Positions 1 through 64,000 of a stretch of DNA of 64,000 bases are shown piece by piece (the first letter of the stretch is position 1; each line of letters opens with the position of its first letter). Position numbers and translations under genes: made by a program. The stretch covers positions 882,394 to 946,393 of the forward strand of contig OY282377.1 in assembly GCA_958295785.1 (NCBI GenBank), in the 5' to 3' direction. Source of the stretch: an uncultured Latescibacterota bacterium (GTDB taxonomy: Bacteria; Latescibacterota; UBA2968). Below the pieces are notes generated by a model, which had not been told where the DNA came from, searched no databases, and saw nothing but the letters and a program-made list of their open reading frames with translations.

Positions 1-227
1 TGCTGGGCACGCCGTCGGGCGCAGAGATCTGGAGCGGTGGTATTTTGGGCGCGATGCTCGTCGCGATTAACGGGATCGTCATATCTTATGTGCAAGCGAC
101 TTATGCTTCGGGATTGTGTTTGATGTACGTGGTTTTGCGGCATCGCAAAGACAATGCAAATCTGCTCGAATGGGACGATGAAATTGAAGAGGAGGCCAGC
201 CATCATAAGGATTCCGAAACGGCGTAA
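1..227 (+). CDS. C-terminal part of a membrane protein (5' end outside window)
   Basis: The frame is open from base 3 to a TAA at 225-227, so only about 74 C-terminal residues are seen. It shows a hydrophobic segment (GAMLVAINGIVISY), a second short apolar stretch (LCLMYVVL), a basic RHRK boundary and an acidic tail (DDEIEEE). This suits the last transmembrane helices and cytoplasmic tail of an integral membrane protein. I do not recognise the family. Its 3' end overlaps the start of the bpsA-like gene by about 50 bases, which suggests one operon. Confidence 0.6.
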   Translation, partial: LGTPSGAEIWSGGILGAMLVAINGIVISYVQATYASGLCLMYVVLRHRKDNANLLEWDDEIEEEASHHKDSETA

Positions 228-1272
228 GCCAACCGCTTTTATCGATGGCAGCGCGTTGTTGCGCGAGGTGGCAACCCATGCGCGGTTGGCCGAAGGGGCC
301 GAGGGCGTGCGCCGCATTTTGCGAACGGTCTTTGTGTCTCGGCAAATTCCCATTCGCAATATTGCACAGCAGGTGGGCCTCCCCGTTCCCGTGGTCGCCG
401 CCGTGCGGGGCGAATTAGAAAAAAGAGGCATTTTGACGCGAAAAGGCGGGGTCTCGCTCTCCGATGAGGGCCTGAGTGTGGTGCAATCCGAACTGGGGTT
501 TTCGTGCCGCAAACGCTTTGCGCGACCAAGCGCGCCGCCCACGCCTGCGGTTTTGGACGACGTGCGCGAACGCCTTGCCGAGATCGCCGCAGACCGCCCA
601 AAGGTCAATGTCAAACTGGATCAATCCCACGCAACGCCCGAAACCGTTCTCAAGCGCGCCGTGTACTTGTACGAACACGACGCCCTCGAAGGCCGAAACG
701 CGCTCATCCTCGGCGACGACGACCTGACCTCGGTGGCCGTGGGCTTGCTCGCGCAACACTTGGAAATCGCGCTCGGGCAAGTGGTGGTGCTGGAATGCGA
801 CTGGCGGCTCATTGAGTTTCTCAACGCGGTCACCCAACGAGAAGGCTTGTCGGACATTGCGGTCATGGCTCGGGATTTGCGCGAAGACCTGCCAGCGACC
901 TTGTGCGGGCAAATGGACGTGTTCGTTACGGACCCGCCCTATACCTTGCCCGGTCTGGCATTATTCGTCTCTCGCGGGGCCGCCGCACTCGCGCCCGAAG
1001 TGGGCAAACAGGGGTTTGTCAGCTTTGGACGCCGCCCGCCCGCTGAAACCGCACAGGCCATGGCCTCGTTGATCCAGATGGGCTTCGCGCCCGTGGAAAT
1101 CGTACCGAAATTTAACGAATACGTCGGCGCGCAAGTGTTGGGCGGGGTCAGCCAGATGATACACCTCATTTCCACCGGGAAGCCACAGCCGCTCGTGACG
1201 GGCACGTATCGCGGCGCGTTGTACACGGCGGATTGCAAAAGGCGGCGACAAAGTGATCGGGCACCCTATTGA
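178..1272 (+). CDS. bpsA: N4-bis(aminopropyl)spermidine synthase (branched-chain polyamine synthase)
   Basis: The protein (364 aa from the ATG at 178) matches the DUF43/BpsA family of aminopropyltransferases, which move aminopropyl groups from decarboxylated SAM onto the N4 of spermidine to make branched polyamines. A winged-helix-like N-terminus (about residues 45-95) precedes a Rossmann methyltransferase-type fold. The hallmark motifs are LGDDDLTS (acidic cluster 179-182) and TDPPYTLPG (about 251-259). The length fits characterised BpsA proteins (about 350 aa). The start is not certain: a GAGGAGG at about 189-195 lies inside the frame and could serve a rare start near 202. It overlaps both the upstream membrane-protein gene and the downstream DUF2156 gene, so the three are probably co-transcribed. 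BpsA is best known from thermophilic archaea and bacteria. Confidence 0.85.
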   Translation: MKLKRRPAIIRIPKRRKPTAFIDGSALLREVATHARLAEGAEGVRRILRTVFVSRQIPIRNIAQQVGLPVPVVAAVRGELEKRGILTRKGGVSLSDEGLSVVQSELGFSCRKRFARPSAPPTPAVLDDVRERLAEIAADRPKVNVKLDQSHATPETVLKRAVYLYEHDALEGRNALILGDDDLTSVAVGLLAQHLEIALGQVVVLECDWRLIEFLNAVTQREGLSDIAVMARDLREDLPATLCGQMDVFVTDPPYTLPGLALFVSRGAAALAPEVGKQGFVSFGRRPPAETAQAMASLIQMGFAPVEIVPKFNEYVGAQVLGGVSQMIHLISTGKPQPLVTGTYRGALYTADCKRRRQSDRAPY

Positions 1273-2131
1273 CCTATCGCACGGCGGGTATTTGCGCGAT
1301 GTGTTTTTGCGCGCCGACAAACGGGCATGGTGTTATTTCCCGCCCTTTCTCTGTGCGTTTAGCCTCGCGCCCCATCGGGTTGTGCGCGTCTGTGAACTCG
1401 CCGGGTGTACGTGTTTGTTCGTCCAGCGTCCAACGGGGATCGACTTGCTCCTGCCGCCCATTCCCTGTGATGTCGATGCGTTGAATCGGGTTGAAAAAAA
1501 ATTGGCGGATCACCAGCGGGGACGCCTGCCGAGAATTTTGTGGGTCGATGCCCGCGATGCCCAGTTTTTAGACCCCCAACGCTTTGCACTGCGCGACAAA
1601 GACGCCGAATATATTTACGACCCGTCTCAAATCGCTTCGGTCAAAGGACGCCTGTTTCGAGATGTTCGCAAGCGCGTGCGCCGGTTTAAACGCGCCCATC
1701 TGTCGCGCTTTCGCCCCCTCAATGCCCGCGACATACCCCATTGCATCGCACTGTTGAAACACTGGCGGCGACGGCAAGGCAGGCGGCACCCCTTTTTGTT
1801 GGACTGGGGATATACGCAAGCCGCACTCGATCAATTTCACTGTTGGTCAAAAGAGATGTTGCGGGGATGGTGTGTGGAAATAGATGGGCAGGTCGAGGCG
1901 TTCGCGCTAACAGGCGATATGCAGCCCGATTTGGCGCACTTTTTTGTTGCCAAGGCCAATCCCGATTTGCCCGACCTCTCGTATTTTTTGCGCTGGCGGG
2001 TCTATGGCGCGTTGGCCGCGTATCGCCGCGTCAATGACGCCGGCGACTTGGGCCTAGCGGGTCTGCGTCAATTCAAACAAAAATTTCGACCCGTGGAGCA
2101 GTGGCGGGTTTTTTCCGCAGACCCCCTGTGA
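1253..2131 (+). CDS. DUF2156 (phosphatidylglycerol lysyltransferase C-terminal-like, GNAT fold) protein
   Basis: 292 aa from a GTG at 1253, overlapping the end of bpsA by 20 bases and hence translationally coupled. The middle (DAEYIYDPSQIASVKG followed by RDVRKRVRRF) matches the DUF2156/LPG_synthase_C pattern, where a Y-Y-D/E-L-x-x-L-x-G element is followed by K/R-R-N-x-x-x-x-F. Related domains transfer aminoacyl groups to lipids, but many stand-alone members have no known substrate. No transmembrane flippase domain is present, so this is the soluble acyltransferase-like part only. The pairing with a branched-polyamine synthase suggests, without proof, that a polyamine or aminoacyl group could be its donor or acceptor. 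Confidence 0.7.
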   Translation: MIGHPIDLSHGGYLRDVFLRADKRAWCYFPPFLCAFSLAPHRVVRVCELAGCTCLFVQRPTGIDLLLPPIPCDVDALNRVEKKLADHQRGRLPRILWVDARDAQFLDPQRFALRDKDAEYIYDPSQIASVKGRLFRDVRKRVRRFKRAHLSRFRPLNARDIPHCIALLKHWRRRQGRRHPFLLDWGYTQAALDQFHCWSKEMLRGWCVEIDGQVEAFALTGDMQPDLAHFFVAKANPDLPDLSYFLRWRVYGALAAYRRVNDAGDLGLAGLRQFKQKFRPVEQWRVFSADPL

Positions 2132-2138
2132 GGCATGC

Positions 2139-2426
2139 ATGAACCAATTGCTCGCATTCGCGGTTTTGAGTCTGTGTTTGTGTGGTTGCGAGACCACCTC
2201 GTCCTCTTCTTATTTTTACTACGAGGTGGTGCATTCCCCAACGCAAGTCACCACCGGCGATTCCGTGCGGATAGAGACCAAAGATGGCGCGACATTTCAA
2301 GGGATCGCATTGCGGTCAACCGCAGAAGAGATCGTCGTAACCACAGAGAGACAGGGCAGGATTCGCGTGCTTTGGCGCGACATTCGCAAACTCGAGCGCG
2401 TCGTCAAAGCCAAGGCAAAAGAATAG
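2139..2426 (+). CDS. small predicted lipoprotein
   Basis: 95 aa, starting 8 bases after the DUF2156 gene. A short hydrophobic signal peptide (MNQLLAFAVLSLCLCGC) ends in a lipobox-like LCGC, so the mature protein would begin at Cys17 and be lipid anchored. The mature part (DSVRIETKDGATFQG then a basic, Lys-rich tail) looks like a small beta-rich Sm/SH3-like domain. I do not recognise a named family. It is the last gene before a strong terminator and probably belongs to the bpsA-DUF2156 operon. Confidence 0.65.
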   Translation: MNQLLAFAVLSLCLCGCETTSSSSYFYYEVVHSPTQVTTGDSVRIETKDGATFQGIALRSTAEEIVVTTERQGRIRVLWRDIRKLERVVKAKAKE

Positions 2427-2455
2427 GGCGCATCCCACACGCGCCCACAAAACGA

Positions 2456-2487
2456 AACCCATTGCAGAGCAATGGGTTATTTTTTTT
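2456..2487 (+). terminator. intrinsic terminator of the bpsA operon
   Basis: A perfect 10-bp stem (AACCCATTGC / GCAATGGGTT, 2456-2465 and 2469-2478) with a 3-base loop is followed by A and a run of eight T (2480-2487). It lies 30 bases after the lipoprotein stop. Confidence 0.9.
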
Positions 2488-2524
2488 GAAAACAGCGGTC
2501 AGCGCATATCGCCTTGGGGTGATC

Positions 2525-2551
2525 GGGCGAGCACGGGGGCATCGCCCCTAC
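2525..2551. repeat. dispersed 27-bp hairpin repeat, copy 1
   Basis: Minus-like orientation: GGGCGAGCACGGGGG then CATCGCCCCTAC. The same unit recurs at 5673, 8963, 13381, 18099 and 32901, always between genes, and folds through GGGCGA/TCGCCC or GGGGC/GCCCC pairing. Here it sits just beyond the 3' end of the dioxygenase gene. Confidence 0.85.
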
Positions 2552-2559
2552 ATTCTCTT

Positions 2560-3357
2560 TCACACCAGCACGCGATCCACCTCGTCGAACCAAGTGTTGG
2601 CAACGCAGAGGCCATATTCTCTTTTTCCACCCGTGGCGAGGGGGCCTGTAAGGTGGGTATATCGCCGCGTGCCTCTGGCGTTTTCGGGAATATGGTCGGT
2701 GTTCAAAAAATGCAGGGCAAGGCCCGCGCGTTCCCGATCTGTGGTATTTGCGTGCGTGCTGTGCGCGATGCCAAAATTGAAAAAGACCGCACCTCCGGCG
2801 GGCAATTCGATGGGGATGGCTCTCTCTTCGGGCACAGTGCAGTGAATGTGGTGGTCGCTGTTGGGATCGCGGTCGTGGGTATATTTTTCGCGATGGCTAC
2901 CGGGAACAATGTGCAAGGTGCCGTTGGCAATATTCGCATCGTGAAGGGCCACCCACATCCCAACGCCTTTGGCCGGGTCGCTCACTTTGAAATAGGCGTT
3001 GTCCTGATGCCAGTCCGTGCCAATGCCCTGTTTGCCGGGTTTGAGAAAGATCTGATCGAGGTAGAACACAAAGGGGGAACCGATGAGTTGTTCGACAAGC
3101 GCGATGACTTTGGGGTGAAAGTGCAGGGCGCGGTAAAACGCGCTCTTGGGCGTGATGGGACAAATCTGCAAGTTGATTTGCGTTTGCGAATGGGTTTGCC
3201 CATCGCCATCAGTCGCCACATTGCGGAGAAGCCCGTCGCGCTTGAAGCGGTCGAGTTCCCCGCGCATCGCACGCACTTCCCGGCTCGTGAACAGGTCGGG
3301 CACAACCGCGTAGCCCCACTTGCGAAAGCAGTCAATTTGTTCTTGCGTAAAAGCCAT
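2560..3357 (-). CDS. phytanoyl-CoA dioxygenase (PhyH) family protein
   Basis: 265 aa from the ATG at 3357, which has a GAGGGAAACC Shine-Dalgarno; an in-frame start 27 bases upstream lacks one. The PhyH fold of Fe(II)/2-oxoglutarate oxygenases is shown by the metal-binding H-Q-D (117-119, in TDWHQDNAYF), the distal His (about 199, in FGIAHSTHAN) and the Arg-rich DRERAG that binds 2-oxoglutarate. The family hydroxylates varied small molecules, and the substrate cannot be told from sequence. It stands alone, with repeats downstream and a PD-(D/E)XK-like gene upstream on the same strand. Confidence 0.9.
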   Translation of the reverse strand: MAFTQEQIDCFRKWGYAVVPDLFTSREVRAMRGELDRFKRDGLLRNVATDGDGQTHSQTQINLQICPITPKSAFYRALHFHPKVIALVEQLIGSPFVFYLDQIFLKPGKQGIGTDWHQDNAYFKVSDPAKGVGMWVALHDANIANGTLHIVPGSHREKYTHDRDPNSDHHIHCTVPEERAIPIELPAGGAVFFNFGIAHSTHANTTDRERAGLALHFLNTDHIPENARGTRRYTHLTGPLATGGKREYGLCVANTWFDEVDRVLV

Positions 3358-3404
3358 GGTTTCCCTCGGAAAGACGCACGTCAAAAAATTTTAGATGTAT
3401 CGTT

Positions 3405-4010
3405 TCAAGCGACCTGTCGTTCACACTCGGCAAAGATGAAATCCAAAATGCCATAGATTTTGTTCGGGGCACTAATGGCGTACGAAACGAGATGTTTGGT
3501 GAACGTGTCCCGTTCCAACTTGCCAAACTCCCAGACGAGCCCTGTTGGCACAATGCCATAAATCACCGCTTGTTCATCGTCATTTATTTTTTGACAAGCG
3601 ATCATCTCTGCAAGACATTGCGCCCATCCCTTGGTGAAGTCCTCTCGCTTTGCTTCGGCAACTGCCAAAAAGGGTTTGTCGATCAGTTTATCCGTAACGC
3701 TTTCGATCACAGCAGAGACCAAGTAATCAGGTTCGCCATACAACTCCCTATCGCAAACCAAAGGCTGATGCGACCAGAGTTTTAATTTTCGATGGCGCTT
3801 CCACACTTGATGCAGAAAGGGAAAAATAAAGCACTCTCGCAAAAAGGCTTCACTCTCATCTACCGATCTCATTTCCAGCGAAAAATTCAGATTTTCAAGA
3901 AACAGATCTGGAAGTTCGAGTTCCACTTCAGGTAGAAATTTCTCTTGCCTGATTTTGAGAGGATACTTGTCGATGACTTGCGCGATGGTTTGAAAATTAC
4001 TGAATGCCAT
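3405..4010 (-). CDS. hypothetical protein with PD-(D/E)XK nuclease-like core
   Basis: 201 aa from the ATG at 4010 (GGAAAACAGAAC upstream). The core has GEPDYLVSAV, then FLAVAEAKREDFTKGW and QCLAEM, which matches the D...E-x-K plus Q pattern of the restriction-endonuclease-like fold in a widespread family of solo proteins often annotated as hypothetical or as type I restriction R-like. No helicase or methyltransferase partner is nearby, so a full restriction system is unlikely. It lies beside a decayed hicBA pair, a common kind of accessory neighbourhood. Its GC content is visibly lower than the flanking genes, which suggests transfer. Confidence 0.6.
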   Translation of the reverse strand: MAFSNFQTIAQVIDKYPLKIRQEKFLPEVELELPDLFLENLNFSLEMRSVDESEAFLRECFIFPFLHQVWKRHRKLKLWSHQPLVCDRELYGEPDYLVSAVIESVTDKLIDKPFLAVAEAKREDFTKGWAQCLAEMIACQKINDDEQAVIYGIVPTGLVWEFGKLERDTFTKHLVSYAISAPNKIYGILDFIFAECERQVA

Positions 4011-4066
4011 GTTCTGTTTTCCATAAGTACTGAACGTTAAAACGCGGGCGGATGGTCAAGTGGCAC

Positions 4067-4215
4067 TTACCGCAATCCCAACTGCTTTTTTATGTGCCCA
4101 ACCAATTTTTCGTCGATCTCGGAATGTCTTGGAACAGGTTGCCTCCGTCCCGTTTCAGGATTGAGATAAATATCATGTCTTGCACCGTGCCTCAGCAGAA
4201 CACATCTCTCTTTTG
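4067..4215 (-). pseudogene. hicA: hicA toxin remnant (frameshifted, N-terminal deletion)
   Basis: Reading minus from about 4184, a frame gives LLRHGARHDIYLNPETGRR, then QPVPRHSEIDEKLVGHIKKQ and a stop at 4067-4069. This is the C-terminal two thirds of a HicA mRNA interferase, with the catalytic His in the GARHDIY segment. The usual N-terminal MKRRD helix appears only as KRDV in a different frame, fused to the end of hicB, with about ten codons missing between. No start codon serves the LLRHG frame. The toxin is therefore most likely dead. Confidence 0.75.
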
Positions 4216-4410
4216 TGAGTTGATCGCGATCTCTTTGATTGCGTATTCTTTGGGCACATCATCCATCGCCATTAAGAGATAGGCATCTTTCAGGTTTTCT
4301 TCCAATTCCCGAAGGGTCTTTCCCTGCGTCATTATTTTTGGGTGTTCGAGGAGTTTGCCGAGCCAAAATTTGTCCGATTTCCAGTAGATCATCGTCATTT
4401 TAGATTTCAT
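4192..4410 (-). CDS. hicB: HicB-family antitoxin (C-terminus altered by hicA decay)
   Basis: 72 aa from the ATG at 4410 (AAAGGTG upstream). The sequence IYWKSDKFWLGKLLEHP, then TQGKTLRELEENLKDAYLL, is the HicB antitoxin fold, which normally binds and blocks HicA and represses its own operon. Relatives usually end near KEIAI, followed at once by the hicA start. Here the frame runs on through NSQKRDVFC, the last residues being derived from the hicA N-terminus. With hicA broken, this is probably an orphan antitoxin. Confidence 0.8.
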   Translation of the reverse strand: MKSKMTMIYWKSDKFWLGKLLEHPKIMTQGKTLRELEENLKDAYLLMAMDDVPKEYAIKEIAINSQKRDVFC

Positions 4411-4552
4411 AGTCGCACCTTTGATTTGGCGATGTGTTTAAGCGGCGATCTGCATACGGAAAACACGCCGCTATGGAACCGCATTGGATTATCCACTTTG
4501 CCTATTGTTACGGTCCAATTCATTTTTGAAAATACCAAAGAATGGTCTCCAG

Positions 4553-5581
4553 TCAAGCGGGTTCAATACAGTGCTCGTGAAATGCGAGTTCGCCCGCAAA
4601 GTGACAACTCACCTGGTGCCCCGGTTCGATTTCTCTGAGCCGGGGCACTTCTGTTTTGCATTTGTCCTGTGCGTAGAGACAGCGCGTGTGAAATTTGCAC
4701 CCGCGGGGGGCATCCGCGGGATCGGGCACATCGCCTTCGATGGGGATGCGCTGGCGTCGATCATCCGGGTCGGCAATGGGAACCGCGGACAACAGGGCCG
4801 CGGTGTAGGGATGCAGGGGATTTTGATAGAGCCGCTCGGAGGTGGTGATTTCGATGATCTGACCGAGATACATCACGGCGACGCGGTCGGAAATGTGTTC
4901 CACAACGCTGAGGTCGTGCGCGATGAACAAATACGTCAGGCCAAAGGCTTCTTGGAGGTCTTCGAGGAGGTTGATGACCTGCGCCTGTACGGACACATCG
5001 AGGGCAGAGACCGGTTCGTCGGCAATGACGAGCTTGGGATTGAGCGCGAGGGCGCGGGCAATGCCGATGCGCTGGCGTTGACCGCCCGAAAACGCATGGG
5101 GGTATCGCCGCAGGTGATCCGGACGCAATCCCACGCGGATGAGCAATTGCTCGGTGCGGTCTTCGAGTTCGGCCCCGGACGCGACTCGGTTGATGACGAG
5201 GGGTTCGGCCACAATGTCGAAAACCGTCATGCGCGGGTTGAGCGATGAGAAGGGGTCTTGGAAGATGTATTGCAATTCGCGCCTCAGGTTGCGTATCTGC
5301 GCTTTCCCCAAGCCGCGCAGGTCAATGCGCTCGCCGTTGTGGTGGAAGACGATCTCCCCATCCGAAGGCTCTATCAGGCGAATGATCGACCGCCCCGCCG
5401 TGGTCTTGCCGCATCCGGATTCGCCCACCAAACCGAGGGTTTCCCCGCGATACAGCGTCAGGTCGATCCCATCCACGGCTTTGACATAGCCCACGACTCG
5501 TCGCCAAATGCCTTTTTTGATCGGAAAATGGGTTTTGAGTTGCGTCACTTCGAGAAGGGGTTGCGCGTTTGTTTTTTCCAT
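4553..5581 (-). CDS. oligopeptide/dipeptide ABC transporter ATP-binding protein (DppF/OppF type)
   Basis: 342 aa from the ATG at 5581 (GGACAAGACATC upstream). The ABC ATPase motifs are Walker A GESGCGKT (53-60), signature FSGGQRQR (164-171) and Walker B VIADEP (about 187-192). The C-terminal oligopeptide-family extension has the Cys-containing GCKFHTRC segment typical of OppD/F proteins. It is the last gene of the minus-strand importer operon and would pair with the DppD-like ATPase. Solute class (peptide, glycoside or other) cannot be read from the ATPases. Confidence 0.92.
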
Positions 5582-5621
5582 GATGTCTTGTCCAAAAGAT
5601 AAGTGCATTGACCACTGATTT

Positions 5622-5699
5622 CGGGCACGGGGGCCTGGCCCCTACGTTTCTATCCTCGCATCTTGCATTTTCGGGCGAGCACGGGGGCATCGCCCCTAC
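5622..5699. repeat. two dispersed hairpin repeats in tandem
   Basis: A degenerate copy (5622-5646, GGGCACGGGGGCCTGGCCCC) and an intact copy (5673-5699) flank the spacer TTTCTATCCTCGCATCTTGC. The same spacer follows the copies at 13381 and 55050, so spacer and hairpin form one larger mobile or duplicated unit. The block sits between the two ATPase genes, yet the operon frames are intact. Confidence 0.8.
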
Positions 5700-5728
5700 G
5701 ATGCGTTTCGCATCTTGCATTTTGTTTT

Positions 5729-6724
5729 TTACGTCTCCCGCTTTTCTAACCAGCAACTGACATGATGGCCCGATTCGATTTCGAGGAGTTGCGGTGTTTC
5801 GCGGCACTGGCGCGTGGCATGCGGGCAACGCGGCGCAAAGGCACAGCCCTGTGGGATTTCAAAGGGATCGGGAATCGCGCCCTCAATGGGCACGAGCCGG
5901 CGTTTGTGACCCACTTGCGGAATGGAGTTGAGCAAGCCCTTGGTATAGGGATGGCGCGGGTTTTTGAAAATGGTGCGCGTGTCGGAATATTCGACGATTT
6001 TGCCCAAATACATCACCGCGACATAGTCGGCCATGCTGGCGACCACGCCCAAGTCGTGCGTGATGAGCATAATCGCCATGCCAATGTCGGATTGGAGTTG
6101 GCGCATCAGGTCCAAAATTTGGGATTGCACCGTCACATCGAGCGCCGTGGTGGGTTCGTCGGCGATGAGCAAGTTGGGATTGCACGAGAGGGCCATCGCG
6201 ATCATCGCGCGTTGTCGCATCCCGCCCGAAAGTTCGTGGGGATAGGCGTCAACCTGACGGTCGGGACGCGGCAGGCGCACCTTGTTGAGCGCGTCAATGG
6301 CGCGTTCGCGGGCCTCGGTTTTGTCCGCGTTTTGGTGCAGCCGAATGGCTTCGCCGATCTGATTGCCCACCGTGTGTACAGGGCTGAGAGAAGTCATTGG
6401 CTCTTGGAAAATCATGGCGATGTCATTGCCGCGAATCCCCCGCATCTGCGCGCCTTTGGGATTGAGTTGCGTCAGGTCAATGGGATCGCTGTCGGGATTT
6501 TTGCGAAAGAGAATCTGCCCGTTTTCGATTTTGCCCGGCGGGCTGGGGATGAGGCGCATGGTCGAAAATGCCGTGATGCTTTTGCCGCACCCGGATTCGC
6601 CCACCACGCCCAGGGTCTTTTGCGGCACAATAGACAGGGACACGCCATCAACCGCACGCACGATTCCATCGTCCGTATAAAAATAGGTTTTGAGGTCGCG
6701 GATGTCCAAAAGCGGTTGTGTCAT
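5729..6724 (-). CDS. oligopeptide/dipeptide ABC transporter ATP-binding protein (DppD/OppD type)
   Basis: 331 aa. Walker A GESGCGKS (42-49), signature LSGGMRQR (165-172) and Walker [12 protein letters not shown] (186-196) are intact, and the C-terminal Cys motif ([12 protein letters not shown]) typical of OppD/DppD is present. It starts 23 bases after the permease gene on the same strand and is the fourth of five importer genes. An ATPase dimer with the next gene would power uptake through the two permeases. Confidence 0.92.
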
Positions 6725-6747
6725 GGGAAGTCCTCAAACGATCCGCG

Positions 6748-7878
6748 CTATCTGCTCGAATACGGATCCGCAGCATCGCGCAAACCATCCCCGAGAAAAT
6801 TGAACGCGAGCACCGCGATGATGATGCAAACGCCGGGCAAAAGCAGCCAGGGATACAGGCTGAGGGAGTGAATATTCATCGCATCGGACAAGAGCAAGCC
6901 CCACGAGGTCATGGGCGGTTTGATGCCCAAGCCGAGAAAACTCAACGTGCTTTCGCCCAAAATAAAGCCCGGAATCGCCAGGGTCGCAATGACGATGATG
7001 TGGCTGAACATCGACGGGAGCAAGTGCCGAAAAATGACGCGCCTATCTTTGGCACCGGCCACGCGGGCCGCCAGCACGAAATCGGCTTCGCGGATGGACA
7101 GGGTCTTGCCGCGGATTTCCCGGGCAAGGCCGCCCCAACCCACGAGCGCGAGCACAGTGACAATGCCCATAAAAACGAGATGAGATGGCCACTCTGGGGG
7201 CAATATCGCGCTGAGGGCCATGAGAATGGGAATAGATGGAAACGCGAAAATCAGCTCGATGACGCGCTGGATGAGATTATCGACATGGCCGCCGTAATAG
7301 CCCGAGATCACGCCCAAGGCAGAGCCGAGGGTGAGGCTGATGAACACCGCGAGCAGGCCAATGGTGAGGGAGACGCGCCCGCCCACGATAATGCGCGAGA
7401 GCATGTCGCGCCCAAACCGGTCCGTGCCCAAGAGAAACATCGGGTTGCCCTTGCCCGTGCCCAACAAGTGAATATCCGTGCGAAACAAGCCGTAAAACGT
7501 GTATTCCGCCCCGCGCGCAAAGGGGTACACCGGGTAGCGCACCGCGGCGTCTTCCGTATAGGTTTTGATGCCGGTTTGCCGGTCAAACGCCTTTTTGATC
7601 CCATAGACAAAGGGCCAGTGGATGCCGTCTTCAGAAAAGATGTGAACGCGCTGTGCGGGCAGATGCACGTAGTTGTAATAGCGATGCGCCGGATCGTGCG
7701 GCGCCAAAAACTCGCCCAAAAAAACACAGACATAGAGAAAGAGCACCACACAACCCCCCGCGACACCTGCGCGGTGTTTTTTGAACCGCCGCCAGATCAA
7801 CTCGCGCTGGGAATAGGTGGCGGTGGTTGTGGTTTCTTCCACACTGGCGTCAGGCGGTGTTTGAACAGCACTACTCAT
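6748..7878 (-). CDS. oligopeptide ABC transporter permease (DppC/OppC type)
   Basis: 376 aa from the ATG at 7878; the longer frame upstream is the antisense of noncoding and permease sequence. The gene overlaps the preceding permease by 8 bases (ATGAGTAG). One N-terminal helix (AGVAGGCVVLFLYVCVFLGE) is followed by a periplasmic loop of about 130 residues, then five helices with the EAA loop (VLAARVAGAKDRRVIFRHLL). The periplasmic loop is longer than usual for the OppC family. The C-terminus ends in the typical NFLGDGLRDAADP. Confidence 0.92.
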   Translation of the reverse strand: MSSAVQTPPDASVEETTTTATYSQRELIWRRFKKHRAGVAGGCVVLFLYVCVFLGEFLAPHDPAHRYYNYVHLPAQRVHIFSEDGIHWPFVYGIKKAFDRQTGIKTYTEDAAVRYPVYPFARGAEYTFYGLFRTDIHLLGTGKGNPMFLLGTDRFGRDMLSRIIVGGRVSLTIGLLAVFISLTLGSALGVISGYYGGHVDNLIQRVIELIFAFPSIPILMALSAILPPEWPSHLVFMGIVTVLALVGWGGLAREIRGKTLSIREADFVLAARVAGAKDRRVIFRHLLPSMFSHIIVIATLAIPGFILGESTLSFLGLGIKPPMTSWGLLLSDAMNIHSLSLYPWLLLPGVCIIIAVLAFNFLGDGLRDAADPYSSR

Positions 7879-8869
7879 AGCGAATCCTCGGATCGAGCCA
7901 GGCCAAAAGAATATCCGCCAACAAATTGCCGACGAGCAAAAACGTGGCGGACAAGAGCAGGAATGCACCCGCCAAATACATGTCTTGCGAGGTGAGCGCG
8001 GTCAGAAAAATGGGGCCGGCCGTTGGCAAGCCGAGCACAATGCCGGTCACAACCGCGCCCGAGAGCAATCCGGGCAACTCGAGACCGAGGCGGCTGACCA
8101 ACGGGTTGATGGCAATGCGGACGCCGTATTTGACGATGACTTTGCCTTCCTTGAGGCCCTTGGCGCGCCCGGTTTGAATGTGTTGTTGACCGAGAATATC
8201 GAGCAAGTTGCCGCGCATAATGCGGATGACGCCCGCCGTGCTGCCCGTGCCGATAACGAGAATGGGCACCCATATATGCTTGAGCAAATCGACAACTTTC
8301 GCCCACGACCACGCCGCGCCGATGTATTCGGGCGAGAGGAGGCCCCCGACCGATTCGGCTTCAAAAACCGAGACTTGGATGAACATAATGACCAGTGCCA
8401 GCAAAAAATTGGGGGTGGCAAGGCCGATGAATCCGAGAAAGGTAAAGCCGTAATCGCCAATGGAATATTGCCGCGTGGCCGAGTATATACCAATGGGAAT
8501 GGCGATGATCCACGTAAAAATTAAGGTGGAGAGCGTCAGCGTCAATGTGAGGCCCAAGCGTTCGACCAACAACTCCATCACGTCCATTTCGTACGTGAAC
8601 GACTGCCCAAAATCGCCTTTGCTGATGATTTTCCAGATCCAGCGCACGTATTGCACATAGATCGGATCGTTGAGGCCATAGCGTTCGCGCAGGGCGTCGA
8701 TTTGCGCCATCGCGCTTTCGGATCCCAGTTCGCCCTGCTCGGCCAATTCCGCGAGGCGAGACGTGAGCATATCGCCCGGCGGCGCTTGAATCACTGCAAA
8801 GCTGACCATTGAAATCAGGATCAGTGTGGGGATCATGTGCAACAATCGGCGAATGATGTAGTTGATCAT
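7871..8869 (-). CDS. oligopeptide ABC transporter permease (DppB/OppB type)
   Basis: 332 aa from the ATG at 8869 (MINYIIRRLLHMIPTLILI), the typical OppB start; codons further upstream in the frame run through a repeat element and are not coding. Six transmembrane helices and the EAA loop (GRAKGLKEGKVIVKYGVRIA) are visible, and the C-terminus is the usual DPRIRYE. In an intact operon it would follow the binding-protein gene at 10150-12057, but a 1.09-kb insertion sequence and repeats now lie between, so transcription from the distal promoter may be blocked. Confidence 0.92.
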   Translation of the reverse strand: MINYIIRRLLHMIPTLILISMVSFAVIQAPPGDMLTSRLAELAEQGELGSESAMAQIDALRERYGLNDPIYVQYVRWIWKIISKGDFGQSFTYEMDVMELLVERLGLTLTLTLSTLIFTWIIAIPIGIYSATRQYSIGDYGFTFLGFIGLATPNFLLALVIMFIQVSVFEAESVGGLLSPEYIGAAWSWAKVVDLLKHIWVPILVIGTGSTAGVIRIMRGNLLDILGQQHIQTGRAKGLKEGKVIVKYGVRIAINPLVSRLGLELPGLLSGAVVTGIVLGLPTAGPIFLTALTSQDMYLAGAFLLLSATFLLVGNLLADILLAWLDPRIRYE

Positions 8870-8962
8870 AGTGGTAAAAAAAGTAAGACGCAAAAGGCAA
8901 GGTGGAAGTTTAGCCACAAAAAACACGAGCGGGGTACAACAGGCACAAAAGGCGAGCGGTGT

Positions 8963-8989
8963 GTAGGGGCGGTGCCCCTGTGCTCGCCC
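8963..8989. repeat. dispersed hairpin repeat, plus-oriented copy
   Basis: GTAGGGGCGGTGCCCC then TGTGCTCGCCC. It is preceded by a second repeated module (CCACAAAAAACACGAGCGGG at about 8921), which also precedes or follows the copy at 32901. It lies between the permease gene and the insertion sequence. Confidence 0.8.
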
Positions 8990-9024
8990 CAAAATGCAAG
9001 CGGTCAGCGAAACATATCCCAGGG

Positions 9025-10114
9025 TAGGACTTACGCATGCTGAGTTAAAAAAGGGTGCAATTCCGTAAAATTTATCACTTTGGAGGTGTCAATGCGCCAC
9101 CCGACGCGTTTGGATTACTGTCAGTATCTGCTTAGCAGTCCCCTCAACGATACCCTGACCCCTTTCGCCGATCATAGCGAAGGGTTCAGTCATGATATGC
9201 TCAACCGCTATCTCGCCGGTGCGCGTATCCCACCCCGCTTGGTGTGGGAACACGTCAAAGACCACATCGCGTTGACGACCAAAGGCTATGTGATCTTTGA
9301 TGACCCGGTTTTAGACAAGCGACACGCACGCAAGATCGCGTGAGTGCGTCGTCAATATAGCGGCAACGCCCAAGGCGTCATCAACGGCATCGGGGGGGTC
9401 ACATGTGTCTATGTCAATCCGCAACAGGATCGGTTCTGGCTGATTGACGATCGGATTTATGACCCGCAAGGCGATGGCAAAACCAAATTGGATCCTCTCA
9501 AGGACATGCTCTCTGGGTTGGTCTATCAGAAGGGCCTCCCTTTTACCGGGGTCTTGATGGACAGTTGGTATGCGACCAAAACAGTCATGCGACACATAGA
9601 GCAGATGCAAAAAACCTATTCTTGTCCCCTCAAGACGAACCGGCGCGTGGACGATTCGGCAGGCACAACCCCCTACCAGCGCGTAGATAGCTTAACTTGG
9701 ACTCAAGCGCAACGCAAACAAGGCAAGCCCATTAAAATCAGAGGGGTCCCCAAAGACCACAAAGTGAAATTATTCCGGGGGGCGTCTTCTGATAGACGCA
9801 CGGCGTATGTCGTGACCAACGACCATGCTCAAAACGATTCTTCAGGGGTACAACAGGTGTGTCACCAAAGATGGAAAATTGAGCCATTTCACCGCGAAGT
9901 CAAACAAGTGACCGGGCTTGAAAAGTGTCAATGCCGGTTGGCACGCATGGTACGAAATCATATTGGGTGTGCGATGTTCGTTTGGATAAGACTCGCGCAG
10001 GTGGCCTATCAAACAGGACAAACCATTTATCAAGTCAAATACCGGGGGGTGGCTGACTTCTTGAGACAACAACTCAAAGCACCTCATATTCCAATGGAGA
10101 TTGCGTAAGTCCTA
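9025..10114 (+). mobile_element. IS701-like insertion sequence, copy 1
   Basis: The 1090-bp element has 13-bp perfect terminal inverted repeats (TAGGACTTACGCA at 9025-9037, TGCGTAAGTCCTA at 10102-10114). The flanking direct repeat is CCAGGG (9019-9024 and 10115-10120), of which five or six bases are the target duplication. It carries one transposase reading frame, broken by a stop. It is inserted between the binding-protein and permease genes of the importer operon, in opposite orientation. The family name rests on the DDE transposase sequence (DDxVLDKR, LVRRQYSGN) and is tentative. Confidence 0.9.
9092..10108 (+). pseudogene. IS701-like transposase with one in-frame stop
   Basis: The start ATG at 9092 has a GGAGG 5 bases upstream. 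The frame gives 83 residues, hits TGA at 9341-9343, then continues to 10108 with the rest of a DDE transposase (VCHQRWKIEPFHREVKQVTG carries the conserved Glu region). The copy at 42434-43450 has TTA (Leu) where this copy has TGA, which shows a point mutation. Other differences (DDPVLD here, DDTVLD there) mark further drift. Confidence 0.85.
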
Positions 10115-10149
10115 CCAGGGGTGGATTGGTGGGGGCCGATAGCTACCCG

Positions 10150-12057
10150 CTACTCCCTCACAAAAATCTGCTCGTGGAACACGGGGCGGCCCCAGCCGCG
10201 ATGTACGTCTGCGGCGCTGCCTTGAAACGGGACATTGCCCAGTCGCGTGCTGGCGCCCCAGATAGAATAGGCAGATCCGACGACGATAACGGGCACATTG
10301 TCGGTGTGGAGGTCGCGCACTTTTGTCATTTCTCGATGTACGGCGATGGGATCGACCGTTGTCAATACTTTTTTGACGCGCTCTGTGGCTTCGCGCAACC
10401 ACGCGGGGCCTTCTTTGGACGCATTGCGGTGCCAAAAGGGCACGGTGGGTGCCATAATCGCCCAGTCGTTGAGGCGGCCCAAGGGATCGGCCGGGCCTTC
10501 GAGGCCCCAGTGGTGGATGTCAAATTCCCCGTTGAGGCGGCGCGGCCATACAATGTCGCGCAGGGAAATGTTCAAATTGGCTTTGATGCCAATGCCGCGC
10601 CAGTGTTCGGATACGAGTTCGGAAACATCCACGCCGACGCCGGGAATGACGTCGATATTGAGTTCAAAACGCGACCCGTCCGCAAGTTCGCGCCAACCAT
10701 CGCCGTCTGTGTCGCGGTAGCCGGCTTTGTCGAGGAGGTCTCGGGATATGTCGGGATCAAATGTGGCGTATTTGCGAAAGGCCGCTTCAGCGTAATGCGG
10801 GTTCGAAGGTGCAAAAGAGTACCCCGATGGATCGAGCAGGCCGTGATAGACGATCTGGTTGATCTCTTCGCGGTTGATCGCGTGCGACATGGCAACGCGC
10901 ACATCGCGGTTGCGAAAGGCTTCGCGCAGCGCGGGTTTGGGCGTGTCCCAGTTGAGATAGTACGCTGGCCCCCGGTCTGGCCCGGTGATCCGCAATTTGA
11001 ATTTGCCCTTTGTTTCTTCGGCGCGCAACGTGGGAAACATGTTGATGCGGGAGTAGCGCCCAAACAGGTCGAGTTCGCCATTGACAAATTTGAGCAAAAT
11101 AACCTGCGGGTCTTGAATAATCGCAAATTCGAGGCGATCCACATAAGGCAACTGATTGCCCGCTGTATCCACCTTCCAATAATAGGGATTGCGCTCGTAA
11201 ACAATGCGCTGACCGCGAAACCATTCCACGGGCACCCACGCAGACAAGCGCGGCATGCCGGGTTTCATGATGAGCATGGCATTCGTGGCTTTTTCCCGAA
11301 ACTCCTCATAGCTCGCTTCGGGATTGTACCGCGGATGCAAGTGCGACAAGTGGTGTTTGGGCTGTGCAATCACATCTGAACACAGCGCGTTCAAGACGCG
11401 GCCGAGGGGTTTTGACGACGAGACTTTCAAGGTGTGGTCGTCGATCTTCTCCAAGTCAATCGGCTTGCTGTCCACCACCCATACAGAAGGGGGAACGGGC
11501 TGGTTGTGCGGCCGGGCATTGTCGTCAAAGGTCATGTCGTAGTACCAAAACAAGATGTCGTCAACCGTAAATGGCACGCCATCTGACCATTTGATTCCCC
11601 TGCGGATTTTGAAAATCGCGGTTCGGCCCTCGTCTCGAAATTCAAAATTTTCCGCGAGGTTGTGTACAATGCTGTCGGGCAAGGGCCGCGAAAATCCCAT
11701 CAGGTTTTCGCTCAGGGTTTTATTCGCGCCCGCTGTTTGAATGATGTCGCCCGTGAGCGCGCGGCGCAAGATGCCCCCATACTGTCCGATGGTGTCCATG
11801 GGCACGACAACGAGCGGATTTTCCGGCAGGCGTTCAGATACGGATGGGAGTTTCCCGCTTTTGACTTTTTCCGCGAGGACGGGGGCTTCGCCAAAGGTGC
11901 GGTTGATCAGGATGGCGGGATCGAGGCGTTTGGGCGCGCGCGATTCGCGGATCACGGCGTTGGATTGCACGGCGTCACCCGCTTTTGCACGCTGCCCCGG
12001 ATCGGGCGCGAGACAACCGAAAAAAGAGAAGAAAATCGAAAAATAGATGCGTTTCAT
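10150..12057 (-). CDS. extracellular solute-binding lipoprotein, family 5 (oligopeptide ABC importer)
   Basis: 635 aa from the ATG at 12057, chosen because it opens a lipoprotein signal peptide (MKRIYFSIFFSFFGC, lipidated Cys15); the frame upstream lacks signal features. The SBP_bac_5 body shows RGIKWSDGVPFTVDDILF, the classic family signature near residue 165, and a long C-terminal lobe. It is longer than DppA/OppA (about 535 aa), as in many peptide/nickel/opine-type binding proteins of uncultured marine phyla. It delivers substrate to the permease pair 1.3 kb downstream across the IS insertion. Confidence 0.9.
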   Translation of the reverse strand: MKRIYFSIFFSFFGCLAPDPGQRAKAGDAVQSNAVIRESRAPKRLDPAILINRTFGEAPVLAEKVKSGKLPSVSERLPENPLVVVPMDTIGQYGGILRRALTGDIIQTAGANKTLSENLMGFSRPLPDSIVHNLAENFEFRDEGRTAIFKIRRGIKWSDGVPFTVDDILFWYYDMTFDDNARPHNQPVPPSVWVVDSKPIDLEKIDDHTLKVSSSKPLGRVLNALCSDVIAQPKHHLSHLHPRYNPEASYEEFREKATNAMLIMKPGMPRLSAWVPVEWFRGQRIVYERNPYYWKVDTAGNQLPYVDRLEFAIIQDPQVILLKFVNGELDLFGRYSRINMFPTLRAEETKGKFKLRITGPDRGPAYYLNWDTPKPALREAFRNRDVRVAMSHAINREEINQIVYHGLLDPSGYSFAPSNPHYAEAAFRKYATFDPDISRDLLDKAGYRDTDGDGWRELADGSRFELNIDVIPGVGVDVSELVSEHWRGIGIKANLNISLRDIVWPRRLNGEFDIHHWGLEGPADPLGRLNDWAIMAPTVPFWHRNASKEGPAWLREATERVKKVLTTVDPIAVHREMTKVRDLHTDNVPVIVVGSAYSIWGASTRLGNVPFQGSAADVHRGWGRPVFHEQIFVRE

Positions 12058-12108
12058 AAGATTGCAATTTAAGGACGCGGCTTTGTTCATGCGAGTGTTT
12101 TCTACGCC

Positions 12109-12138
12109 TTGACGAATCGGCTGTTCTGAAAGTATATT
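12109..12138 (+). promoter_or_regulatory. sigma70-type promoter for the RNase H-like gene
   Basis: TTGACG (12109-12114), an 18-base spacer, then TATATT (12133-12138). The expected transcription start at about 12144-12146 falls on the ATG at 12145, so the transcript may be leaderless. Confidence 0.6.
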
Positions 12139-12144
12139 GTCTGT

Positions 12145-13110
12145 ATGATTTCCGACGAGATGAGAAAACGCATTGCCTCGCTCAATCGCCGCGATTTGAA
12201 ACACAAAGACGAGATCGAGGTTTCCGAATCCGAGCAGCGGTCAAAACCCGACCGACCGCCGGTTGCAACGGGTCGAGAAAAACGCGGCAACGCAGCGACT
12301 TCATTCAGCACGCCCGACCGCCGCGATTTGCGCGTGATGGCGACCGCGTCCGATGCGCGATTGCGCCTCGCGCTCCATGAAGTGGTACAGGGCGAAGAAA
12401 TCCAGACGCCTGGGGGCGCCTTTCTGCGAATCGATCAGACCATTCGAGAAGTCCTGCACGGCGGCGGGCGGGCATTTGGCGAGCGATACGCGCGTGCGAT
12501 CAGCGCGTTGCATGCGGGCAATGTCCCTTGGGATCGCTACGATACCTTCCATCCCCTCATTGACGCCCATGCCCGAGATGTGATTTGCGTGGATATCGAA
12601 ACCACGGGATTGACCGCGGGCACGCCCCTGTTTTTGATCGGCGTGTTGGGTCATTTCAATGGCGAATTGCGCGTCGTGCAATTGCTGGCGCGAGATTATA
12701 CCGAAGAAGCCGCGCTATTGGCGCACTTCGCCGCGTTGTTGGATGCGTCAAGCGTGGTGGTGAGCTTTAACGGCAAGTCTTACGATTTGCCCTATATCCG
12801 CGACCGGTGTTTGTTTTTCGGCGTGCCCTTCCGCCTGCAACAAGCGCATATTGATATGTTGCATGTGGCGCGGCGTTTGTGGGGATGGCGATTGCCCAAT
12901 TGCAAATTGCAGACATTGGAACAATATATTTGCCGCCGAATCCGGCGCGGCGATATTCCAGGTGCCGAGATTCCCGAGGCGTACCACCGCTTTGTGCAGA
13001 CGGGAAATGCCGTGCAAATGCGCGATATTTTGTACCACAACGCGCTCGACTTGCTGACGACAACAGAGGTGTTGTTGTTCGCGCTGGAAGGCCGAGGGGG
13101 GAAAAAGTAA
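12145..13110 (+). CDS. RNase H-like (YprB-type DEDD) exonuclease domain protein
   Basis: 321 aa. The C-terminal 180 residues form a DEDD exonuclease fold of the YprB/RNase_H_2 type: VDIETTG (Asp150, Glu152), SFNGKSYDLPYI (Asp214) and YHNALDLL (His298, Asp302), with LQTLEQ between as in that family. The first 140 residues are charged and poorly conserved in appearance. It is probably a structured-DNA or RNA 3'-5' nuclease, with exact substrate unknown. The ATG at 12145 has no Shine-Dalgarno and sits at the predicted start of transcription; ATG 12160 is the alternative. Confidence 0.8.
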   Translation: MISDEMRKRIASLNRRDLKHKDEIEVSESEQRSKPDRPPVATGREKRGNAATSFSTPDRRDLRVMATASDARLRLALHEVVQGEEIQTPGGAFLRIDQTIREVLHGGGRAFGERYARAISALHAGNVPWDRYDTFHPLIDAHARDVICVDIETTGLTAGTPLFLIGVLGHFNGELRVVQLLARDYTEEAALLAHFAALLDASSVVVSFNGKSYDLPYIRDRCLFFGVPFRLQQAHIDMLHVARRLWGWRLPNCKLQTLEQYICRRIRRGDIPGAEIPEAYHRFVQTGNAVQMRDILYHNALDLLTTTEVLLFALEGRGGKK

Positions 13111-13123
13111 GAGGCAAGGCAGG

Positions 13124-13188
13124 AGAGACAATCACAAGAGACAATCACAAGAGACAATCACAAGAGACAATCACAAGAGACAATCACA
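13124..13188. repeat. five tandem copies of a 13-bp unit
   Basis: AGAGACAATCACA is repeated five times without interruption, directly after the RNase H-like gene. There are no spacers, so this is a simple tandem array, probably variable in copy number. Confidence 0.95.
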
Positions 13189-13621
13189 TAAGAACGCGGA
13201 TAAACACGGAGGCAAGGCGAGAAGCGAGACATTCGCCCACCGTCATTCCGGCGAACGCAAAGCACAACGTTAGAAGAAAAATAAAGCCAGCGATCAGAAT
13301 ACACGACAAAAAGCGCGGATAAACGGACGGGGTGACAACAGGCCGATTCTCAGAAGTTGTCTTAAAACGAAAGCATCTTTGGGTGAGCACGGGGGCATCG
13401 CCCCTACGTTTCTATCCTCGCATCTTGTATCTTTCTTTTTAGAAGTTGTCTTAAAAATCCTAACAGCCATTGAATAGTCACAAAAACATTCGCTTTTGGC
13501 AGGTCAAAACCTCCTATACTGCCAAGATAGGGGTGCTTTATTCCCCCCTTCCTCGCAGGAAGGGGGTTAGGGGTAGGTCCCGATAATTTTAAGATAGATT
13601 CTTAGTCCTTCGTGGATCTCC
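13189..13621. other. intergenic repeat-rich stretch, no gene seen
   Basis: No coding frame is supported. It holds the dispersed hairpin at 13381-13407 with its TTTCTATCCTCGCATCTTG tail, a 16-bp direct repeat AGAAGTTGTCTTAAAA at 13352-13367 and 13441-13456 that brackets that hairpin, and a CCCCCTTCCT / AGGAAGGGGG hairpin near 13544-13568. The last could fold in icd mRNA from the minus strand but lacks a clear U run. Confidence 0.7.
13381..13407. repeat. dispersed hairpin repeat bracketed by 16-bp direct repeats
   Basis: GGGTGAGCACGGGGGC then ATCGCCCCTAC. The bracketing AGAAGTTGTCTTAAAA copies may be a target duplication from arrival of the hairpin-bearing module. Confidence 0.75.
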
Positions 13622-15838
13622 TTACGTCTCTCCCTCCAACAAAGCATTAAATGTCTCGCTCGGGCGCATCGCTGACGTCATTTTTTCGGGGTCTGGAAGA
13701 TAATAACCGCCCATATCAACGGCTGATCCTTGCGCGGCATTGAGTTCATCTATGATCGTTGTTTCGCATGCTTCAAGTTCTTGCGCCAATCGGGCAAATC
13801 GCGCTTGAAGGGCATCGTCTTTGTGTTGCGCGGCCAATGCTTGTGCCCAATACAGCGCGAGGTAAAAATGGCTTCCGCGATTGTCCAACTCGTGTACCAC
13901 GCGCGAAGGCGACTTTCCGTTGTTCAAAAACTCGCGCGTTGCCCCATTCAGCGCATCGGCCAAAATTTTGATCCGCTCATCGTCCGTCTTGTGTCCCAAG
14001 TCTTCCAGCGACGCGGCAAGGGCCAAAAATTCCCCGAGCGAATCCCACCGCAAATGCCCTTCCTCCACAAATTGCTGAACGTGTTTGGGGGCCGATCCGC
14101 CCGCGCCGGTTTCAAAGAGGCTTCCCCCGGCCAAAAGCGGCACAATGGAAAGCGTCTTCGCGCTGGTGCCCAATTCGAGAATGGGAAACAGATCCGTGAG
14201 ATAATCGCGCAACACATTGCCCGTGATCGAGATGGTATCTTTGCCATCGCGTGCGCGTTCCAAAGTCAGGCGCATCGCTTTTGTCGGCGACATAACTTGA
14301 ATGTCCAAACCGCTCGTATCGAGGGCTTCCAAATACGCATGGACTTTGTCCATCAAATTTTTGTCGTGCGCCCTGTGTTCATCCAACCAGAAAATCGCCG
14401 GTGCGCCCGTTATCCGTGCGCGATTGACCGCGAGTTTGACCCAATCGCGTATCGGCAGGTCCTTTGTCTGACACGCGCGCCAGATATCCCCTTTCTCAAC
14501 CTCGTGCGCGAGCAAGACCCGACCGCGTGCATCGACAACGCGAACCTGTCCAGGGCTTGGCATTTCAAACGTTTTATCGTGCGACCCGTATTCCTCTGCC
14601 TTTTGCGCCATCAACCCCACATTGGACACATTGCCCATCGTGGTTACGTCAAACGCCCCGTGTTCTTTGTGAAACGCAATCACCTCTTGATACACCCGCG
14701 CATAACACCGATCCGGGATGGTGAACTTGGTATCGCAAGGCGCGCCATCCGGCCCCCACATGCGCCCGGATTCGCGGATCGCAGTCGGCATGGATGCGTC
14801 TATAATCACATCGCTGGGCACATGCAAATTGGTGATCCCCCGGTCCGAGTTGACCATCGCGAGTGCTGGACGATGTGCATAACAAGCGTGGATATCCGCT
14901 TCGATTTCCGCGCGCAACGCATCGGGCAGGCGTTCGATTTTTGCATACACCTCCCCAATGCCATTGTTCGGGTCAATGCCGAGTTCGGCAAACGCAGCAT
15001 CGCGTTTGTCAAACACATCTTTGTAATAAACGGAAACCGCATGCCCAAAAAGAATCGGATCGGAGACTTTCATCATCGTGGCTTTGAGGTGCAGAGAAAA
15101 CAACACCCCTTTGGTTTTCGCATCTTCGAGTTGTGCCTCGTAAAACGCGCGCAACGCCCGACAGCGCATCACCATTGCATCCACGATTTCCCCGGTCTGA
15201 ACGGGTATCCCCTCTTTGAGAACCGCGGTCTTTCCATCGCCATTCACAAATTCAATTTTGAGCGTTCCCGCTTCTGCGATCACGACGGATTGTTCACTGC
15301 TGTAAAAATCCCCGTCGCGCATATACGCCACATGGGATTTTGAATCCGAACACCAGTCGCCCATCGGGTGAGGATTGTTTTTGGCGTATTCCTTGACCGC
15401 CATTGCCACCCTGCGATCCGAGTTCCCCTCGCGCAAAACCGGGTTCACCGCACTGCCCAAAACCTTGGCATATCGGTCCTTTATTTCGCATTCTGCGCTG
15501 GTTTTGGGTTCTTCGATATAGTCCGGAATATCGTATCCTTTGTCCTGCAATTCTTTGATTGTAGCGGTCAACTGCGGCACCGAAGCACTGATATTGGGCA
15601 GTTTGATAATATTCGCCACCGGCGTTTTTGCCAGTTCTCCCAACGCCGCTAAATCATCGGGTTGCCTCTGGCTCTCCGTCAAATTTTCTGGAAAATTCGC
15701 AATGATTCTGCCCGCGAGCGAAATATCTTTTGTCTCAACTTCAATCCCTGCGGATTCCGCGAACACTTTGATAATTGGTAGCAAAGAGCACGTTGCCAAT
15801 GCGGGGGCTTCATCCGTTTTTGTATAGACGAGTGTCAT
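13622..15838 (-). CDS. icd: isocitrate dehydrogenase, NADP-dependent, monomeric type
   Basis: 738 aa, matching the length of the large monomeric IDH class (about 740 aa), which is unrelated in length to dimeric Icd. It carries out oxidative decarboxylation of isocitrate to 2-oxoglutarate in the citrate cycle. Recognisable segments include [19 protein letters not shown] and [10 protein letters not shown] near the substrate site, and [16 protein letters not shown] and [12 protein letters not shown] in the second half. The ATG at 15838 has AGGGAATACT upstream and a strong promoter about 45 bases away. It is a single-gene unit. A 537-aa open frame on the other strand is its shadow. Confidence 0.95.
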
Positions 15839-15882
15839 AGTATTCCCTGAATTTTTGAGGTGACAGATATTTTGAAGGCCGT

Positions 15883-15912
15883 ATTATACCAGCATGAGAA
15901 CGGGTACGTCAA
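15883..15912 (-). promoter_or_regulatory. sigma70-type promoter for icd
   Basis: On the minus strand: TTGACG (15912-15907), an 18-base spacer and a consensus TATAAT (15888-15883), preceded by TGG. Predicted start at about 15876 leaves a leader of some 38 bases before the icd ATG. Confidence 0.75.
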
Positions 15913-16153
15913 GCGGATAAAATCAGTGGTCGGTGGTCAGTCCACCCCGCAGCCCCAAAGGCGATCCGCAGATGGGGGAACTTGACCGCCGGGCGGGAAG
16001 CGGCTATTTTGGGCATGACACGTTCCTTGAGAGGTAGCCCATTGTCCCCCATTGCTCAGGCCCGTTCATAGATGGATCCGTAGTGCCCCGTGCCCGCCCG
16101 AAGATGCGAGATGCGAAAGGTATTTCATTCCAAAACCCGACCCGGAGGTCGAT
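15913..16153. other. intergenic stretch with degenerate repeats
   Basis: No gene is supported. It contains a GTGGTCGGTGGTCAGTCC phrase, of the TCAGCGGTCAG kind seen again near 18610, 38745 and 55005, and a decayed form of the dispersed hairpin near 16080-16105. The Shine-Dalgarno of the DsbD-like gene (GGAGGTCGAT) lies at its right end. Confidence 0.6.
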
Positions 16154-18040
16154 ATGCGTATGTTTGTCGTAGCATGTGTTTTGATGGTGTTTCAATTCGG
16201 TGCCGCAAGGGCGCAGAATGAAGCGGCGTTTGGCATCGCCGTTGAACCCGAGGTGGCGCGCGTTGGCGAGGCGGTAACGGTTTGGATCGATGTCACCCTG
16301 TCAGGCGATTGGCATATCTATTCGACAACCCTGCCGCCGGGCGGGCCTATCCCCACGGAAATTTCCCTATCGGGCGCGGGGTTTCGGCAAGTTGGGCAGG
16401 CTATTCAGCCCGAGCCGATAGTGGAACGCGATCCAAATTTTGACATGGATGTGGAATACTACCACACGTCGGTGCGATTTGGGTTGCGGGCCGAGGTGGG
16501 GGAAAGCGCGCCGGGCAAGAAAATCCTGTCGGGCGATATAACCTACATGCTTTGCAATGCCACTCAGTGTTTGCCGCCCGAGACGCACGTTTTTGAAGTC
16601 CCCGTGACTGTGGAAGCCGGGCCTGCGCGGGCCTCGTATGTGTTTTCCGCCGTTGCCGCGTCTGAGGTGCCTTTGGATGGCACGGGTAGCGTGGCCGATG
16701 TGGGGCGTGCGATCACACAGGGATTGGGCGCGTTTTTGTACCTGTCTTTGTCGATGGGATTTTTGGCCCTGCTCACGCCGTGCGTGTTTCCGATGATTCC
16801 GATTACCGTGTCGTTTTTCACCAAGCAGGAAACGCAGAGCCGGGGCGAATCTATCGCCAAATCGCTGGCCTATTGCGGGGGCATTATTTTTACTTTTACC
16901 GGGCTGGGGATGGTGTTGGCCGCGACCTTGGGCGCGTCTGGTGCCGCGCAATTTGCCGCCAATCCCTGGATCAATTTGTCGATCACCGCAATTTTTGTGG
17001 CGTTCGCGCTGGCCCTGTTTGGCCTGTTTGAAATCCGACTGCCCTACGGCCTGCTCAATAAACTGAACAGCGTTCAGGGCGGAAGCTACGGCGCGATTTT
17101 GATCATGGGATTCACGTTTTCGCTCACCTCATTTACGTGTACCGCGCCCTTTGTCGGCACGCTGCTCGTGCTCACATCGCAGGGCACATGGGCGTGGCCC
17201 ATTTTGGGCATGCTCGCATTTTCGACTGCGTTTGCCGCTCCGTTTTTCTTTTTGTCACTTTTTCCGCAAACGCTTTCTTCGCTGCCCCAAAGCGGCGGTT
17301 GGCTAAATTCCGTGAAGGTGGTGATGGGGTTTTTGGAATTGGCCGCTGCGTTGAAATTTTTGAGCAATGTCGATCTCGTCTGGCAGTGGGGCATTCTTTC
17401 GCGCGAGGTGTTTATCGCGGGCTGGATCGCCATCTTTTTGCTGTGTGGCCTCTATTTGCTCGGCAAAATCCGCTTGTCCCACGATTCCCCACTCGATGCG
17501 ATTGGCCCCCTGCGTCTGTTGGCGAGCAGTGGTTGTCTGGCTTTTGGGCTGTATTTGATGACGGGTCTTTTTGGCGCGCCCTTGGGCGAATGGGACGCAT
17601 TTTTCCCGCCTTATGGAAGCTATGGCGAAATTGCGAAGATCAGGAGCGGCGAACCCGAACTGACTTGGCGCGATGATTACGAAGCCGCTTTGACAGAAGC
17701 ACAGACCGCGGGCAAACCCGTGTTTATCGACTTTACGGGATATGCGTGTACCAATTGCCGCTGGATGGAGGCCAATATTTTTCCCGAAAAGGAGGTGCAT
17801 GCTTTGCTAAAACAGTTTGTGCGGGTTCAGCTATACACAGATGGCCTAGGAGAGAAATACAAGCGCAACCGCGATTTGCAAGAAGCGCGGTTCGGCACGG
17901 TGGCCCTGCCTTTGTACGCCATTCTGTCGCCAGATGGCAAAGAGATCGCCCATTTTCCGGGGATGACCCGCGATGTGGATATGTTCGTCCGCTTTTTGAA
18001 ACAGGGCATTGACCCGCCGCTTCGGGCAAGCCGGAGGTGA
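16154..18040 (+). CDS. dsbD: DsbD-type thiol:disulfide interchange protein
   Basis: 628 aa from the ATG at 16154, with GGAGGTCGAT just upstream and a signal peptide (MRMFVVACVLMVFQFGAARA). Order: N-terminal Ig-like domain with a redox pair C134-x4-C139 (CNATQC), a central eight-helix membrane domain whose cysteines are C210 (LTPCVFPMIP) and C329 (SFTCTAP), and a C-terminal thioredoxin-like domain with C532-x-x-C535 (CTNCRW). This is the full DsbD three-module electron relay carrying reductant from cytoplasmic thioredoxin to periplasmic thiols or cytochrome c maturation. A single-gene unit between repeat-rich gaps. Confidence 0.9.
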   Translation: MRMFVVACVLMVFQFGAARAQNEAAFGIAVEPEVARVGEAVTVWIDVTLSGDWHIYSTTLPPGGPIPTEISLSGAGFRQVGQAIQPEPIVERDPNFDMDVEYYHTSVRFGLRAEVGESAPGKKILSGDITYMLCNATQCLPPETHVFEVPVTVEAGPARASYVFSAVAASEVPLDGTGSVADVGRAITQGLGAFLYLSLSMGFLALLTPCVFPMIPITVSFFTKQETQSRGESIAKSLAYCGGIIFTFTGLGMVLAATLGASGAAQFAANPWINLSITAIFVAFALALFGLFEIRLPYGLLNKLNSVQGGSYGAILIMGFTFSLTSFTCTAPFVGTLLVLTSQGTWAWPILGMLAFSTAFAAPFFFLSLFPQTLSSLPQSGGWLNSVKVVMGFLELAAALKFLSNVDLVWQWGILSREVFIAGWIAIFLLCGLYLLGKIRLSHDSPLDAIGPLRLLASSGCLAFGLYLMTGLFGAPLGEWDAFFPPYGSYGEIAKIRSGEPELTWRDDYEAALTEAQTAGKPVFIDFTGYACTNCRWMEANIFPEKEVHALLKQFVRVQLYTDGLGEKYKRNRDLQEARFGTVALPLYAILSPDGKEIAHFPGMTRDVDMFVRFLKQGIDPPLRASRR

Positions 18041-18098
18041 ACGGCAACCACAGGCGAGATGGAAGTTTAGCCACAAAAGGCACAAAAGGCGCGTGTGT

Positions 18099-18125
18099 GT
18101 AGGGGCGATGCCCCCGTGCTCGCCC
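18099..18125. repeat. dispersed hairpin repeat, plus-oriented copy
   Basis: GTAGGGGCGATGCCCC then CGTGCTCGCCC, preceded by GGAAGTTTAGCCACAAAAGG at 18061, which also occurs next to the 8963 copy. It lies 60 bases after the dsbD stop. Confidence 0.85.
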
Positions 18126-18510
18126 AAAGATACGAGAAGCAGTGGTCAGGGATCAGCAAAACAAATCGCTTTCGGAGATGGAGCGGCGGGGGCTGAAAGC
18201 CGATTCGCATTTCGCATCTTGCCTTTTCGGGTCCGTGAACTGCTATCGCAGTTGTACCCCGCCCGTGGATCGTCTCTCTCTCCTCACTTCTCAAAACGAC
18301 TCTTGACCTAAAAAAAACAATGGCCTATCTTAAGGCTGTCTTCTGAAGAAAATTCGTTGACCCCCCCGAGTCAGAAAGGTGACTCCGATTCCCCATCGGA
18401 TATTCTCTGTCATCTGATGTTGCATTTCTTTTCTCAACTCCCCGTATCATTCCTTGCTTGAATGCTATCATTGCTGCAAAAGCAAACTCGCCATTTTTGG
18501 TTTTTGACAC
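18126..18510. other. intergenic stretch with small hairpins, no gene seen
   Basis: No reading frame is supported. It holds a palindrome AACTGCTATCGCAGTT at about 18239-18254, found again near 51930, and two back-to-back hairpins: GAGTCA/TGACTC (18368-18385) and CCGAT/ATCGG (18385-18399). Function unknown. Confidence 0.55.
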
Positions 18511-18598
18511 AAAAAACCCGGGGGCGAGACGCGCTCAACGCAGCCGGATTCGATGTGGAATCGTCTCTCCCCGGCTGTGTGAGTTGCCCGCTCCCGGG
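18511..18598 (-). ncRNA. long hairpin RNA candidate ending in a U run, downstream of rlmH
   Basis: On the minus strand the segment folds into one long interrupted hairpin: CCCGGG/CCCGGG (18593-18598 with 18517-18522), GGGC/GCCC, CAAC/GTTG, CCGGCTG/CAGCCGG (18571-18577 with 18541-18547) and an apical GATTC/GAATC. Six U follow the closing stem (A run 18511-18516). It may be an oversized intrinsic terminator of rlmH, about 80 bases after its stop, or a small RNA. An alternative GAGACG/CGTCTC pairing competes with the inner stem. No known RNA family is recognised. Confidence 0.5.
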
Positions 18599-18676
18599 CT
18601 GATTTTAAGCGGTCAGCAGTCAGCGGTCGGCTTTCCCTGCAATGGATCGGCGGGTCGCTGAATGTGGATCGCTTTT

Positions 18677-19147
18677 TTATTTGTGGTAGTTTTCACCTCT
18701 GATAATCGTGAAGGCGCGATAGAGTTGCTCCAGCAAGATAACGCGCGACAATTCGTGCGGAAAGGTCATGGGCGAAAGCGACAACCGCCAGTCTGCACGC
18801 GACAATACCCGAGGGGCAAGCCCAAAAGGGCCGCCAATGAGAAAGGCGATACGGCTTTGGCTTTGCACGCGCAAGTCGGTCAAGCTCTTGGCCAGGGTTT
18901 CGGAACTGCACAATTTGCCGGCGGGATCCAGGGCAACGACCACTGCATTTGGGCGCAATGCGCGCAAGAGGCGATGGCCTTCTTCTTCTTTTATTGCGGA
19001 CGCACGGGCGTTTTTACCGCTTCGCGCTTCGCGCACTTCAATTTCGTCATATACGGCGTAGTGTTTCAGCCGTTTGATGTAATTTTGCGCCGCGTCTCGA
19101 TAACAGGCATCTTTGATCTTGCCGACTGTGAACAGGGTGATTTGCAT
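18677..19147 (-). CDS. rlmH: 23S rRNA (pseudouridine-1915-N3)-methyltransferase RlmH
   Basis: 156 aa from the ATG at 19147, the family length (155-159). It is a SPOUT-fold methyltransferase that methylates the pseudouridine at 1915 in helix 69 of 23S rRNA. Recognisable are ALDPAGK, FLIGGPFGL (SAM-binding knot) and the C-terminal LSPMTFPHELSRVILLEQLY followed by AFTIIRGENYHK, nearly invariant in the family. It is divergent from the S55 peptidase gene across a 121-base promoter region. Confidence 0.95.
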   Translation of the reverse strand: MQITLFTVGKIKDACYRDAAQNYIKRLKHYAVYDEIEVREARSGKNARASAIKEEEGHRLLRALRPNAVVVALDPAGKLCSSETLAKSLTDLRVQSQSRIAFLIGGPFGLAPRVLSRADWRLSLSPMTFPHELSRVILLEQLYRAFTIIRGENYHK

Positions 19148-19187
19148 GTTTTTACGATACGCAGATTTAATGCGTTTTACAAGAAAC

Positions 19188-19216
19188 TTGTTCACGGCCC
19201 GAAAAATCGGTATAAT
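19188..19216 (+). promoter_or_regulatory. sigma70-type promoter for the S55-rib-nusB-secA gene run
   Basis: TTGTTC (19188-19193), a 17-base spacer and a consensus TATAAT (19211-19216). Transcription would start at about 19223, roughly 45 bases before the S55 peptidase ATG. Nine genes follow with overlaps or short gaps, so this may drive the whole run. Confidence 0.65.
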
Positions 19217-19268
19217 AACACGTACAAAAACGCACTCACCACCCCCATTTTACGCGGAAATTGAACGC

Positions 19269-21041
19269 ATGCTTTCCCGGCTTTTGATATTGTCGATCAT
19301 TTTCACGCTGTGCGGATCGAGCCGCGCCGAGTTGTATATGCCGGTAGAGGATATCCAGCGCGGCATGAAAGGCGTTGGGCGCACGGTCTTTCAAGGCACG
19401 CGCATCGACACCTTTGGCGTTGAGGTTTTGGGGGTTTTACGCAATGTGTTTGGCCCCAAAAGCGATATGATTCTCGCTCGGCTGTCCGGCGGGCCTTTGG
19501 CGCGAACCGGGGTCATTGCCGGCATGAGTGGCAGCCCGGTGTATATCGAGGGGAAATTGGTCGGCGCAGTGGGTTATAGCATTGGGGCGTTTGCCGAAGA
19601 GCCAATAGCGGGCATCACGCCAATTGGCGAGATGATGACAGTGCTCCAGCGTGCGTCTGTGGATACCCTATCGCGTGCAACTTATGGATCTGCGCCGTGG
19701 GATAGACAAATCGCCGGCGTGCGCGGAGGGGTGCTAAAACCCGTGACCATACCGCTGATGCTTTCGGGATTTGCCCCTCAAATCGCAGAGGAATTTCACG
19801 CCGAGTTGGCAAAATACGGTTTGTTGCCCGTGCAGGGCGGCGGTGGGACGGATCCCTCCTCGGCTGCGGGGGCATTTGAACCGGGCGCGCCTTTGGGCGT
19901 GCAACTGGTTCGGGGCGACCTCAGCATCACGGGCATTGGCACGTTGACCCACCGCGTGGGCAACCGCGTGGTCGGGTTTGGGCATCCCATGCTGTTTGGC
20001 GGGCGCACGGCAATGGCAATGACGGGCGCGTTTATCCACGAGGTGGTCTCCAGCCAGTTGCTGTCCTTTAAGCTGGGCACGGCCTCTCGGCCTCTCGGTG
20101 TGATTGTGCAAGACCGCGCGCCGGGCATTGCCGGGGTGGTCGGGTCTGAAGCGGAAATGATGCCCGTGCGGATCTCTATCACCTCGCCCGGTCACAACGC
20201 TGCGTTTAATATGGAGATCTTTCGCCACCGCGAACTGGGGCCTTTGTTGGTGCGGATGGCCGTGGCAACCGCCCTTATCTCTGCGGAAAAACTGACCGGC
20301 GAAACCACGGTTGTCGGGCAGTTGACATTGCACATGCCCCTGCGCGACCGCGTGGTGATCAAAAACAAATACGCGGGCGTGCAGGGGCTTGGGCTGGCGG
20401 TGCTGGGGTTGACGCAACCCCTGGCGCAGGTGATTCAAAATCCCTTTGTCGAAGCCAATATCGACTCGGCGGTGTTTCAGTTATCGGTTGAGGAACGCAC
20501 CCAAAGCGCGCGCATTGAGGGGTTGAGATTGGATCGCTCGCACTACGATCCGGGCGATACCGTGCGGGCTTCTGTCGCGCTGGCGCCGTTATTGGGCGAG
20601 CGCGAGGTTGTAGAGATCGTCTTGCCGATTCCCGAGTTTATGCTGCCAGGGCGTTTGATGTTGCAAGTTGTGAACGAGCGCGCGCAGCGGTTGCAAGACG
20701 TGAAAAGTACATCTTACCAACCCAAAACACTGGATGAACTGATCAATTTGATCAAAAAACCGGGGCGCAATGACGCGCTCGTCGCGCGCTTTGTGGCGTC
20801 GCGGCCCGGTGTGACAATGGGCGGACGCGCCATTGCGGGATTGCCCGCGTCGGTTATGTCTGCCCTGTCCTTGGCGCGCGGTTCAGAGGTCGTGCAAAAG
20901 TCTCAGCAGTCGGTCTATGGTCAAACCCGCTTGATGACGGACTATGTTTTGACTGGAAGCCAGATGGCGATTTTGGATGTGGGCAAAGATGGCGGTGCCA
21001 TTTTTTTGGACGGGAGAGGTTCGGGTGAACAAAAGCGATAA
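19269..21041 (+). CDS. SpoIVB-type peptidase S55 domain protein, secreted
   Basis: 590 aa from the ATG at 19269, chosen because it opens a signal peptide (MLSRLLILSIIFTLCGSSRA). The mature N-terminus (MPVEDIQRGMKGVGRTVFQG) and GVIAGMSGSPVYIEGKLVGA match peptidase family S55; by analogy the nucleophile is Ser87 in GMSGSP, and the His-containing RVVGFGHPM segment is also typical. Outside spore-formers such proteins are common in Planctomycetes, Acidobacteria and related phyla, with unknown substrates. No PDZ domain is obvious. The next gene begins near its stop, so the two are likely co-expressed. Confidence 0.85.
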   Translation: MLSRLLILSIIFTLCGSSRAELYMPVEDIQRGMKGVGRTVFQGTRIDTFGVEVLGVLRNVFGPKSDMILARLSGGPLARTGVIAGMSGSPVYIEGKLVGAVGYSIGAFAEEPIAGITPIGEMMTVLQRASVDTLSRATYGSAPWDRQIAGVRGGVLKPVTIPLMLSGFAPQIAEEFHAELAKYGLLPVQGGGGTDPSSAAGAFEPGAPLGVQLVRGDLSITGIGTLTHRVGNRVVGFGHPMLFGGRTAMAMTGAFIHEVVSSQLLSFKLGTASRPLGVIVQDRAPGIAGVVGSEAEMMPVRISITSPGHNAAFNMEIFRHRELGPLLVRMAVATALISAEKLTGETTVVGQLTLHMPLRDRVVIKNKYAGVQGLGLAVLGLTQPLAQVIQNPFVEANIDSAVFQLSVEERTQSARIEGLRLDRSHYDPGDTVRASVALAPLLGEREVVEIVLPIPEFMLPGRLMLQVVNERAQRLQDVKSTSYQPKTLDELINLIKKPGRNDALVARFVASRPGVTMGGRAIAGLPASVMSALSLARGSEVVQKSQQSVYGQTRLMTDYVLTGSQMAILDVGKDGGAIFLDGRGSGEQKR

Positions 21042-21099
21042 CAGGCTGACGAACAGCATTTCAGCACATGCGCGGAATGACCGCCTTGTAGGAGGCGTG

Positions 21100-23085
21100 A
21101 TGATTCTGCTACTTTCTCTATTTCTCGCAACAATGGCCGAGGCCGTGTCGCCCCATATTTGGCGAGAGGATTCACAGGCGGCTTTCCAAAAAGGAGAGCC
21201 CAACGGGGTGTCGCTCACGCACGAGGGCGCGGTCACGCTGGCACCGGCCCACAAACGGGTCGCAGATACGGGTGAAGATTTTGTGTGGGCACTATCTGTG
21301 GGGGCGGATAAAACCCTGTATATCGGCACCGGCAATGAAGGGCGCGTTTACGCGCTCAAACCCGGCGGCGAACAAGCGGAACTGTTATTCGATTCCCCCG
21401 AGGTTCACATTTTCAGCCTCGCTGTCGGTTCAGATGGCGCGGTCTATGCGGGCACATCGCCGGGCGGGCTGATTTATCGCATCGCCTCTGGCAAAGACCC
21501 CACTGAATTTTGCCGGACAGGTGATCGCCATGTGTTTGCATTGGTCGCACGTCCGGGCGGTGGATTATACGCGGGCACAGGGGGCGACCGAGGGCGCGTG
21601 TTGAACATTGACCATCGGGGGCAGGCCACTGCGCTATACGCGAGCAAAGACCCCAATGTGGTATCGCTCGCGCTGGGCGCGTCTGGCGAGGTGTATGCCG
21701 GCACAGATAACAGCGGACTGGTGTATCGAGTCCGCGAAAAAGGCGGCGCAGATGTGCTTTACGATGCCAGCGAGAAAGAGATTCATTCCCTCGGCGTGGG
21801 CCCCGACGGCACAATTTACGCGACTGCGATGGCGCGAAGCGGTCGGCCCGAGGCCAATGGTCGAGAAAAAAAAGGCGCGGAGCAACAGGGCGCGACCCTG
21901 TACGCGATTCGGCCTTCGGGTTTGGCAACGCCGCTTTGGAAAACCGATGACCCGATGTTGTTGGATGCCGTGGTGGATGCCAATGGCGCGGTGAACGTGG
22001 CGACGGGAAAACGCGGGCATGTGTATCGGGTCTGGCCCGATGGCAAAGCCACCCTGCTCGCGGTCCTCAAAGATGTCAATCCCTGGGTTATGATTGGCAA
22101 AAACGCATTGTGGATTGGGTGCAGCGGGTCCGGCGAGATTTACCGCCTAAAAAACGGGTTTGTCAAAGAGGGACAACTCGTGTCTGAACCCCGCGATTTT
22201 GGGCAGGTGTCGCACTGGGGCCGCGTGTGGTGGCAAAACGACGCGCCGCCGAAAACCTCGGTCGCGGTTCAAACCAGATCGGGCAACAGCGCAGAACCCG
22301 ACGATACGTGGAGCGCGTGGTCAGAGCCGATGACCACATCGGGCGAACCCATTGCCAGCCGCGCGGGGCGGTTTTTGCAATACCGGTTGATTTTGAAAAC
22401 GCAATCGGAAAATGCCACGCCTCGGCTGCGCGCCATCAAATTCGCGGGCTTGCAAGACAATGTTCCGCCCAGAATACTGCATATCAATGCCGCGGCGGCC
22501 CTGTTTGACGACGAGGGCGAAAACAGCGTCAATATGGGAAAAGGCGTGTGGAAAGTCGATTGGATTGCCGGCGATGACAACGGCGATGCTTTGATTTACG
22601 CGCTGTATTTCAGAAGTATTGGCGAATCCCACTGGCGGCTGTTGGAAGACGAGTTGCAAACATCGCACTTTTTTTGGCAGACCGAAGCCGTGCCCGATGG
22701 GAGGGTTGAAGTGAAGGTCGTCGCATCGGACCGGTTGGACAATCCCGCCGAACAGGCATTGACAGCGCAGGCGGTCAGCGTGCCCTTTGACATCGATAAT
22801 TCGGCCCCCACCGTGCAGTTGCGCGAGGTCTCGCAAGTTGGCAAAAACGCGACCGTCACCGGTTCGATTGCAGACGTTGCGACTGCGATTCGCAAGGCCG
22901 CGTATTCGCTCAATTCAGACGATTGGCAAGTGGTTTTTCCAGCGGATCAAATTTTTGACTCGCCGACAGAGACCCTGAATTTTTCCATTCGGAATTTGAA
23001 ACCCGGGTCTTATACGCTCGTTGTAAAAGCCGAAGATGCACTGGGCAATGTGGGGGTTGGAAAAACCGTTTTTGAGGTGAAATAG
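21100..23085 (+). CDS. secreted beta-propeller protein with C-terminal Ig-like region
   Basis: 661 aa from the ATG at 21100, which has a near-perfect TAGGAGGCGTG Shine-Dalgarno and opens a signal peptide (MILLLSLFLATMAEA). A GTG at 21025 is an alternative with a weaker site. About seven repeats of the form LxVGxDGxVYAGTxxxGxVYR fill residues 45-330, a propeller of the WD/PQQ/NHL-like kind. The rest is beta-rich, with Ig-like segments (VPPRILHINA, NSAPTVQLREV). It is probably an exported binding or scaffold protein, and its partner may be the S55 peptidase. Function not known. Confidence 0.75.
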   Translation: MILLLSLFLATMAEAVSPHIWREDSQAAFQKGEPNGVSLTHEGAVTLAPAHKRVADTGEDFVWALSVGADKTLYIGTGNEGRVYALKPGGEQAELLFDSPEVHIFSLAVGSDGAVYAGTSPGGLIYRIASGKDPTEFCRTGDRHVFALVARPGGGLYAGTGGDRGRVLNIDHRGQATALYASKDPNVVSLALGASGEVYAGTDNSGLVYRVREKGGADVLYDASEKEIHSLGVGPDGTIYATAMARSGRPEANGREKKGAEQQGATLYAIRPSGLATPLWKTDDPMLLDAVVDANGAVNVATGKRGHVYRVWPDGKATLLAVLKDVNPWVMIGKNALWIGCSGSGEIYRLKNGFVKEGQLVSEPRDFGQVSHWGRVWWQNDAPPKTSVAVQTRSGNSAEPDDTWSAWSEPMTTSGEPIASRAGRFLQYRLILKTQSENATPRLRAIKFAGLQDNVPPRILHINAAAALFDDEGENSVNMGKGVWKVDWIAGDDNGDALIYALYFRSIGESHWRLLEDELQTSHFFWQTEAVPDGRVEVKVVASDRLDNPAEQALTAQAVSVPFDIDNSAPTVQLREVSQVGKNATVTGSIADVATAIRKAAYSLNSDDWQVVFPADQIFDSPTETLNFSIRNLKPGSYTLVVKAEDALGNVGVGKTVFEVK

Positions 23086-23087
23086 CG

Positions 23088-23780
23088 GTGAGCGGGCGCG
23101 AAGCCGAAATTGCGTATCGATTGACGGGATTGCCTTTTGTCACCTTAAAACTGGCGCAAACGCTGGATGGCAATATCGCCACCTGCAAAGGCGATTCAAA
23201 GTGGATCACATCCAAAGAATCGCGGGTGCATGGGCATCAACTGCGCGCAGAGGCAGACGCGATTCTGGTCGGGCGCGGCACTGTAATGGCCGATGACCCC
23301 GAGTTGTCCGTGCGATATGTCAAGGGATGCAGCCCGACAAAGATCGTTTTGGACACGCGGTTGACCATCCCATTGACCGCGAAAATTTTTGGCGGCGCGG
23401 CACTAATTTTGGTAGCCTCAGAAGGCGCGTGCAAAGAGCGGGTACAGGCGCGAGAAAACAGAGGCGCGGAGGTCTGGCAGTTGCCAGCGGGTCAAGTAAA
23501 TTTGAAGATGGTCTTGCAAAGGGCCGTGCGGGCCGGGTTGCGCCGGGTTTTGATCGAAGGCGGCAGTCGCGTTGCGGCATCGGCATTGCGCCTGGGATTG
23601 GTCGATCAATTGGCCGTGTTTGTGGCCCCCAAAATTTTGGGCGCGGGATTGCGGTCTATCGGGCACTTGGGCATTGATTCGATAGGCGATGCAATCGCGC
23701 TGGAAGAGGTGAAAGTCGAATCTATCGGCGATGATTTTCTGTTCACTGCGCGGGTAAAGTCATCATGTTCACGGGTATAG
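23088..23780 (+). CDS. 5-amino-6-(5-phosphoribosylamino)uracil reductase (RibD C-terminal domain only)
   Basis: 230 aa from a GTG two bases after the propeller stop. It matches the RibD_C/DHFR-like reductase domain: FVTLKLAQTLDGNIAT at the N-terminus, AILVGRGTVMADDPELSVR, and LIEGGSRVAASAL near residue 158. It uses NADPH to reduce the ribose of the pyrimidine intermediate in riboflavin synthesis. The N-terminal zinc deaminase domain of bifunctional RibD is absent, and no deaminase gene is in the window, so that step must be encoded elsewhere. It overlaps ribE by 16 bases. Confidence 0.9.
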   Translation: MSGREAEIAYRLTGLPFVTLKLAQTLDGNIATCKGDSKWITSKESRVHGHQLRAEADAILVGRGTVMADDPELSVRYVKGCSPTKIVLDTRLTIPLTAKIFGGAALILVASEGACKERVQARENRGAEVWQLPAGQVNLKMVLQRAVRAGLRRVLIEGGSRVAASALRLGLVDQLAVFVAPKILGAGLRSIGHLGIDSIGDAIALEEVKVESIGDDFLFTARVKSSCSRV

Positions 23781-24433
23781 TAGAAGAAGTGGGAACGATT
23801 CGGCGCGTTGAAGCGCGTGCGGGGTATCGGCGCACGACAATTGCCGCGCAACAGGTGCTCGGTGGCATAAAGACGGGCGACAGCATTGCCATTGACGGCG
23901 CGTGTCACACGGTTGTGCAGTTCGATGCGCGCACCTTTGCGGTCGAGTCGGTGGCGGAAACCCTGCGGCGAACCACATTGGGCGATAGCCGCATGGGCAG
24001 TCGCGTCAATCTGGAGCGATCCTTGAAACTCGGCGACCGCCTCGACGGGCATCTCGTCGCCGGGCATGTCGATGGGGTTGGTCGCGTGAAGCGCCGCGTG
24101 GAATCCGCGGCTCAGGTCGCGTTTGAATTTGAAGTGCCGCGCGATTTGGCCCCCTATATCGCCGAGAAAGGCTCGGTCGCGGTTGACGGAATCAGCCTGA
24201 CCGTGGTTTCCGTTACAGCGTGTACCTTTTCTATCGCGGCAATCCCGCACACGCTGGCTGTTACGACATTGTCGGAGAAATATCCGGGCGATAGGGTCAA
24301 TCTCGAAGTGGATATGATCGCGCGCTATTTGGAGCGGTTGGTGCAGGTAAAGGGCAGGCCGTATAGACGTTTGGAAGCCCCACTCACAGAAGGGTGCGTC
24401 CAGTCGATGATGCGCGACCCGTCATTTACATGA
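23765..24433 (+). CDS. ribE: riboflavin synthase alpha chain
   Basis: 222 aa. Two tandem lumazine-binding repeats are visible: the N-terminal [16 protein letters not shown] with [12 protein letters not shown], and the second with GHVDGVGRV and [15 protein letters not shown]. It dismutates two 6,7-dimethyl-8-ribityllumazine molecules into riboflavin and the pyrimidine substrate. The ATG lies inside the end of the reductase gene, and ribBA starts 9 bases after its stop. A C-terminal tail of about 25 residues extends past the second repeat. Confidence 0.95.
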
Positions 24434-24442
24434 GAAAGATGT

Positions 24443-25696
24443 ATGGGCAAAAGAGTCGCAAAAATTGAAAACGCGCTCGAAGATATTCGCGCGGGCAAAA
24501 TCGTCATTGTGGTCGATGACGAAGACCGGGAAAACGAAGGCGATTTCATTATGGCGGCGGAAAAGGCGACCGCCCAAGCCATCAATTTTATGGCGCGCTA
24601 TGGGCGTGGGTTGATCTGCTTGCCCGCAACGCCCGACCGCCTCAAAGATCTCGACTTGGATATGATGGTCAATACCAACACCGCGCTACACGGCACCCCG
24701 TTCACCGTGAGCATCGACGCGCTCTACGGCGTGAGCACGGGCATTTCGGCACAGGATCGCGCGGAAACCATTCGGCAATTTGTCGATCCCCAATCGCGGC
24801 CCGAAAGTTTTGGTCGCCCCGGTCACATCTTTCCATTGCGCGCCATGCCCGGTGGGGTTTTGCGCCGCGCGGGGCACACCGAAGCAGCGGTCGATCTCGC
24901 ACGGCTGGCTGGCCTATCTCCCGTCGGCGTGTTGTGCGAAATACTAAATGAAGACGGCACCATGGCCCGCTTGCCGCAACTTTTGGAATTTGCCGCGCAA
25001 TTCGATTTGAACGTGGTGACGATTCACGACTTGATCGCCTATCGCCGCCGTTCCGAAAAACTCGTGCGCTGTGTGGAGCAAGTGGATTTGCCCACGCGAT
25101 TCGGCGCGTTTCAGTTGCACCTCTACGAAAGCGATGTAGATGACCGGGAGCATGTGGCATTGGTCAAGGGCGATCTCTCTAACGGCACGCCCGTGTTGGT
25201 GCGGATGCACTCGGAGTGTTTGACCGGCGATGCCTTGGGGTCATTGCGCTGCGATTGCGAGAAGAATTTGCACTCGGCCCTCGAGATGATTGAAGACGCA
25301 GGCCGCGGCGCGTTGGTGTACATGCGACAGGAAGGCCGGGGAATCGGGTTGCGGGCAAAATTGCACGCCTACAAATTGCAGGAAGATGGCTACGATACCG
25401 TGGAGGCCAATTTGAAACTCGGGTTTAAAATGGACGAACGCGATTATGGCATTGGCGCGCAAATTTTGTCGGATTTGGGGATCCGCAAGGTCAAACTCAT
25501 CACCAACAACCCATCGAAGCGCGTGGGGTTAGAGGCTTATGGAATCGAGATCGTGGATCGCGTTCCGGTCGCCATTCAGGTCAACAGGTGGAATTTGACC
25601 TACATGCGAACCAAACGGGAAAAAATGGGACATCTGTTTCGAGAAGGCGATCTGCAAGTGCGCGAGGAAGGAGACCGCGATGCCCAAAATTTATGA
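24443..25696 (+). CDS. ribBA: bifunctional 3,4-dihydroxy-2-butanone-4-phosphate synthase / GTP cyclohydrolase II
   Basis: 417 aa. The N-terminal RibB half has the acidic metal-binding [12 protein letters not shown] and [14 protein letters not shown]; the C-terminal RibA half has the zinc site ([17 protein letters not shown]), the catalytic RQEGRGIGL and [15 protein letters not shown]. The protein thus supplies both branch precursors of riboflavin. It overlaps ribH by 17 bases. No catalytic residue looks replaced. Confidence 0.97.
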
Positions 25697-26153
25697 GGGA
25701 CAATTGTCCGCCCAAGGCAAGCGATTCGGCATTGTGGTGGGCCGGTTCAATGCGTTTATCGGCAAGGAATTGCTCGGCGGCGCGCTCGACTGCATTGCGC
25801 GACACGGCGGCGATACAGACGCCGTGGAGGTGGTGTGGGTGCCGGGCAGTTTTGAAATTCCGATGATGGCGCGCAAGATGGCGCGAAGCGGTCGGTATGA
25901 CGCACTGATTTGCTTGGGCACTGTGATCAGGGGTAGCACGCCGCATTTTGACTACGTGTGCAGCGAAGCCGCAAAAGGCGTGGCGGCTGTGGGATGCGAA
26001 ACCGGCGTGCCCGCGATGTTTGGAATTTTGACCACCGATACCATTGAACAGGCCATAGAGCGGGCCGGCACAAAAGCCGGCAACAAGGGTTGGGAAGCCG
26101 CCTTAGGCGCGATTGAAATGGTCAATGTCGCCGCTACATGGGAGGAAGGGTAA
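25680..26153 (+). CDS. ribH: 6,7-dimethyl-8-ribityllumazine synthase
   Basis: 157 aa. Typical motifs: [41 protein letters not shown] and FGILTTDT. It condenses the butanone phosphate from RibB with the ribityl-pyrimidine. The start ATG follows an AGGAAGGAGA-like site inside ribBA, and the stop TAA shares a base with the nusB ATG (TAATG). Confidence 0.97.
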
Positions 26154-26584
26154 TGATCAAATCCCGGCGCAAAGCGCGTCAGGCGGCCTTGCAGGCATTG
26201 TATTGGACCGCGAGTTCTGGCGATTCCGTGCGGCAGACCGCGCATACCATGTGCATCCGCACGCGCCTTTCGGCCTCGTCTTCGGATTTTGCGATGAATT
26301 TGGCCGAAACAGCCTGGGCACATCGCGAGGAACTCGACGCATCTATCGCGCCCGTATTGGAAAATTGGTCGTTGGATCGGGTCTCGCGCATCGACCATAT
26401 CGTGCTTTGGATCGCCCTTGCGGAAATGCGCTATTTCGAAGATATTCCCTACAAAGTCTCCATTGACGAGGCCATCGAACTCGCCAAGCAATTTAGCGAA
26501 GCCAAAGCGGCCGGCTTTATCAATGGCATTTTGGACGCCCTGTCCAAAGAGCATCTCATGCCCGCGGAACAAGCCAATGGATAG
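26153..26584 (+). CDS. nusB: transcription antitermination protein NusB
   Basis: 143 aa from the ATG at 26153, with GGAGGAAGGG upstream. An N-terminal RRKARQAALQALYW helix and the C-terminal SIDEAIELAKQFSEAKAAGF signature identify NusB, which binds boxA RNA with NusE in rRNA antitermination. The ribH-nusB neighbourhood is widely conserved. It overlaps the phosphoesterase gene by 8 bases. Confidence 0.95.
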   Translation: MIKSRRKARQAALQALYWTASSGDSVRQTAHTMCIRTRLSASSSDFAMNLAETAWAHREELDASIAPVLENWSLDRVSRIDHIVLWIALAEMRYFEDIPYKVSIDEAIELAKQFSEAKAAGFINGILDALSKEHLMPAEQANG

Positions 26585-27311
26585 TTTTGGACGCATCGCG
26601 ATTTTTTCAGATGTACACGGAAACTTAGAGGCCCTGCAAACCGTGCAAAAAAAAATCGCAGAAGCGAATGTGGATCGGATGATTTGTTTGGGCGATACGG
26701 TCGGCTACGGAGCAGACCCCAACACCTGCCTCGAGGGCGTGCGCGCCGCGTCTGACTTTGTCTTGGCGGGCAATCACGATTGGGCGGTCGTCGGCTTGGA
26801 GGATCTGGCGTATTTCAATCCGATTGCGCGAGAGGCTGTCGAGTGGACTGCGCGGGTGATAAGCGAGGAAAACGCCGCGTTGTTGCGCGCTTACAAACCC
26901 ACTCGAGAGGAAGGCGGTTGCTGTTATGCCCACGCCACGCCCCTCAATCCCGCTGAGTGGGGCTATTTGTTCGATCCGGACGAAGGCTCTTACGCGCTGG
27001 CGTACACGAATTTTGCGATGTGTTTTGTCGGGCATTCCCACCGCGCCTTTGTGTGTTCGGCGTCTCGAAAAACCACGCTGCTGCGCGAGGGAAGCGTGCG
27101 GTTGGCCGATGACGACCGCTACCTCGTCAATGTGGGCAGCGTGGGGCAACCCCGCGATGGCGATGCGCGGGCGGCCTTTGCCGTGTGGGACAGGGAAAAA
27201 GGGAACATTGAGTTGCACCGCGTGTCTTACGATGTGGCGGCGGCACAAGCCAAAATTTTGGCCGCGGGCCTTCCGCCCATTTTGGCCGAGCGCATTGAGG
27301 TGGGGATGTGA
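26577..27311 (+). CDS. metallophosphoesterase (YfcE/MJ0936-like calcineurin fold)
   Basis: 244 aa from the ATG at 26577, overlapping nusB. The dinuclear metal motifs are in order: IFSDVHGN, GDTVGYG, AGNHDWA, CYAHATP and FVGHSHR. Members of this Metallophos_2 family hydrolyse phosphodiesters of mostly unknown identity. Translational coupling to nusB suggests steady expression with the rib-nusB-secA run. The in-frame region upstream of the chosen start is the nusB shadow. Confidence 0.88.
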   Translation: MDSFGRIAIFSDVHGNLEALQTVQKKIAEANVDRMICLGDTVGYGADPNTCLEGVRAASDFVLAGNHDWAVVGLEDLAYFNPIAREAVEWTARVISEENAALLRAYKPTREEGGCCYAHATPLNPAEWGYLFDPDEGSYALAYTNFAMCFVGHSHRAFVCSASRKTTLLREGSVRLADDDRYLVNVGSVGQPRDGDARAAFAVWDREKGNIELHRVSYDVAAAQAKILAAGLPPILAERIEVGM

Positions 27312-27364
27312 GGGAGTCGTCAGTCCACCCTGCCCCTAAACCAATCCCATCAGGATGAACAGCG

Positions 27365-30300
27365 ATGAATTTTCTCACAAAAATTTTCGGCAACAAACAC
27401 GACCGCGACGTCAAAAAGATGCAGCCGGTTGTGGATGAAATCAACCAATACTACGAAGAATACGCCGGTTTGTCTGACGGGGCATTGAAAGAGAAGACAA
27501 CGGCGTTTCGCACGCGCATTGCAGAAGCCACAGCCGATGCCCAAAAGCATTTGGCCGCGCTCAGAGAAGAATTGGCCGCGTTGCAACGAGACGAAGACCG
27601 CACCGAGCAGTTGGAAGATATCGCCGAGGTCGAAGCCGAAATCAAGGAGATCGAGCGCGAGGTGCTCGATGAGATTCACCCACAAGCGTTTGCGGTTTTT
27701 AAGGAAACGTGCCGCCGCTTCAAGGAACGGGGCAAGTCGTGGGATCGCGCAGGCGATCAAATTGTGTGGCACGAGATTCCCTACGACGTGCAATTGATCG
27801 GCGCGACCGTGTTGCATCAGGGCAAAATCGCCGAGATGGCCACAGGCGAGGGCAAAACCCTGGCCGCGGGCCTGGCCTTGTACTTGAATGGCCTGCTCGG
27901 GCGCGGCGTGCATCTGGTCACGGTCAATTCCTATCTGGCCAAGCGCGACGCCATGTGGCTGGGGCCTGTGTACTTGTCCCTCGGTCTCACGGTTGGGGTG
28001 ATCCAGGACCGCGCATTGGGCGTGGAGGGTTTTATCATGGAAGAGGATGGCGCAGATGGCTATCGCATGCGCGATTGCGACCACAAAGAAGCCTGCCAGA
28101 TGGATATTGTCTATGGCACGAAGGACCAGTTTGGGTTTGATTATCTGTACGACAACATGGCGATTCACCCCGACGATTTGATCCAGCGCGAGCACTATTT
28201 TGCGATTATCGACGAGGTGGATAGCATTTTGATCGACGAGGCGCGCACGCCGTTGATCATTTCAGGCCCCGTGCCCGAATCCACGTCGCATCGGTACGAA
28301 GAAAGGCGTCCCCTAGTCGAAAAATTGGTGCGGGCGCAAACCCGCGTGATCAGTGATATTTTGAAGCGCGCAGAAGAAGAACTCGAGTCGGGCGATGAAT
28401 ACGCGGGCGGCGTGTTGTTGTTGCAGGTGCAGCGCGGCATGCCCAAGAACAAACGCTTTATGAAGCGGCTTCAGGAAGAGGGCGTCAAACGCTTGGTGCA
28501 GCGCGTGGAGGCCGATTACATCCGCGACAAGCGCACCGGGGAATTGGACGAAGACCTCTATTTTAGCATCGACGAAAAGAGCCACATCATCGACCTGACG
28601 GAAAAGGGCCGCGATGAAATCAGCCGCAAGCCAGACGATTTCGTGTTGCCCGATCTCGATGAAGTCCTGCGGAATATCGCACAAAATACATCGCTCTCAG
28701 ACGCGGAAAGAGACGCATTGCAAGAAGCCGCCTATCGGGATTACGGCGAAAAGAACGAGTCCATCCACAGCGTGCGAAAATTGTTGCAGGCGTATTCGCT
28801 CTACGAAAAGGACGTGCAGTATATGATCGAAGAGGGCAAGGTGATCATCGTGGATGAATTTACCGGACGACCCCAGCCCGGCCGCCGGTTTGCCGATGGT
28901 TTGCATCAGGCCCTCGAAGCCAAAGAAAAGGTGAAGGTGGAACGCGACACGCAGACTGTTGCGACCATTACATTGCAAAATTATTTCAGGCTCTATGACC
29001 GCTTGGCGGGCATGACGGGCACTGCCGAGACCGAGTCCGAAGAATTTCACCAAATTTACAAACTCGACGTGGTGGCGATTCCAACGCACGAGCCGGTGCG
29101 CCGCATTGACTCCAATGACTGGATCTACCGCACAAAACGCGAAAAATACAATGCCGTGATCGATGAAATTACGCGCTTAAATGAACAAAAGTTGCCGGTT
29201 TTGGTGGGCACGATTTCCGTTGAAACATCCGAACTCATTTCGCGGGTGCTCTCGCGCAAAAAAATCAAACACCAAGTGCTCAATGCGCGGCAAAACGCGC
29301 AAGAAGCGCAGATCATCGCGCAGGCCGGGCAACCGGGCGCGGTGACCATAGCGACCAACATGGCCGGGCGCGGCACGGATATCAAACTCGGCGAGGGCGT
29401 GGTCAAAGCCCCCGAAGGGCATCGGTGCGCGTTGATTGCCAATTCGAATAACGGCCAACCCCCGTGCCCATACATAGAGGAATACGGGTGTCGGGACGAA
29501 GTCCCGTGTGGGTTGAATATTATCGGCACGGAACGACACGAATCGAGGCGCATTGACCGGCAGTTGCGCGGCAGGGCAGGGCGGCAGGGCGATCCGGGCA
29601 GTTCGCGGTTTTTCATTTCCTTGGAAGACGATTTGATGCGCTTGTTCGGCTCTGAGCGCATTGCCCGCGTGATGGACCGCTTGGGCGCCGAAGAAGACGA
29701 GGTGATCGAACACGGATGGGTGACAAAGTCTATCGAAACCGCGCAAAAGCGCGTGGAAGCGCGCAATTTTGAATTTCGGAAGCAGGTGCTGGATTACGAC
29801 GACGTGATGAATCAGCAGCGCGAAGTGATTTACGACAGGCGCAGGCACGCATTGGAAGAAGAAGATATTTCGGCGATGATCAGCGAAATGATCGACGATA
29901 CGGTCGATGCCCTGTTCGAGATTCACGTCCCGGCAGACGCGCATCCGGAAGATTGGAACTTCGATGGCTTGCTAAACGATTTGCGCCATGTGTTTTTGCA
30001 AGCCCCGGTGATTTCCGACGAGGAGTTGACCACCTTGCGCGAATCCGGGTTGCGCGACCGCGTGTTGCACGGGATCCGAGAAGCCTATGACCGCCGCGAG
30101 CGGGTGATCGGCGAAAACCGCATGCGGCAGATTGAGCGCATGATCTATTTGAGCGTTTTCGATGAAAAGTGGAAAGAACACCTCCGCGAGATGGACGATC
30201 TCAAAGAGGGTATTGGCCTGCGCGGTTACGGGCAAAAGAATCCATTGATCGAATACAAGCGCGAAGGCTATGAGATGTTTGTCGCGCTGCTCGAAGACAT

Positions 30301-30583
30301 CAACCGCGAGACATTGCGCTTGCTCTTCCGCATTTCCGTTGAAGAAACCCCCGCACCATCGTGCACTCGGCAGCCCGTCCGCCTGTCGTTGGAACACCGC
30401 GATGCAACGGGAATGGGCTTTGCCGGCATGCCCGAGCCTGATTCCGATGAATTGACCGCCAACTCTTCAGAAGGTGGGGCAGCCAAAAAACAGCCGGTGC
30501 GAGTCCAAAAAAAGGTGGGGCGCAACGAACTCTGCCCGTGCGGTAGCAAAAAGAAGTACAAGCATTGCCACGGAAGACTTTGA
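27365..30583 (+). CDS. secA: preprotein translocase ATPase SecA
   Basis: 1072 aa. Walker A MATGEGKTLAAGL (about 158-170), DEAD-type IIDEVDSILIDEAR, TNMAGRGTDIKLG and RQLRGRAGRQGDPGSSRF are intact. The C-terminus carries the zinc SEC-C motif CPCGSKKKYKHCHG, used for SecB and phospholipid contact. Two features differ from the short E. coli-type protein: an N-terminal charged coiled-coil stretch (about 55-100) that pushes Walker A some 50 residues later, and a roughly 30-residue Cys-bearing insertion (HRCALIANSNNGQPPCPYIE, then YGCRDEVPCG) just before IGTERHESRR. The gene is followed after 25 bases by the PRTase-like gene. Confidence 0.97.
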   Translation: MNFLTKIFGNKHDRDVKKMQPVVDEINQYYEEYAGLSDGALKEKTTAFRTRIAEATADAQKHLAALREELAALQRDEDRTEQLEDIAEVEAEIKEIEREVLDEIHPQAFAVFKETCRRFKERGKSWDRAGDQIVWHEIPYDVQLIGATVLHQGKIAEMATGEGKTLAAGLALYLNGLLGRGVHLVTVNSYLAKRDAMWLGPVYLSLGLTVGVIQDRALGVEGFIMEEDGADGYRMRDCDHKEACQMDIVYGTKDQFGFDYLYDNMAIHPDDLIQREHYFAIIDEVDSILIDEARTPLIISGPVPESTSHRYEERRPLVEKLVRAQTRVISDILKRAEEELESGDEYAGGVLLLQVQRGMPKNKRFMKRLQEEGVKRLVQRVEADYIRDKRTGELDEDLYFSIDEKSHIIDLTEKGRDEISRKPDDFVLPDLDEVLRNIAQNTSLSDAERDALQEAAYRDYGEKNESIHSVRKLLQAYSLYEKDVQYMIEEGKVIIVDEFTGRPQPGRRFADGLHQALEAKEKVKVERDTQTVATITLQNYFRLYDRLAGMTGTAETESEEFHQIYKLDVVAIPTHEPVRRIDSNDWIYRTKREKYNAVIDEITRLNEQKLPVLVGTISVETSELISRVLSRKKIKHQVLNARQNAQEAQIIAQAGQPGAVTIATNMAGRGTDIKLGEGVVKAPEGHRCALIANSNNGQPPCPYIEEYGCRDEVPCGLNIIGTERHESRRIDRQLRGRAGRQGDPGSSRFFISLEDDLMRLFGSERIARVMDRLGAEEDEVIEHGWVTKSIETAQKRVEARNFEFRKQVLDYDDVMNQQREVIYDRRRHALEEEDISAMISEMIDDTVDALFEIHVPADAHPEDWNFDGLLNDLRHVFLQAPVISDEELTTLRESGLRDRVLHGIREAYDRRERVIGENRMRQIERMIYLSVFDEKWKEHLREMDDLKEGIGLRGYGQKNPLIEYKREGYEMFVALLEDINRETLRLLFRISVEETPAPSCTRQPVRLSLEHRDATGMGFAGMPEPDSDELTANSSEGGAAKKQPVRVQKKVGRNELCPCGSKKKYKHCHGRL

Positions 30584-30608
30584 ACGACAAAAAACAATAG
30601 GACACATC

Positions 30609-31664
30609 TTGAACGAGCGTAGCACACTGTTGGCTTCTGTCGCTGACACTATCGAGGACTACCGGGCGGGCGAGATTGTCCAACCGACGCCAGATCATGT
30701 CGACCAGTGGGTATGTCAGTTTGACAAGACTGTACAGGTTCCCTTACTGCGTGAAATGGACTATGTGCTCAAAAGGACCTACTTCTCGAACTCTGATGTA
30801 AACCGATTTTTTACAAAACTTGTTGAAAATAAGCAACTTGCTAGTGACAATCCGCACGATTTTTGGCACGATGCAACAATGCTCGATATCCAGAGTCGGG
30901 GACATAGCCAAACGGAAATCAGAGAATTGTTCGGGGAAGCACTCAATGGAAAGTACGGACTGAACATTGACAAATGCGGTTCAATAGGTGGAGCCTTTAT
31001 CTATTTGGATGATGCACTTTTCACTGGCGGACGCATTGGTGCAGACCTTTCGAATTGGATAGAGAAGGGACCAAAGAAAGCCACGTTGCATATCGTTGTT
31101 ATTGCGACCCACAGTTTTGGAGAGTGGAAGTGCAAAGAGCGTCTTCGTAACGTTGCTAGTGAGGCGGAGAAGGATATTGACCTTCACATTTGGGTTGCTA
31201 TTCGTTTTGAGAACAGGAAATTCTATCGCCGCATATCCGAAGTGCTTTGGCCAATAGAACTTCCCGATGAGAACGAAGTACAAAACTACGTACAAAGTGA
31301 AACGAAATTTCCGTTTGAACCACGTCAGCTTGGTGGAAGGTTAAGGAACGATATATTTTTTTCGGAAAATGGGCGTCAACGACTCGAGCGAGAACTCTTA
31401 TTGGCGGGAGTAAGGATCCGATCATTTTGCGCCGATCCGAGCCCAGCGATGCGACCTCTTGGATTTGGCCCATTTGGCCTCGGGTTTGGTTCGATGATCG
31501 TGACATTCAGAAATTGCCCCAATAATTGTCCACTCGCGCTTTGGTGGGGCGATCCCAAGGCCCCTTCTCATCATCCCCTCAGCCTGTGGTACCCACTTTT
31601 GCCACGCAAGACATATAGCCATGATCCAAGTTTCGACGACATCAACTTCTGGCAATCGCCATAA
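30609..31664 (+). CDS. phosphoribosyltransferase-like (PRTase-CE-type) conflict-system protein
   Basis: 351 aa from a TTG at 30609 with TAGGACAC upstream; this start begins just after secA. The key segment is GGAFIYLDDALFTGGRIG, with the acidic pair at Asp134-Asp135, matching the PRPP-loop pattern of phosphoribosyltransferases. The C-terminus (VTFRNCPNNCPLALWWGD, then WYPLLPRKTY) resembles a family of PRTase-like proteins found in predicted bacterial conflict operons. Its 3' end overlaps the NADAR gene by 44 bases. GC content and codon use are lower than in secA, which suggests horizontal gain. Substrate unknown; a role in nucleotide or NAD-linked defence is inference. Confidence 0.65.
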   Translation: MNERSTLLASVADTIEDYRAGEIVQPTPDHVDQWVCQFDKTVQVPLLREMDYVLKRTYFSNSDVNRFFTKLVENKQLASDNPHDFWHDATMLDIQSRGHSQTEIRELFGEALNGKYGLNIDKCGSIGGAFIYLDDALFTGGRIGADLSNWIEKGPKKATLHIVVIATHSFGEWKCKERLRNVASEAEKDIDLHIWVAIRFENRKFYRRISEVLWPIELPDENEVQNYVQSETKFPFEPRQLGGRLRNDIFFSENGRQRLERELLLAGVRIRSFCADPSPAMRPLGFGPFGLGFGSMIVTFRNCPNNCPLALWWGDPKAPSHHPLSLWYPLLPRKTYSHDPSFDDINFWQSP

Positions 31665-32382
31665 CGGACAGACGCGAACCTACGACCGCGCTACCAGTAT
31701 TGTGTTTCTCAAAACAAGAGAAGCTTTCGGCGGATTGTCCAATATGGCTGGTGGTTTTCCCTTGTGTGTGAACGGTATCTACATTCGCACATCCGAGGCT
31801 CTGTATCAAGCCTGTCGTTTTCCGCACTTACCTGCCGTGCAAAGGGCAATTATTGAACAAAGAAGCCCAATGACAGCCAAGATGAAGAGCAGAAAGCATC
31901 AACGGCAGTCGCGCCCGGATTGGGACTTGGTTCGAGTCAAGATCATGCGTTGGTGTTTGCGGGTGAAGCTTACACAGAACTGGGGTGCGTTCGGCGATCT
32001 CCTGCTGGAGACTGGCGATCAACCGATCGTTGAGCAATCCCGGAAGGATGGTTTCTGGGGTGCTGAACCTGTGGACAAACGCACCCTTGTTGGCGTGAAT
32101 GCGCTTGGGCGGTTGCTGATGGAACTGAGAGAGGTTGTCAAAATTGAAGGCAAGGAATCGTTCTTTTGGGTAGAGCCACTCGATATTGTGGATTTTTTGC
32201 TCAACGGGCATCCCATTGAGACAGTCGTTGCGCCAGATGATAGGGCAGTTGCGATGATCGCAAAGTCCACAGAACATCTGTCTTATGCTGATACCCGAAA
32301 AACGATAGGAGTACAACCATCACTTTTTAATCCGTCAGTAGTTGAGGAACTCTCGCCACCCGAATATGTAGGCAAAAAATAA
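31621..32382 (+). CDS. NADAR domain protein (YbiA/DUF1768-like)
   Basis: 253 aa from the ATG at 31621. The NADAR fold shows FGGLSNMAGGFPL, TSEALYQACRFP, the Lys/Arg-rich MTAKMKSRKHQ, LLETGDQPIVEQS with DGFWGAEP, and VGVNALGRLLMELRE. NADAR proteins act on NAD/ADP-ribose derivatives; some remove ADP-ribose from guanine and serve as antitoxins, others hydrolyse riboflavin intermediates. About 85 residues follow the domain without a recognised match. It overlaps the PRTase-like gene, so the two form one translated unit. The pairing with a PRTase points to a nucleotide-based conflict module rather than the riboflavin role, though rib genes lie 5 kb upstream. Confidence 0.82.
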   Translation: MIQVSTTSTSGNRHNGQTRTYDRATSIVFLKTREAFGGLSNMAGGFPLCVNGIYIRTSEALYQACRFPHLPAVQRAIIEQRSPMTAKMKSRKHQRQSRPDWDLVRVKIMRWCLRVKLTQNWGAFGDLLLETGDQPIVEQSRKDGFWGAEPVDKRTLVGVNALGRLLMELREVVKIEGKESFFWVEPLDIVDFLLNGHPIETVVAPDDRAVAMIAKSTEHLSYADTRKTIGVQPSLFNPSVVEELSPPEYVGKK

Positions 32383-32402
32383 AAAATGGGGAGATGTGCA
32401 TT

Positions 32403-32876
32403 ATGAAATCGCGTGAAAATTTGCTGGATGAGGCGCGTCAAAATATTCCGGAAATGACTGTGCGGGAAGTCCACGATTATTTGGAACAGGGCCGCGATCC
32501 CGTCTTGCTCGACGTGCGCGGTCTGGATGAATGGGAGCGCGGGCACTTAAAAGGGGCTGTCCATATTCCGCGCGGCGAATTGGAGCATCGGGCGGCATCG
32601 GCATTGCCCGACAAGTCGTGCGAGGTCATTGTGATTTGCGCGGGCGGCGTGCGGTCCCTTTTGGCCGGTGAGACTTTGAAAGCCATGGGATACGAAAAGG
32701 TGATTTCGATGGAAGGCGGATACGGCGATTGGGAAGACGCCCTCCTGCCGGCTGAAATTCCACCCCCTCCTGAAGAAACAGATGCACGGGAAAATCCCGA
32801 ACTGCTCAAAGCGCAAATCGCCCACATGGAAAAAATGTTGGCAGGAAAAAAAAGCAAGTTGGCGGATATTGAATAA
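32403..32876 (+). CDS. rhodanese-like sulfurtransferase domain protein
   Basis: 157 aa from the ATG at 32403. The single rhodanese domain (about 15-115) has LLDVRGLDEWERGHLKGAVH and the active loop VICAGGVRSLLA with catalytic Cys79. A Pro/Glu-rich linker and a short helical tail (ELLKAQIAHMEKMLAGKK) follow. It can carry persulfide sulfur, but its acceptor is unknown. It lies 20 bases after the NADAR gene, though its base composition is like the core genes. Confidence 0.85.
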   Translation: MKSRENLLDEARQNIPEMTVREVHDYLEQGRDPVLLDVRGLDEWERGHLKGAVHIPRGELEHRAASALPDKSCEVIVICAGGVRSLLAGETLKAMGYEKVISMEGGYGDWEDALLPAEIPPPPEETDARENPELLKAQIAHMEKMLAGKKSKLADIE

Positions 32877-32900
32877 GAGGGAAGATGCGAGCTTAAAAAT

Positions 32901-32927
32901 GTAGGGGCGGTGCCCCCGTGCTCGCCC
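32901..32927. repeat. dispersed hairpin repeat, plus-oriented copy
   Basis: GTAGGGGCGGTGCCCC then CGTGCTCGCCC, followed by CCACAAAAAACACGAGCGGG (32953), the same module seen at 8921. It lies between the rhodanese gene and the groES promoter. Confidence 0.85.
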
Positions 32928-33049
32928 GAAAATACAAGATACAAGATGTAACCACAAAAAACACGAGCGGGGTACAACGAGCGACAGCCCCTTCAAAGGC
33001 ACATTGTGGCGAAACTCCCGTCTCTTGTCTTACATTTCACTATTTCCTC

Positions 33050-33078
33050 TTGCGTCCATTTGGGCGAGTTTGTATATT
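33050..33078 (+). promoter_or_regulatory. sigma70-type promoter of groESL
   Basis: TTGCGT (33050-33055), a 17-base spacer, TATATT (33073-33078). The predicted start, about 33085, lies just before the CIRCE operator. Confidence 0.7.
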
Positions 33079-33090
33079 TTGCTTTCGCCT

Positions 33091-33117
33091 TTGGCACTCT
33101 GCACAACGGAGTGCCAA
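33091..33117 (+). promoter_or_regulatory. CIRCE operator (HrcA binding site)
   Basis: TTGGCACTC, nine bases, GAGTGCCAA: a perfect 9-bp inverted repeat with the N9 spacing of CIRCE (consensus TTAGCACTC-N9-GAGTGCTAA). The compensated A-to-G and T-to-C changes keep the palindrome. It places groESL under HrcA heat-shock repression; hrcA itself is not in the window. Confidence 0.93.
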
Positions 33118-33155
33118 ATTACCTTTAACCCCATGTTGTTCAAGGAGGTTTTTAG

Positions 33156-33443
33156 ATGAATGTACGTCCGCTTTCCGACCGCATTTTGGTGCGGCGGGTG
33201 GAGGCCGATGAGCAAGTGCAGGGGGGAATTATCATCCCCGATACGGCCAAAGAAACGCCTCAGCAAGCCGAGGTGATCGCCGTTGGTCCGGGCAAGTGCA
33301 ACGAACAGGGCGATGTGATCGCGCTGACAGTGAAGCCCGGTGAAAAGGTCTTGATCGGCAAATACGCCGGCACGGAAATCGAAATTGACGGCGATGAGTT
33401 TGTGATCGTGAACGAAGACGACGTGTTGGGCATTATCCAATAA
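33156..33443 (+). CDS. groES: co-chaperonin GroES
   Basis: 95 aa with a strong CAAGGAGG site. It shows [19 protein letters not shown], a mobile loop ([16 protein letters not shown]) and [18 protein letters not shown]. It caps the GroEL ring during protein folding. It sits 26 bases before groEL in the usual order. Confidence 0.98.
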
Positions 33444-33469
33444 CGCGACTGGAGAAGGAGATTGACATT

Positions 33470-35086
33470 ATGGCAAAGCAAATTGCTTATGGTATAGATG
33501 CACGCGAGCGCGTCCTCAATGGGGTCACGCTTTTGAACAAGGCCGTGAAAGCCACCCTGGGGCCTGCCGGGCGAAATGTGGTTTTGGCCAAGTCGTGGGG
33601 GTCGCCCACAGTGACAAAAGATGGCGTGAGCGTTGCCAAAGAAATTGAACTCGAAGACGCTTACGAAAATATGGGCGTGCAGATGGTCAAGGAAGTCGCT
33701 TCCAAGACTTCTGACGTCGCAGGCGATGGCACGACCACTGCCACTGTGCTGGCCGAAGCGATTTTCCGCGAGGGTTTGCGAAATGTCACCGCAGGTGCCA
33801 ACCCGATGGATCTCAAGCGCGGCCTTGATGTGGCAGTCAAAGCCGTGGTCAGCGCGTTGGAAAGCCAGAGCCAGCCGGTGAAAGACCGCATGTCTATCGC
33901 ACAGGTGGGAACGATTTCCGCCAACAGCGACAGCGACATTGGCGAGATTATAGCCGATGCCATGGACAAAGTGGGCAAAGATGGCACGATTACGGTCGAA
34001 GAGGCCCAGAGCATCGAGACCACGCTGGATGTGGTCGAAGGCATGCAGTTTGACCGCGGCTATCTGTCGCCCTATTTTGTGACGGATCAAGAGAATATGG
34101 AAGCCGTGCTGGAGGATGTGCTGATCCTGATTCACGAGGCGAAGTTGTCCAACATGAAAGACTTGTTGCCTTTGCTCGAAAAAGTCGCCGGGGCGGGCAG
34201 GCCGCTTTTGGTGATCGCCGAGGATGTCGAAGGAGAAGCCTTGGCCACATTTGTGGTCAACAAAGTGCGCGGCACACTCGCGGCCTGTGCGGTAAAAGCG
34301 CCGGGATACGGCGACCGCCGCAAAGAGATGTTGGGCGATATCGCCGTGCTGACAGGCGGGCGCGTGATCACGGAAGACCTCGGCATTAAGCTCGAAAATG
34401 TCCAGGTCGGCGACCTCGGTCAGGCCAAGCGCGTGGTGATCGACAAAGACAACACCACGATTGTCGAAGGCGCGGGTACGGTCGCCGATATCCAAGGGCG
34501 CACGAGTCAGATTCGCCGGCAAATCGAAGATACGACCTCCGATTACGACCGCGAAAAACTCGAAGAGCGGTTGGCAAAATTGGCCGGCGGCGTGGCCGTG
34601 ATCAATGTGGGTGCAGCAACCGAAACCGAGATGAAAGAAAAGAAAGCCCGGGTCGAAGATGCCCTTCATTCCGTGCGCGCTGCGGTTGAAGAAGGTATTG
34701 TGCCCGGCGGTGGTGTGGCACTGATTCGCAGCATTGGCGCGTTGAACGAGACGCAAGTGCAGGGCGATCAAAAAACGGGCGTGGATATTATGCGCCGCGC
34801 ATTGCAAGCACCGATGCGTCAAATTGCCGATAATGCCGGTTTGGAAGGCAGCTTGGTCGTGCAAGAGGTGAGCGAAGGCGAAGGGGCTTTTGGGTTTAAC
34901 GCCCGCACCGAGCAGTATGAAGACTTGGTCGATGCCGGCGTGATCGATCCGACAAAGGTGGTGCGTACCGCTATCGAAAACGCAGCGTCTATCGCCGGGT
35001 TGTTGTTGACGACCGAAGCCCTGGTGACGGATATGCCAGAAGAGAATCAAAACGTTGCCCACGACGATCACGGGCACATGCACTAA
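33470..35086 (+). CDS. groEL: chaperonin GroEL
   Basis: 538 aa with GGAGAAGGAGA upstream. The ATP site shows [10 protein letters not shown] and [13 protein letters not shown], and [15 protein letters not shown] is intact. The C-terminal tail is [14 protein letters not shown], His-rich, in place of the usual Gly-Gly-Met repeats. It is the second gene of the CIRCE-controlled operon, closed by a terminator. The 607-aa open frame on the other strand is its shadow. Confidence 0.98.
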
Positions 35087-35111
35087 ATCGCGTGCTTGGC
35101 ATGATCCACGA

Positions 35112-35139
35112 GGGGTTGACCACCGGTCAGCCCCTTTTT
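35112..35139 (+). terminator. intrinsic terminator of groESL
   Basis: GGGGTTGACC (35112-35121), loop ACC, GGTCAGCCCC (35125-35134) and TTTTT. The stem is 10 bp with one G-T pair and lies 25 bases after groEL. Confidence 0.9.
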
Positions 35140-35147
35140 GTGTTTGG

Positions 35148-35176
35148 TTGAATTTATGCGGAATTTTGTCTATATT
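35148..35176 (+). promoter_or_regulatory. sigma70-type promoter of the Lys/Ala-rich repeat protein
   Basis: TTGAAT (35148-35153), a 17-base spacer and TATATT (35171-35176), starting only 9 bases after the groESL terminator. It leaves a leader of about 55 bases before the ATG at 35238, which has AAAGGAT upstream. Confidence 0.7.
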
Positions 35177-35237
35177 ATGAGCACCAAAGCAAATCTCAGC
35201 GCGTATTTGTCGATCACCCCATCAATGAAAGGATAGT

Positions 35238-36677
35238 ATGGCAAAAACAAAAACTCAGGTTGACGAACCCCAAGCCGCGACAGCAAAACGTCCGGCAAAA
35301 AAGCGTGCGACCAAAAAGCCGGCAAAGAAACAGCGCGCAACCCAAACGACAGAGGAGACGGACGACGCCACATCCTCTGCACCGCGCACAGCGAAAAAGT
35401 CTGCAAAAAAACCGGTGAAGAAGCCTGCGAAGAAACAACGGGCGACTACAAAAAAAGAGGAGACGGACGACGCCACATCCTCTGCACCGCGCACAGCGAA
35501 AAAGTCTGCAAAAAAACCGGTGAAGAAGCCTGCGAAGAAACAACGGGCGACTACAAAAAAAGAGGAGACGGACGACGCCACATCCTCTGCGCCACGCACA
35601 GCGAAAAAACGCACTACCAAAAAGCCAGCCAAGAAGCCTGCGAAGAAACAGCGGGCGACCTCAAAAAAAGAGGAGACGGACGACGCCACATCCTCTGCGC
35701 CGCGCACAGCGAAAAAGCGGTCAACCAAAGAGCCAGCGAAAAAAGCCAAAAAGCCGGCGAAAAAGGCCAAGAAGCCCGCCGCAACAGAAGCGCGTGCAGA
35801 GACGACGCCACCCAAACCGACCGAGGCAGAGGAAAAGATCGAAGCAACGGCTTCTGCGGATCGAGATGAAAACAAAGTTGAAACTACGGCTTCTATTGAT
35901 CAAGCTCAAAACAAGGTCGGAACAGCGGCTTCTGCGGATCGAGATGAAAACAAGGTTGAAACAACGGCTTCTATTAATCGAGCGCGAAAAGCAGAACCGG
36001 CCGGACAAACGCCTCAAGAGCAGCCTGAGAGCACAGAAGAAATGCAGTGGGGGCGGCGTTCCAAGCGGTCAGGGCCTATTGGCTGGGAAGGTCGCGCAGG
36101 CGTCAGCACACCCGTTCAATCCACTCGGCGGGCGGACGCGCAGGCAGACGCACCAGCCGTTGAAACCCCCGTTGAACCAGAGCCAAAAGCACCGCCGACT
36201 CGCACGACCCAAGGACGCAATCGCAACGAACAAAACGATCGGGATACACAGCGGCCTTCAAGCAGTCGCAGTAGGAATGAGAAGAAGCCCGACGGGGTTT
36301 CGCGCAAACTCGCAGAAATTTTGGCGCAATCGTGGACAGAAGACAAAACCCGTCGCTTTCTCAGCGAGGGCTTTCTGAGCAGTTTGTCCGCCGAGTTGGT
36401 CGATAATGAAAAACAGGCATCCCTCCCAGACGCCGAGGCACTCAAAAAACCCTTGGAGATGATCCGCAAGGTTTTGGCCGATGAGTGCATGGTTGCAGAC
36501 GATGTGACAGATTTGATGTTGCTCGACATGGTGATGAATGCCCTGTCCGACCGCATTGCCGTGTGTCGGCTACAGGCCGAGTCGAACTCGCTGGCAGATA
36601 TTGACGTGATTTTAGAATTGCGCTACAAAGCGGACCGGCGATTGATCGAAGCCGTGAATGCCCTGAAGAATGCGTGA
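35238..36677 (+). CDS. histone H1-like Lys/Ala-rich repeat protein with conserved C-terminal domain
   Basis: 479 aa. Residues 1-185 are a basic, Lys/Ala/Pro-rich region of AKKPAKK type with four repeats of about 35 aa, each holding EETDDATSSAPRTAKK; this resembles bacterial histone H1-like or AlgP-like tails that bind DNA. Residues 190-260 form a second, acidic repeat (ASADRDENKVETTASI and variants). After a Pro/Gln/Arg-rich linker, residues 350-479 form a folded-looking alpha-helical domain (RKLAEILAQSWTEDKTRRFL) that I do not recognise. It has its own promoter and terminator. The repeats make copy-number change likely. DNA or RNA binding is inference. Confidence 0.75.
   Translation: MAKTKTQVDEPQAATAKRPAKKRATKKPAKKQRATQTTEETDDATSSAPRTAKKSAKKPVKKPAKKQRATTKKEETDDATSSAPRTAKKSAKKPVKKPAKKQRATTKKEETDDATSSAPRTAKKRTTKKPAKKPAKKQRATSKKEETDDATSSAPRTAKKRSTKEPAKKAKKPAKKAKKPAATEARAETTPPKPTEAEEKIEATASADRDENKVETTASIDQAQNKVGTAASADRDENKVETTASINRARKAEPAGQTPQEQPESTEEMQWGRRSKRSGPIGWEGRAGVSTPVQSTRRADAQADAPAVETPVEPEPKAPPTRTTQGRNRNEQNDRDTQRPSSSRSRNEKKPDGVSRKLAEILAQSWTEDKTRRFLSEGFLSSLSAELVDNEKQASLPDAEALKKPLEMIRKVLADECMVADDVTDLMLLDMVMNALSDRIAVCRLQAESNSLADIDVILELRYKADRRLIEAVNALKNA
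35356..35780 (+). repeat. 105-108-bp tandem repeats coding the basic tail
   Basis: Units begin at AGACGGACGACGCC at 35356, 35461, 35566 and 35674, giving periods of 105, 105 and 108 bases. The first two are nearly identical at DNA level, a sign of recent duplication or homogenisation. Confidence 0.9.
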
Positions 36678-36699
36678 GGTGGTCGTTCTCGACCCTGTT

Positions 36700-36738
36700 A
36701 AAAGCCCCGTTTGACTTTTGTCGGACGGGGCTTTTGTG
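36700..36738 (+). terminator. intrinsic terminator of the histone-like gene
   Basis: AAAAGCCCCGT (36700-36710), a 14-base loop, ACGGGGCTTTT (36725-36735). The 11-bp stem ends in a short T run and, through the A run on its left, may also act on the minus strand. Confidence 0.85.
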
Positions 36739-36890
36739 CGACTGTTCGGTGAAAAGGTTCACCAGCAGCATAGAGCCAGAATCATTACTAACGCATCTGC
36801 ATCTTCCAAGGCGGGCGGATACCCACGCGGACACCCGTGCTGAAGATGCCATACGCTCGGATGCGTATTTTGCTTATGCGAGGAGGTCGT

Positions 36891-37484
36891 GTGAAAATTT
36901 TACTGACGGGTTTTGAACCCTGGGCCAAGTGGCCGACAAATCCATCAGGCGTTGTGGCCGAGTCTTTGAATGGCACTTCGATAGGTGGATGCGAAATCGT
37001 TTCAACCGCGTTGCCGGTGATTCGCGGCGATGATATTGCCAAAGTCGCTTCGCTTATCGCCGAGCACGAACCCGTAGCGGTGGTGTCTTTGGGGTTGCAC
37101 GGTTCTGCGTCTGCGTTACATGTCGAGCGCGTTGGCATAAATTTGAAAGTGATAGACGATGTCGATTATCCCATTGTTGACGGAGGGCCCGATGCTTATT
37201 TTGCCACCTTGCCGACTCGGCTTATGGTTCGGCGCATGCGCGAGGTCAATGTGCCGGCCCGGTTGACGTATTCGGCAGGCACATTTTTGTGCAATCACAT
37301 CATGTATTCCGCGCTGCACCTGATCGCCGAAAACGAGCGCGATACGCCTGCGGGGTTTATCCATGTGCCGCCCACGCCTGAACTCGTGGTCAAACAGGGC
37401 GCGCCCCAACCGAGCATGGCGTTGGAAACGATTCGAAGAGGTGTGACAGCCGGGATCATGGCCGTCGCAGAAAGTTTAACATAA
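36891..37484 (+). CDS. pcp: pyroglutamyl-peptidase I (peptidase C15)
   Basis: 197 aa from a GTG at 36891 preceded by AGGAGGTC; this start gives MKILLTGFEPWAKWPTNPS, the usual N-terminus. Cys134 (SAGTFLCNHIMY) and His158 (GFIHVPPTPE) fit the C15 triad, with a Glu in the VERVGINL region. It removes N-terminal pyroglutamate from peptides. It stands alone between the histone-like gene and the Gfo/Idh/MocA gene. Confidence 0.92.
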   Translation: MKILLTGFEPWAKWPTNPSGVVAESLNGTSIGGCEIVSTALPVIRGDDIAKVASLIAEHEPVAVVSLGLHGSASALHVERVGINLKVIDDVDYPIVDGGPDAYFATLPTRLMVRRMREVNVPARLTYSAGTFLCNHIMYSALHLIAENERDTPAGFIHVPPTPELVVKQGAPQPSMALETIRRGVTAGIMAVAESLT

Positions 37485-37575
37485 ACGCCACAGTACGCGA
37501 TAAAACGCATAGCCCCCAACAAGCGGAACGGCGGGGTTCGTATATTCTGCATAAACGCTTCTATTGGAGGGCATC

Positions 37576-38658
37576 ATGTCCAAAATCAGAATGGGGATCA
37601 TTGGATGCGGTGCAATTGCACAGGTGCAACACATGCCAAATCTGGCAATTTTGCACGCGCTTTATGACGTGACGTGGGTGTGTGATATTTCGCAGGGATT
37701 GGCGAGATGGCTGGCAGAGGTTTTCAATGTGCCGAATTATACGATGCACCCGCACGAGTTGTTGAACGCGCCCGATGTCGATGCGGTGATGTTGTGCCAT
37801 GCCGACCCCAAAACCGAACTGGCCGTGGCGGCCTTTGCGGCGGGCAAGCACGTCTTTATTGAAAAGCCGATGTGTTATTCACTTGAGGAAGTCGATGCGA
37901 TATGCACTGCAAAAAAGGACGCGGGCACAGTGGGGCAGGTGGGCTATATGAAGGTCTATGACCCGGCGTTTGAAATGGCACAGCAAGAGGTGGGAGATGC
38001 GGGGGATGTGCGTTTTGTACAGGTGAATCATTTGCACCCCAATAACGCTTTGCATTTGAAACAGTTTGACTTGACCTATTTTGACGATGTGCCGCCCGAA
38101 GCTGTAGCAGCGCGACAGGCAGCGCGACAGACCGCATTAAAACAGGCTGTAGGTAAGGTGTCGGATGACGTTGTGCGGGCGTTTTTTACCCTGTCGGGCA
38201 GTATGATTCACGACCTTTACGGTCTGCGCGTCATGCTGGGCAATCCAACGGAGGTGGTCAGCGCCGAAGTGTGGCAAAGCGGGCGGGCAATGACGGCGAT
38301 CCTGCACTATCCATCAGATGCGCGATGTGTCGCCACATGGATCGATTTGCCCGAACTCTGGCATTTTAAGGAGACCTTAGAAATCTACAAAGACGCCAAA
38401 CGCATCATCCTATCGTATCCCACGGGCTTTTCACGCGGCATCCTGTCAACGCTCAAGGTACAGGAAATCCACGCCAACGGCTCTCACGGCACGCGCAGTC
38501 CCGCAATTGATTGGGAAAGCCCTTTTGTGCGGGAACTCCGCCACTTCCACGCCTGTATCACACATGGCGAGCCATGCCGCACGCCCGTAGAGGATGCGCG
38601 ACACGACATCGCCCTCATCATCGCCATAACGCAGGCGTATAGCGAATCAGTGAATTAG
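37576..38658 (+). CDS. Gfo/Idh/MocA family oxidoreductase
   Basis: 360 aa from the ATG at 37576 with TTGGAGGGCATC upstream. The N-terminal Rossmann domain has GIIGCGAIAQVQHMPNL and the conserved HVFIEKPMCYSLEEVD, whose Lys is catalytic in this family. The C-terminal half is the alpha/beta substrate domain (GSMIHDLYGLRVMLG). Family members oxidise or reduce sugars, inositols and related compounds with NAD(P). The substrate here cannot be told. No sugar genes are linked. Confidence 0.93.
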   Translation: MSKIRMGIIGCGAIAQVQHMPNLAILHALYDVTWVCDISQGLARWLAEVFNVPNYTMHPHELLNAPDVDAVMLCHADPKTELAVAAFAAGKHVFIEKPMCYSLEEVDAICTAKKDAGTVGQVGYMKVYDPAFEMAQQEVGDAGDVRFVQVNHLHPNNALHLKQFDLTYFDDVPPEAVAARQAARQTALKQAVGKVSDDVVRAFFTLSGSMIHDLYGLRVMLGNPTEVVSAEVWQSGRAMTAILHYPSDARCVATWIDLPELWHFKETLEIYKDAKRIILSYPTGFSRGILSTLKVQEIHANGSHGTRSPAIDWESPFVRELRHFHACITHGEPCRTPVEDARHDIALIIAITQAYSESVN

Positions 38659-38866
38659 CGCATCGACGGAACGAGGTACAACGGGTCGCCTCTCAGGCCA
38701 GTTCATCAGTTAATCGAAGCACGCAATGGTTGGGCGGATGGGGTGGACTGACCATCGACCACTGACCACTTGGGAGCGGTGGATGGGCGGGGTGGGCTGA
38801 AAGCTGATCACTAAAAGCCGATTTCTAAACTGTGAGCAATTTGGGATAGGCGATTAGATTTTCTAA

Positions 38867-39792
38867 GAAGCCCTAACATAAAGAAAGTAAGCGTCTGAAA
38901 CAGATGAGAGAACAGCCGATGGAGAGGAACGCCTCATGGATGTCCGCTCTGCGCTCGTCGCGCACCCGCAGTCTGCGGAACTGCCGGAGCCAGGCCAGCG
39001 TCCGCTCAACGACCCAGCGGTACACGCCCAACCCGCTGCCATGCTCTGTACCCCGCCGGGCGATCACCGGCGAGATGTGGCGTGCGCGCAGGGCCTTCCG
39101 GTGTGCCCTCGAGTCATAGGCACGGTCTGCATACAGCCGTTGGGGTCTGAGGCGCGGACGACCGCGTTTGCCCCTGACCGCAGGCACAGCGTCCACCAAG
39201 GGCAACAATTGCGTCACATCATGCCGGTTCGCCTCAGTCACAATCGCGGCCAGAGGCACCCCGTTGGCATCGGTGATCACATGATGCTTACTCCCGGGCT
39301 TGCGGCGGTCTGTGGGATTGGGGCCGGTTTTTCCCCCCAGCGCCTACCGCACGCAGGGAGGCGCTGTCCACGCAGGCACGAGACCAATCCAGGCCGTCGG
39401 CCGCTCGCAGTTTGGACAACAGCAGATGATGAAGCCGCTCCCACACGCCGGCGTCATGCCATTCCTTCAGACGACGCCAGCAGGTCATCCCGGAACCACA
39501 CCCCATCTCTTGGGGCAATCTCTCCCACGGGATGCCGCTCTTCAGGACGAATAGAATGCCGGTCAACGCCTTGCGGTCGTCAATGCGCTTACGGCCGGGA
39601 AAGCGGAATCGTCTCGGCTTGGGAACCGGCAAAAGGGGTTGGACCTTTTCCCAGAGTTCATCGCTCACCAATGGTTTGGACATTTGTCTCTCCTCGCCCG
39701 ATAAAGATGCCGGGCATGTACGTTGTAAGGGTTGGGCTGAGAAGAAAGTCGGCCTCTCACAAATCCATGTCAACCCTTTTTGTTAGGGACTC
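38867..39792 (-). mobile_element. IS5-family-like insertion sequence
   Basis: 926 bp bounded by imperfect inverted ends (GAAGCCCTAACATAAAG at 38867, and GAGTCCCTAACAAAAAG read inward from 39792), with a TAA target duplication (38864-38866 and 39793-39795). It carries a two-frame DDE transposase on the minus strand. A 112-bp internally deleted relative lies at 59090-59201 with the same ends. Confidence 0.88.
38873..39683 (-). CDS. IS5-family transposase, two frames joined by a slippery G6A5 run
   Basis: The first frame runs 39683 to 39288 (MSKPLVSDELWEKVQPLL; first Asp in SRACVDSASLRAVGAGG). The second ends at 38873 (HHVITDANGVPLAAIV; second Asp in LYADRAYDSR; Glu in YRWVVERTLAWLRQF). The frames meet at GGGGGGAAAAAC (plus 39328-39338), a classic slippery site, so programmed frameshifting would make one full DDE transposase. 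This copy may therefore be active. Start chosen at the ATG of MSKPL, with GAGGAGAG upstream. Confidence 0.82.
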
Positions 39793-39857
39793 TAAGGCGA
39801 GGGCCTGATTGACACGGGCACGTTCTCATTTCAAGATTCGTCTTCTAACACCTCAAG

Positions 39858-39892
39858 GAGCCTTCGAACTTTCCTCAGAGGCTCTTTTTTTT
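39858..39892 (+). terminator. plus-strand terminator-like hairpin
   Basis: GAGCC and GGCTC arms are separated by a loop and followed by eight T. It overlaps the stop of the minus-strand XRE pseudogene. No plus-strand gene reads into it now except through the IS, so its original client may be gone. Confidence 0.45.
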
Positions 39893-40251
39893 ACAACCGG
39901 AGGAGCACCGCAAGCGCGGCCTTCCCTTCTTCAGTAGCCAATAAAGTTTTCAGTTCCCCGAGTTGTTGTGTGGTGAGCACATTCGCCATGTTGCTTATGA
40001 GATCGTTCAAACTGGGGTCGTATCCATGACAAATGACAGTTGTTTCAGCACTGGCATTCACATCCAAAAGTGCGTCTGCCGAAATCTAATGCAGTCGCGA
40101 TAGCGGATAGCGTATCGGTTCGGGGCACTTTTGTCTCTGCTTCAATTCGGGATACGGTCGCTTGGTCAATGCGGGCGGCTTTTGCCAAGTTAATCTGAGA
40201 CCAATTTTTTTCGCGTCGTAAATCTCGTATTTTTTTTCCTATTGTAGGCAT
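39891..40251 (-). pseudogene. XRE-family HTH regulator, frameshifted
   Basis: From the ATG at 40251 the frame gives a Cro/C1 helix-turn-helix (IRDLRREKNWSQINLAKAAR, then DQATVSRIEAETKVP) and stops at 40045 after 68 aa with an odd tail (FGRRTFGCECQC). A shifted frame continues from about 40085 to 39891 with ADALLDVNASAETTVICHGY, then DPSLNDLISNMANVLTTQQL and GELKTLLATEEGKAALAVLL, which reads as the natural C-terminus. One base change near 40080 thus splits a regulator of about 120 aa. The truncated HTH could still bind DNA. Confidence 0.7.
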
Positions 40252-40284
40252 ACAAAAAAATAAAAAAAAATTACTTGCTTTAAG

Positions 40285-40953
40285 TTGAGACCCGAAATTC
40301 AGGATCGTCCCGACATGCCCGTGTTACCCCAAGTGCGAGGTGAGATCGGTTTTCACGAGGTGAGCTTTGCGTATCATGAAGGTCAGCCTGTTTTGCACCA
40401 CATTGACCTGCATATCCCGGCACAAACGACCATTGCATTGGTCGGCAGGAGCGGATCGGGCAAATCGACTTTGGCAAAACTCATTCCGCGATTTTACGAT
40501 CCGCAAGAGGGCTATGTGTCTTTCGATGGGCACGATATACCCATGCGAGATGTTCAAGATGCGACACGGGCGGCGTACATCCACGACTTTATCGCATCGT
40601 TGCCCGATGGCTATGAAACATTGGTGGGCGAACAGGGGGCGCAGATGTCGGAGGGACAGAAACAGCGCGTTGCACTGGCGCGTGTGCTGTTGATGGACAC
40701 GCCGATTCTGATTTTGGATGAACCCACCGCCGCCTTGGATATGGAATCGGAGTATCACATCCAAGAGGCATTGAAAACCGTGCGACAAGGCAGAACCACG
40801 CTTATCATCGCGCATCGGCTTTCCACCATTCAAACCGCAGATGAAATTGTGGTTTTGGATGAGGGACAGATCGCAGAGCAGGGCACGCACGAGTGGTTGG
40901 CTATGCAAGATGGGGTATATGCACACTTGAACAAAAAAACAGCAGGTATATGA
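40285..40953 (+). pseudogene. ABC exporter nucleotide-binding domain fragment
   Basis: The frame (about 222 aa, no convincing start) is the C-terminal NBD of a fused ABC exporter: GEIGFHEVSFAYHEGQPVLH, Walker A GRSGSGKS, Walker B ILILDEPTAALD and the H-loop IIAHRLSTIQ. The transmembrane domain is missing at the left, where an A-rich stretch takes its place. About 30-40 residues including the Q-loop are also missing between HDIPMRDVQ and ATRAAYIHDFI. The signature is MSEGQKQR rather than LSGGQ. This is a decayed remnant of an export gene and cannot work as it stands. Confidence 0.75.
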
Positions 40954-41007
40954 TGTGAATTTGGCTTCGGGGCTGTAACATTCATTCTTTTTGAAAGGAG
41001 AAACACA

Positions 41008-41412
41008 ATGAAAATCAGAAAATTGTACAAACCTCAACGGGTGGGCAATTCGGAAAGCGTTATTGCCTATTCTGGCGAGGAAGTTGATCCTGATGAACAG
41101 GCTGATGCTGAGGAGGCTGTTTATATTGACTTTATAGTATCATCTGCCGATACGACGGACAGCCAAAGTCCTGGTAGTCCTGCTTGGGCGGATAGCATGG
41201 AAAGGCATGCGCCAGGTTTGGAGGATGCTCCTAGCCCAATTGAATTTCTCGTTGGACCTGCTCTAGCTGGTGGAAGAGTTGCTGGTGCGGGGGCAAGGGT
41301 GGTAGCTAGAACTATTGCAAGAGAGTCAGCAGAGGAAGCCGCAGTAACAACTGGTCAAGAAGTAGGTGGATCATTCTGGGATAAAATTGTTGAATTTTTT
41401 ACCAGTGATTAA
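41008..41412 (+). CDS. small Gly/Ala-rich protein, unknown function
   Basis: 134 aa with GAAAGGAGAAACACA upstream of the ATG. The N-terminus is charged (MKIRKLYKPQRVGNSESVIA), then an acidic linker, then a Gly/Ala/Val-rich run (PALAGGRVAGAGARVVARTI) and a C-terminal WDKIVEFF. No family recognised. It lies 55 bases after an ABC-exporter fragment, so a secreted peptide precursor or a toxin linker fragment are both possible. An IS630-type copy is inserted directly after its stop codon. GC content is lower than in the core genes. Confidence 0.5.
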   Translation: MKIRKLYKPQRVGNSESVIAYSGEEVDPDEQADAEEAVYIDFIVSSADTTDSQSPGSPAWADSMERHAPGLEDAPSPIEFLVGPALAGGRVAGAGARVVARTIARESAEEAAVTTGQEVGGSFWDKIVEFFTSD

Positions 41413-41415
41413 ATA

Positions 41416-42261
41416 CTCTGTAAATTAAATAATCTGGAATTTCAATTGTTTCAAGGAGGCGTTCTCATGCCCAAACAACACGTCCAACTCACCCCCACAG
41501 ACCGAGACACTTTGACCGCCTTGATCACCAAAGGCGACCAAAAAGCCCGAAGCTACAAACGCGCCTTGGGCTTGCTTGAACTCAACCGAGGCAAAACCTA
41601 CACTCAAGTGGCTCAAACCCTCGGCCTGACCGGGCAGACCCTGAGTCATTGGGCAAAGAAATACCGCACCCTCGGCTTGGATGGCCTCAAAGATACCCCA
41701 CGGCCAGGACGTCCGGTGGAGATGACGGGCAAGCAACGGGCCCAAATCACCGCCTTGGCCTGTTCAACCCCCCGGCAGGCCATGGCAGGTGGACGTTGCG
41801 CCTCTTGGCGGATCACTGCGTGGCATTGGGCTATTGTGAGCATCTCTCACACACGCATGTCAAGACGAGTCTCAAAAAAACGAATTGAAGCCCCACTTAA
41901 AGAAAACATGGTGCATCCGCAAAGTGGATGCGCCCTTTCTCGCACGCATCGTTACTTGCCAGCCGATGAGGCGTTTGCCCTCGCGCAGAAGTTTGAGTTC
42001 TTCTTTACTCCCAAGTCGGCGAGTTGGCTTAACATGATCGAGATTGAGTTTTCGGCTCTGGCGCGAGGAGGTTTGAATAGGCGCATCGCGACGCAGGCGG
42101 AACTGCGCCGGGAAGTTTTGGCCTTTTTCCAGGACCGAGAGGCCAAGGGCATTCCCTTGAATTGGCAGTTCACTTTGCCCAAGGGGAGAGACAAGATGAA
42201 TGCCCATTATCAACGCATTTATCCAGACAATTCAAAACTTAAAATAATTTAATTTACAGAG
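41416..42261 (+). mobile_element. IS630-family element, copy A (internally deleted)
   Basis: 846 bp with ends CTCTGTAAATTAAAT and ATTTAATTTACAGAG and a TA duplication (41414-41415, 42262-42263), as expected for IS630/Tc1. It is about 340 bp shorter than copy B at 57895-59083; the missing part spans the middle of the transposase. It is inserted a few bases after the stop of the small Gly/Ala-rich gene. Confidence 0.9.
41467..42252 (+). pseudogene. IS630 transposase with central deletion
   Basis: The N-terminal helix-turn-helix (TYTQVAQTLGLTGQTLSHWA) and the C-terminal Glu region (SASWLNMIEIEFSALARG) remain. The centre of copy B, with both catalytic Asp motifs (VVCFDERP, LVQDNLNT), is gone; CGCACGCAT is joined to CGTTACTTGCC. 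It should be inactive but movable by a transposase supplied in trans. Confidence 0.88.
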
Positions 42262-42342
42262 TATTAAACCTCCAATGCAATAGCTGTTTATAGCATGTGT
42301 GAATCCATGGCGAAGTTGTGCCTATTTTAGTTGAAATAGATG

Positions 42343-42415
42343 AGGCTCCGATGTAAATTGGATACAGCAATTTCAACCCGAAGTCAAATTCTGCATCCAA
42401 TTTAACTTGGAGCCT
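42343..42415. repeat. 73-bp near-perfect palindromic element
   Basis: The left arm AGGCTCC...TAAATTGGAT...CAG...AATTT is matched by the right arm AAATT...CTG...ATCCAATTTA...GGAGCCT around a 12-base centre, giving stems of about 30 bp with few mismatches. It lies between the IS630 copy A and IS701-like copy 2. It may be a minimal MITE or a relic of a larger one. No second copy was seen in the window. Confidence 0.7.
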
Positions 42416-42427
42416 TTTCTACTTCAA

Positions 42428-43519
42428 TAGGACTTACGCAATCACCATTGGAATATGAGGTGCTTTGAGTTGTTGTCTCAAGAAGTCAGCCAGCCCTCGG
42501 TATTTGACTTGATAAATGGTTTGTCCTGTTTGATAGGCCACCTGCGCGAGTCTTATCCAAACGAACATCGCACACCCAATATGATTTCGTACAATGCGTG
42601 CCAACCGGCATTGACACTTTTCAAGCCCGGTCACCTGTTTGACTTCGCGGTGAAATGGCTCAATTTTCCATCTTTGGTGACACACCTGTTGTACCCCTGA
42701 AGAATCGTTTTGAGCATGGTCGTTCGTCACGACATACGCCGTGCGTCTGGCAGCAGACGCCACCCGGAATAATTTCACTTTGTGGTCTTTGGGGAACCCT
42801 CTGATTTTAATGGGCTTGCCTTGTTTGCGTTGCGCTTTCGTCCAAGTTAAGCTATCTACGCGCTGGTAGGGGATTGTGCCTGCCTACTCGTCCACGCGCC
42901 GGTTCGTCTTGAGGGGACAAGAATAGGTTTTTTGCATCTGCTCTATGTGTCGCATGACCGTTTTAGTCGCATACCCACTGTCCATCAAGACCCCGGTAAA
43001 AGGAAGGCGCTTCTGATAGACCAACCCAGAGAGCATGTCCTTGAGAGGATCCCATTTGGTTTTGCCATCGCCTTGCGGGTCATAAATCCGATAGTCAATC
43101 AGCCAGAACCGATCCTGTTGCGGATGGACATAGACACATGTGACCACCCCGATGCCATTGATGACGCCTTGGGCGTTGCCGCTATATTGACGGCGCACTA
43201 ACGCGATCTTGCGTGCGTGTCGCTTGTCTAAAACCGTGTCATCAAAGATCACATAGCCTTCAGGCGTCAACGCGATGTGGTCTTTGACGTGTTCCCACAC
43301 CAAGCGGGGGGGGATACGATCACCGGCGAGATAGCGGTTGATCATATCATGACTGAACCCTTCGCTATGGTCGGCGAAATGGGTCAGGGTATCGTTGAGG
43401 GGACTGCTAAGCAGATACTGACAGTAATCCAAACGCGTCGGTCGGTCCATTGACACCTCCTCAAAGTGATTCATTTTACGGAATTGCACCCTTTTTTAAC
43501 TCAGCATGCGTAAGTCCTA
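42428..43519 (-). mobile_element. IS701-like insertion sequence, copy 2
   Basis: 1092 bp with the same 13-bp ends as copy 1 (TAGGACTTACGCA and TGCGTAAGTCCTA) and a TTCAA target duplication (42423-42427 and 43520-43524). Together with CAGGG at copy 1 this suggests a 5-bp duplication. Its left end supplies an ATG that runs into the CPBP protease frame. Confidence 0.92.
42434..43450 (-). pseudogene. IS701-like transposase with an in-frame stop (copy 2)
   Basis: From the ATG at 43450 (GGAGGTGTCA upstream) the frame is open to a TAG at 42884-42886, after TNRRVDE, then resumes to the normal end at 42434. Copy 1 reads through at this place (RVDDSAGTTPYQR). Copy 2 also has DSGYATK where copy 1 has DSWYATK. 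Each copy is broken at a different codon. Confidence 0.85.
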
Positions 43520-43550
43520 TTCAAATATCTTCTTCTATTTTTTTGCAAAA

Positions 43551-44381
43551 ATGAATCTGAAATCTATATTAAATGACTTTCGCGTTTCAAATGAAAAACC
43601 TGAGATCTTTGGGAGGTCCGCCGATGGCATTTGGCAATCTCCTTGGCCGCCTTGGGTCCCCCTTAGTCTGATAATTTTAACGCTATTATTGGGACAGTGC
43701 GCTCTAAGATTTCCCACATTACTTGTTTATCTCGTTCAGATTTCACCCTTCTTTGAAAGATTTTTAACTCAATTTTCACCGTCTTATATTTATCTTTTTG
43801 GCAAACCATTATGCCTAATTTGGTCTTATTTGACTAGCTTTCTTGTCATCTGGGGGATTATTTCAGCGAGATACAATCTTTCACTGCAAGATTTAACACT
43901 AACTGGATATCGTTTGAGGAATTATTTGGTATTAGGCAGTGTCATTGGGGTGCTAAAAGCTACAGTGATAACACTTCCTTTCTTACTTATTTTTCCAAAA
44001 AATATGATTAGTCCATATTACCCTAGTGAAGCGTTTCGGTGGAAACCTGAAGTTTTTATTTTTACACTTTTATTAACAGTTATTATTGGCCCTTTTGTGG
44101 AAGAATTATTATTTCGTGGGATGCTGTATTCTTCTTTACGAAAAAAAATAAATAGCGCAGGAAGTGTGTTATTATCATCTATTGTTTTTGGTGTACTTCA
44201 TTTTCAGTTCAGTGGAATACCTACTACTTTTTCTTCCATAATTACAGCAGTAATTTTCGAAATGACTGGCTCCTTAGTATTGTGTTGGAGTATCCATGCT
44301 GTTGGAAATTTGACGATTCACTTCTATAATGCATATATTTTTTATTTTATTTATAATGAGCTATGGATTCATTTGAAGTAA
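43551..44381 (+). CDS. CPBP-family intramembrane metalloprotease (CAAX/Abi type)
   Basis: 276 aa from the ATG at 43551; the longer frame begins inside the IS end and is not original. Several hydrophobic segments carry the CPBP motifs FVEELLFRGML (Glu184-Glu185), VLHFQFSG and WSIHAVGN. Members process prenylated proteins or bacteriocin leaders, or give bacteriocin self-immunity. The gene is strikingly AT-rich against its GC-rich surroundings, so it is a recent arrival. It lies between IS701-like copy 2 and the subtilisin-DUF1611 gene, which would suit peptide maturation, but this is inference. Confidence 0.8.
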   Translation: MNLKSILNDFRVSNEKPEIFGRSADGIWQSPWPPWVPLSLIILTLLLGQCALRFPTLLVYLVQISPFFERFLTQFSPSYIYLFGKPLCLIWSYLTSFLVIWGIISARYNLSLQDLTLTGYRLRNYLVLGSVIGVLKATVITLPFLLIFPKNMISPYYPSEAFRWKPEVFIFTLLLTVIIGPFVEELLFRGMLYSSLRKKINSAGSVLLSSIVFGVLHFQFSGIPTTFSSIITAVIFEMTGSLVLCWSIHAVGNLTIHFYNAYIFYFIYNELWIHLK

Positions 44382-44504
44382 ATTTATTGGGTATAAAGTT
44401 GCAGAAGAAGTCAACAACGGATTAATCGATACCGCTTGTAAAAGCCAATAGCTGTTCAAGCCAAAAAGTTGATACCCCGAGATATATTCAAACATGGTTT
44501 AAAA

Positions 44505-45050
44505 ATGATAACGATCAAAGTTGCCATTATCGACAGCGGCATAGACGCATCGCATTCAGGGGTGGGGGATATTGTGAGTGGGGTTCAGATCCGGATGGGT
44601 GAAGATGGCGAGGTGGTAGTGTCAGATGATTATTCCGATTGTGCGGGGCACGGCACGGCTTGTGCCGGGATTATTCGGAAGAAGGTGCCGGACGCGGCAT
44701 TGTATGGCGTGCGGATTTTTGACGACTCGTTGATGGCGGATGGCCGGGCGTTGATCGCGGCGATTCAGTGGTGCATGGACAACGCGATGGAAGTAGTGAA
44801 TTTGAGCTTGGGCACAACGGATGTGACGTTTAAGCGACCGCTTCAAGCCGTGTGTCGCAAGGCGGTTGATGCGGGCGCGATTCTCGTGGCGGCCGAGAGC
44901 AATGACGGGCGCGAGAGTTACCCCGCGATATTTCCCGAAGTGATTGGGGTGACGGGGGGTGCGATTCACGTCCGAGACGGATTTTACTATCGCAAGGGTC
45001 AGCGCGTCGAATGCGTGGCACGAGGCGATGAGCAGCGCGGTGCTGGCTGA
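44505..45050 (+). CDS. subtilisin-like (S8) protease domain, N-terminal part of a frameshifted fusion
   Basis: 181 aa from the ATG at 44505. It holds the S8 catalytic Asp (VAIIDSGID, Asp10), catalytic His (GHGTACAGI, His49) and the oxyanion Asn region (LVAAESNDGRESYPA). There is no signal peptide or propeptide, so it would act in the cytoplasm. The frame ends at TGA 45048-45050 with an unlikely RGAG tail. The next frame carries the missing Ser motif, so a single-base shift near 45035-45045 has split one gene. Two active-site residues lie here and the third in the next entry. Confidence 0.8.
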   Translation: MITIKVAIIDSGIDASHSGVGDIVSGVQIRMGEDGEVVVSDDYSDCAGHGTACAGIIRKKVPDAALYGVRIFDDSLMADGRALIAAIQWCMDNAMEVVNLSLGTTDVTFKRPLQAVCRKAVDAGAILVAAESNDGRESYPAIFPEVIGVTGGAIHVRDGFYYRKGQRVECVARGDEQRGAG

Positions 45051-45064
45051 ATGGAAAATACATT

Positions 45065-46372
45065 ATGACCGGGGGCAATAGCTTTGCCGCGCCGCATATC
45101 GCGGGCATTGTGGCACGCTTGTTGCGACAGCATCCAAATTCTTCTGTTCAAAAAATTCGGTTATTGTTACGAGAAAGAGCCATAAGAGAAATGCCGAAGA
45201 ACCAGAATACGGCAAAGTCCAGTCGTCAGACACGCCAAAAAGTTTTTCAAGCGGATTATTCCTGGATCAAAAAGGCCGCGCTGTATCCGTATAACAAAGA
45301 GATGCACAGCTTGGTGCGCTATCGCGAGATGCTCGATTTTGAGATCGTTGGCGTCGGCGATCCGCTCGGCAAGGGAATGGGGGGCAAAGATGCGGGCAAA
45401 GTGATTGACGCGCCGGTTGCCAATCTGCGTATCAGCCCAAATATCCGCCGTGCAATGGCAGATGCGGATACGCTCATCTTGGGCTATGTGGATCAACTCT
45501 CCCGCGTTCGCAAGCGCGATTTGCTTAGAGAACATGTCGCATTGGCACTGGATGAGGGATGCCATGTGTTCAGTTTTCAGGCTCTCGATCCAACCGTTTA
45601 CGGCGATCTGTATGACTTGGCGGACAAAAAGGGCTTGCGCTTGGCCTATCCCCATGTGCCCCGATCAGAACTCGCACAGGCGATTCAAAATTTCAAGGCA
45701 CTCCCGCCCGTGGATGTGCCCGTGCTCGCGGTGATGGGCACGAGTTCGCAACAGGGCAAGTTCACCCTGCAACTCGCGTTGCGGTCTCGGTTAAAAAAAG
45801 AAGGATATAAGGTTGGACAAATCGGCACCGAGCACCATGCGCGATTATTTGGCATGGATGCCGTCTTTCCAATGGGATATGCTTCGCCTCTCAAGCTGCC
45901 ATTTCAACAGTACGCGCCGTATTTGGATTACAAGATGCGAGCGGTTTGCCAGCACAGCCGGCCCGACATCATCCTGACAGGCTCTCAATTGGGTACGATT
46001 CCTTATGATATCCAAGAACACAGCACGCATTGTCTGTCTTCATTGGCATTTTTGCTGGGCGTGAAGCCGGATGCCTGCATTTTGGTGGTCAACAGCATCG
46101 ATGCGAAAGCGTACATCCGCGATACGATAGATGGGATACGCGCCTTTTGCAAAGCACCGACCCTGTTGCTGGCGATGGGCGACCGCGAAAAGCAAATCCG
46201 AACCGCTTATGGTCGTAGCTTGATCGCGCCCAAAAAGATGGCGCGATACGAAATTGATCGCCACCTGAAAACATTGGAAGACACGTTTCAACTGCCTGCG
46301 ATTGAGATTTTGTCCGAGAGGGGGCAACAGCGTCTCGTTGAAACCGTGATACAGTATTTCTCAGACGCATAG
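45065..46372 (+). CDS. S8 catalytic Ser segment fused to a DUF1611-like P-loop domain (C-terminal part of a frameshifted fusion)
   Basis: 435 aa as an open frame. The first residues (MTGGNSFAAPHIAGIVARLL) are the S8 serine motif; in the same frame WLNGKYI precedes the ATG, so the true gene continued from the previous entry. From about residue 65 the sequence (YPYNKEMHSLVRYREMLDFE) follows the DUF1611 N-terminal Rossmann-like pattern, and MGTSSQQGKFTLQLALRSRL is the DUF1611 P-loop. DUF1611 includes DgcN-type enzymes of D-glutamate metabolism, but this branch is divergent. An acyl carrier protein gene starts 8 bases after its stop. A protease-DUF1611 fusion is unusual and I know no assigned role. 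Confidence 0.75.
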   Translation: MTGGNSFAAPHIAGIVARLLRQHPNSSVQKIRLLLRERAIREMPKNQNTAKSSRQTRQKVFQADYSWIKKAALYPYNKEMHSLVRYREMLDFEIVGVGDPLGKGMGGKDAGKVIDAPVANLRISPNIRRAMADADTLILGYVDQLSRVRKRDLLREHVALALDEGCHVFSFQALDPTVYGDLYDLADKKGLRLAYPHVPRSELAQAIQNFKALPPVDVPVLAVMGTSSQQGKFTLQLALRSRLKKEGYKVGQIGTEHHARLFGMDAVFPMGYASPLKLPFQQYAPYLDYKMRAVCQHSRPDIILTGSQLGTIPYDIQEHSTHCLSSLAFLLGVKPDACILVVNSIDAKAYIRDTIDGIRAFCKAPTLLLAMGDREKQIRTAYGRSLIAPKKMARYEIDRHLKTLEDTFQLPAIEILSERGQQRLVETVIQYFSDA

Positions 46373-46380
46373 GAGGGTTT

Positions 46381-46647
46381 ATGTCTATTGAACATCGGGT
46401 CAAACAGGTCATTATTCGCACCTTGTCTCTTGAAGTTGACCCGCAAGAAATAGACGATGAAGACGCGCTGTTTGGCGGTGGTTTGGGTCTCAATTCAATG
46501 GCGACGATTGAACTCGTCGTGGCCTTGGAAAAAGAATTTGGTCTTGAAGTGCCCGATGAAGATTTGCGTGTGGAACTGTTCGAGAGCGTGAAAACAATGG
46601 CCGATTATGTTCGCTCCGCACGCGAAGGCGCGACTGCCACCTGTTAG
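46381..46647 (+). CDS. acyl carrier protein-like phosphopantetheine-binding protein
   Basis: 88 aa with TAGGAGGG upstream. The ACP four-helix pattern is clear: VKQVIIRTLSLEVDPQEIDD, then GLGLNSMATIELVVALEKEF with the phosphopantetheine-accepting Ser39 in LNSMA rather than the common DSL, and VPDEDLRVELFESVKTMADY. It is not next to fatty-acid genes, but 8 bases after the S8-DUF1611 fusion, so it is probably a dedicated carrier for that pathway. Confidence 0.85.
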   Translation: MSIEHRVKQVIIRTLSLEVDPQEIDDEDALFGGGLGLNSMATIELVVALEKEFGLEVPDEDLRVELFESVKTMADYVRSAREGATATC

Positions 46648-46679
46648 ATATAGATAAGCCAGCAAAAAATTCTTCCAAC

Positions 46680-46713
46680 AAAAAAAGCCGACGTTTGCAC
46701 GTCGGCTTTTTTT
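46680..46713. terminator. bidirectional intrinsic terminator
   Basis: AGCCGACGT, loop TTGC, ACGTCGGCT, flanked by seven A on the left and seven T on the right. It can end the ACP transcript on plus and the secDF transcript on minus. Confidence 0.93.
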
Positions 46714-46781
46714 GTTTTGAGCGAAAGGCAACCACATAAGAACGCAGATGAGAAGCGAGGGCATAGTGAACAGTGCCCAAA

Positions 46782-49313
46782 TTATGCCGCGCTTCGGTTT
46801 CGCCTCGCTTTTGCCTCTCGGCGGTTGTGCCACTCAACCACGATGGGCGAGGCCACAAAAGCGGATGAGTACGTACCCACCACAATGCCGATGAGCAGGG
46901 CAATTGCAAAGTCGCGGATCACTTCGCCGCCCAGGAAAATCAGCGAGAGAACCACCAGCATGGTCGTGCCCGACGTGAGCACAGTGCGGTTGAGACATTC
47001 GTTGATGGCGCGGTTGATCACCGTGCCAAACGCATCGCGGCGATACAATTTGAGATCTTCTCGAATGCGGTCATAGACCACAATGGTATCGTTGAGGGAA
47101 TACCCCACAATGGTGAGCAAGGCCGCCACAATGGCCAGGGAAATTTCCCGATCCAGAATGGAGAAAATCCCCAGCGTGATCATCACATCGTGGAACAGGG
47201 CGATCACGGCGGCAACTCCAAACTCGATCTGCCTGAAGCGCCACCACACGTACACAATGATGAGGATCATCGAAACGAGAATGGCATAGACCGCATTGGT
47301 TTTGAGTTCCTCGCCAATTTTGGGGCCAACCGCTTCTTGGCGGCGCAACCACTCGGTCGCATCTTGAATATTGCCGGCAAAATCGGATTTGAGCCTGGTT
47401 TTGATGGCATCGGCGATGGTCGTGCCTTCGGCCTCTTCTTCCACGCGAATGAGAATGTCGTTGGGCGACCCAAACTCTTTGATTTCGCTGTTTCGCAAAT
47501 CCACGCTGCGATCCCCAACGCGCACATCGCCCAATGACTGGCGGATGTCGCCCACAGAAGCCGCGGGTTCAAAGTGCAATTCGAGCAACGTGCCACCGGC
47601 AAAATCGATGCCCAGATTGTACCCTCCTTTGACAAAGGTGGATCCCAAACCGATGAAAATGAAAACGATAGACAAAACAAACGCGCTGTGCCGCAGGCCG
47701 AGAAAGTTGATATTGGTATCGCCAAAAACGCGCAATCTGCCGATGTTCAGGCTGGGGTTGATCTGACGCGCGATGATCGTGTCGTAAATGGTGCGCGTGA
47801 CAAAGATCGCGGTGAACATCGACGCGATGATCCCGATCATCAGGGTCAGCGCAAATCCTTTGATGGGGCCGGTGCCGTATTGATAGAGCACAATGGCCGT
47901 GATGATGGTGGTTACATTGGCATCGACAATGGTCTGAACCGCCCGCGTATACCCATTCTCTATCGCCGCGCGCACGGTTTTGCCCGCGCGCAATTCCTCG
48001 CGGATGCGCTCGAGAATCAGCACATTGGCATCTACGGCCATACCGATAGTCAAAATAATCCCCGCAATGCCGGGCAGGGTCAGCGTGCCTTGGAAAGCCG
48101 CGAGAATCGCCATGACAAAGACCAAATTGAGCACGAGTGCGAGGTCCGCAACCAGGCCCGAAAAGCCGTAGTAAATGACCATAAAGACGATCACGATGAT
48201 CAGGCCAATGGCGGCTGCATTTCTGCCTTGTTCAATTGAATCGCGCCCAAGCGAAGGCCCCACCGTGCGGTCTTCCACGATTTGGACATCGGCCGGCAAC
48301 GCGCCCGCGCGCAAGACAATGGCGAGGTCTTTGGCCTCTTCAATGTTGCCCGTGCCTTCAATAATGCCCGACCCTTGGCTGATTTTGGAGCGAATTGTGG
48401 GCGCGGAATAGACCTGATCGTCGAGAATGATCGCCATGCGTTCCTCCACATTCGCCCCCGTGACCCGCCCAAAGAGGCGCACGCCCTGGCTGGTGGTCGT
48501 AAAATTGACAATGGGTTGACCCGCATTTTCAAAAGATTGACCGGTGGTGACAGACGCATCCGAGAGAATTTCGCCCGTCATTTCCACGCGCCTTTTGACG
48601 TAGTAAAGCGCGCGATAGAGTTGCCCATCGCCCATTTCTTCAACCTTGGATCCCCAGAGAAATTGGGCATCGGGCGGCGTGAGCTTTTGCACGCCCGGAC
48701 GAGAGAGAATGTCTCGCACCGTCAAAATATTGTCTTCCAAAACCACGAGGTCTCGCCCATACGAGCGAACATAGCGCGAAAGGGATGGGGTGTCGGCGGC
48801 GGTTTGACCCAAGAGCGGGTCGTCGTCGGTTTTTGTGCTGTCAGCGGGGGCTTGTGCCGCCAGATACGTGTCTATTTTTTCGATCATCCCCACGCGGCCT
48901 TCGTCGGATTCGAGAATCTTAAATTCGAGCCGCGCGGTTTTGCCGATCAGGCCCTTGGCGCGTTCAATGTCTTGCACGCCCGGCAATTCGACCACAATGC
49001 GCCAATCGCCTTCGCGGTGAATGATGGGCTCGGAAACGCCAAATTGGTCGATGCGGTTGCGGATAACTTCGAGGGCGCGTGCGACAACATCGGTTTTTTC
49101 ATCGTCTGAAAGATTGGATTGATCCACTTCAAGGACGAGGTGGATGCCCCCTTGCAAGTCCAACCCCAAGTTAATGGCCTGTTGCTTGACGCGCTCTCGA
49201 CGGTCCAAATTTTCCGGCGGCGCGTAATAAAATTGGTACGTGGGATAAAGATAAAAAAGCGCGAGCACAATGGTCGCACCTATCGCCAACAAACGCCAGC
49301 TTTCTCGGGTCAT
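46782..49313 (-). CDS. secDF: fused protein translocase subunit SecDF
   Basis: 843 aa. The SecD part starts with a membrane helix and INLGLDLQGGIHLVLEV, has the periplasmic P1 domain (GVSEPIIHREGDWRIVVELP) and GIAGIILTIGMAVDANVLI. The SecF part begins near residue 530 with NFLGLRHSAFVLSIVFIFIG, then AGGTLLELHF and VGYSLNDTIVVYDRIREDL. SecDF uses proton motive force to pull exported proteins after SecA/SecYEG. The fusion is the usual state in Bacteroidota, Bacillota and related phyla. It is followed by the bidirectional terminator. Confidence 0.96.
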   Translation of the reverse strand: MTRESWRLLAIGATIVLALFYLYPTYQFYYAPPENLDRRERVKQQAINLGLDLQGGIHLVLEVDQSNLSDDEKTDVVARALEVIRNRIDQFGVSEPIIHREGDWRIVVELPGVQDIERAKGLIGKTARLEFKILESDEGRVGMIEKIDTYLAAQAPADSTKTDDDPLLGQTAADTPSLSRYVRSYGRDLVVLEDNILTVRDILSRPGVQKLTPPDAQFLWGSKVEEMGDGQLYRALYYVKRRVEMTGEILSDASVTTGQSFENAGQPIVNFTTTSQGVRLFGRVTGANVEERMAIILDDQVYSAPTIRSKISQGSGIIEGTGNIEEAKDLAIVLRAGALPADVQIVEDRTVGPSLGRDSIEQGRNAAAIGLIIVIVFMVIYYGFSGLVADLALVLNLVFVMAILAAFQGTLTLPGIAGIILTIGMAVDANVLILERIREELRAGKTVRAAIENGYTRAVQTIVDANVTTIITAIVLYQYGTGPIKGFALTLMIGIIASMFTAIFVTRTIYDTIIARQINPSLNIGRLRVFGDTNINFLGLRHSAFVLSIVFIFIGLGSTFVKGGYNLGIDFAGGTLLELHFEPAASVGDIRQSLGDVRVGDRSVDLRNSEIKEFGSPNDILIRVEEEAEGTTIADAIKTRLKSDFAGNIQDATEWLRRQEAVGPKIGEELKTNAVYAILVSMILIIVYVWWRFRQIEFGVAAVIALFHDVMITLGIFSILDREISLAIVAALLTIVGYSLNDTIVVYDRIREDLKLYRRDAFGTVINRAINECLNRTVLTSGTTMLVVLSLIFLGGEVIRDFAIALLIGIVVGTYSSAFVASPIVVEWHNRREAKARRNRSAA

Positions 49314-49336
49314 TGCAAAAAGAACTCCGTTTGGGG

Positions 49337-50305
49337 TTATCGGTCGCGCTCAACCACATGTTGAACGGCCAAAACAAGCGCGTCTCGCGCGCAAGAAGTG
49401 TGCAGGACATTCAGATTTTTGAGTGCGGATTGGGCATAAGAACGCGCCTCTTCTCGCGCGGCTTCAACGCCCCGATAGCGTTGGACAAAGCGCGTGACTT
49501 CTCGCCAATCCCCGTCGGTTTCCAAGCCGTTGAGCACTTTGGTGCGAATGCGCGTTGCTTCGCCATTTTCGCAGTTTGCCAGCGCGCGAATGAGGGGCAA
49601 GGTCAATTTTTTTTCTCGCAAATCGTTTCCCGTGGGCTTGCCCAGATCGTTTGTATTGCCGATCAGGTCGAGCACGTCGTCTGTAATCTGGTAGGCCACG
49701 CCGATTTTGCTGCCGAAAGACGCCATACGCACGACTTGGTCGGGTGATCCGTTGCCCAAAAGCGCGCCCAATTCGCAAGATAGCGCGAGCAGGGATGCGG
49801 TTTTTTTGTTGATCATGCGAAAGTAGTGCGACGCCTCACCCGATGTGGATGTTTCGCCCTCGAGAATTTCACCTTCGACAATGCGCTGAATCGCGTGGGT
49901 CGCGGCGTTCATCACCGGCAAAGAATTGAGCCCAACGAGCACTTGCATCGATTTGGCAAAGAGAAAATCGCCCATCAAAATGGCCGTGCGATTGCCCCAT
50001 TGCAGATGCAGGCCATTGCAACCCCGACGCGTTTCCGCATTGTCGATCACATCGTCGTGAACGAGCGATGCCGTCTGGATGATTTCAACGCCCACAGCAG
50101 CATCGATCACCGCGTCTGAACACTCGCCCACGGCCTGCGCCGTCAATAATGCGAGGGCCGGTCGGAATCGCCTGCCCCGATTTTTGACGACGTGATAGGC
50201 CATTTCTTGAATGCCATAGACATCAGAGGCCATCATCACTTCTTCGAGACGCGCTTCAAAACGCGCGATCTGATATTGGATAGGCGCGAAAATTTGATCT
50301 AACAT
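49337..50305 (-). CDS. trans-isoprenyl diphosphate synthase (octaprenyl/heptaprenyl type)
   Basis: 322 aa from the ATG at 50305 (MLDQIFAPIQYQI). The two Asp-rich motifs are LVHDDVIDNAETRRG (84-88) and YQITDDVLDLIG (from 209), and GRRFRPAL and MGDFLFAKS are typical. The residues before the first Asp-rich motif are small, which fits a long-chain product such as a quinone side chain, but chain length is only a guess. It lies 23 bases upstream of secDF on the same strand. Confidence 0.92.
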   Translation of the reverse strand: MLDQIFAPIQYQIARFEARLEEVMMASDVYGIQEMAYHVVKNRGRRFRPALALLTAQAVGECSDAVIDAAVGVEIIQTASLVHDDVIDNAETRRGCNGLHLQWGNRTAILMGDFLFAKSMQVLVGLNSLPVMNAATHAIQRIVEGEILEGETSTSGEASHYFRMINKKTASLLALSCELGALLGNGSPDQVVRMASFGSKIGVAYQITDDVLDLIGNTNDLGKPTGNDLREKKLTLPLIRALANCENGEATRIRTKVLNGLETDGDWREVTRFVQRYRGVEAAREEARSYAQSALKNLNVLHTSCARDALVLAVQHVVERDR

Positions 50306-50461
50306 AGCGGATAACAGGGTGAGAGATTTATGGGACCTATCCCCCTTTCTAAAAGGCATAGGGGAAATCAGGTCTCCCGCCTCGTGGAGGGGGCATCATT
50401 CATTTCAAACCGCTTTTAAGGCGTGAGAAATTAACAAAAAAGGTCGGAAAAGTCAATACAA

Positions 50462-51322
50462 TCAGATTTGCTTGCGGGCGAGTACTGCGCGGGGATGCCC
50501 GCACAGGTCGGCATAGGTGGCGGTGTGGGTCAGGCCGATGTGTCGCCGGATCAGTTGGGCAACGGCATCGGCTTGGTCGTGGCCGATTTCCAAGCCCAAC
50601 AGCCCGTCCCGTGCGAGCAAAGGAATGCTGCGGGGAATGATTTTGCGATAAAAACTCAGGCCATCGCTACCCCCATCCAAGGCGAGGCGCGGATCAAAAG
50701 CGCGAACCTCGGGTTGGAGCGCGTCGATAGCACTGCGGGGGATATAGGGAGGGTTGGAAAGAATGGCGTGAAAGTGCTTGGGTTTTGCAAAGGGCGCGAG
50801 GAGATCGGTTTGAACAAAAGAAATGCGGTCGGAAACGCCATTGAGGCGGGCGTTTCGGCGGGCGAGGCAAAGCGCGCCGTGCGATATATCCGCGCCGATC
50901 ACATGAGACGCTGGCCGTTCTTTTGCCAGAGCAATGGCGATAATCCCCGACCCCGTGCCAATGTCGAGAATGCGGGGGTTTGGGCAGTCTGTTAAGTGGT
51001 CAATGGCAACTTCAACCAGGGTCTCTGTTTCCGGGCGGGGAATGAGGGCATCGGGCGAGGTGTAAAAGGGAAGGCCGTAAAATTCGGTGTTGCCCAAGAG
51101 GTGTTGCAGGGGAATGCGATTGGCGCGGCGAAAAATCATGCTGCGAAAGGTCGCGCACTGTGCCACCGCAAGCGGCTGACGCGCCCGCAAGTGCAGTTCT
51201 GAACGCGAGCATTGAAGCACATGGGCGAGCACCCATTCGGCATCCACCCGTGGGCTGGAAACACCCGCTTGGCCGAGGATACCGCTGGCCCAGGTCAGAA
51301 TATGGCGAATAGAGGAGGGCAT
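50462..51322 (-). CDS. prmC: peptide chain release factor N5-glutamine methyltransferase
   Basis: 286 aa. The N-terminal helical domain is followed by the Rossmann methyltransferase: LIPRPETETLVE, ILDIGTGSGIIAIALA and the catalytic SNPPYIPRSAID (190-193). It methylates the GGQ glutamine of release factors; prfA lies 0.7 kb upstream on the same strand, the usual neighbourhood, but a repeat-filled gap now separates them. Confidence 0.94.
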   Translation of the reverse strand: MPSSIRHILTWASGILGQAGVSSPRVDAEWVLAHVLQCSRSELHLRARQPLAVAQCATFRSMIFRRANRIPLQHLLGNTEFYGLPFYTSPDALIPRPETETLVEVAIDHLTDCPNPRILDIGTGSGIIAIALAKERPASHVIGADISHGALCLARRNARLNGVSDRISFVQTDLLAPFAKPKHFHAILSNPPYIPRSAIDALQPEVRAFDPRLALDGGSDGLSFYRKIIPRSIPLLARDGLLGLEIGHDQADAVAQLIRRHIGLTHTATYADLCGHPRAVLARKQI

Positions 51323-52038
51323 GGAATAGACGGAAGGGGGACAATTGACCGTTGAACGGGCTTGAAAGGCAATACCTCATTCTCAGGCCAGTTCATCGGC
51401 GAATCATCCATCCCTAAAGGCGAGAAACGAAGCGTAAGGGATCCTCTGTGTCCGCCCGAATGGGCGAATGGACGGACGGGTTATACCAATTTGATTTTCT
51501 GTTGACCTAATGCGATATGCGACCCGCGAATGATTCTCTTGACATTCCGCAGTCATTCAGAGAAGCCATTACAAACAGGCCATCCCAAAAGACCATCAGA
51601 TAAAGCCATCACGCACAGCGCGCAAGGCCGTCTCGCAACCAACAGCCATCTGGCAACCCACCTTGCAGGCCAACGCATGTCGTCCTATTACAAAAGCGAT
51701 TTGCGCTGTGCAAGCCTCTCGGCGTTTGAGAGCGGCATTTTTTGCTTCCTTTTTTTTGCTGTTGAAAAAAAGTAGGTCGCCGAAGGCATCAAAGGCAACC
51801 CACAAGAAGGCAGAACCAAACGCTTGAGACAAGCAATGCATGATCTCTACGGAACATCTGTTCCTCATTCCTCATTCCTCCCTGATGGGAGGCAGAATAC
51901 GGACAACTAAAAATCAATTTGGTATTACAACTGCGATAGCAGTTCATGGACAGATGGATGATCGAAAGGATTTGGAGCGGGATCAGAACGCGAGTTCTCT
52001 GACTCGGTGCTCGGTGGAGGGGAAGACCCTTTCAAACT
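51323..52038. other. 716-bp intergenic stretch between prmC and prfA, no gene seen
   Basis: No frame looks coding. Features: a CTCAGGCCAGTTCATC phrase (51382) shared with 38691, a small CGCCC/GGGCG hairpin near 51453-51466, a 16-bp inverted repeat that brackets 51483-51925, loosely repeated GCCATC units near 51560-51610, and a palindrome AACTGCGATAGCAGTT near 51930 shared with 18239. It looks like a relic of mobile or repeat DNA. Confidence 0.55.
51483..51925. repeat. inverted-repeat-bounded 443-bp segment (possible MITE relic)
   Basis: ATACCAATTTGATTTT (51483-51498) and AAAATCAATTTGGTAT (51910-51925) are inverted copies with one mismatch. The interior has no transposase and no coding frame I can support. 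Clear target duplications were not seen. Confidence 0.45.
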
Positions 52039-53106
52039 TTAGACCGCCCCCGTGAACTTTTCCGTTTGGTCGGACAGGCGGAGGGCGTCGATGAGTTCTG
52101 CGATATCCCCGTCGAGGATATTTTCGAGCCTGTGCAGGGTGAGTTTGATGCGGTGGTCGGTCACGCGCCCTTGGGGGAAATTGTACGTGCGAATTTTCGC
52201 GCTTCGGTCTCCGCTGCCGATCTGCGAGCGGCGGTCCGCTGCGGTTTTGGCCCGTTGTTCCCGAATGGCCTGATCGAACAGGCGTGACCGCAAGACCTTG
52301 AGTGCTTTGGCCCGGTTTTTGTGCTGAGATTTTTCGTCCTGACACGTCACGACAAGGCCAGAGGGGATGTGGGTAATCCGCACGGCTGAATCGGTGGTGT
52401 TGACGCTTTGTCCGCCGGGGCCTGACGAGCGGAAAACGTCAATTTTAAGGTCGTTGGGATCGATGTCTATATCGACCTCTTCGGCTTCGGGCAAAACCGC
52501 GACCGTCGCCGTGGAGGTGTGAATGCGCCCACTCGATTCGGTTTCCGGGACGCGCTGCACGCGGTGTACGCCACTTTCGTACTTCAGCCTGCCGTAGATG
52601 CCATTGCCAGCGACCGAAAAGATGACCTCTTTGTACCCGCCAATGCCCGTGGAATTTGAACTGAGGATTTCACAGCGTCCACCCGCGTTTTCCGCATAGC
52701 GCGAATACATGCGGTGGAGGTCCGCAGCAAAAAGGGCGGCCTCATCGCCGCCTGCGCCCGCGCGTATTTCCACGATGGTGTCTTTGCCATCGTTGGGGTC
52801 TTTGGGGATCAAGAGTTGTTTGAGCTTTGCAGACAGATCGGCTTCCCGCCGCGCGAGGTCCTCTTTTTCCATCTGCGCCATGTCTATAAGTTCGGCATCA
52901 TCGGACGTGCGGATGATGTCATTGGCATCTGTCAAGTCGGCGCGCACTTTGGTATAGGCGCGATGGGTTGTGACGATTTCTTCGAGATCGCGGTATTCCT
53001 TGCTGAGTTTGCGAACGCGGTTCGGATCCGTGGCGACTTCGGGCCGCGCCATTTCTTCGCCGAGTTTGCGATACCGGGTCTCGATATTTTCGAGTTGTTC
53101 AAACAT
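52039..53106 (-). CDS. prfA: peptide chain release factor 1
   Basis: 355 aa. GGQ at 231-233 ([18 protein letters not shown]) and the N-terminal coiled-coil domain 1 are present; the ATFRSVH-like RF1 region and the [20 protein letters not shown] follow the family pattern. It reads UAA and UAG at translation end. The start lies 15 bases after rpmE, so the rho-rpmE-prfA genes form one unit. Confidence 0.97.
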
Positions 53107-53121
53107 GACAAATCCGAGGGG

Positions 53122-53388
53122 TTACTCGTCTTCCGGGTTCTTAAGACCGTACCGGCGGCGATAGCGCTCGACCATCCCCGCGGTATCGACCAGCATCATT
53201 TTGCCCGTGAAAAACGGATGGGTGGCCGAACTGATTTCGACTTTGATCAGCGGATAGGTGTTGCCATCCTCCCATTGGATGGTTTCTTCAGACGTGCGCG
53301 TCGAGCGCGTTTTGACCCGAAATGGGGGATTCGCGCTGGCGTCTTCAAAAATCACGTCGCGGTATTCTGGATGAATCTCGGGTTTCAT
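53122..53388 (-). CDS. rpmE2: 50S ribosomal protein L31, type B (zinc-free)
   Basis: 88 aa with GAACGAGGACAAAACA upstream. MKPEIHPEYRDVIFEDASAN and SATHPFFTGKMMLVDTAGMV are typical of L31. The zinc-binding cysteines of type A L31 are absent, which makes this the type B form often used under low zinc. It is placed between rho and prfA as in many genomes. Confidence 0.93.
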   Translation of the reverse strand: MKPEIHPEYRDVIFEDASANPPFRVKTRSTRTSEETIQWEDGNTYPLIKVEISSATHPFFTGKMMLVDTAGMVERYRRRYGLKNPEDE

Positions 53389-53414
53389 TGTTTTGTCCTC
53401 GTTCTAAAGAAAAT

Positions 53415-53428
53415 GGGCGGTATTGCCC
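53415..53428 (-). terminator. weak hairpin after rho
   Basis: GGGC/GCCC with a six-base loop, followed on the minus strand by ATTTTCTTT. The short stem and broken U run make it a partial terminator at best, between rho and rpmE. Confidence 0.35.
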
Positions 53429-53468
53429 GCGAAACATATCAAAATGTAGCCAAAGAATCAAGTCGCCT

Positions 53469-54746
53469 TCAAAGCACCGGCTCGCTCATCGCATCGAGGA
53501 AGTCTTCATTGGTTTTGTTTTCTTTGGCGCGTTCCGTGAAAAATTCCATTGCTTCCAAGGGTTGCATCTGATTGAGCAATTTCCGCAACACCCAAACCCG
53601 GTTGAGTTCTTTGCTGTTCAGCAAGAGTTCTTCTTTCCGCGTGCTGGACATGGACACGTCAATGGCTGGAAAAACGCGGCGGTTGGAAAGCCTGCGGTCG
53701 AGCTTGAGTTCCATGTTGCCCGTGCCCTTAAACTCTTCGAAGATCACCTCGTCCATGCGGCTTCCGGTTTCCACGAGGGCGGTCGCCAAAATGGTCAGGC
53801 TACCCCCATCCTCGATATTGCGCGCCGCGCCGAAAAATCGCTTCGGCCACTGCATGGCCGTCGCGTCCAAGCCGCCGGTGAGAATGCGCCCACTGTGGGG
53901 GGCAACCGTGTTATACGCCCGCGCCAAGCGGGTGATGCTGTCGAGCAAAATCACCACATCCTGCTGGTGCTCGACCAATCGCTTGGCTTTTTCGAGCACG
54001 ATGTCGGAAACTTGCACATGCCGGGTCGGAGGTTCGTCAAAAGTCGAACTGACGACTTCGCCCTCAACCGACCGGGTCATGTCTGTGACTTCTTCGGGAC
54101 GCTCGTCAATGAGGAGCACGATGAGCGCGATTTCCGGATGGTTTGTGGTAATGGCATTGGCGATTTTTTGCAAGAGCATGGTTTTGCCCGTAAACGGGGG
54201 CGCGACAATCATGCCGCGTTGCCCTTTGCCTATGGGCGTGAGGAGGTTCATGATGCGCGTGGAAAGGTCTTGCGGGTCGTACTCGAGATCGATGCGTTCT
54301 TGGGGATGGAGCGGCGTGAGATTGTCGAACAAAATTTTTTGCTTCGCGGTTTCCGGATCTTCAAAATTGATGGCTTCAACGCGGATGAGGGCGAAGTATT
54401 TTTCGTCGCCTCTTGGCGGGCGAATATGCCCCGAGATGGTGTCGCCGTTTCGCAGGTTGAAGCGTTTGATCTGCGAGTGCCCCACATAGATGTCGTCCGA
54501 GCCGGGCAAATAATTGTACTTCGGCGATCTGAGGAAACCGAATCCGTCTTCGAGAACGTCGAGCACGCCTTGTGCAAAGATACGCCCGCTTTTCGCGGTT
54601 TGGCTCTGGAGAATCGAGAAGATGAGCTCTTGCTTCCGCAGGCCGCTCGAGCCGGGAATACGGAGTGTTTGCGCGTATTTGTTGAGTTCGGGAATGCTGA
54701 GTTCTTGCAACGCAAACATGTTCAGTTTTTCTTCGATCACTGCCAT
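53469..54746 (-). CDS. rho: transcription termination factor Rho
   Basis: 425 aa. An N-terminal Rho_N helix region ([20 protein letters not shown]), an RNA-binding cold-shock-like domain ([11 protein letters not shown], then [20 protein letters not shown]) and the RecA-type ATPase ([37 protein letters not shown]) are present. The Walker A is APPFTGKT (182-189) against the common APPKAGKT, so a Phe stands where Lys is usual. It has a long C-rich leader and its own promoter. Confidence 0.96.
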
Positions 54747-54950
54747 TTTGTGAAATTCCTAATGGGATGGAAAGCGGAGGAGAAGCGCGGCATGCGAAAA
54801 AGCACCCTACAGAGCGTGGGCGTGGATTGAGCTTGCGATGGGTGATGGGGATATTGAGAAGGGTGCTGAAAAGCGGAAGTTGCTGAAACGAGAAAGGAGG
54901 AGAGTGGGATGCGGAGCAGTCGTGCGAGGAAATGCGTTTTGGAGTTGGCC
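54747..54950 (-). promoter_or_regulatory. C-rich, G-poor rho leader (rut-like) with an attenuator-type hairpin
   Basis: Read on the minus strand, the 200-base leader is full of CU and CC steps and short of G (for example CTCCTCCTTTCTCG and ATATCCCCATCACCCATC), as expected for Rho binding and autogenous control. GCACCCT (54866-54860) can pair with AGGGTGC (54808-54802), followed by UUUUU (54801-54797), a terminator-like structure with a long loop. Confidence 0.5.
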
Positions 54951-54952
54951 TA

Positions 54953-54981
54953 AACCTAAGACAAACAATGTGGCTTGTCAA
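54953..54981 (-). promoter_or_regulatory. sigma70-type promoter of rho
   Basis: On the minus strand TTGACA (54981-54976), a 17-base spacer and TAGGTT (54958-54953). It gives a leader of about 200 bases before the rho ATG. Confidence 0.6.
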
Positions 54982-54999
54982 TAAAAAACACGGAAAGTT

Positions 55000-55075
55000 G
55001 GCTATCAGCTATCAGCTATCAGCCCCGCCCATCTACCCGGCCCGCGGATGGCGGGCACAGGGGCCGCGCCCCTGC
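55000..55075. repeat. TATCAGC tandem phrase plus degenerate dispersed hairpin
   Basis: GCTATCAGCTATCAGCTATC at about 55001 is a short tandem phrase of the kind also seen as GGTCAGCAGTCAGCGGTC at 18611. It is followed by a degenerate hairpin copy (55050-55075) and the TTTCTATCCTCG tail. It lies between the rho promoter and the glnD stop. Confidence 0.6.
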
Positions 55076-55115
55076 GTTTCTATCCTCGTATCTCACCGCT
55101 TGCCGCTTACCGATT

Positions 55116-57776
55116 TTACGGTTTCCCAATGGCGCGAATCAAGGAGTGAGTAATGTGTTCAATCGTTTCGGCATCTGTAATTTTATCGCCATCTTTCCGC
55201 ACGTAAAAGGCATCGACAGCGCGGTCTGCTCGCGTGCCAATGCGCGCTGTGTAAATATCGAGGTCGAGTTCGGACAATGTCCGCGCGATGGTGTACAGCA
55301 ACCCCGTGGCATCTCGCGCATTGATGTCGATGACGGTATAACGTGCGGAAACGTCATTTTCAAATGTGATTTTAGGAGCAATGGGAATGGCGGGCCGCCG
55401 CCGCAAAGCCCACCGCTGGCTGTAGCGGTCAAACAAATCGGATACGCGCACTTTTTGTTGAAAAACATCCGTCAGGGTTTGCTGAATGCGCGCTTGTAAC
55501 GTGGCGTGATCGTCCGAATCATCCCCCCGAGTGACTTGGAAAATGTCGATGACCGTGCCATCTCTGCGCGTATACGCCTGTGCATTGAAAATGTTGATGT
55601 CCCGAGTGGCCAGCACCCCGCAAATTTCAGACAGGCGAAAGGGTTGGTCGCGCGTGCAAACGGTGATTTCCGAAAATGTCCCGCTGCGTTGGATGCAAAC
55701 CGCGACCAGAGATGATGCCATCGCTTCGATGAGGTTCAAATGCTGTGCGATTTCTTCCGGGCCGTTTTGTTCGGGATAGCGCGGCGGCATGTTGTTGAGG
55801 TGTTCAACGAGGGTTTGGCGGGAGATGCGCGTTTCCAGCGCCGCGAGAACTTCCCGAATATCTCGTTGTTTGGGTTGCTCGCGGTCGGGGTGTGTGCTCC
55901 GCGTGAGGGCATCAAAAGTTTTTTCGTACAACTCGCGCAAGAGGTGGCTTTTCCACGCGGTCCATGCGGTGTGCATGGCCGCAGACAGGTCCGCATAAGT
56001 GAGGACATAGAGCATCCGCAAAACATCGGGGTGTGAAAATCGGCTGGCAAATTCGCGGATCATGCGCTGGTCAGACAGGTCGCGCCGCTGCGAAATGCTC
56101 GACATGGTGAGATGCTCTCGCACGAGAAACACAACGGTTTGAATATGCTCGTCGGGCAAACGCAGGCGGTTGAGGAAGTTGCGGGCCATCTCTGCCCCCA
56201 CAACACTGTGATCTTCGCCGCGCACGGATTTTCCCACGTCGTGCATCAACAGCGCGAGATAGAGGAGTTCCTTTCTCGAAATTTCATTGTACACGCGCCT
56301 GAGATGCTGCGAGCTATCGGGCAAAACAGGCGACCGCGCGAGGTCATCGAGACGCTCTACGGCGACTAAGGTGTGTTCGTCTGCCGTGTAGATGTGATAG
56401 CGGTTGTATTGCACCAAACATGTCAGGCTGTCAAATTCGGGCACATAAGTGCCCAAAACATCGAGTTCGTGCATGGTGCGCCAAGCCGTGCCAATGCCGC
56501 CGGGCGCGCGCAGAATGTCGAGAAAAACGCGCCGGGCGCACGCAGAAGACCGAAACGCGTCGTCGATGAGATGGAGGTGGTCTTTGATCGCTTGTTTGAC
56601 CGCTTCATTGAGGGAAACGCCAAACTGCTGTGCATTGAGGAAAAGGGAGAGGAGGCGATGGGGCGCGTCATCGAAAAAATGGCGTCGCTTTTTGGGCAGG
56701 GCAATATGCGAGTGGTGCAGCACAGAGCCGTCGTCGAGTTGGCGGCGCACGAGCAGGCCCACGGCCCGATCGGCAGACGATTGGCCCTTGAGGCGTTCGC
56801 AGATCAAGTCGCTGAGGTGTTTGATGGCACGCGCATGCGTGTAATAGTCGCGCATCAAGTTTTCCACGCCCAATTCGTTGTCGCGGTCTTGGTAGCCCAG
56901 GTTTTTGGCGATAATGGGCTGGAGATCGTGCTCGAGCACATCGAAGTGTTGGTCCGTGTGAAAGTGCAACTCGTTGCGGATGCACAGCAAAAAATTATAT
57001 GCACGGATATAAGTCTGATAATTTCTGCGCGTGAGTACCTGGCTTTCTCGCAACCCCTCGGGCGGGCGAAGGCCGCGCCGCGCCATTAAAAACCAACCCG
57101 CCGCGTGAACATCGCGCAAGCCCCCGGGACTTTCTTTCACATTGGGTTCGAGGAGTTGGGTCGAAAATTTGGATCGGCTGTGGCGCTGCGTGCGTTCCCG
57201 CATTTTTTGATTGACAAAATCGCGCGCGCGTCTGCCGAAAAACCGCCGGGCGAGCGCGTCTCGCAGTTGGCGTTCCAACGCGACACTGCCCGCGAGATGG
57301 CGCGTTTCGAGCATGGACGTCAGGGAATCGGTATTGTCTTGCGCCGCGATGATGCAATCGGACAGGGTGCGCGTGCTGTACCCCACTTCAAACCGCAAAT
57401 CCCACAGGGTGTGGAGAATGGTTCGCGTGATGGGATCCCTTTCATTGACTTTTTTGCGAAAGAGAAACAACAGGTCGATATCCGAGTGGGGATTGAGCGC
57501 GCCCCGGCCATATCCCCCCTGTGCGAGCACGGCAAATCCACTCGGCGCGCCGCGTTCTTCAACGGCTTCGGCATAGAGCGCGCCGATGAGGGTATCTACG
57601 CGCTTTGTCAACTCGGCAACCACCTCACTGCCAGACGCCCCCCTGCGGTGGTCTGCGTAAATACTTTTCCAAGTGGTGTCGAGATAGGCGCGCAAGCGCG
57701 ACAGGCGTTCGCCTGTCCATGCATGTGGTGGGCACGTTTTTTTTCGGGCGAGCAAATCGCGTTGTAGGTTGGACAT
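55116..57776 (-). CDS. glnD: bifunctional [protein-PII] uridylyltransferase/uridylyl-removing enzyme
   Basis: 886 aa from the ATG at 57776 (CGAGGATTGCCC upstream; the frame above it lacks a site). Order: nucleotidyltransferase domain with GGYGRGALNPHSDIDLLFL, a GlnE-like helical linker (SPGGLRDVHAAGWFL), an HD hydrolase domain (LLMHDVGKSVRGEDHSVVGA), then two C-terminal ACT domains (VCTRDQPFRLSEICGVLATR; VIDINARDATGLLYTIARTL). It senses glutamine and modifies PII to control nitrogen metabolism. The IS630 copy B lies about 120 bases upstream, in the expected promoter zone. Confidence 0.95.
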   Translation of the reverse strand: MSNLQRDLLARKKTCPPHAWTGERLSRLRAYLDTTWKSIYADHRRGASGSEVVAELTKRVDTLIGALYAEAVEERGAPSGFAVLAQGGYGRGALNPHSDIDLLFLFRKKVNERDPITRTILHTLWDLRFEVGYSTRTLSDCIIAAQDNTDSLTSMLETRHLAGSVALERQLRDALARRFFGRRARDFVNQKMRERTQRHSRSKFSTQLLEPNVKESPGGLRDVHAAGWFLMARRGLRPPEGLRESQVLTRRNYQTYIRAYNFLLCIRNELHFHTDQHFDVLEHDLQPIIAKNLGYQDRDNELGVENLMRDYYTHARAIKHLSDLICERLKGQSSADRAVGLLVRRQLDDGSVLHHSHIALPKKRRHFFDDAPHRLLSLFLNAQQFGVSLNEAVKQAIKDHLHLIDDAFRSSACARRVFLDILRAPGGIGTAWRTMHELDVLGTYVPEFDSLTCLVQYNRYHIYTADEHTLVAVERLDDLARSPVLPDSSQHLRRVYNEISRKELLYLALLMHDVGKSVRGEDHSVVGAEMARNFLNRLRLPDEHIQTVVFLVREHLTMSSISQRRDLSDQRMIREFASRFSHPDVLRMLYVLTYADLSAAMHTAWTAWKSHLLRELYEKTFDALTRSTHPDREQPKQRDIREVLAALETRISRQTLVEHLNNMPPRYPEQNGPEEIAQHLNLIEAMASSLVAVCIQRSGTFSEITVCTRDQPFRLSEICGVLATRDINIFNAQAYTRRDGTVIDIFQVTRGDDSDDHATLQARIQQTLTDVFQQKVRVSDLFDRYSQRWALRRRPAIPIAPKITFENDVSARYTVIDINARDATGLLYTIARTLSELDLDIYTARIGTRADRAVDAFYVRKDGDKITDAETIEHITHSLIRAIGKP

Positions 57777-57894
57777 GGGCAATCCTCGTAGAAATGGCGA
57801 CAACGCCGCCTTCTGTGTCAATTCCAATTTGGGCATCGCACGGAATGACCAAACGCTCGACCTGGCAATCACACAGCCTTGCGCGGATTAAGTA

Positions 57895-59083
57895 CTCTGT
57901 AAATTAAGTTATTCTAAGTTTTGAATTGTCTGGATAAACGCGTTGATAATGGGTATTCATCTTGTCTCTGGCCTTGGGCAAAGTGAACTGCCAATTCAAG
58001 GGGATGCCCTTGGCCTCCCGCTCCTGAAAGAAGGCCAAAACTTCCCGGCGCAGTTCCGCCTGCGTCGCGATGCGCCTATTCAAACATCCTCGCGCCAGAG
58101 CCGAAAATTCGATCTCGATCATGTTGAGCCAACTCGCCGACTTGGGAGTAAAGAAGAACTCAAACTTCTGCGCGAGGGCAAACGCCTCATCGGCCGGCAA
58201 GTAACGATAGAAGGCATGGCGGGTATGCGTATTGAGATTGTCTTGCACCAAGCGGATTTTCTCCGCTTGTGGCCAATGCTGTGTCAGCGCCTGACAAAAG
58301 TGGGTGTATTCCTTCATCGTGCGCCGGGGATAGATTTCGGCAAGCCGTTTGCCGGTTAAAGGCTCAATGGCAGCCAACAGCGCACGCGAGCCGTGTTTGG
58401 TATAGGCATCATGTTCTTTGGTCACTTGGCCTGTTGTCAGGGGCAAGGGATCCAGGACTTGTCCGATGAGAAAACAAGGACGTTCATCAAAGCAGACCAC
58501 AGGAACGTTGGGATCATAAGGTTGGTCATACAGCCAAAGCAAGGCTTCCATGCGTGCGAGAAAGGACGCATCCACTTTGCTGATACACCAGGTTTTCTTC
58601 AAGTGGGGCTTCAATTCGTTTTTTTTAGAATCGTCTTGACATGCGTGTGTGAGAGATGCTCACAATAGCCCAATTCCACGCACTGATCCGCCAAGAGGCG
58701 CAACGTCCATCTGCCATGGCCTGCCGGGGGGTTGAACAGGCCAAGGCGGTGATTTGGGCCCGTTGCTTGCCGGTCATCTCCACCGGGCGTCCTGGCCGCG
58801 GGGCATCTTTGAGGCCATCCAAGCCGAGGGTGCGGTATTTCTTTGCCCAATTGCTCAGGGTCTGTCCGGTCATGCCGAGGGTTTGAGCCACTTGGGTGTA
58901 GGTTTTGCCTCGGTCAAGTTCAAGCAAGCCCAAGGCGCGTTTGTAGATTCGGGCTTTTTGGTCGCCTTTGGTGATCAAGGCGGTCAAAGTATCTCGGTCT
59001 GTGGGGGTGAGTTGGACGTGTTGTTTGGGCATGCGAACGCCTCCTTGAAACAATTGAAATTCCAAATTATTTAATTTACGGAG
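57895..59083 (-). mobile_element. IS630-family element, copy B (full length)
   Basis: 1189 bp with ends CTCTGTAAATTAAGT and ATTTAATTTACGGAG and a TA duplication (57893-57894 and 59084-59085). It carries the complete transposase in two frames on the minus strand. It is inserted between glnD and the TIR-TPR gene, and a 112-bp IS5-type derivative lies 6 bases beyond it. Confidence 0.92.
57904..59032 (-). CDS. IS630 transposase, two frames joined at an A8 slippery run
   Basis: The first frame runs from ATG 59032 (MPKQHVQLTPTDRDTLTALI; HTH TYTQVAQTLGMTGQTLSNWA) to a stop at 58625. The second runs to 57904 with the DDE triad: VVCFDERPCFL, RLVQDNLNTHT and MIEIEFSALARG. They meet at eight A on the minus strand (plus 58619-58626), the usual IS630 -1/+1 frameshift signal. 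This copy may be active and could supply transposase to the deleted copy A. Confidence 0.88.
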
Positions 59084-59089
59084 TATTAA

Positions 59090-59201
59090 GAAGCCCTAAC
59101 ATAAAGAAATCAAGCGTCTGAAACAGATGAGTGAACACCCCCAGGAACGCCTCAAAGTCGGCCTCTCACAAATCCATGTCAACTCTTTTTGTTAGGGACT
59201 C
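59090..59201 (-). mobile_element. 112-bp deletion derivative (MITE) of the IS5-type element
   Basis: It starts GAAGCCCTAACATAAAG, runs about 55 bases like the left end of the element at 38867, then jumps to the last 50 bases of its right end (AAGTCGGCCTCTCACAAATC, to GTTAGGGACTC). It is flanked by TAA on both sides (59087-59089, 59202-59204). No transposase remains. Confidence 0.9.
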
Positions 59202-60529
59202 TAAAACCCACACCACAACATGGTTGCGATGTCGTTTGGCAATACAACGTCGTGTTTCCGCTCAAAGGCCGCAATGCCTCCGTGCTGGCGATGCAACATT
59301 GCGGCGATGTCTATGCCCATATTCTTGGCGACGACCAGGTCCGCTTTGGCCTTTTTCCAACTGCCCCGCTGTAACCGAGTCACGCCGCGACTGTAATAAA
59401 CCACGCCGCGATTGTAATGGGCTTCGGCATCATTTGGATTGAGGGCTATCGCAACGTCAAAGTCTCGTATCGCACGGTCAAATTCCCCTTTTTCGTAGTA
59501 AGTACTGCCGCGATTGACATAGACATTGGCATCCCTGGGGTTGAGTGCTATCGCTTTGTTGAAGTCTTGTATTGCGCGGTCGCGTTTTTGTTTGAAGCTA
59601 TAAGCGACACCGCGATTGGTGTAGGCTACGACAAAATCGGGCTTCAATGCGATGGCCTTATTGTAATTTTGTACGGCGCGGTTGAAGTCGCCTTTGAAGG
59701 CATAAGCAACGCCGCGGTTGTAATGGGCTTCGACAATATTGGGGTTCAGTTTGATGGCCTTATTGTAGTCTCGTATCGCCCGGCTATGGTCGTTTTTGAA
59801 ACCGTAAGCATTGCCGCGATTGGAATAGGCCAAGGCAAATTTGGGCTTCAATGCGATGGCCTTATTGAAATCTCGTATCGCGCGGTCAAAGTCGCCTATG
59901 TCGTTGTAAGCATTGCCGCGGTTGTTATAGGCATCGGCGAAATTGGGTTTGTGTGCGATAGCATGCGAATAGGCCTCTTCTGCGGCTTCCGCGCGTATCA
60001 ACATAATAAAAAAGTTGCCCGTTTGTAGCCTAAGACTCGCCAACTGTTCTTTTCGAACTCGTTGATCAGGGGCGGATTTTGCCCGATAGGCGACAATTTT
60101 GTCCACGACTTTTCGGATTCCGGTCTCTACATTTTGCCACCCTTTGCTCTCGGGGTGCCATTTGTCAATCGGCTTGTCTCTGTTGGGGAGAGCTTCGACG
60201 CGGCTGAGTTGAGGGCGTTGCCAATCGCAAGCCTCGAGGATAATCGGGATGATGCTCATGTCGCTGTCCGCATTCAGAGCTTCGGTCAATTCCCTGTTGC
60301 AGTTCTCGGCGGCAAGGCTATCGGCGGAGACGAGGTAAAGCAAAATATCCGCTTCAGCGAGATTGTTGGAAATGGCTTCCCGCCATCTGTCGCCTGGAAG
60401 CATTTCGTTGTCGTGCCAGATCGCGATCTCGCCTTGTCGCGCCGTGGCGGCGAGGCGTGCTTTCAACGCCTCCTTCGCCGCTGTATCCGAATGTGCGTAG
60501 GTCGTGAAAATTTTGAGTGATTCGCCCAT
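59201..60529 (-). CDS. TIR domain-TPR repeat protein
   Basis: 442 aa from the ATG at 60529 with CAGGAGAAAAAC upstream. The TIR domain (about 4-130) has KIFTTYAHSDTAAKEAL, IWHDNEMLPGDRWREAI and SADSLAAENCNRELTEAL, with Glu80 in the position of the NADase catalytic Glu. From about 195 to 400 there are six or seven TPR units of the form YNNRGNAYxxxGDFDRAIRDFNKAI. TIR-TPR proteins act in bacterial NAD-depleting immunity or signalling, but the trigger is unknown. The stop codon (TAG) is formed by the MITE junction; before insertion it was TAA. An AAA-nuclease gene lies 120 bases upstream on the same strand. Confidence 0.85.
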   Translation of the reverse strand: MGESLKIFTTYAHSDTAAKEALKARLAATARQGEIAIWHDNEMLPGDRWREAISNNLAEADILLYLVSADSLAAENCNRELTEALNADSDMSIIPIILEACDWQRPQLSRVEALPNRDKPIDKWHPESKGWQNVETGIRKVVDKIVAYRAKSAPDQRVRKEQLASLRLQTGNFFIMLIRAEAAEEAYSHAIAHKPNFADAYNNRGNAYNDIGDFDRAIRDFNKAIALKPKFALAYSNRGNAYGFKNDHSRAIRDYNKAIKLNPNIVEAHYNRGVAYAFKGDFNRAVQNYNKAIALKPDFVVAYTNRGVAYSFKQKRDRAIQDFNKAIALNPRDANVYVNRGSTYYEKGEFDRAIRDFDVAIALNPNDAEAHYNRGVVYYSRGVTRLQRGSWKKAKADLVVAKNMGIDIAAMLHRQHGGIAAFERKHDVVLPNDIATMLWCGF

Positions 60530-60649
60530 GTTTTTCTCCTGTTGTCTGAATCGCGGATTGTCGCGGATTAACCCCACACTGCAACCGCTATGTCCTCCGT
60601 ACCACCTGTACATTTTAAGGTCGCAGAGGGGCTAAAACTTTTGATGCTG

Positions 60650-62221
60650 TCACATGCCCCAAATGTCGATTTCAACCCCGTTGCTAGACGCCCGGCGGCA
60701 GTGAAAAATTTTGTCATCCCAACGCCTGTTTTTACGGCGGTCAAAAATCACCAAATGGCCCGCCTCGGCTGCACAGCGATCCATGTACCCTGCGGTCTGC
60801 TCCAAACCCTCGGCGATGGTCTGCTCTAAGTTCTTGTAGAGAATTTTGCATTCGATCACGACTGTAAGCGTCTGATCGCCCTGCGGCCAGACGATCAACA
60901 GATCTGTGCGCCCCCGACCTAAGCCATACTCGCGCTCGATGCGCCCGCCACTGTTCACGATGCGTTGAAGAAATGCTTGAAGCAGCAACTGCGGGCCAGC
61001 CTCCTGATACTCGAACCGCTTCACCCAATGCTCTGAGTGCTCGCGAAAGAAGGTTTGGAATGCGGTCAGCAACCCGACCACATCCAAGCTGCCATTGGCA
61101 TGGATGTACCAGGCTGTTTCCCAATCGAACTCCTCTTGGATCACCCACGTCAATTCACGCGGGACGACTTCGGCGTAAATCGGATTGGCGATACGCAAGG
61201 GGCGATCTTGAGCCACGAGCCCGAGATCGCGCACATACTCCAGATCTCGGTCCCTGAAATGGCGTTCCCCGCCCCCGCTCAAGATCGGCTCGACAATGCG
61301 CCGCACGCGGTCTTCCTTGAGCTTGTCGGCTAATTGGTCGAGGTGTGTCTCGCGGCGCAGGATGAGTTGTTCTTGGGCTTCGCGGATGGCGTCCGTGGTG
61401 ATCGGGAGGTTCTTATCTTTCGCGGCGGTGCTATAGAAGCAGGTCTCGTCTGCCAGCGCGTTGACCAGCCAGGGCTGGCCTTGAGTCTGGTTCCAGATCA
61501 TGGCCAGCGCGTCAAGGGTGAACGCCTGCCCAGTCTCCTCGGTGTGCTGGTTGAGCAGGGCATGCGCTTCATCCCGCGAAAAGTCGCCCAAGCGCAGGGA
61601 CCGCGCCTTGATGTTGAACGCGCTACCGCCAGCAATTGACGTGTTCGCCGAACTGGAATGGATGCGGTAATCGCGCACATCGCGCACACCGCACAACACC
61701 ACACTTTGCGGAAAACTCGCCGGGCGTCGGTCGTAGCCAGCTCGCAACTGTCGCAGCACGGATAGGAGCGTGTCGCCAATCAGCGCGTCTATCTCGTCGA
61801 TGAGCAACACCAGCGGTTTCGGAGCGGCCTCGGCCCAGCGCGTCAATGCCTCGCCCAAAGCCCCCGGCCCGAACTCGGCAAAGATACTGGCCCAGGTCTT
61901 AGGCAAAAATTCATCGCCCATAGAACGCGCCCGGGACGCAAATTCGCCCAGAATGACACGCATCGCCTGCTCTACATTTTCACGCATCGCTTGGGCGCCC
62001 TCAATGTTGACATATATACAGCGGTAGCTATCTTCGGCGTTGAGCAAGTCGCGCAGGGCCAGCAGGGCAGAGGTCTTGCCCGTCTGCCGAGGCGCGTGCA
62101 GGACAAAGTAGCGTTTGGTGTGGATGAGCCTGCGAATCTCGGCGAGGTTCAACCGTTCCAGTGGCGGGATGCAGTAGTGATCCGCAGAGACCACCGGCCC
62201 GCTCGTGTTGAAGAAGCGCAT
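60650..62221 (-). CDS. AAA ATPase fused to a C-terminal PD-(D/E)XK nuclease-like domain
   Basis: 523 aa. Walker A APRQTGKT (43-50) and Walker B LLIDEIDAL (Asp142, Glu143) mark a STAND/AAA_35-like ATPase domain, followed by a winged-helix region (FNIKARSLRLGDFSRDEAHA). The last 100 residues have GRGRTDLLIVWPQ (Asp440) and VVIECKILY (Glu457, Lys459), the D-ExK core of the DUF1703-like nuclease fold. These solo proteins are widespread in environmental genomes, often near mobile DNA, with no proven role. It precedes the TIR-TPR gene on the same strand. Confidence 0.85.
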   Translation of the reverse strand: MRFFNTSGPVVSADHYCIPPLERLNLAEIRRLIHTKRYFVLHAPRQTGKTSALLALRDLLNAEDSYRCIYVNIEGAQAMRENVEQAMRVILGEFASRARSMGDEFLPKTWASIFAEFGPGALGEALTRWAEAAPKPLVLLIDEIDALIGDTLLSVLRQLRAGYDRRPASFPQSVVLCGVRDVRDYRIHSSSANTSIAGGSAFNIKARSLRLGDFSRDEAHALLNQHTEETGQAFTLDALAMIWNQTQGQPWLVNALADETCFYSTAAKDKNLPITTDAIREAQEQLILRRETHLDQLADKLKEDRVRRIVEPILSGGGERHFRDRDLEYVRDLGLVAQDRPLRIANPIYAEVVPRELTWVIQEEFDWETAWYIHANGSLDVVGLLTAFQTFFREHSEHWVKRFEYQEAGPQLLLQAFLQRIVNSGGRIEREYGLGRGRTDLLIVWPQGDQTLTVVIECKILYKNLEQTIAEGLEQTAGYMDRCAAEAGHLVIFDRRKNRRWDDKIFHCRRASSNGVEIDIWGM

Positions 62222-62256
62222 GGCTTATGTCTCCTTTATCAAAACAGCCCGTAAAA

Positions 62257-62277
62257 CCCCGTTCCTTCAGGGCGGGG
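62257..62277. repeat. IS200/IS605-type end hairpin remnant
   Basis: CCCCGTTCC, TTCA, GGGCGGGG forms an imperfect hairpin of the kind found at the ends of IS200/IS605 elements. No tnpA or tnpB is present, so this is a solitary relic or a chance likeness. Confidence 0.35.
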
Positions 62278-62354
62278 ATATGGTGTTGATCGCACAATCT
62301 CCGCTGGACGGGGGGGTTGTGAGAGCCGCCCTTTGCTTCAGCAAGGGGAGTTCG

Positions 62355-62771
62355 TCACGCCATACATACTGGCCTCAGGTTGATCCAAGGTTCATCTTCC
62401 GACACATCGACCAGTGCGGGGCCATCGAATTTCGCGGGCGACAAAATCGCCAGAAAGACCAAATTTTCATCGCCTGCATTATACGTGCCATGCACCACAT
62501 CCATTGGAATATGCGCGGCATCGCCCGGCCCGAGGCGTTGCGACGTCTTATCCACCCACTGCTCGGCTTGTCCCGCGATCACGTAAATGATCTCTTCCAT
62601 ACGCGGATGGCGATGAAATTTGTGCGCTTTGCCCGGCGGCATCGTCACCCGCACCAGCAGGAGATGTTCCGCTTGGGTCAAGCCCTCCCGACTGATCCAC
62701 TCGTGCGGTCCCCACGGCAGTTCCTCCACCTGCACATCGTCCCGCGCAATAAACCTCAGCACATCGGACAT
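62355..62771 (-). CDS. cupin-domain protein
   Basis: 138 aa. One cupin barrel: motif 1 PGKAHKFHRHPRMEEIIYVI (metal-binding His-x-His and Glu) and motif 2 AAHIPMDVVHGTYN (distal His). Such small cupins are isomerases, dioxygenases or ligand-binding proteins; the substrate is not evident. It lies 220 bases downstream of the sulfatase gene on the same strand. Confidence 0.88.
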   Translation of the reverse strand: MSDVLRFIARDDVQVEELPWGPHEWISREGLTQAEHLLLVRVTMPPGKAHKFHRHPRMEEIIYVIAGQAEQWVDKTSQRLGPGDAAHIPMDVVHGTYNAGDENLVFLAILSPAKFDGPALVDVSEDEPWINLRPVCMA

Positions 62772-62995
62772 GGGTATCTCCTTGGGGAATGGGATGGGGC
62801 GTCAGTCCAGACGCCATATTGCTCACAAGAACGCGACAAAACCCGCCTGTGTAAAATCGCGGTCATGGCCGGCCATACAGGTAGTGTTTGTAGTTCTTAG
62901 CACCGTCAGTTGGCACATCGTCCCAGGTTCCTTTTGGCGCGGATTTGTGAATTTTTTCAAATTTGTGACGACAATGCCCGCGTAAGAGCACGGGA

Positions 62996-64000
62996 TCATG
63001 CCTGTGGCAATTGCTCGGTGCTGATGTCGATCTCCGCGATCAATCGCGCCAGGTCGGTTTCCACTTCTGTTTGCACATCGGCATAGGCCGGATCGCCGTA
63101 CACGCTGATCATCTCTTGCGGGTCTTTTTTTAGATCGAACAAATCGCGCTCGCCCGTGCGGTGGACTGCCAGCGTGTATTTTTGCGTGCGGACGCCGTAG
63201 TGCTTGGTCGGCCCATCCCAATACGCATAAAAAGCCGACTGCCGCCAATCGGCTGGCGTCTCTCCTTCGCACAGGCCGCGAAAACTGCGGCCCTGCATCC
63301 GCGCATCGGGTTCTAATCCCGCAAAATCGAGATAGGTCGGGCCAAAATCGACATTCACCACGATATCCTCGTTCACCGAACCGGGGGCTATCGCCTTTGG
63401 ATAGCGCGTAATGTAGGGCATTTGAAGCGACTCCTCCAAGATCAACCGCTTGTCAAAATAACTGTGCTCGCCCAAAAACATGCCTTGATCGGACGTATAG
63501 ACCACTATCGTATTTTCCGTCAGTCCCTCGGCATCCAAATAATCCAACAACCGCCCCACGCCTTCGTCTATCGCCGCGATGCAGCGCAAATAATCCTTCA
63601 CGTATTTCTGATAGGCCGCGCAGATCTTCTCCGCATCGCCCATCCCCGCGGTATCCAAGCGACCCGTGGGCCATTCTTTTCCGCGCACGCCCTCGTCCAT
63701 GCGCTCGGCCTGTGAGAGCATGGTTCGGTGGTGATTTTGCAACGCGGTGGACACTTTGTTGAATGGCTCGTAAAGATTGGACGGCTCGGGCAAATCCCCT
63801 TCGGTGAATAAATCCGCGTGGCGCGGCGCGTATTCCCACAGGCCATGCGGGGCTTTGTGATGGCACAACATCAAAAAGGGTTTGTGCGGATCGCGCGCTT
63901 GCAACCAGTTCAGCGACAGGTCGGTAATGATATCCGTGGCATAGCCCGCGTACTGCGTTGGCTCGCCATTGCGCGTGAAAGACGGGTCAAAATAAGCCCC
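62996..64000 (-). CDS. sulfatase (alkaline phosphatase superfamily), C-terminal part; start outside window
   Basis: The frame is open to the window edge, giving about 334 C-terminal residues. Typical sulfatase segments: YAGYATDIITDLSLNWLQ, KPFLMLCHHKAPHGLWEYAP, VYTSDQGMFLGEHSYFDKRL (metal-binding Asp-Gln and the Lys after) and LFDLKKDPQEMISVYGDP near the end. The Cys/Ser formylglycine motif would lie upstream. It likely removes sulfate from carbohydrate or other esters. No signal sequence can be judged. Confidence 0.92.
   Translation of the reverse strand, partial: GAYFDPSFTRNGEPTQYAGYATDIITDLSLNWLQARDPHKPFLMLCHHKAPHGLWEYAPRHADLFTEGDLPEPSNLYEPFNKVSTALQNHHRTMLSQAERMDEGVRGKEWPTGRLDTAGMGDAEKICAAYQKYVKDYLRCIAAIDEGVGRLLDYLDAEGLTENTIVVYTSDQGMFLGEHSYFDKRLILEESLQMPYITRYPKAIAPGSVNEDIVVNVDFGPTYLDFAGLEPDARMQGRSFRGLCEGETPADWRQSAFYAYWDGPTKHYGVRTQKYTLAVHRTGERDLFDLKKDPQEMISVYGDPAYADVQTEVETDLARLIAEIDISTEQLPQA

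Follow-up and report, generated by a model that had tools for sequence, protein, structure and literature searches.

A DS-32 gene pair inserted behind secA in a Latescibacterota genome, and sequence evidence suggesting a DNA tether for its NADAR subunit

Two overlapping genes between secA and a rhodanese gene, in a stretch of 64,000 nucleotides from an uncultured Latescibacterota bacterium (hereafter the window), represent by their profile scores a copy of the DS-32 system, as the products of both exceed the curated NCBIfam cut-offs for its subunits. Protein 1 matches NF053875 (DS32_1_antiphage) at 403.3 bits against a cut-off of 250, and protein 2 matches NF053876 (DS32_2_antiphage) at 278.1 bits against 240, in each case over the complete profile (1-322 and 1-181, respectively); the gene order is also that of DS-32, with the NADAR gene directly after the PRTase gene on the same strand. 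A comparison with more than 100 relatives further suggests that the replication sliding clamp or HsdS, the DNA-reading subunit of a restriction enzyme, holds the NADAR protein of DS-32 on DNA. The system itself is already known; the evidence for a DNA tether is new here, no description of it having been found in the literature searched. We tentatively favour, at somewhat less than an even chance, the explanation that the pair is an anti-phage module composed of a PRTase effector and a DNA-tethered NADAR antidote or gate.

Table 1. Features of the inserted segment, in window positions, and related loci (loci of relatives carry L numbers)
Feature	Position	Strand	Remarks
secA	27365-30583	+	gene upstream of the pair
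Inserted segment	30584..32385	+	from secA stop to rhodanese ribosome-binding region; ends approximate; ~1.8 kb
DS-32 subunit 1, PRTase-CE protein, 351 aa	30609..31664	+	TTG start, 25 nt past secA stop
PRPP loop IYLDDALFTGGR, residues 131-142	30999..31034	+	conserved across relatives
Signature RNCPNN, residues 301-306	31509..31526	+	invariant in PRTase family
PRTase tail FDDINF, predicted disordered	31632..31649	+	resembles FDDIDF/LDDFDF tails of R-M-embedded relatives
DS-32 subunit 2, NADAR protein, 253 aa	31621..32382	+	ATG start
NADAR putative catalytic strip, E59 to R66	31795..31818	+	alignment to E88, K95 of E. coli C7 enzyme
NADAR putative catalytic strip, E138, D143, W146-G147	32032..32061	+	sequence conservation
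QPSLF, NADAR residues 232-236, beta-sliding-clamp-binding-like motif	32314..32328	+	disordered tail; motif rules from PMC11139829
Likely NADAR-HsdS linker remnant NPSVVEELSPPEYVGKK	32329..32379	+	match to L007 linker
Type I R-M operons with built-in DS-32 pair	L006-L011, L014-L019, L031, L041, L047, L050-L052, L054-L056, L058, L060, others		

The inserted pair and its DS-32 identity

The insertion behind secA is real and recent. As a preliminary description made from the letters of the window had it, the two reading frames, both of which are open, overlap by exactly 44 bases between secA and the rhodanese gene, and the segment has a lower GC content than its neighbours (48.3% in the insert against 55.4% in secA and 54.4% in the whole window). 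The rhodanese gene, which lies immediately downstream of the NADAR gene in the window, was detected in 10 of 10 congeners at 81-84% identity. The insertion that the same description had proposed is borne out by an empty site in nine of these ten, with about 22-28 nt between the end of secA and the start of the rhodanese gene and no pair between them (in one of these secA contains a stretch of N, and the contig of the tenth congener ends at the site). Neither a transposase gene nor an obvious flanking repeat was seen in the junction sequence. Among other genomes of the phylum, members of the PRTase family were found in none of 59 and of the NADAR family in one of 63; with NADAR almost lacking in these relatives, selection tests have no close outgroup. 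Because the first gene begins 25 nt after the secA stop, the pair is likely transcribed from the secA side. Elsewhere, the host genome (5.66 Mb) is rich in R-M genes, with 27 Methylase_S and 32 N6_Mtase matches, and a 479-aa protein rich in Lys, Ala and Pro, in which a unit of ~33 aa (KKEETDDATSSAPRTAKK...PAKKQRAT) recurs several times almost unchanged, is encoded directly after groEL, at 35238-36677.

The pair had been described as a module of little-studied type, a label now outdated as both genes exceed the DS-32 cut-offs. DS names derive from DefensePredictor (Science 2026, PMC13092281), the source in which DS-32 was first described, in 2026, and which reports the validation of 42 transcription units with 24 phages in E. 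coli MG1655; a PRTase appears in its Figure 4 legend and NADAR proteins in its text. The link of NF053875 and NF053876 to the validated E. coli system runs through the NCBIfam naming, "32" being absent from the main text of that paper. Phage protection is reported there for the E. coli DS-32 alone (PMC13092281), and the window copy is assigned to the system by sequence. No mechanism for DS-32 was found in the literature searched. Among 5,426 complete E. coli genomes, 63 carry a DS-32-type pair or part of one. Both of the copies examined with wide flanks belong to lambdoid prophages, where they follow replication gene P and lie upstream of ybcN/ninE; one of the two encodes proteins that pass the NF053875/NF053876 cut-offs.

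Predicted folds and conserved active-site residues

The assignment of protein 1 to the PRTases, first made from its loop, held up in both profile and structure comparisons. It matches Pfam PF24390 (PRTase-CE) over the full profile with an E-value of 8.6e-55, and its AF2 model (pLDDT 92.9, with residues 338-351 under 50) has uracil PRTase as its best structural match (Z 9.5), followed by PyrR and HGPRT/purine PRTases, all the structural matches listed being PRTases or relatives of PRPP synthase. A sequence search of the PDB returned no matching chain, its single weak match being a nickel regulator. Hence, the model predicts a type I PRTase fold whose core contains a conserved PRPP loop. The segment FIYLDDALFTGGR (residues 130-142) spans this loop, in which Y132, D134 and G140 are invariant and D135, F138 and R142 nearly invariant across 61-66 relatives, and the pattern DDxxF(S/T)GxR is conserved in the PRTase relatives. 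To judge by the loop, the ligand is PRPP or a nucleotide 5'-phosphate.

Protein 2 contains, as had been recognized, a NADAR domain (Pfam PF08719, E 1.2e-23), and its model resembles E. coli YbiA most closely (Z 16.2, 37% identity), along with the ADP-ribose-bound Phytophthora NADAR (Z 15.9), the match to the DarT1-associated Geobacter NADAR being at Z 8.8 and 8% identity. The structural comparison thus places the window NADAR in the YbiA branch and not in the branch of DarT1 antitoxins. Given this placement and the ligand to which the PRTase loop points, the NAD basis earlier suggested for the pair finds no support. All 81 NADAR sequences compared share E59, R66, K87, W101, E138, W146 and G147, and by alignment E59 corresponds to E88, and R66 (as Arg) to K95, of the E. 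coli C7 enzyme; the catalytic residues of the window protein are intact. In that C7 NADAR the roles of E88 and K95 were shown by mutation, and the K95R form is active in vitro; NADARs also remove ADP-ribose from guanine in DNA, the reversal of a base adduct found in DarTG1 (PMC11543638).

YbiA-type NADARs cleave the N-glycosidic bonds of early riboflavin intermediates, free in solution. These intermediates are phosphoribosylamino-pyrimidines. Ordinary metabolism, with the NADAR as a riboflavin damage-control N-glycosidase and the PRTase as a salvage enzyme, would fit the NADAR barely passing TIGR02464 (74.6 against 73.7 bits) and a gene at 25680-26153, about 5 kb upstream, which we take to be ribH-like (lumazine synthase). 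We regard this as extremely improbable: the insert is missing from congeners that retain the neighbouring genes, the score against NF053876 is far above that against TIGR02464, and relatives of the pair are located in R-M loci and prophages.

Relatives of the pair and DNA-engaging attachments of the NADAR

The PRTase alignment, scanned against 84,980 species genomes, yielded 161 relatives, 80 of which were taken, and these 80 genome loci together with 33 viral contigs (IMG/VR) and 3 plasmid records form a set of 116 loci. An independent NADAR profile detected a NADAR gene directly downstream of the PRTase in 115 of them, and in the sole unpaired locus the contig ends 87 bases past the PRTase match. 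The pairing is thus far above chance, in agreement with the earlier proposal of a recurrent two-gene conflict module.

In many relatives the NADAR is part of a larger protein. 1) It is fused to HsdS in 46 of the 110 pairs measured, giving proteins of about 660-765 aa with HsdS after the NADAR domain, and 45 of these 46 loci have the order hsdM-PRTase-NADAR::hsdS-hsdR; at L007, for instance, HsdM matches at 818 bits and HsdS at 345 bits over its full length. As several of these loci come from cultured isolates, the fusion is not a binning artefact; isolates with the R-M-embedded form include Parvibaculum and Marinobacterium. 2) In five relatives (L012, L013, L040, L043, L078) it is fused to a DUF1156 (HmaB-like) methylase, with a helicase upstream of the pair in all five; PADLOC calls HmaB (402 bits) and HmaA (562 bits) in the one such locus examined, L013. 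The five are scattered on the tree and this coupling may therefore have arisen several times. 3) In L025 the NADAR carries a C-terminal helix-hairpin-helix (HHH) domain, and similar extensions occur in L038 and L061. All these attachments engage DNA. The earlier statement that no effector partner adjoins the pair holds for the window copy, but in about half of its relatives the NADAR is fused to a DNA-acting partner. A search of published papers on NADAR or PRTase with HsdS, HsdM, R-M or DUF1156 found no description of the fusion, which may have been described elsewhere.

The HsdS fusions also bear on a serious if unlikely possibility, namely that the NADAR and its tether keep the PRTase inactive on a host hub (the sliding clamp or HsdM/HsdS) and that a phage which inactivates or seizes the hub frees the PRTase, with no write/erase chemistry involved. 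The place between hsdM and hsdR and the fusion to HsdS recall guards of the PrrC type, PrrC being harmful to the cell once its type I R-M enzyme is inhibited by a phage, and the overlapping genes suggest a complex. Against such a guard, all the NADAR catalytic residues examined are invariant, whereas a pure scaffold needs none, and the non-specific HHH fusions offer no obvious hub. The same attachments weigh on the reading nearest to that of the preliminary description, in which the toxin or signal is a soluble nucleotide, either PRPP or a base derivative, that the PRTase makes or destroys and the NADAR degrades, the DNA attachments serving only in sensing. In structure the PRTase is nearest to uracil, purine and PyrR-type PRTases, of which several use free bases, and YbiA-type NADARs work on free riboflavin intermediates; however, it is not obvious what an enzyme hydrolysing a soluble signal would gain from HsdS, HmaB, HHH or a clamp motif, and we consider this reading improbable.

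A further putative attachment is a short motif in the tail of the NADAR. The consensus of beta-clamp ligands, QL(S/D)LF, has Gln at position 1, Leu/Met at 4 and Phe/Leu at 5 or 6, and is often C-terminal (PMC11139829). Stand-alone NADARs frequently end in QPALF, QPELF, QSELF, QSDMF, QINMF or QSLSLF, and the HsdS linkers carry QPSLF or QGSLF. Scored as Q.{2,3}[LM][FL] against 1,000 shuffles, the pattern was found in 21 of 31 stand-alone tails (shuffle mean 0.67, maximum 4) and in 33 of 40 HsdS-fused linkers (shuffle mean 1.32, maximum 6); at the very C-terminus it occurs in 16 of 31 stand-alone NADARs, as compared to 2 of 666 other genes of the same loci and 0 of 110 PRTases. The QPSLF region of the window protein is modelled with a pLDDT mostly under 50. 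Being of the QxxLF type, disordered and conserved, the window tail has the features of a beta-clamp ligand, and binding to DnaN is predicted for it. About a quarter of the NADAR tails lack a clean motif, which counts against the explanation we favour, and Pro at position 2, as present in the window QPSLF, is reported to disfavour Gln docking in MutL (PMC11139829).

DS-32-like NADARs that have no clamp-like motif, and no PRTase within the 2.3-3 kb preceding them, are encoded on phage or viral contigs (L154:3001-3642, L155:3067-3705, L192:2354-3115), the first of which is a 485-kb phage (LR745208.1, also entered as L170). The tail motif is absent from all six members of a small control set of NADARs without PRTase (L138, L154, L155, L192, L194, L195). 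A single-sequence scan of viral contigs for ordinary NADARs found nothing, and tblastn found no PRTase of the family in annotated phage records, while IMG/VR contigs do contain some. The phage NADARs without PRTase are candidates for an anti-DS-32 counter-defence. They also bear on the converse possibility that the NADAR is the weapon, a DNA-tethered N-glycosidase stripping bases or base adducts from phage DNA as it replicates, while the PRTase uses up the freed base together with PRPP and thereby drives the reaction or makes a product. Every DNA-engaging attachment sits on the NADAR, as this would predict, and a glycosidase with a PRTase is the usual pairing in base salvage. Yet phages would hardly be expected to carry a weapon against themselves, and the substrates of characterized NADARs are ribosyl adducts or free intermediates, base excision from DNA not being reported in the literature searched; we hold this possibility to be quite improbable. 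At L193:1470-3099 an intact PRTase stands beside a NADAR whose reading frame is shifted at an A-run (6 A in place of 7) in a copy otherwise nearly identical to another. This is either a sequencing error or a real loss of the NADAR; if real, it speaks against a strictly required antidote and weakens a strict toxin-antitoxin reading.

In a tree of the PRTase and NADAR domains the window falls in a supported set of 15 rows, comprising 10 HsdS-fused, 2 DUF1156-fused and 3 stand-alone pairs, including the window itself. The architecture label requires 17 changes on this tree, which is compatible with either gain or loss of the fusion. The 17 residues past QPSLF are best matched by the NADAR-HsdS linker of L007, DPLAVKETSSPEYASE, with 0 of 300 shuffles scoring as high, and the PRTase tail FDDINF resembles the FDDIDF of a PRTase from the HsdS clade. 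No hsdM, hsdS or hsdR adjoins the pair in the window, where the NADAR stops at 253 aa and is followed by the rhodanese gene. From the linker-like tail and the likeness of the PRTase tails we infer that the ancestor of the window pair was probably R-M-embedded and lost its HsdS, the pair now standing alone behind secA.

Proposed mechanism and comparison with known systems

Under the explanation we favour, of a PRTase effector with a tethered NADAR, the PRTase would be the harmful component, the role in which the preliminary description had also cast it. The sliding clamp would keep the NADAR on host DNA, in the window copy through QPSLF, or, in the R-M-embedded relatives, the NADAR would sit at restriction sites, and there it would reverse or restrain the action of the PRTase. 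This action would then fall on phage DNA replicated outside NADAR protection or on a phage interfering with the tether, and phage NADARs without PRTase and motif would be counter-defence, as expected of a captured antidote. This explanation draws further on the invariance of the active sites of both proteins and on the position of the E. coli pair beside the replication genes of lambdoid prophages. In the most economical chemistry the PRTase would put a phosphoribosyl group on a base and the NADAR would hydrolyse the resulting N-glycosidic bond, the tether keeping this eraser on the DNA of the cell itself; such joint addition and removal is suggested because YbiA-type NADARs cut N-glycosidic bonds and NADARs clear ADP-ribose from guanine in DNA. 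Stated in full, DS-32 would be a PRPP-dependent write/erase system on replicating DNA, in which the PRTase writes phosphoribose, a NADAR carried by the clamp or by the type I specificity subunit erases it on self DNA, and self is told from non-self by who replicates or methylates the DNA. We deem this specific proposal decidedly unlikely.

PRTase-like effectors recur across anti-phage systems, including retron type III-A, DprA-PRTase and DS-32, and the mode of action of the retron PRTase effectors has been called unknown (PMC9122126). The recurrent fusions of the NADAR (to HsdS, HmaB and HHH) and its conserved clamp-like motif implicate DNA as the site of action, probably close to the replication fork, and DS-32 appears as a defence module that has been repeatedly joined to and split from restriction systems.

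Among these systems, retron type III-A and the DprA-PRTase of P2-like phages share with the window pair a PRTase-like presumed effector, whereas no reverse transcriptase, winged-helix or DprA partner stands beside it. Profile matches of the window PRTase are in this respect only weak and partial (PRTase_III-A at 3.8e-5), and membership in retron type III-A was rejected, the adjoining genes being secA, NADAR and rhodanese, with no reverse transcriptase or DNA-binding protein. DarTG1, like the window pair, is a two-gene module, and its NADAR can reverse a sugar adduct on a base, as by analogy that of the window may do; its toxin is an ART, in contrast to the PRTase of the window, and membership in DarTG1 was likewise rejected, as no ADP-ribosyltransferase stands beside the NADAR and the neighbour has a predicted PRTase fold. 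The Hma systems (helicase, methylase, ATPase) are approached by the five relatives composed of a helicase (HmaA-like in L013), a PRTase and a NADAR fused to an HmaB-like methylase, unlike the window, which has no Hma-type genes beside the pair. The E. coli-type DS-32 and the window copy have in common the gene order, the active sites and the class of the NADAR tail motif (QSLSLF at the E. coli-type end), at identities of about 31% for the PRTase and 47% for the NADAR. They differ in location, the former being in a prophage and the latter a chromosomal insert behind secA, and in the extra 17-aa tail of the window NADAR, which is like the linker of an HsdS-fused relative. In the type I R-M loci with NADAR::HsdS (L006-L011, L014-L019, L047, L050 and others) hsdM, hsdS and hsdR are adjacent, in contrast to the window pair; the PRTases of the closest of these loci are 54-59% identical to that of the window, the type of PRTase tail is the same, and both share a NADAR linker with QPSLF or QTSLF.
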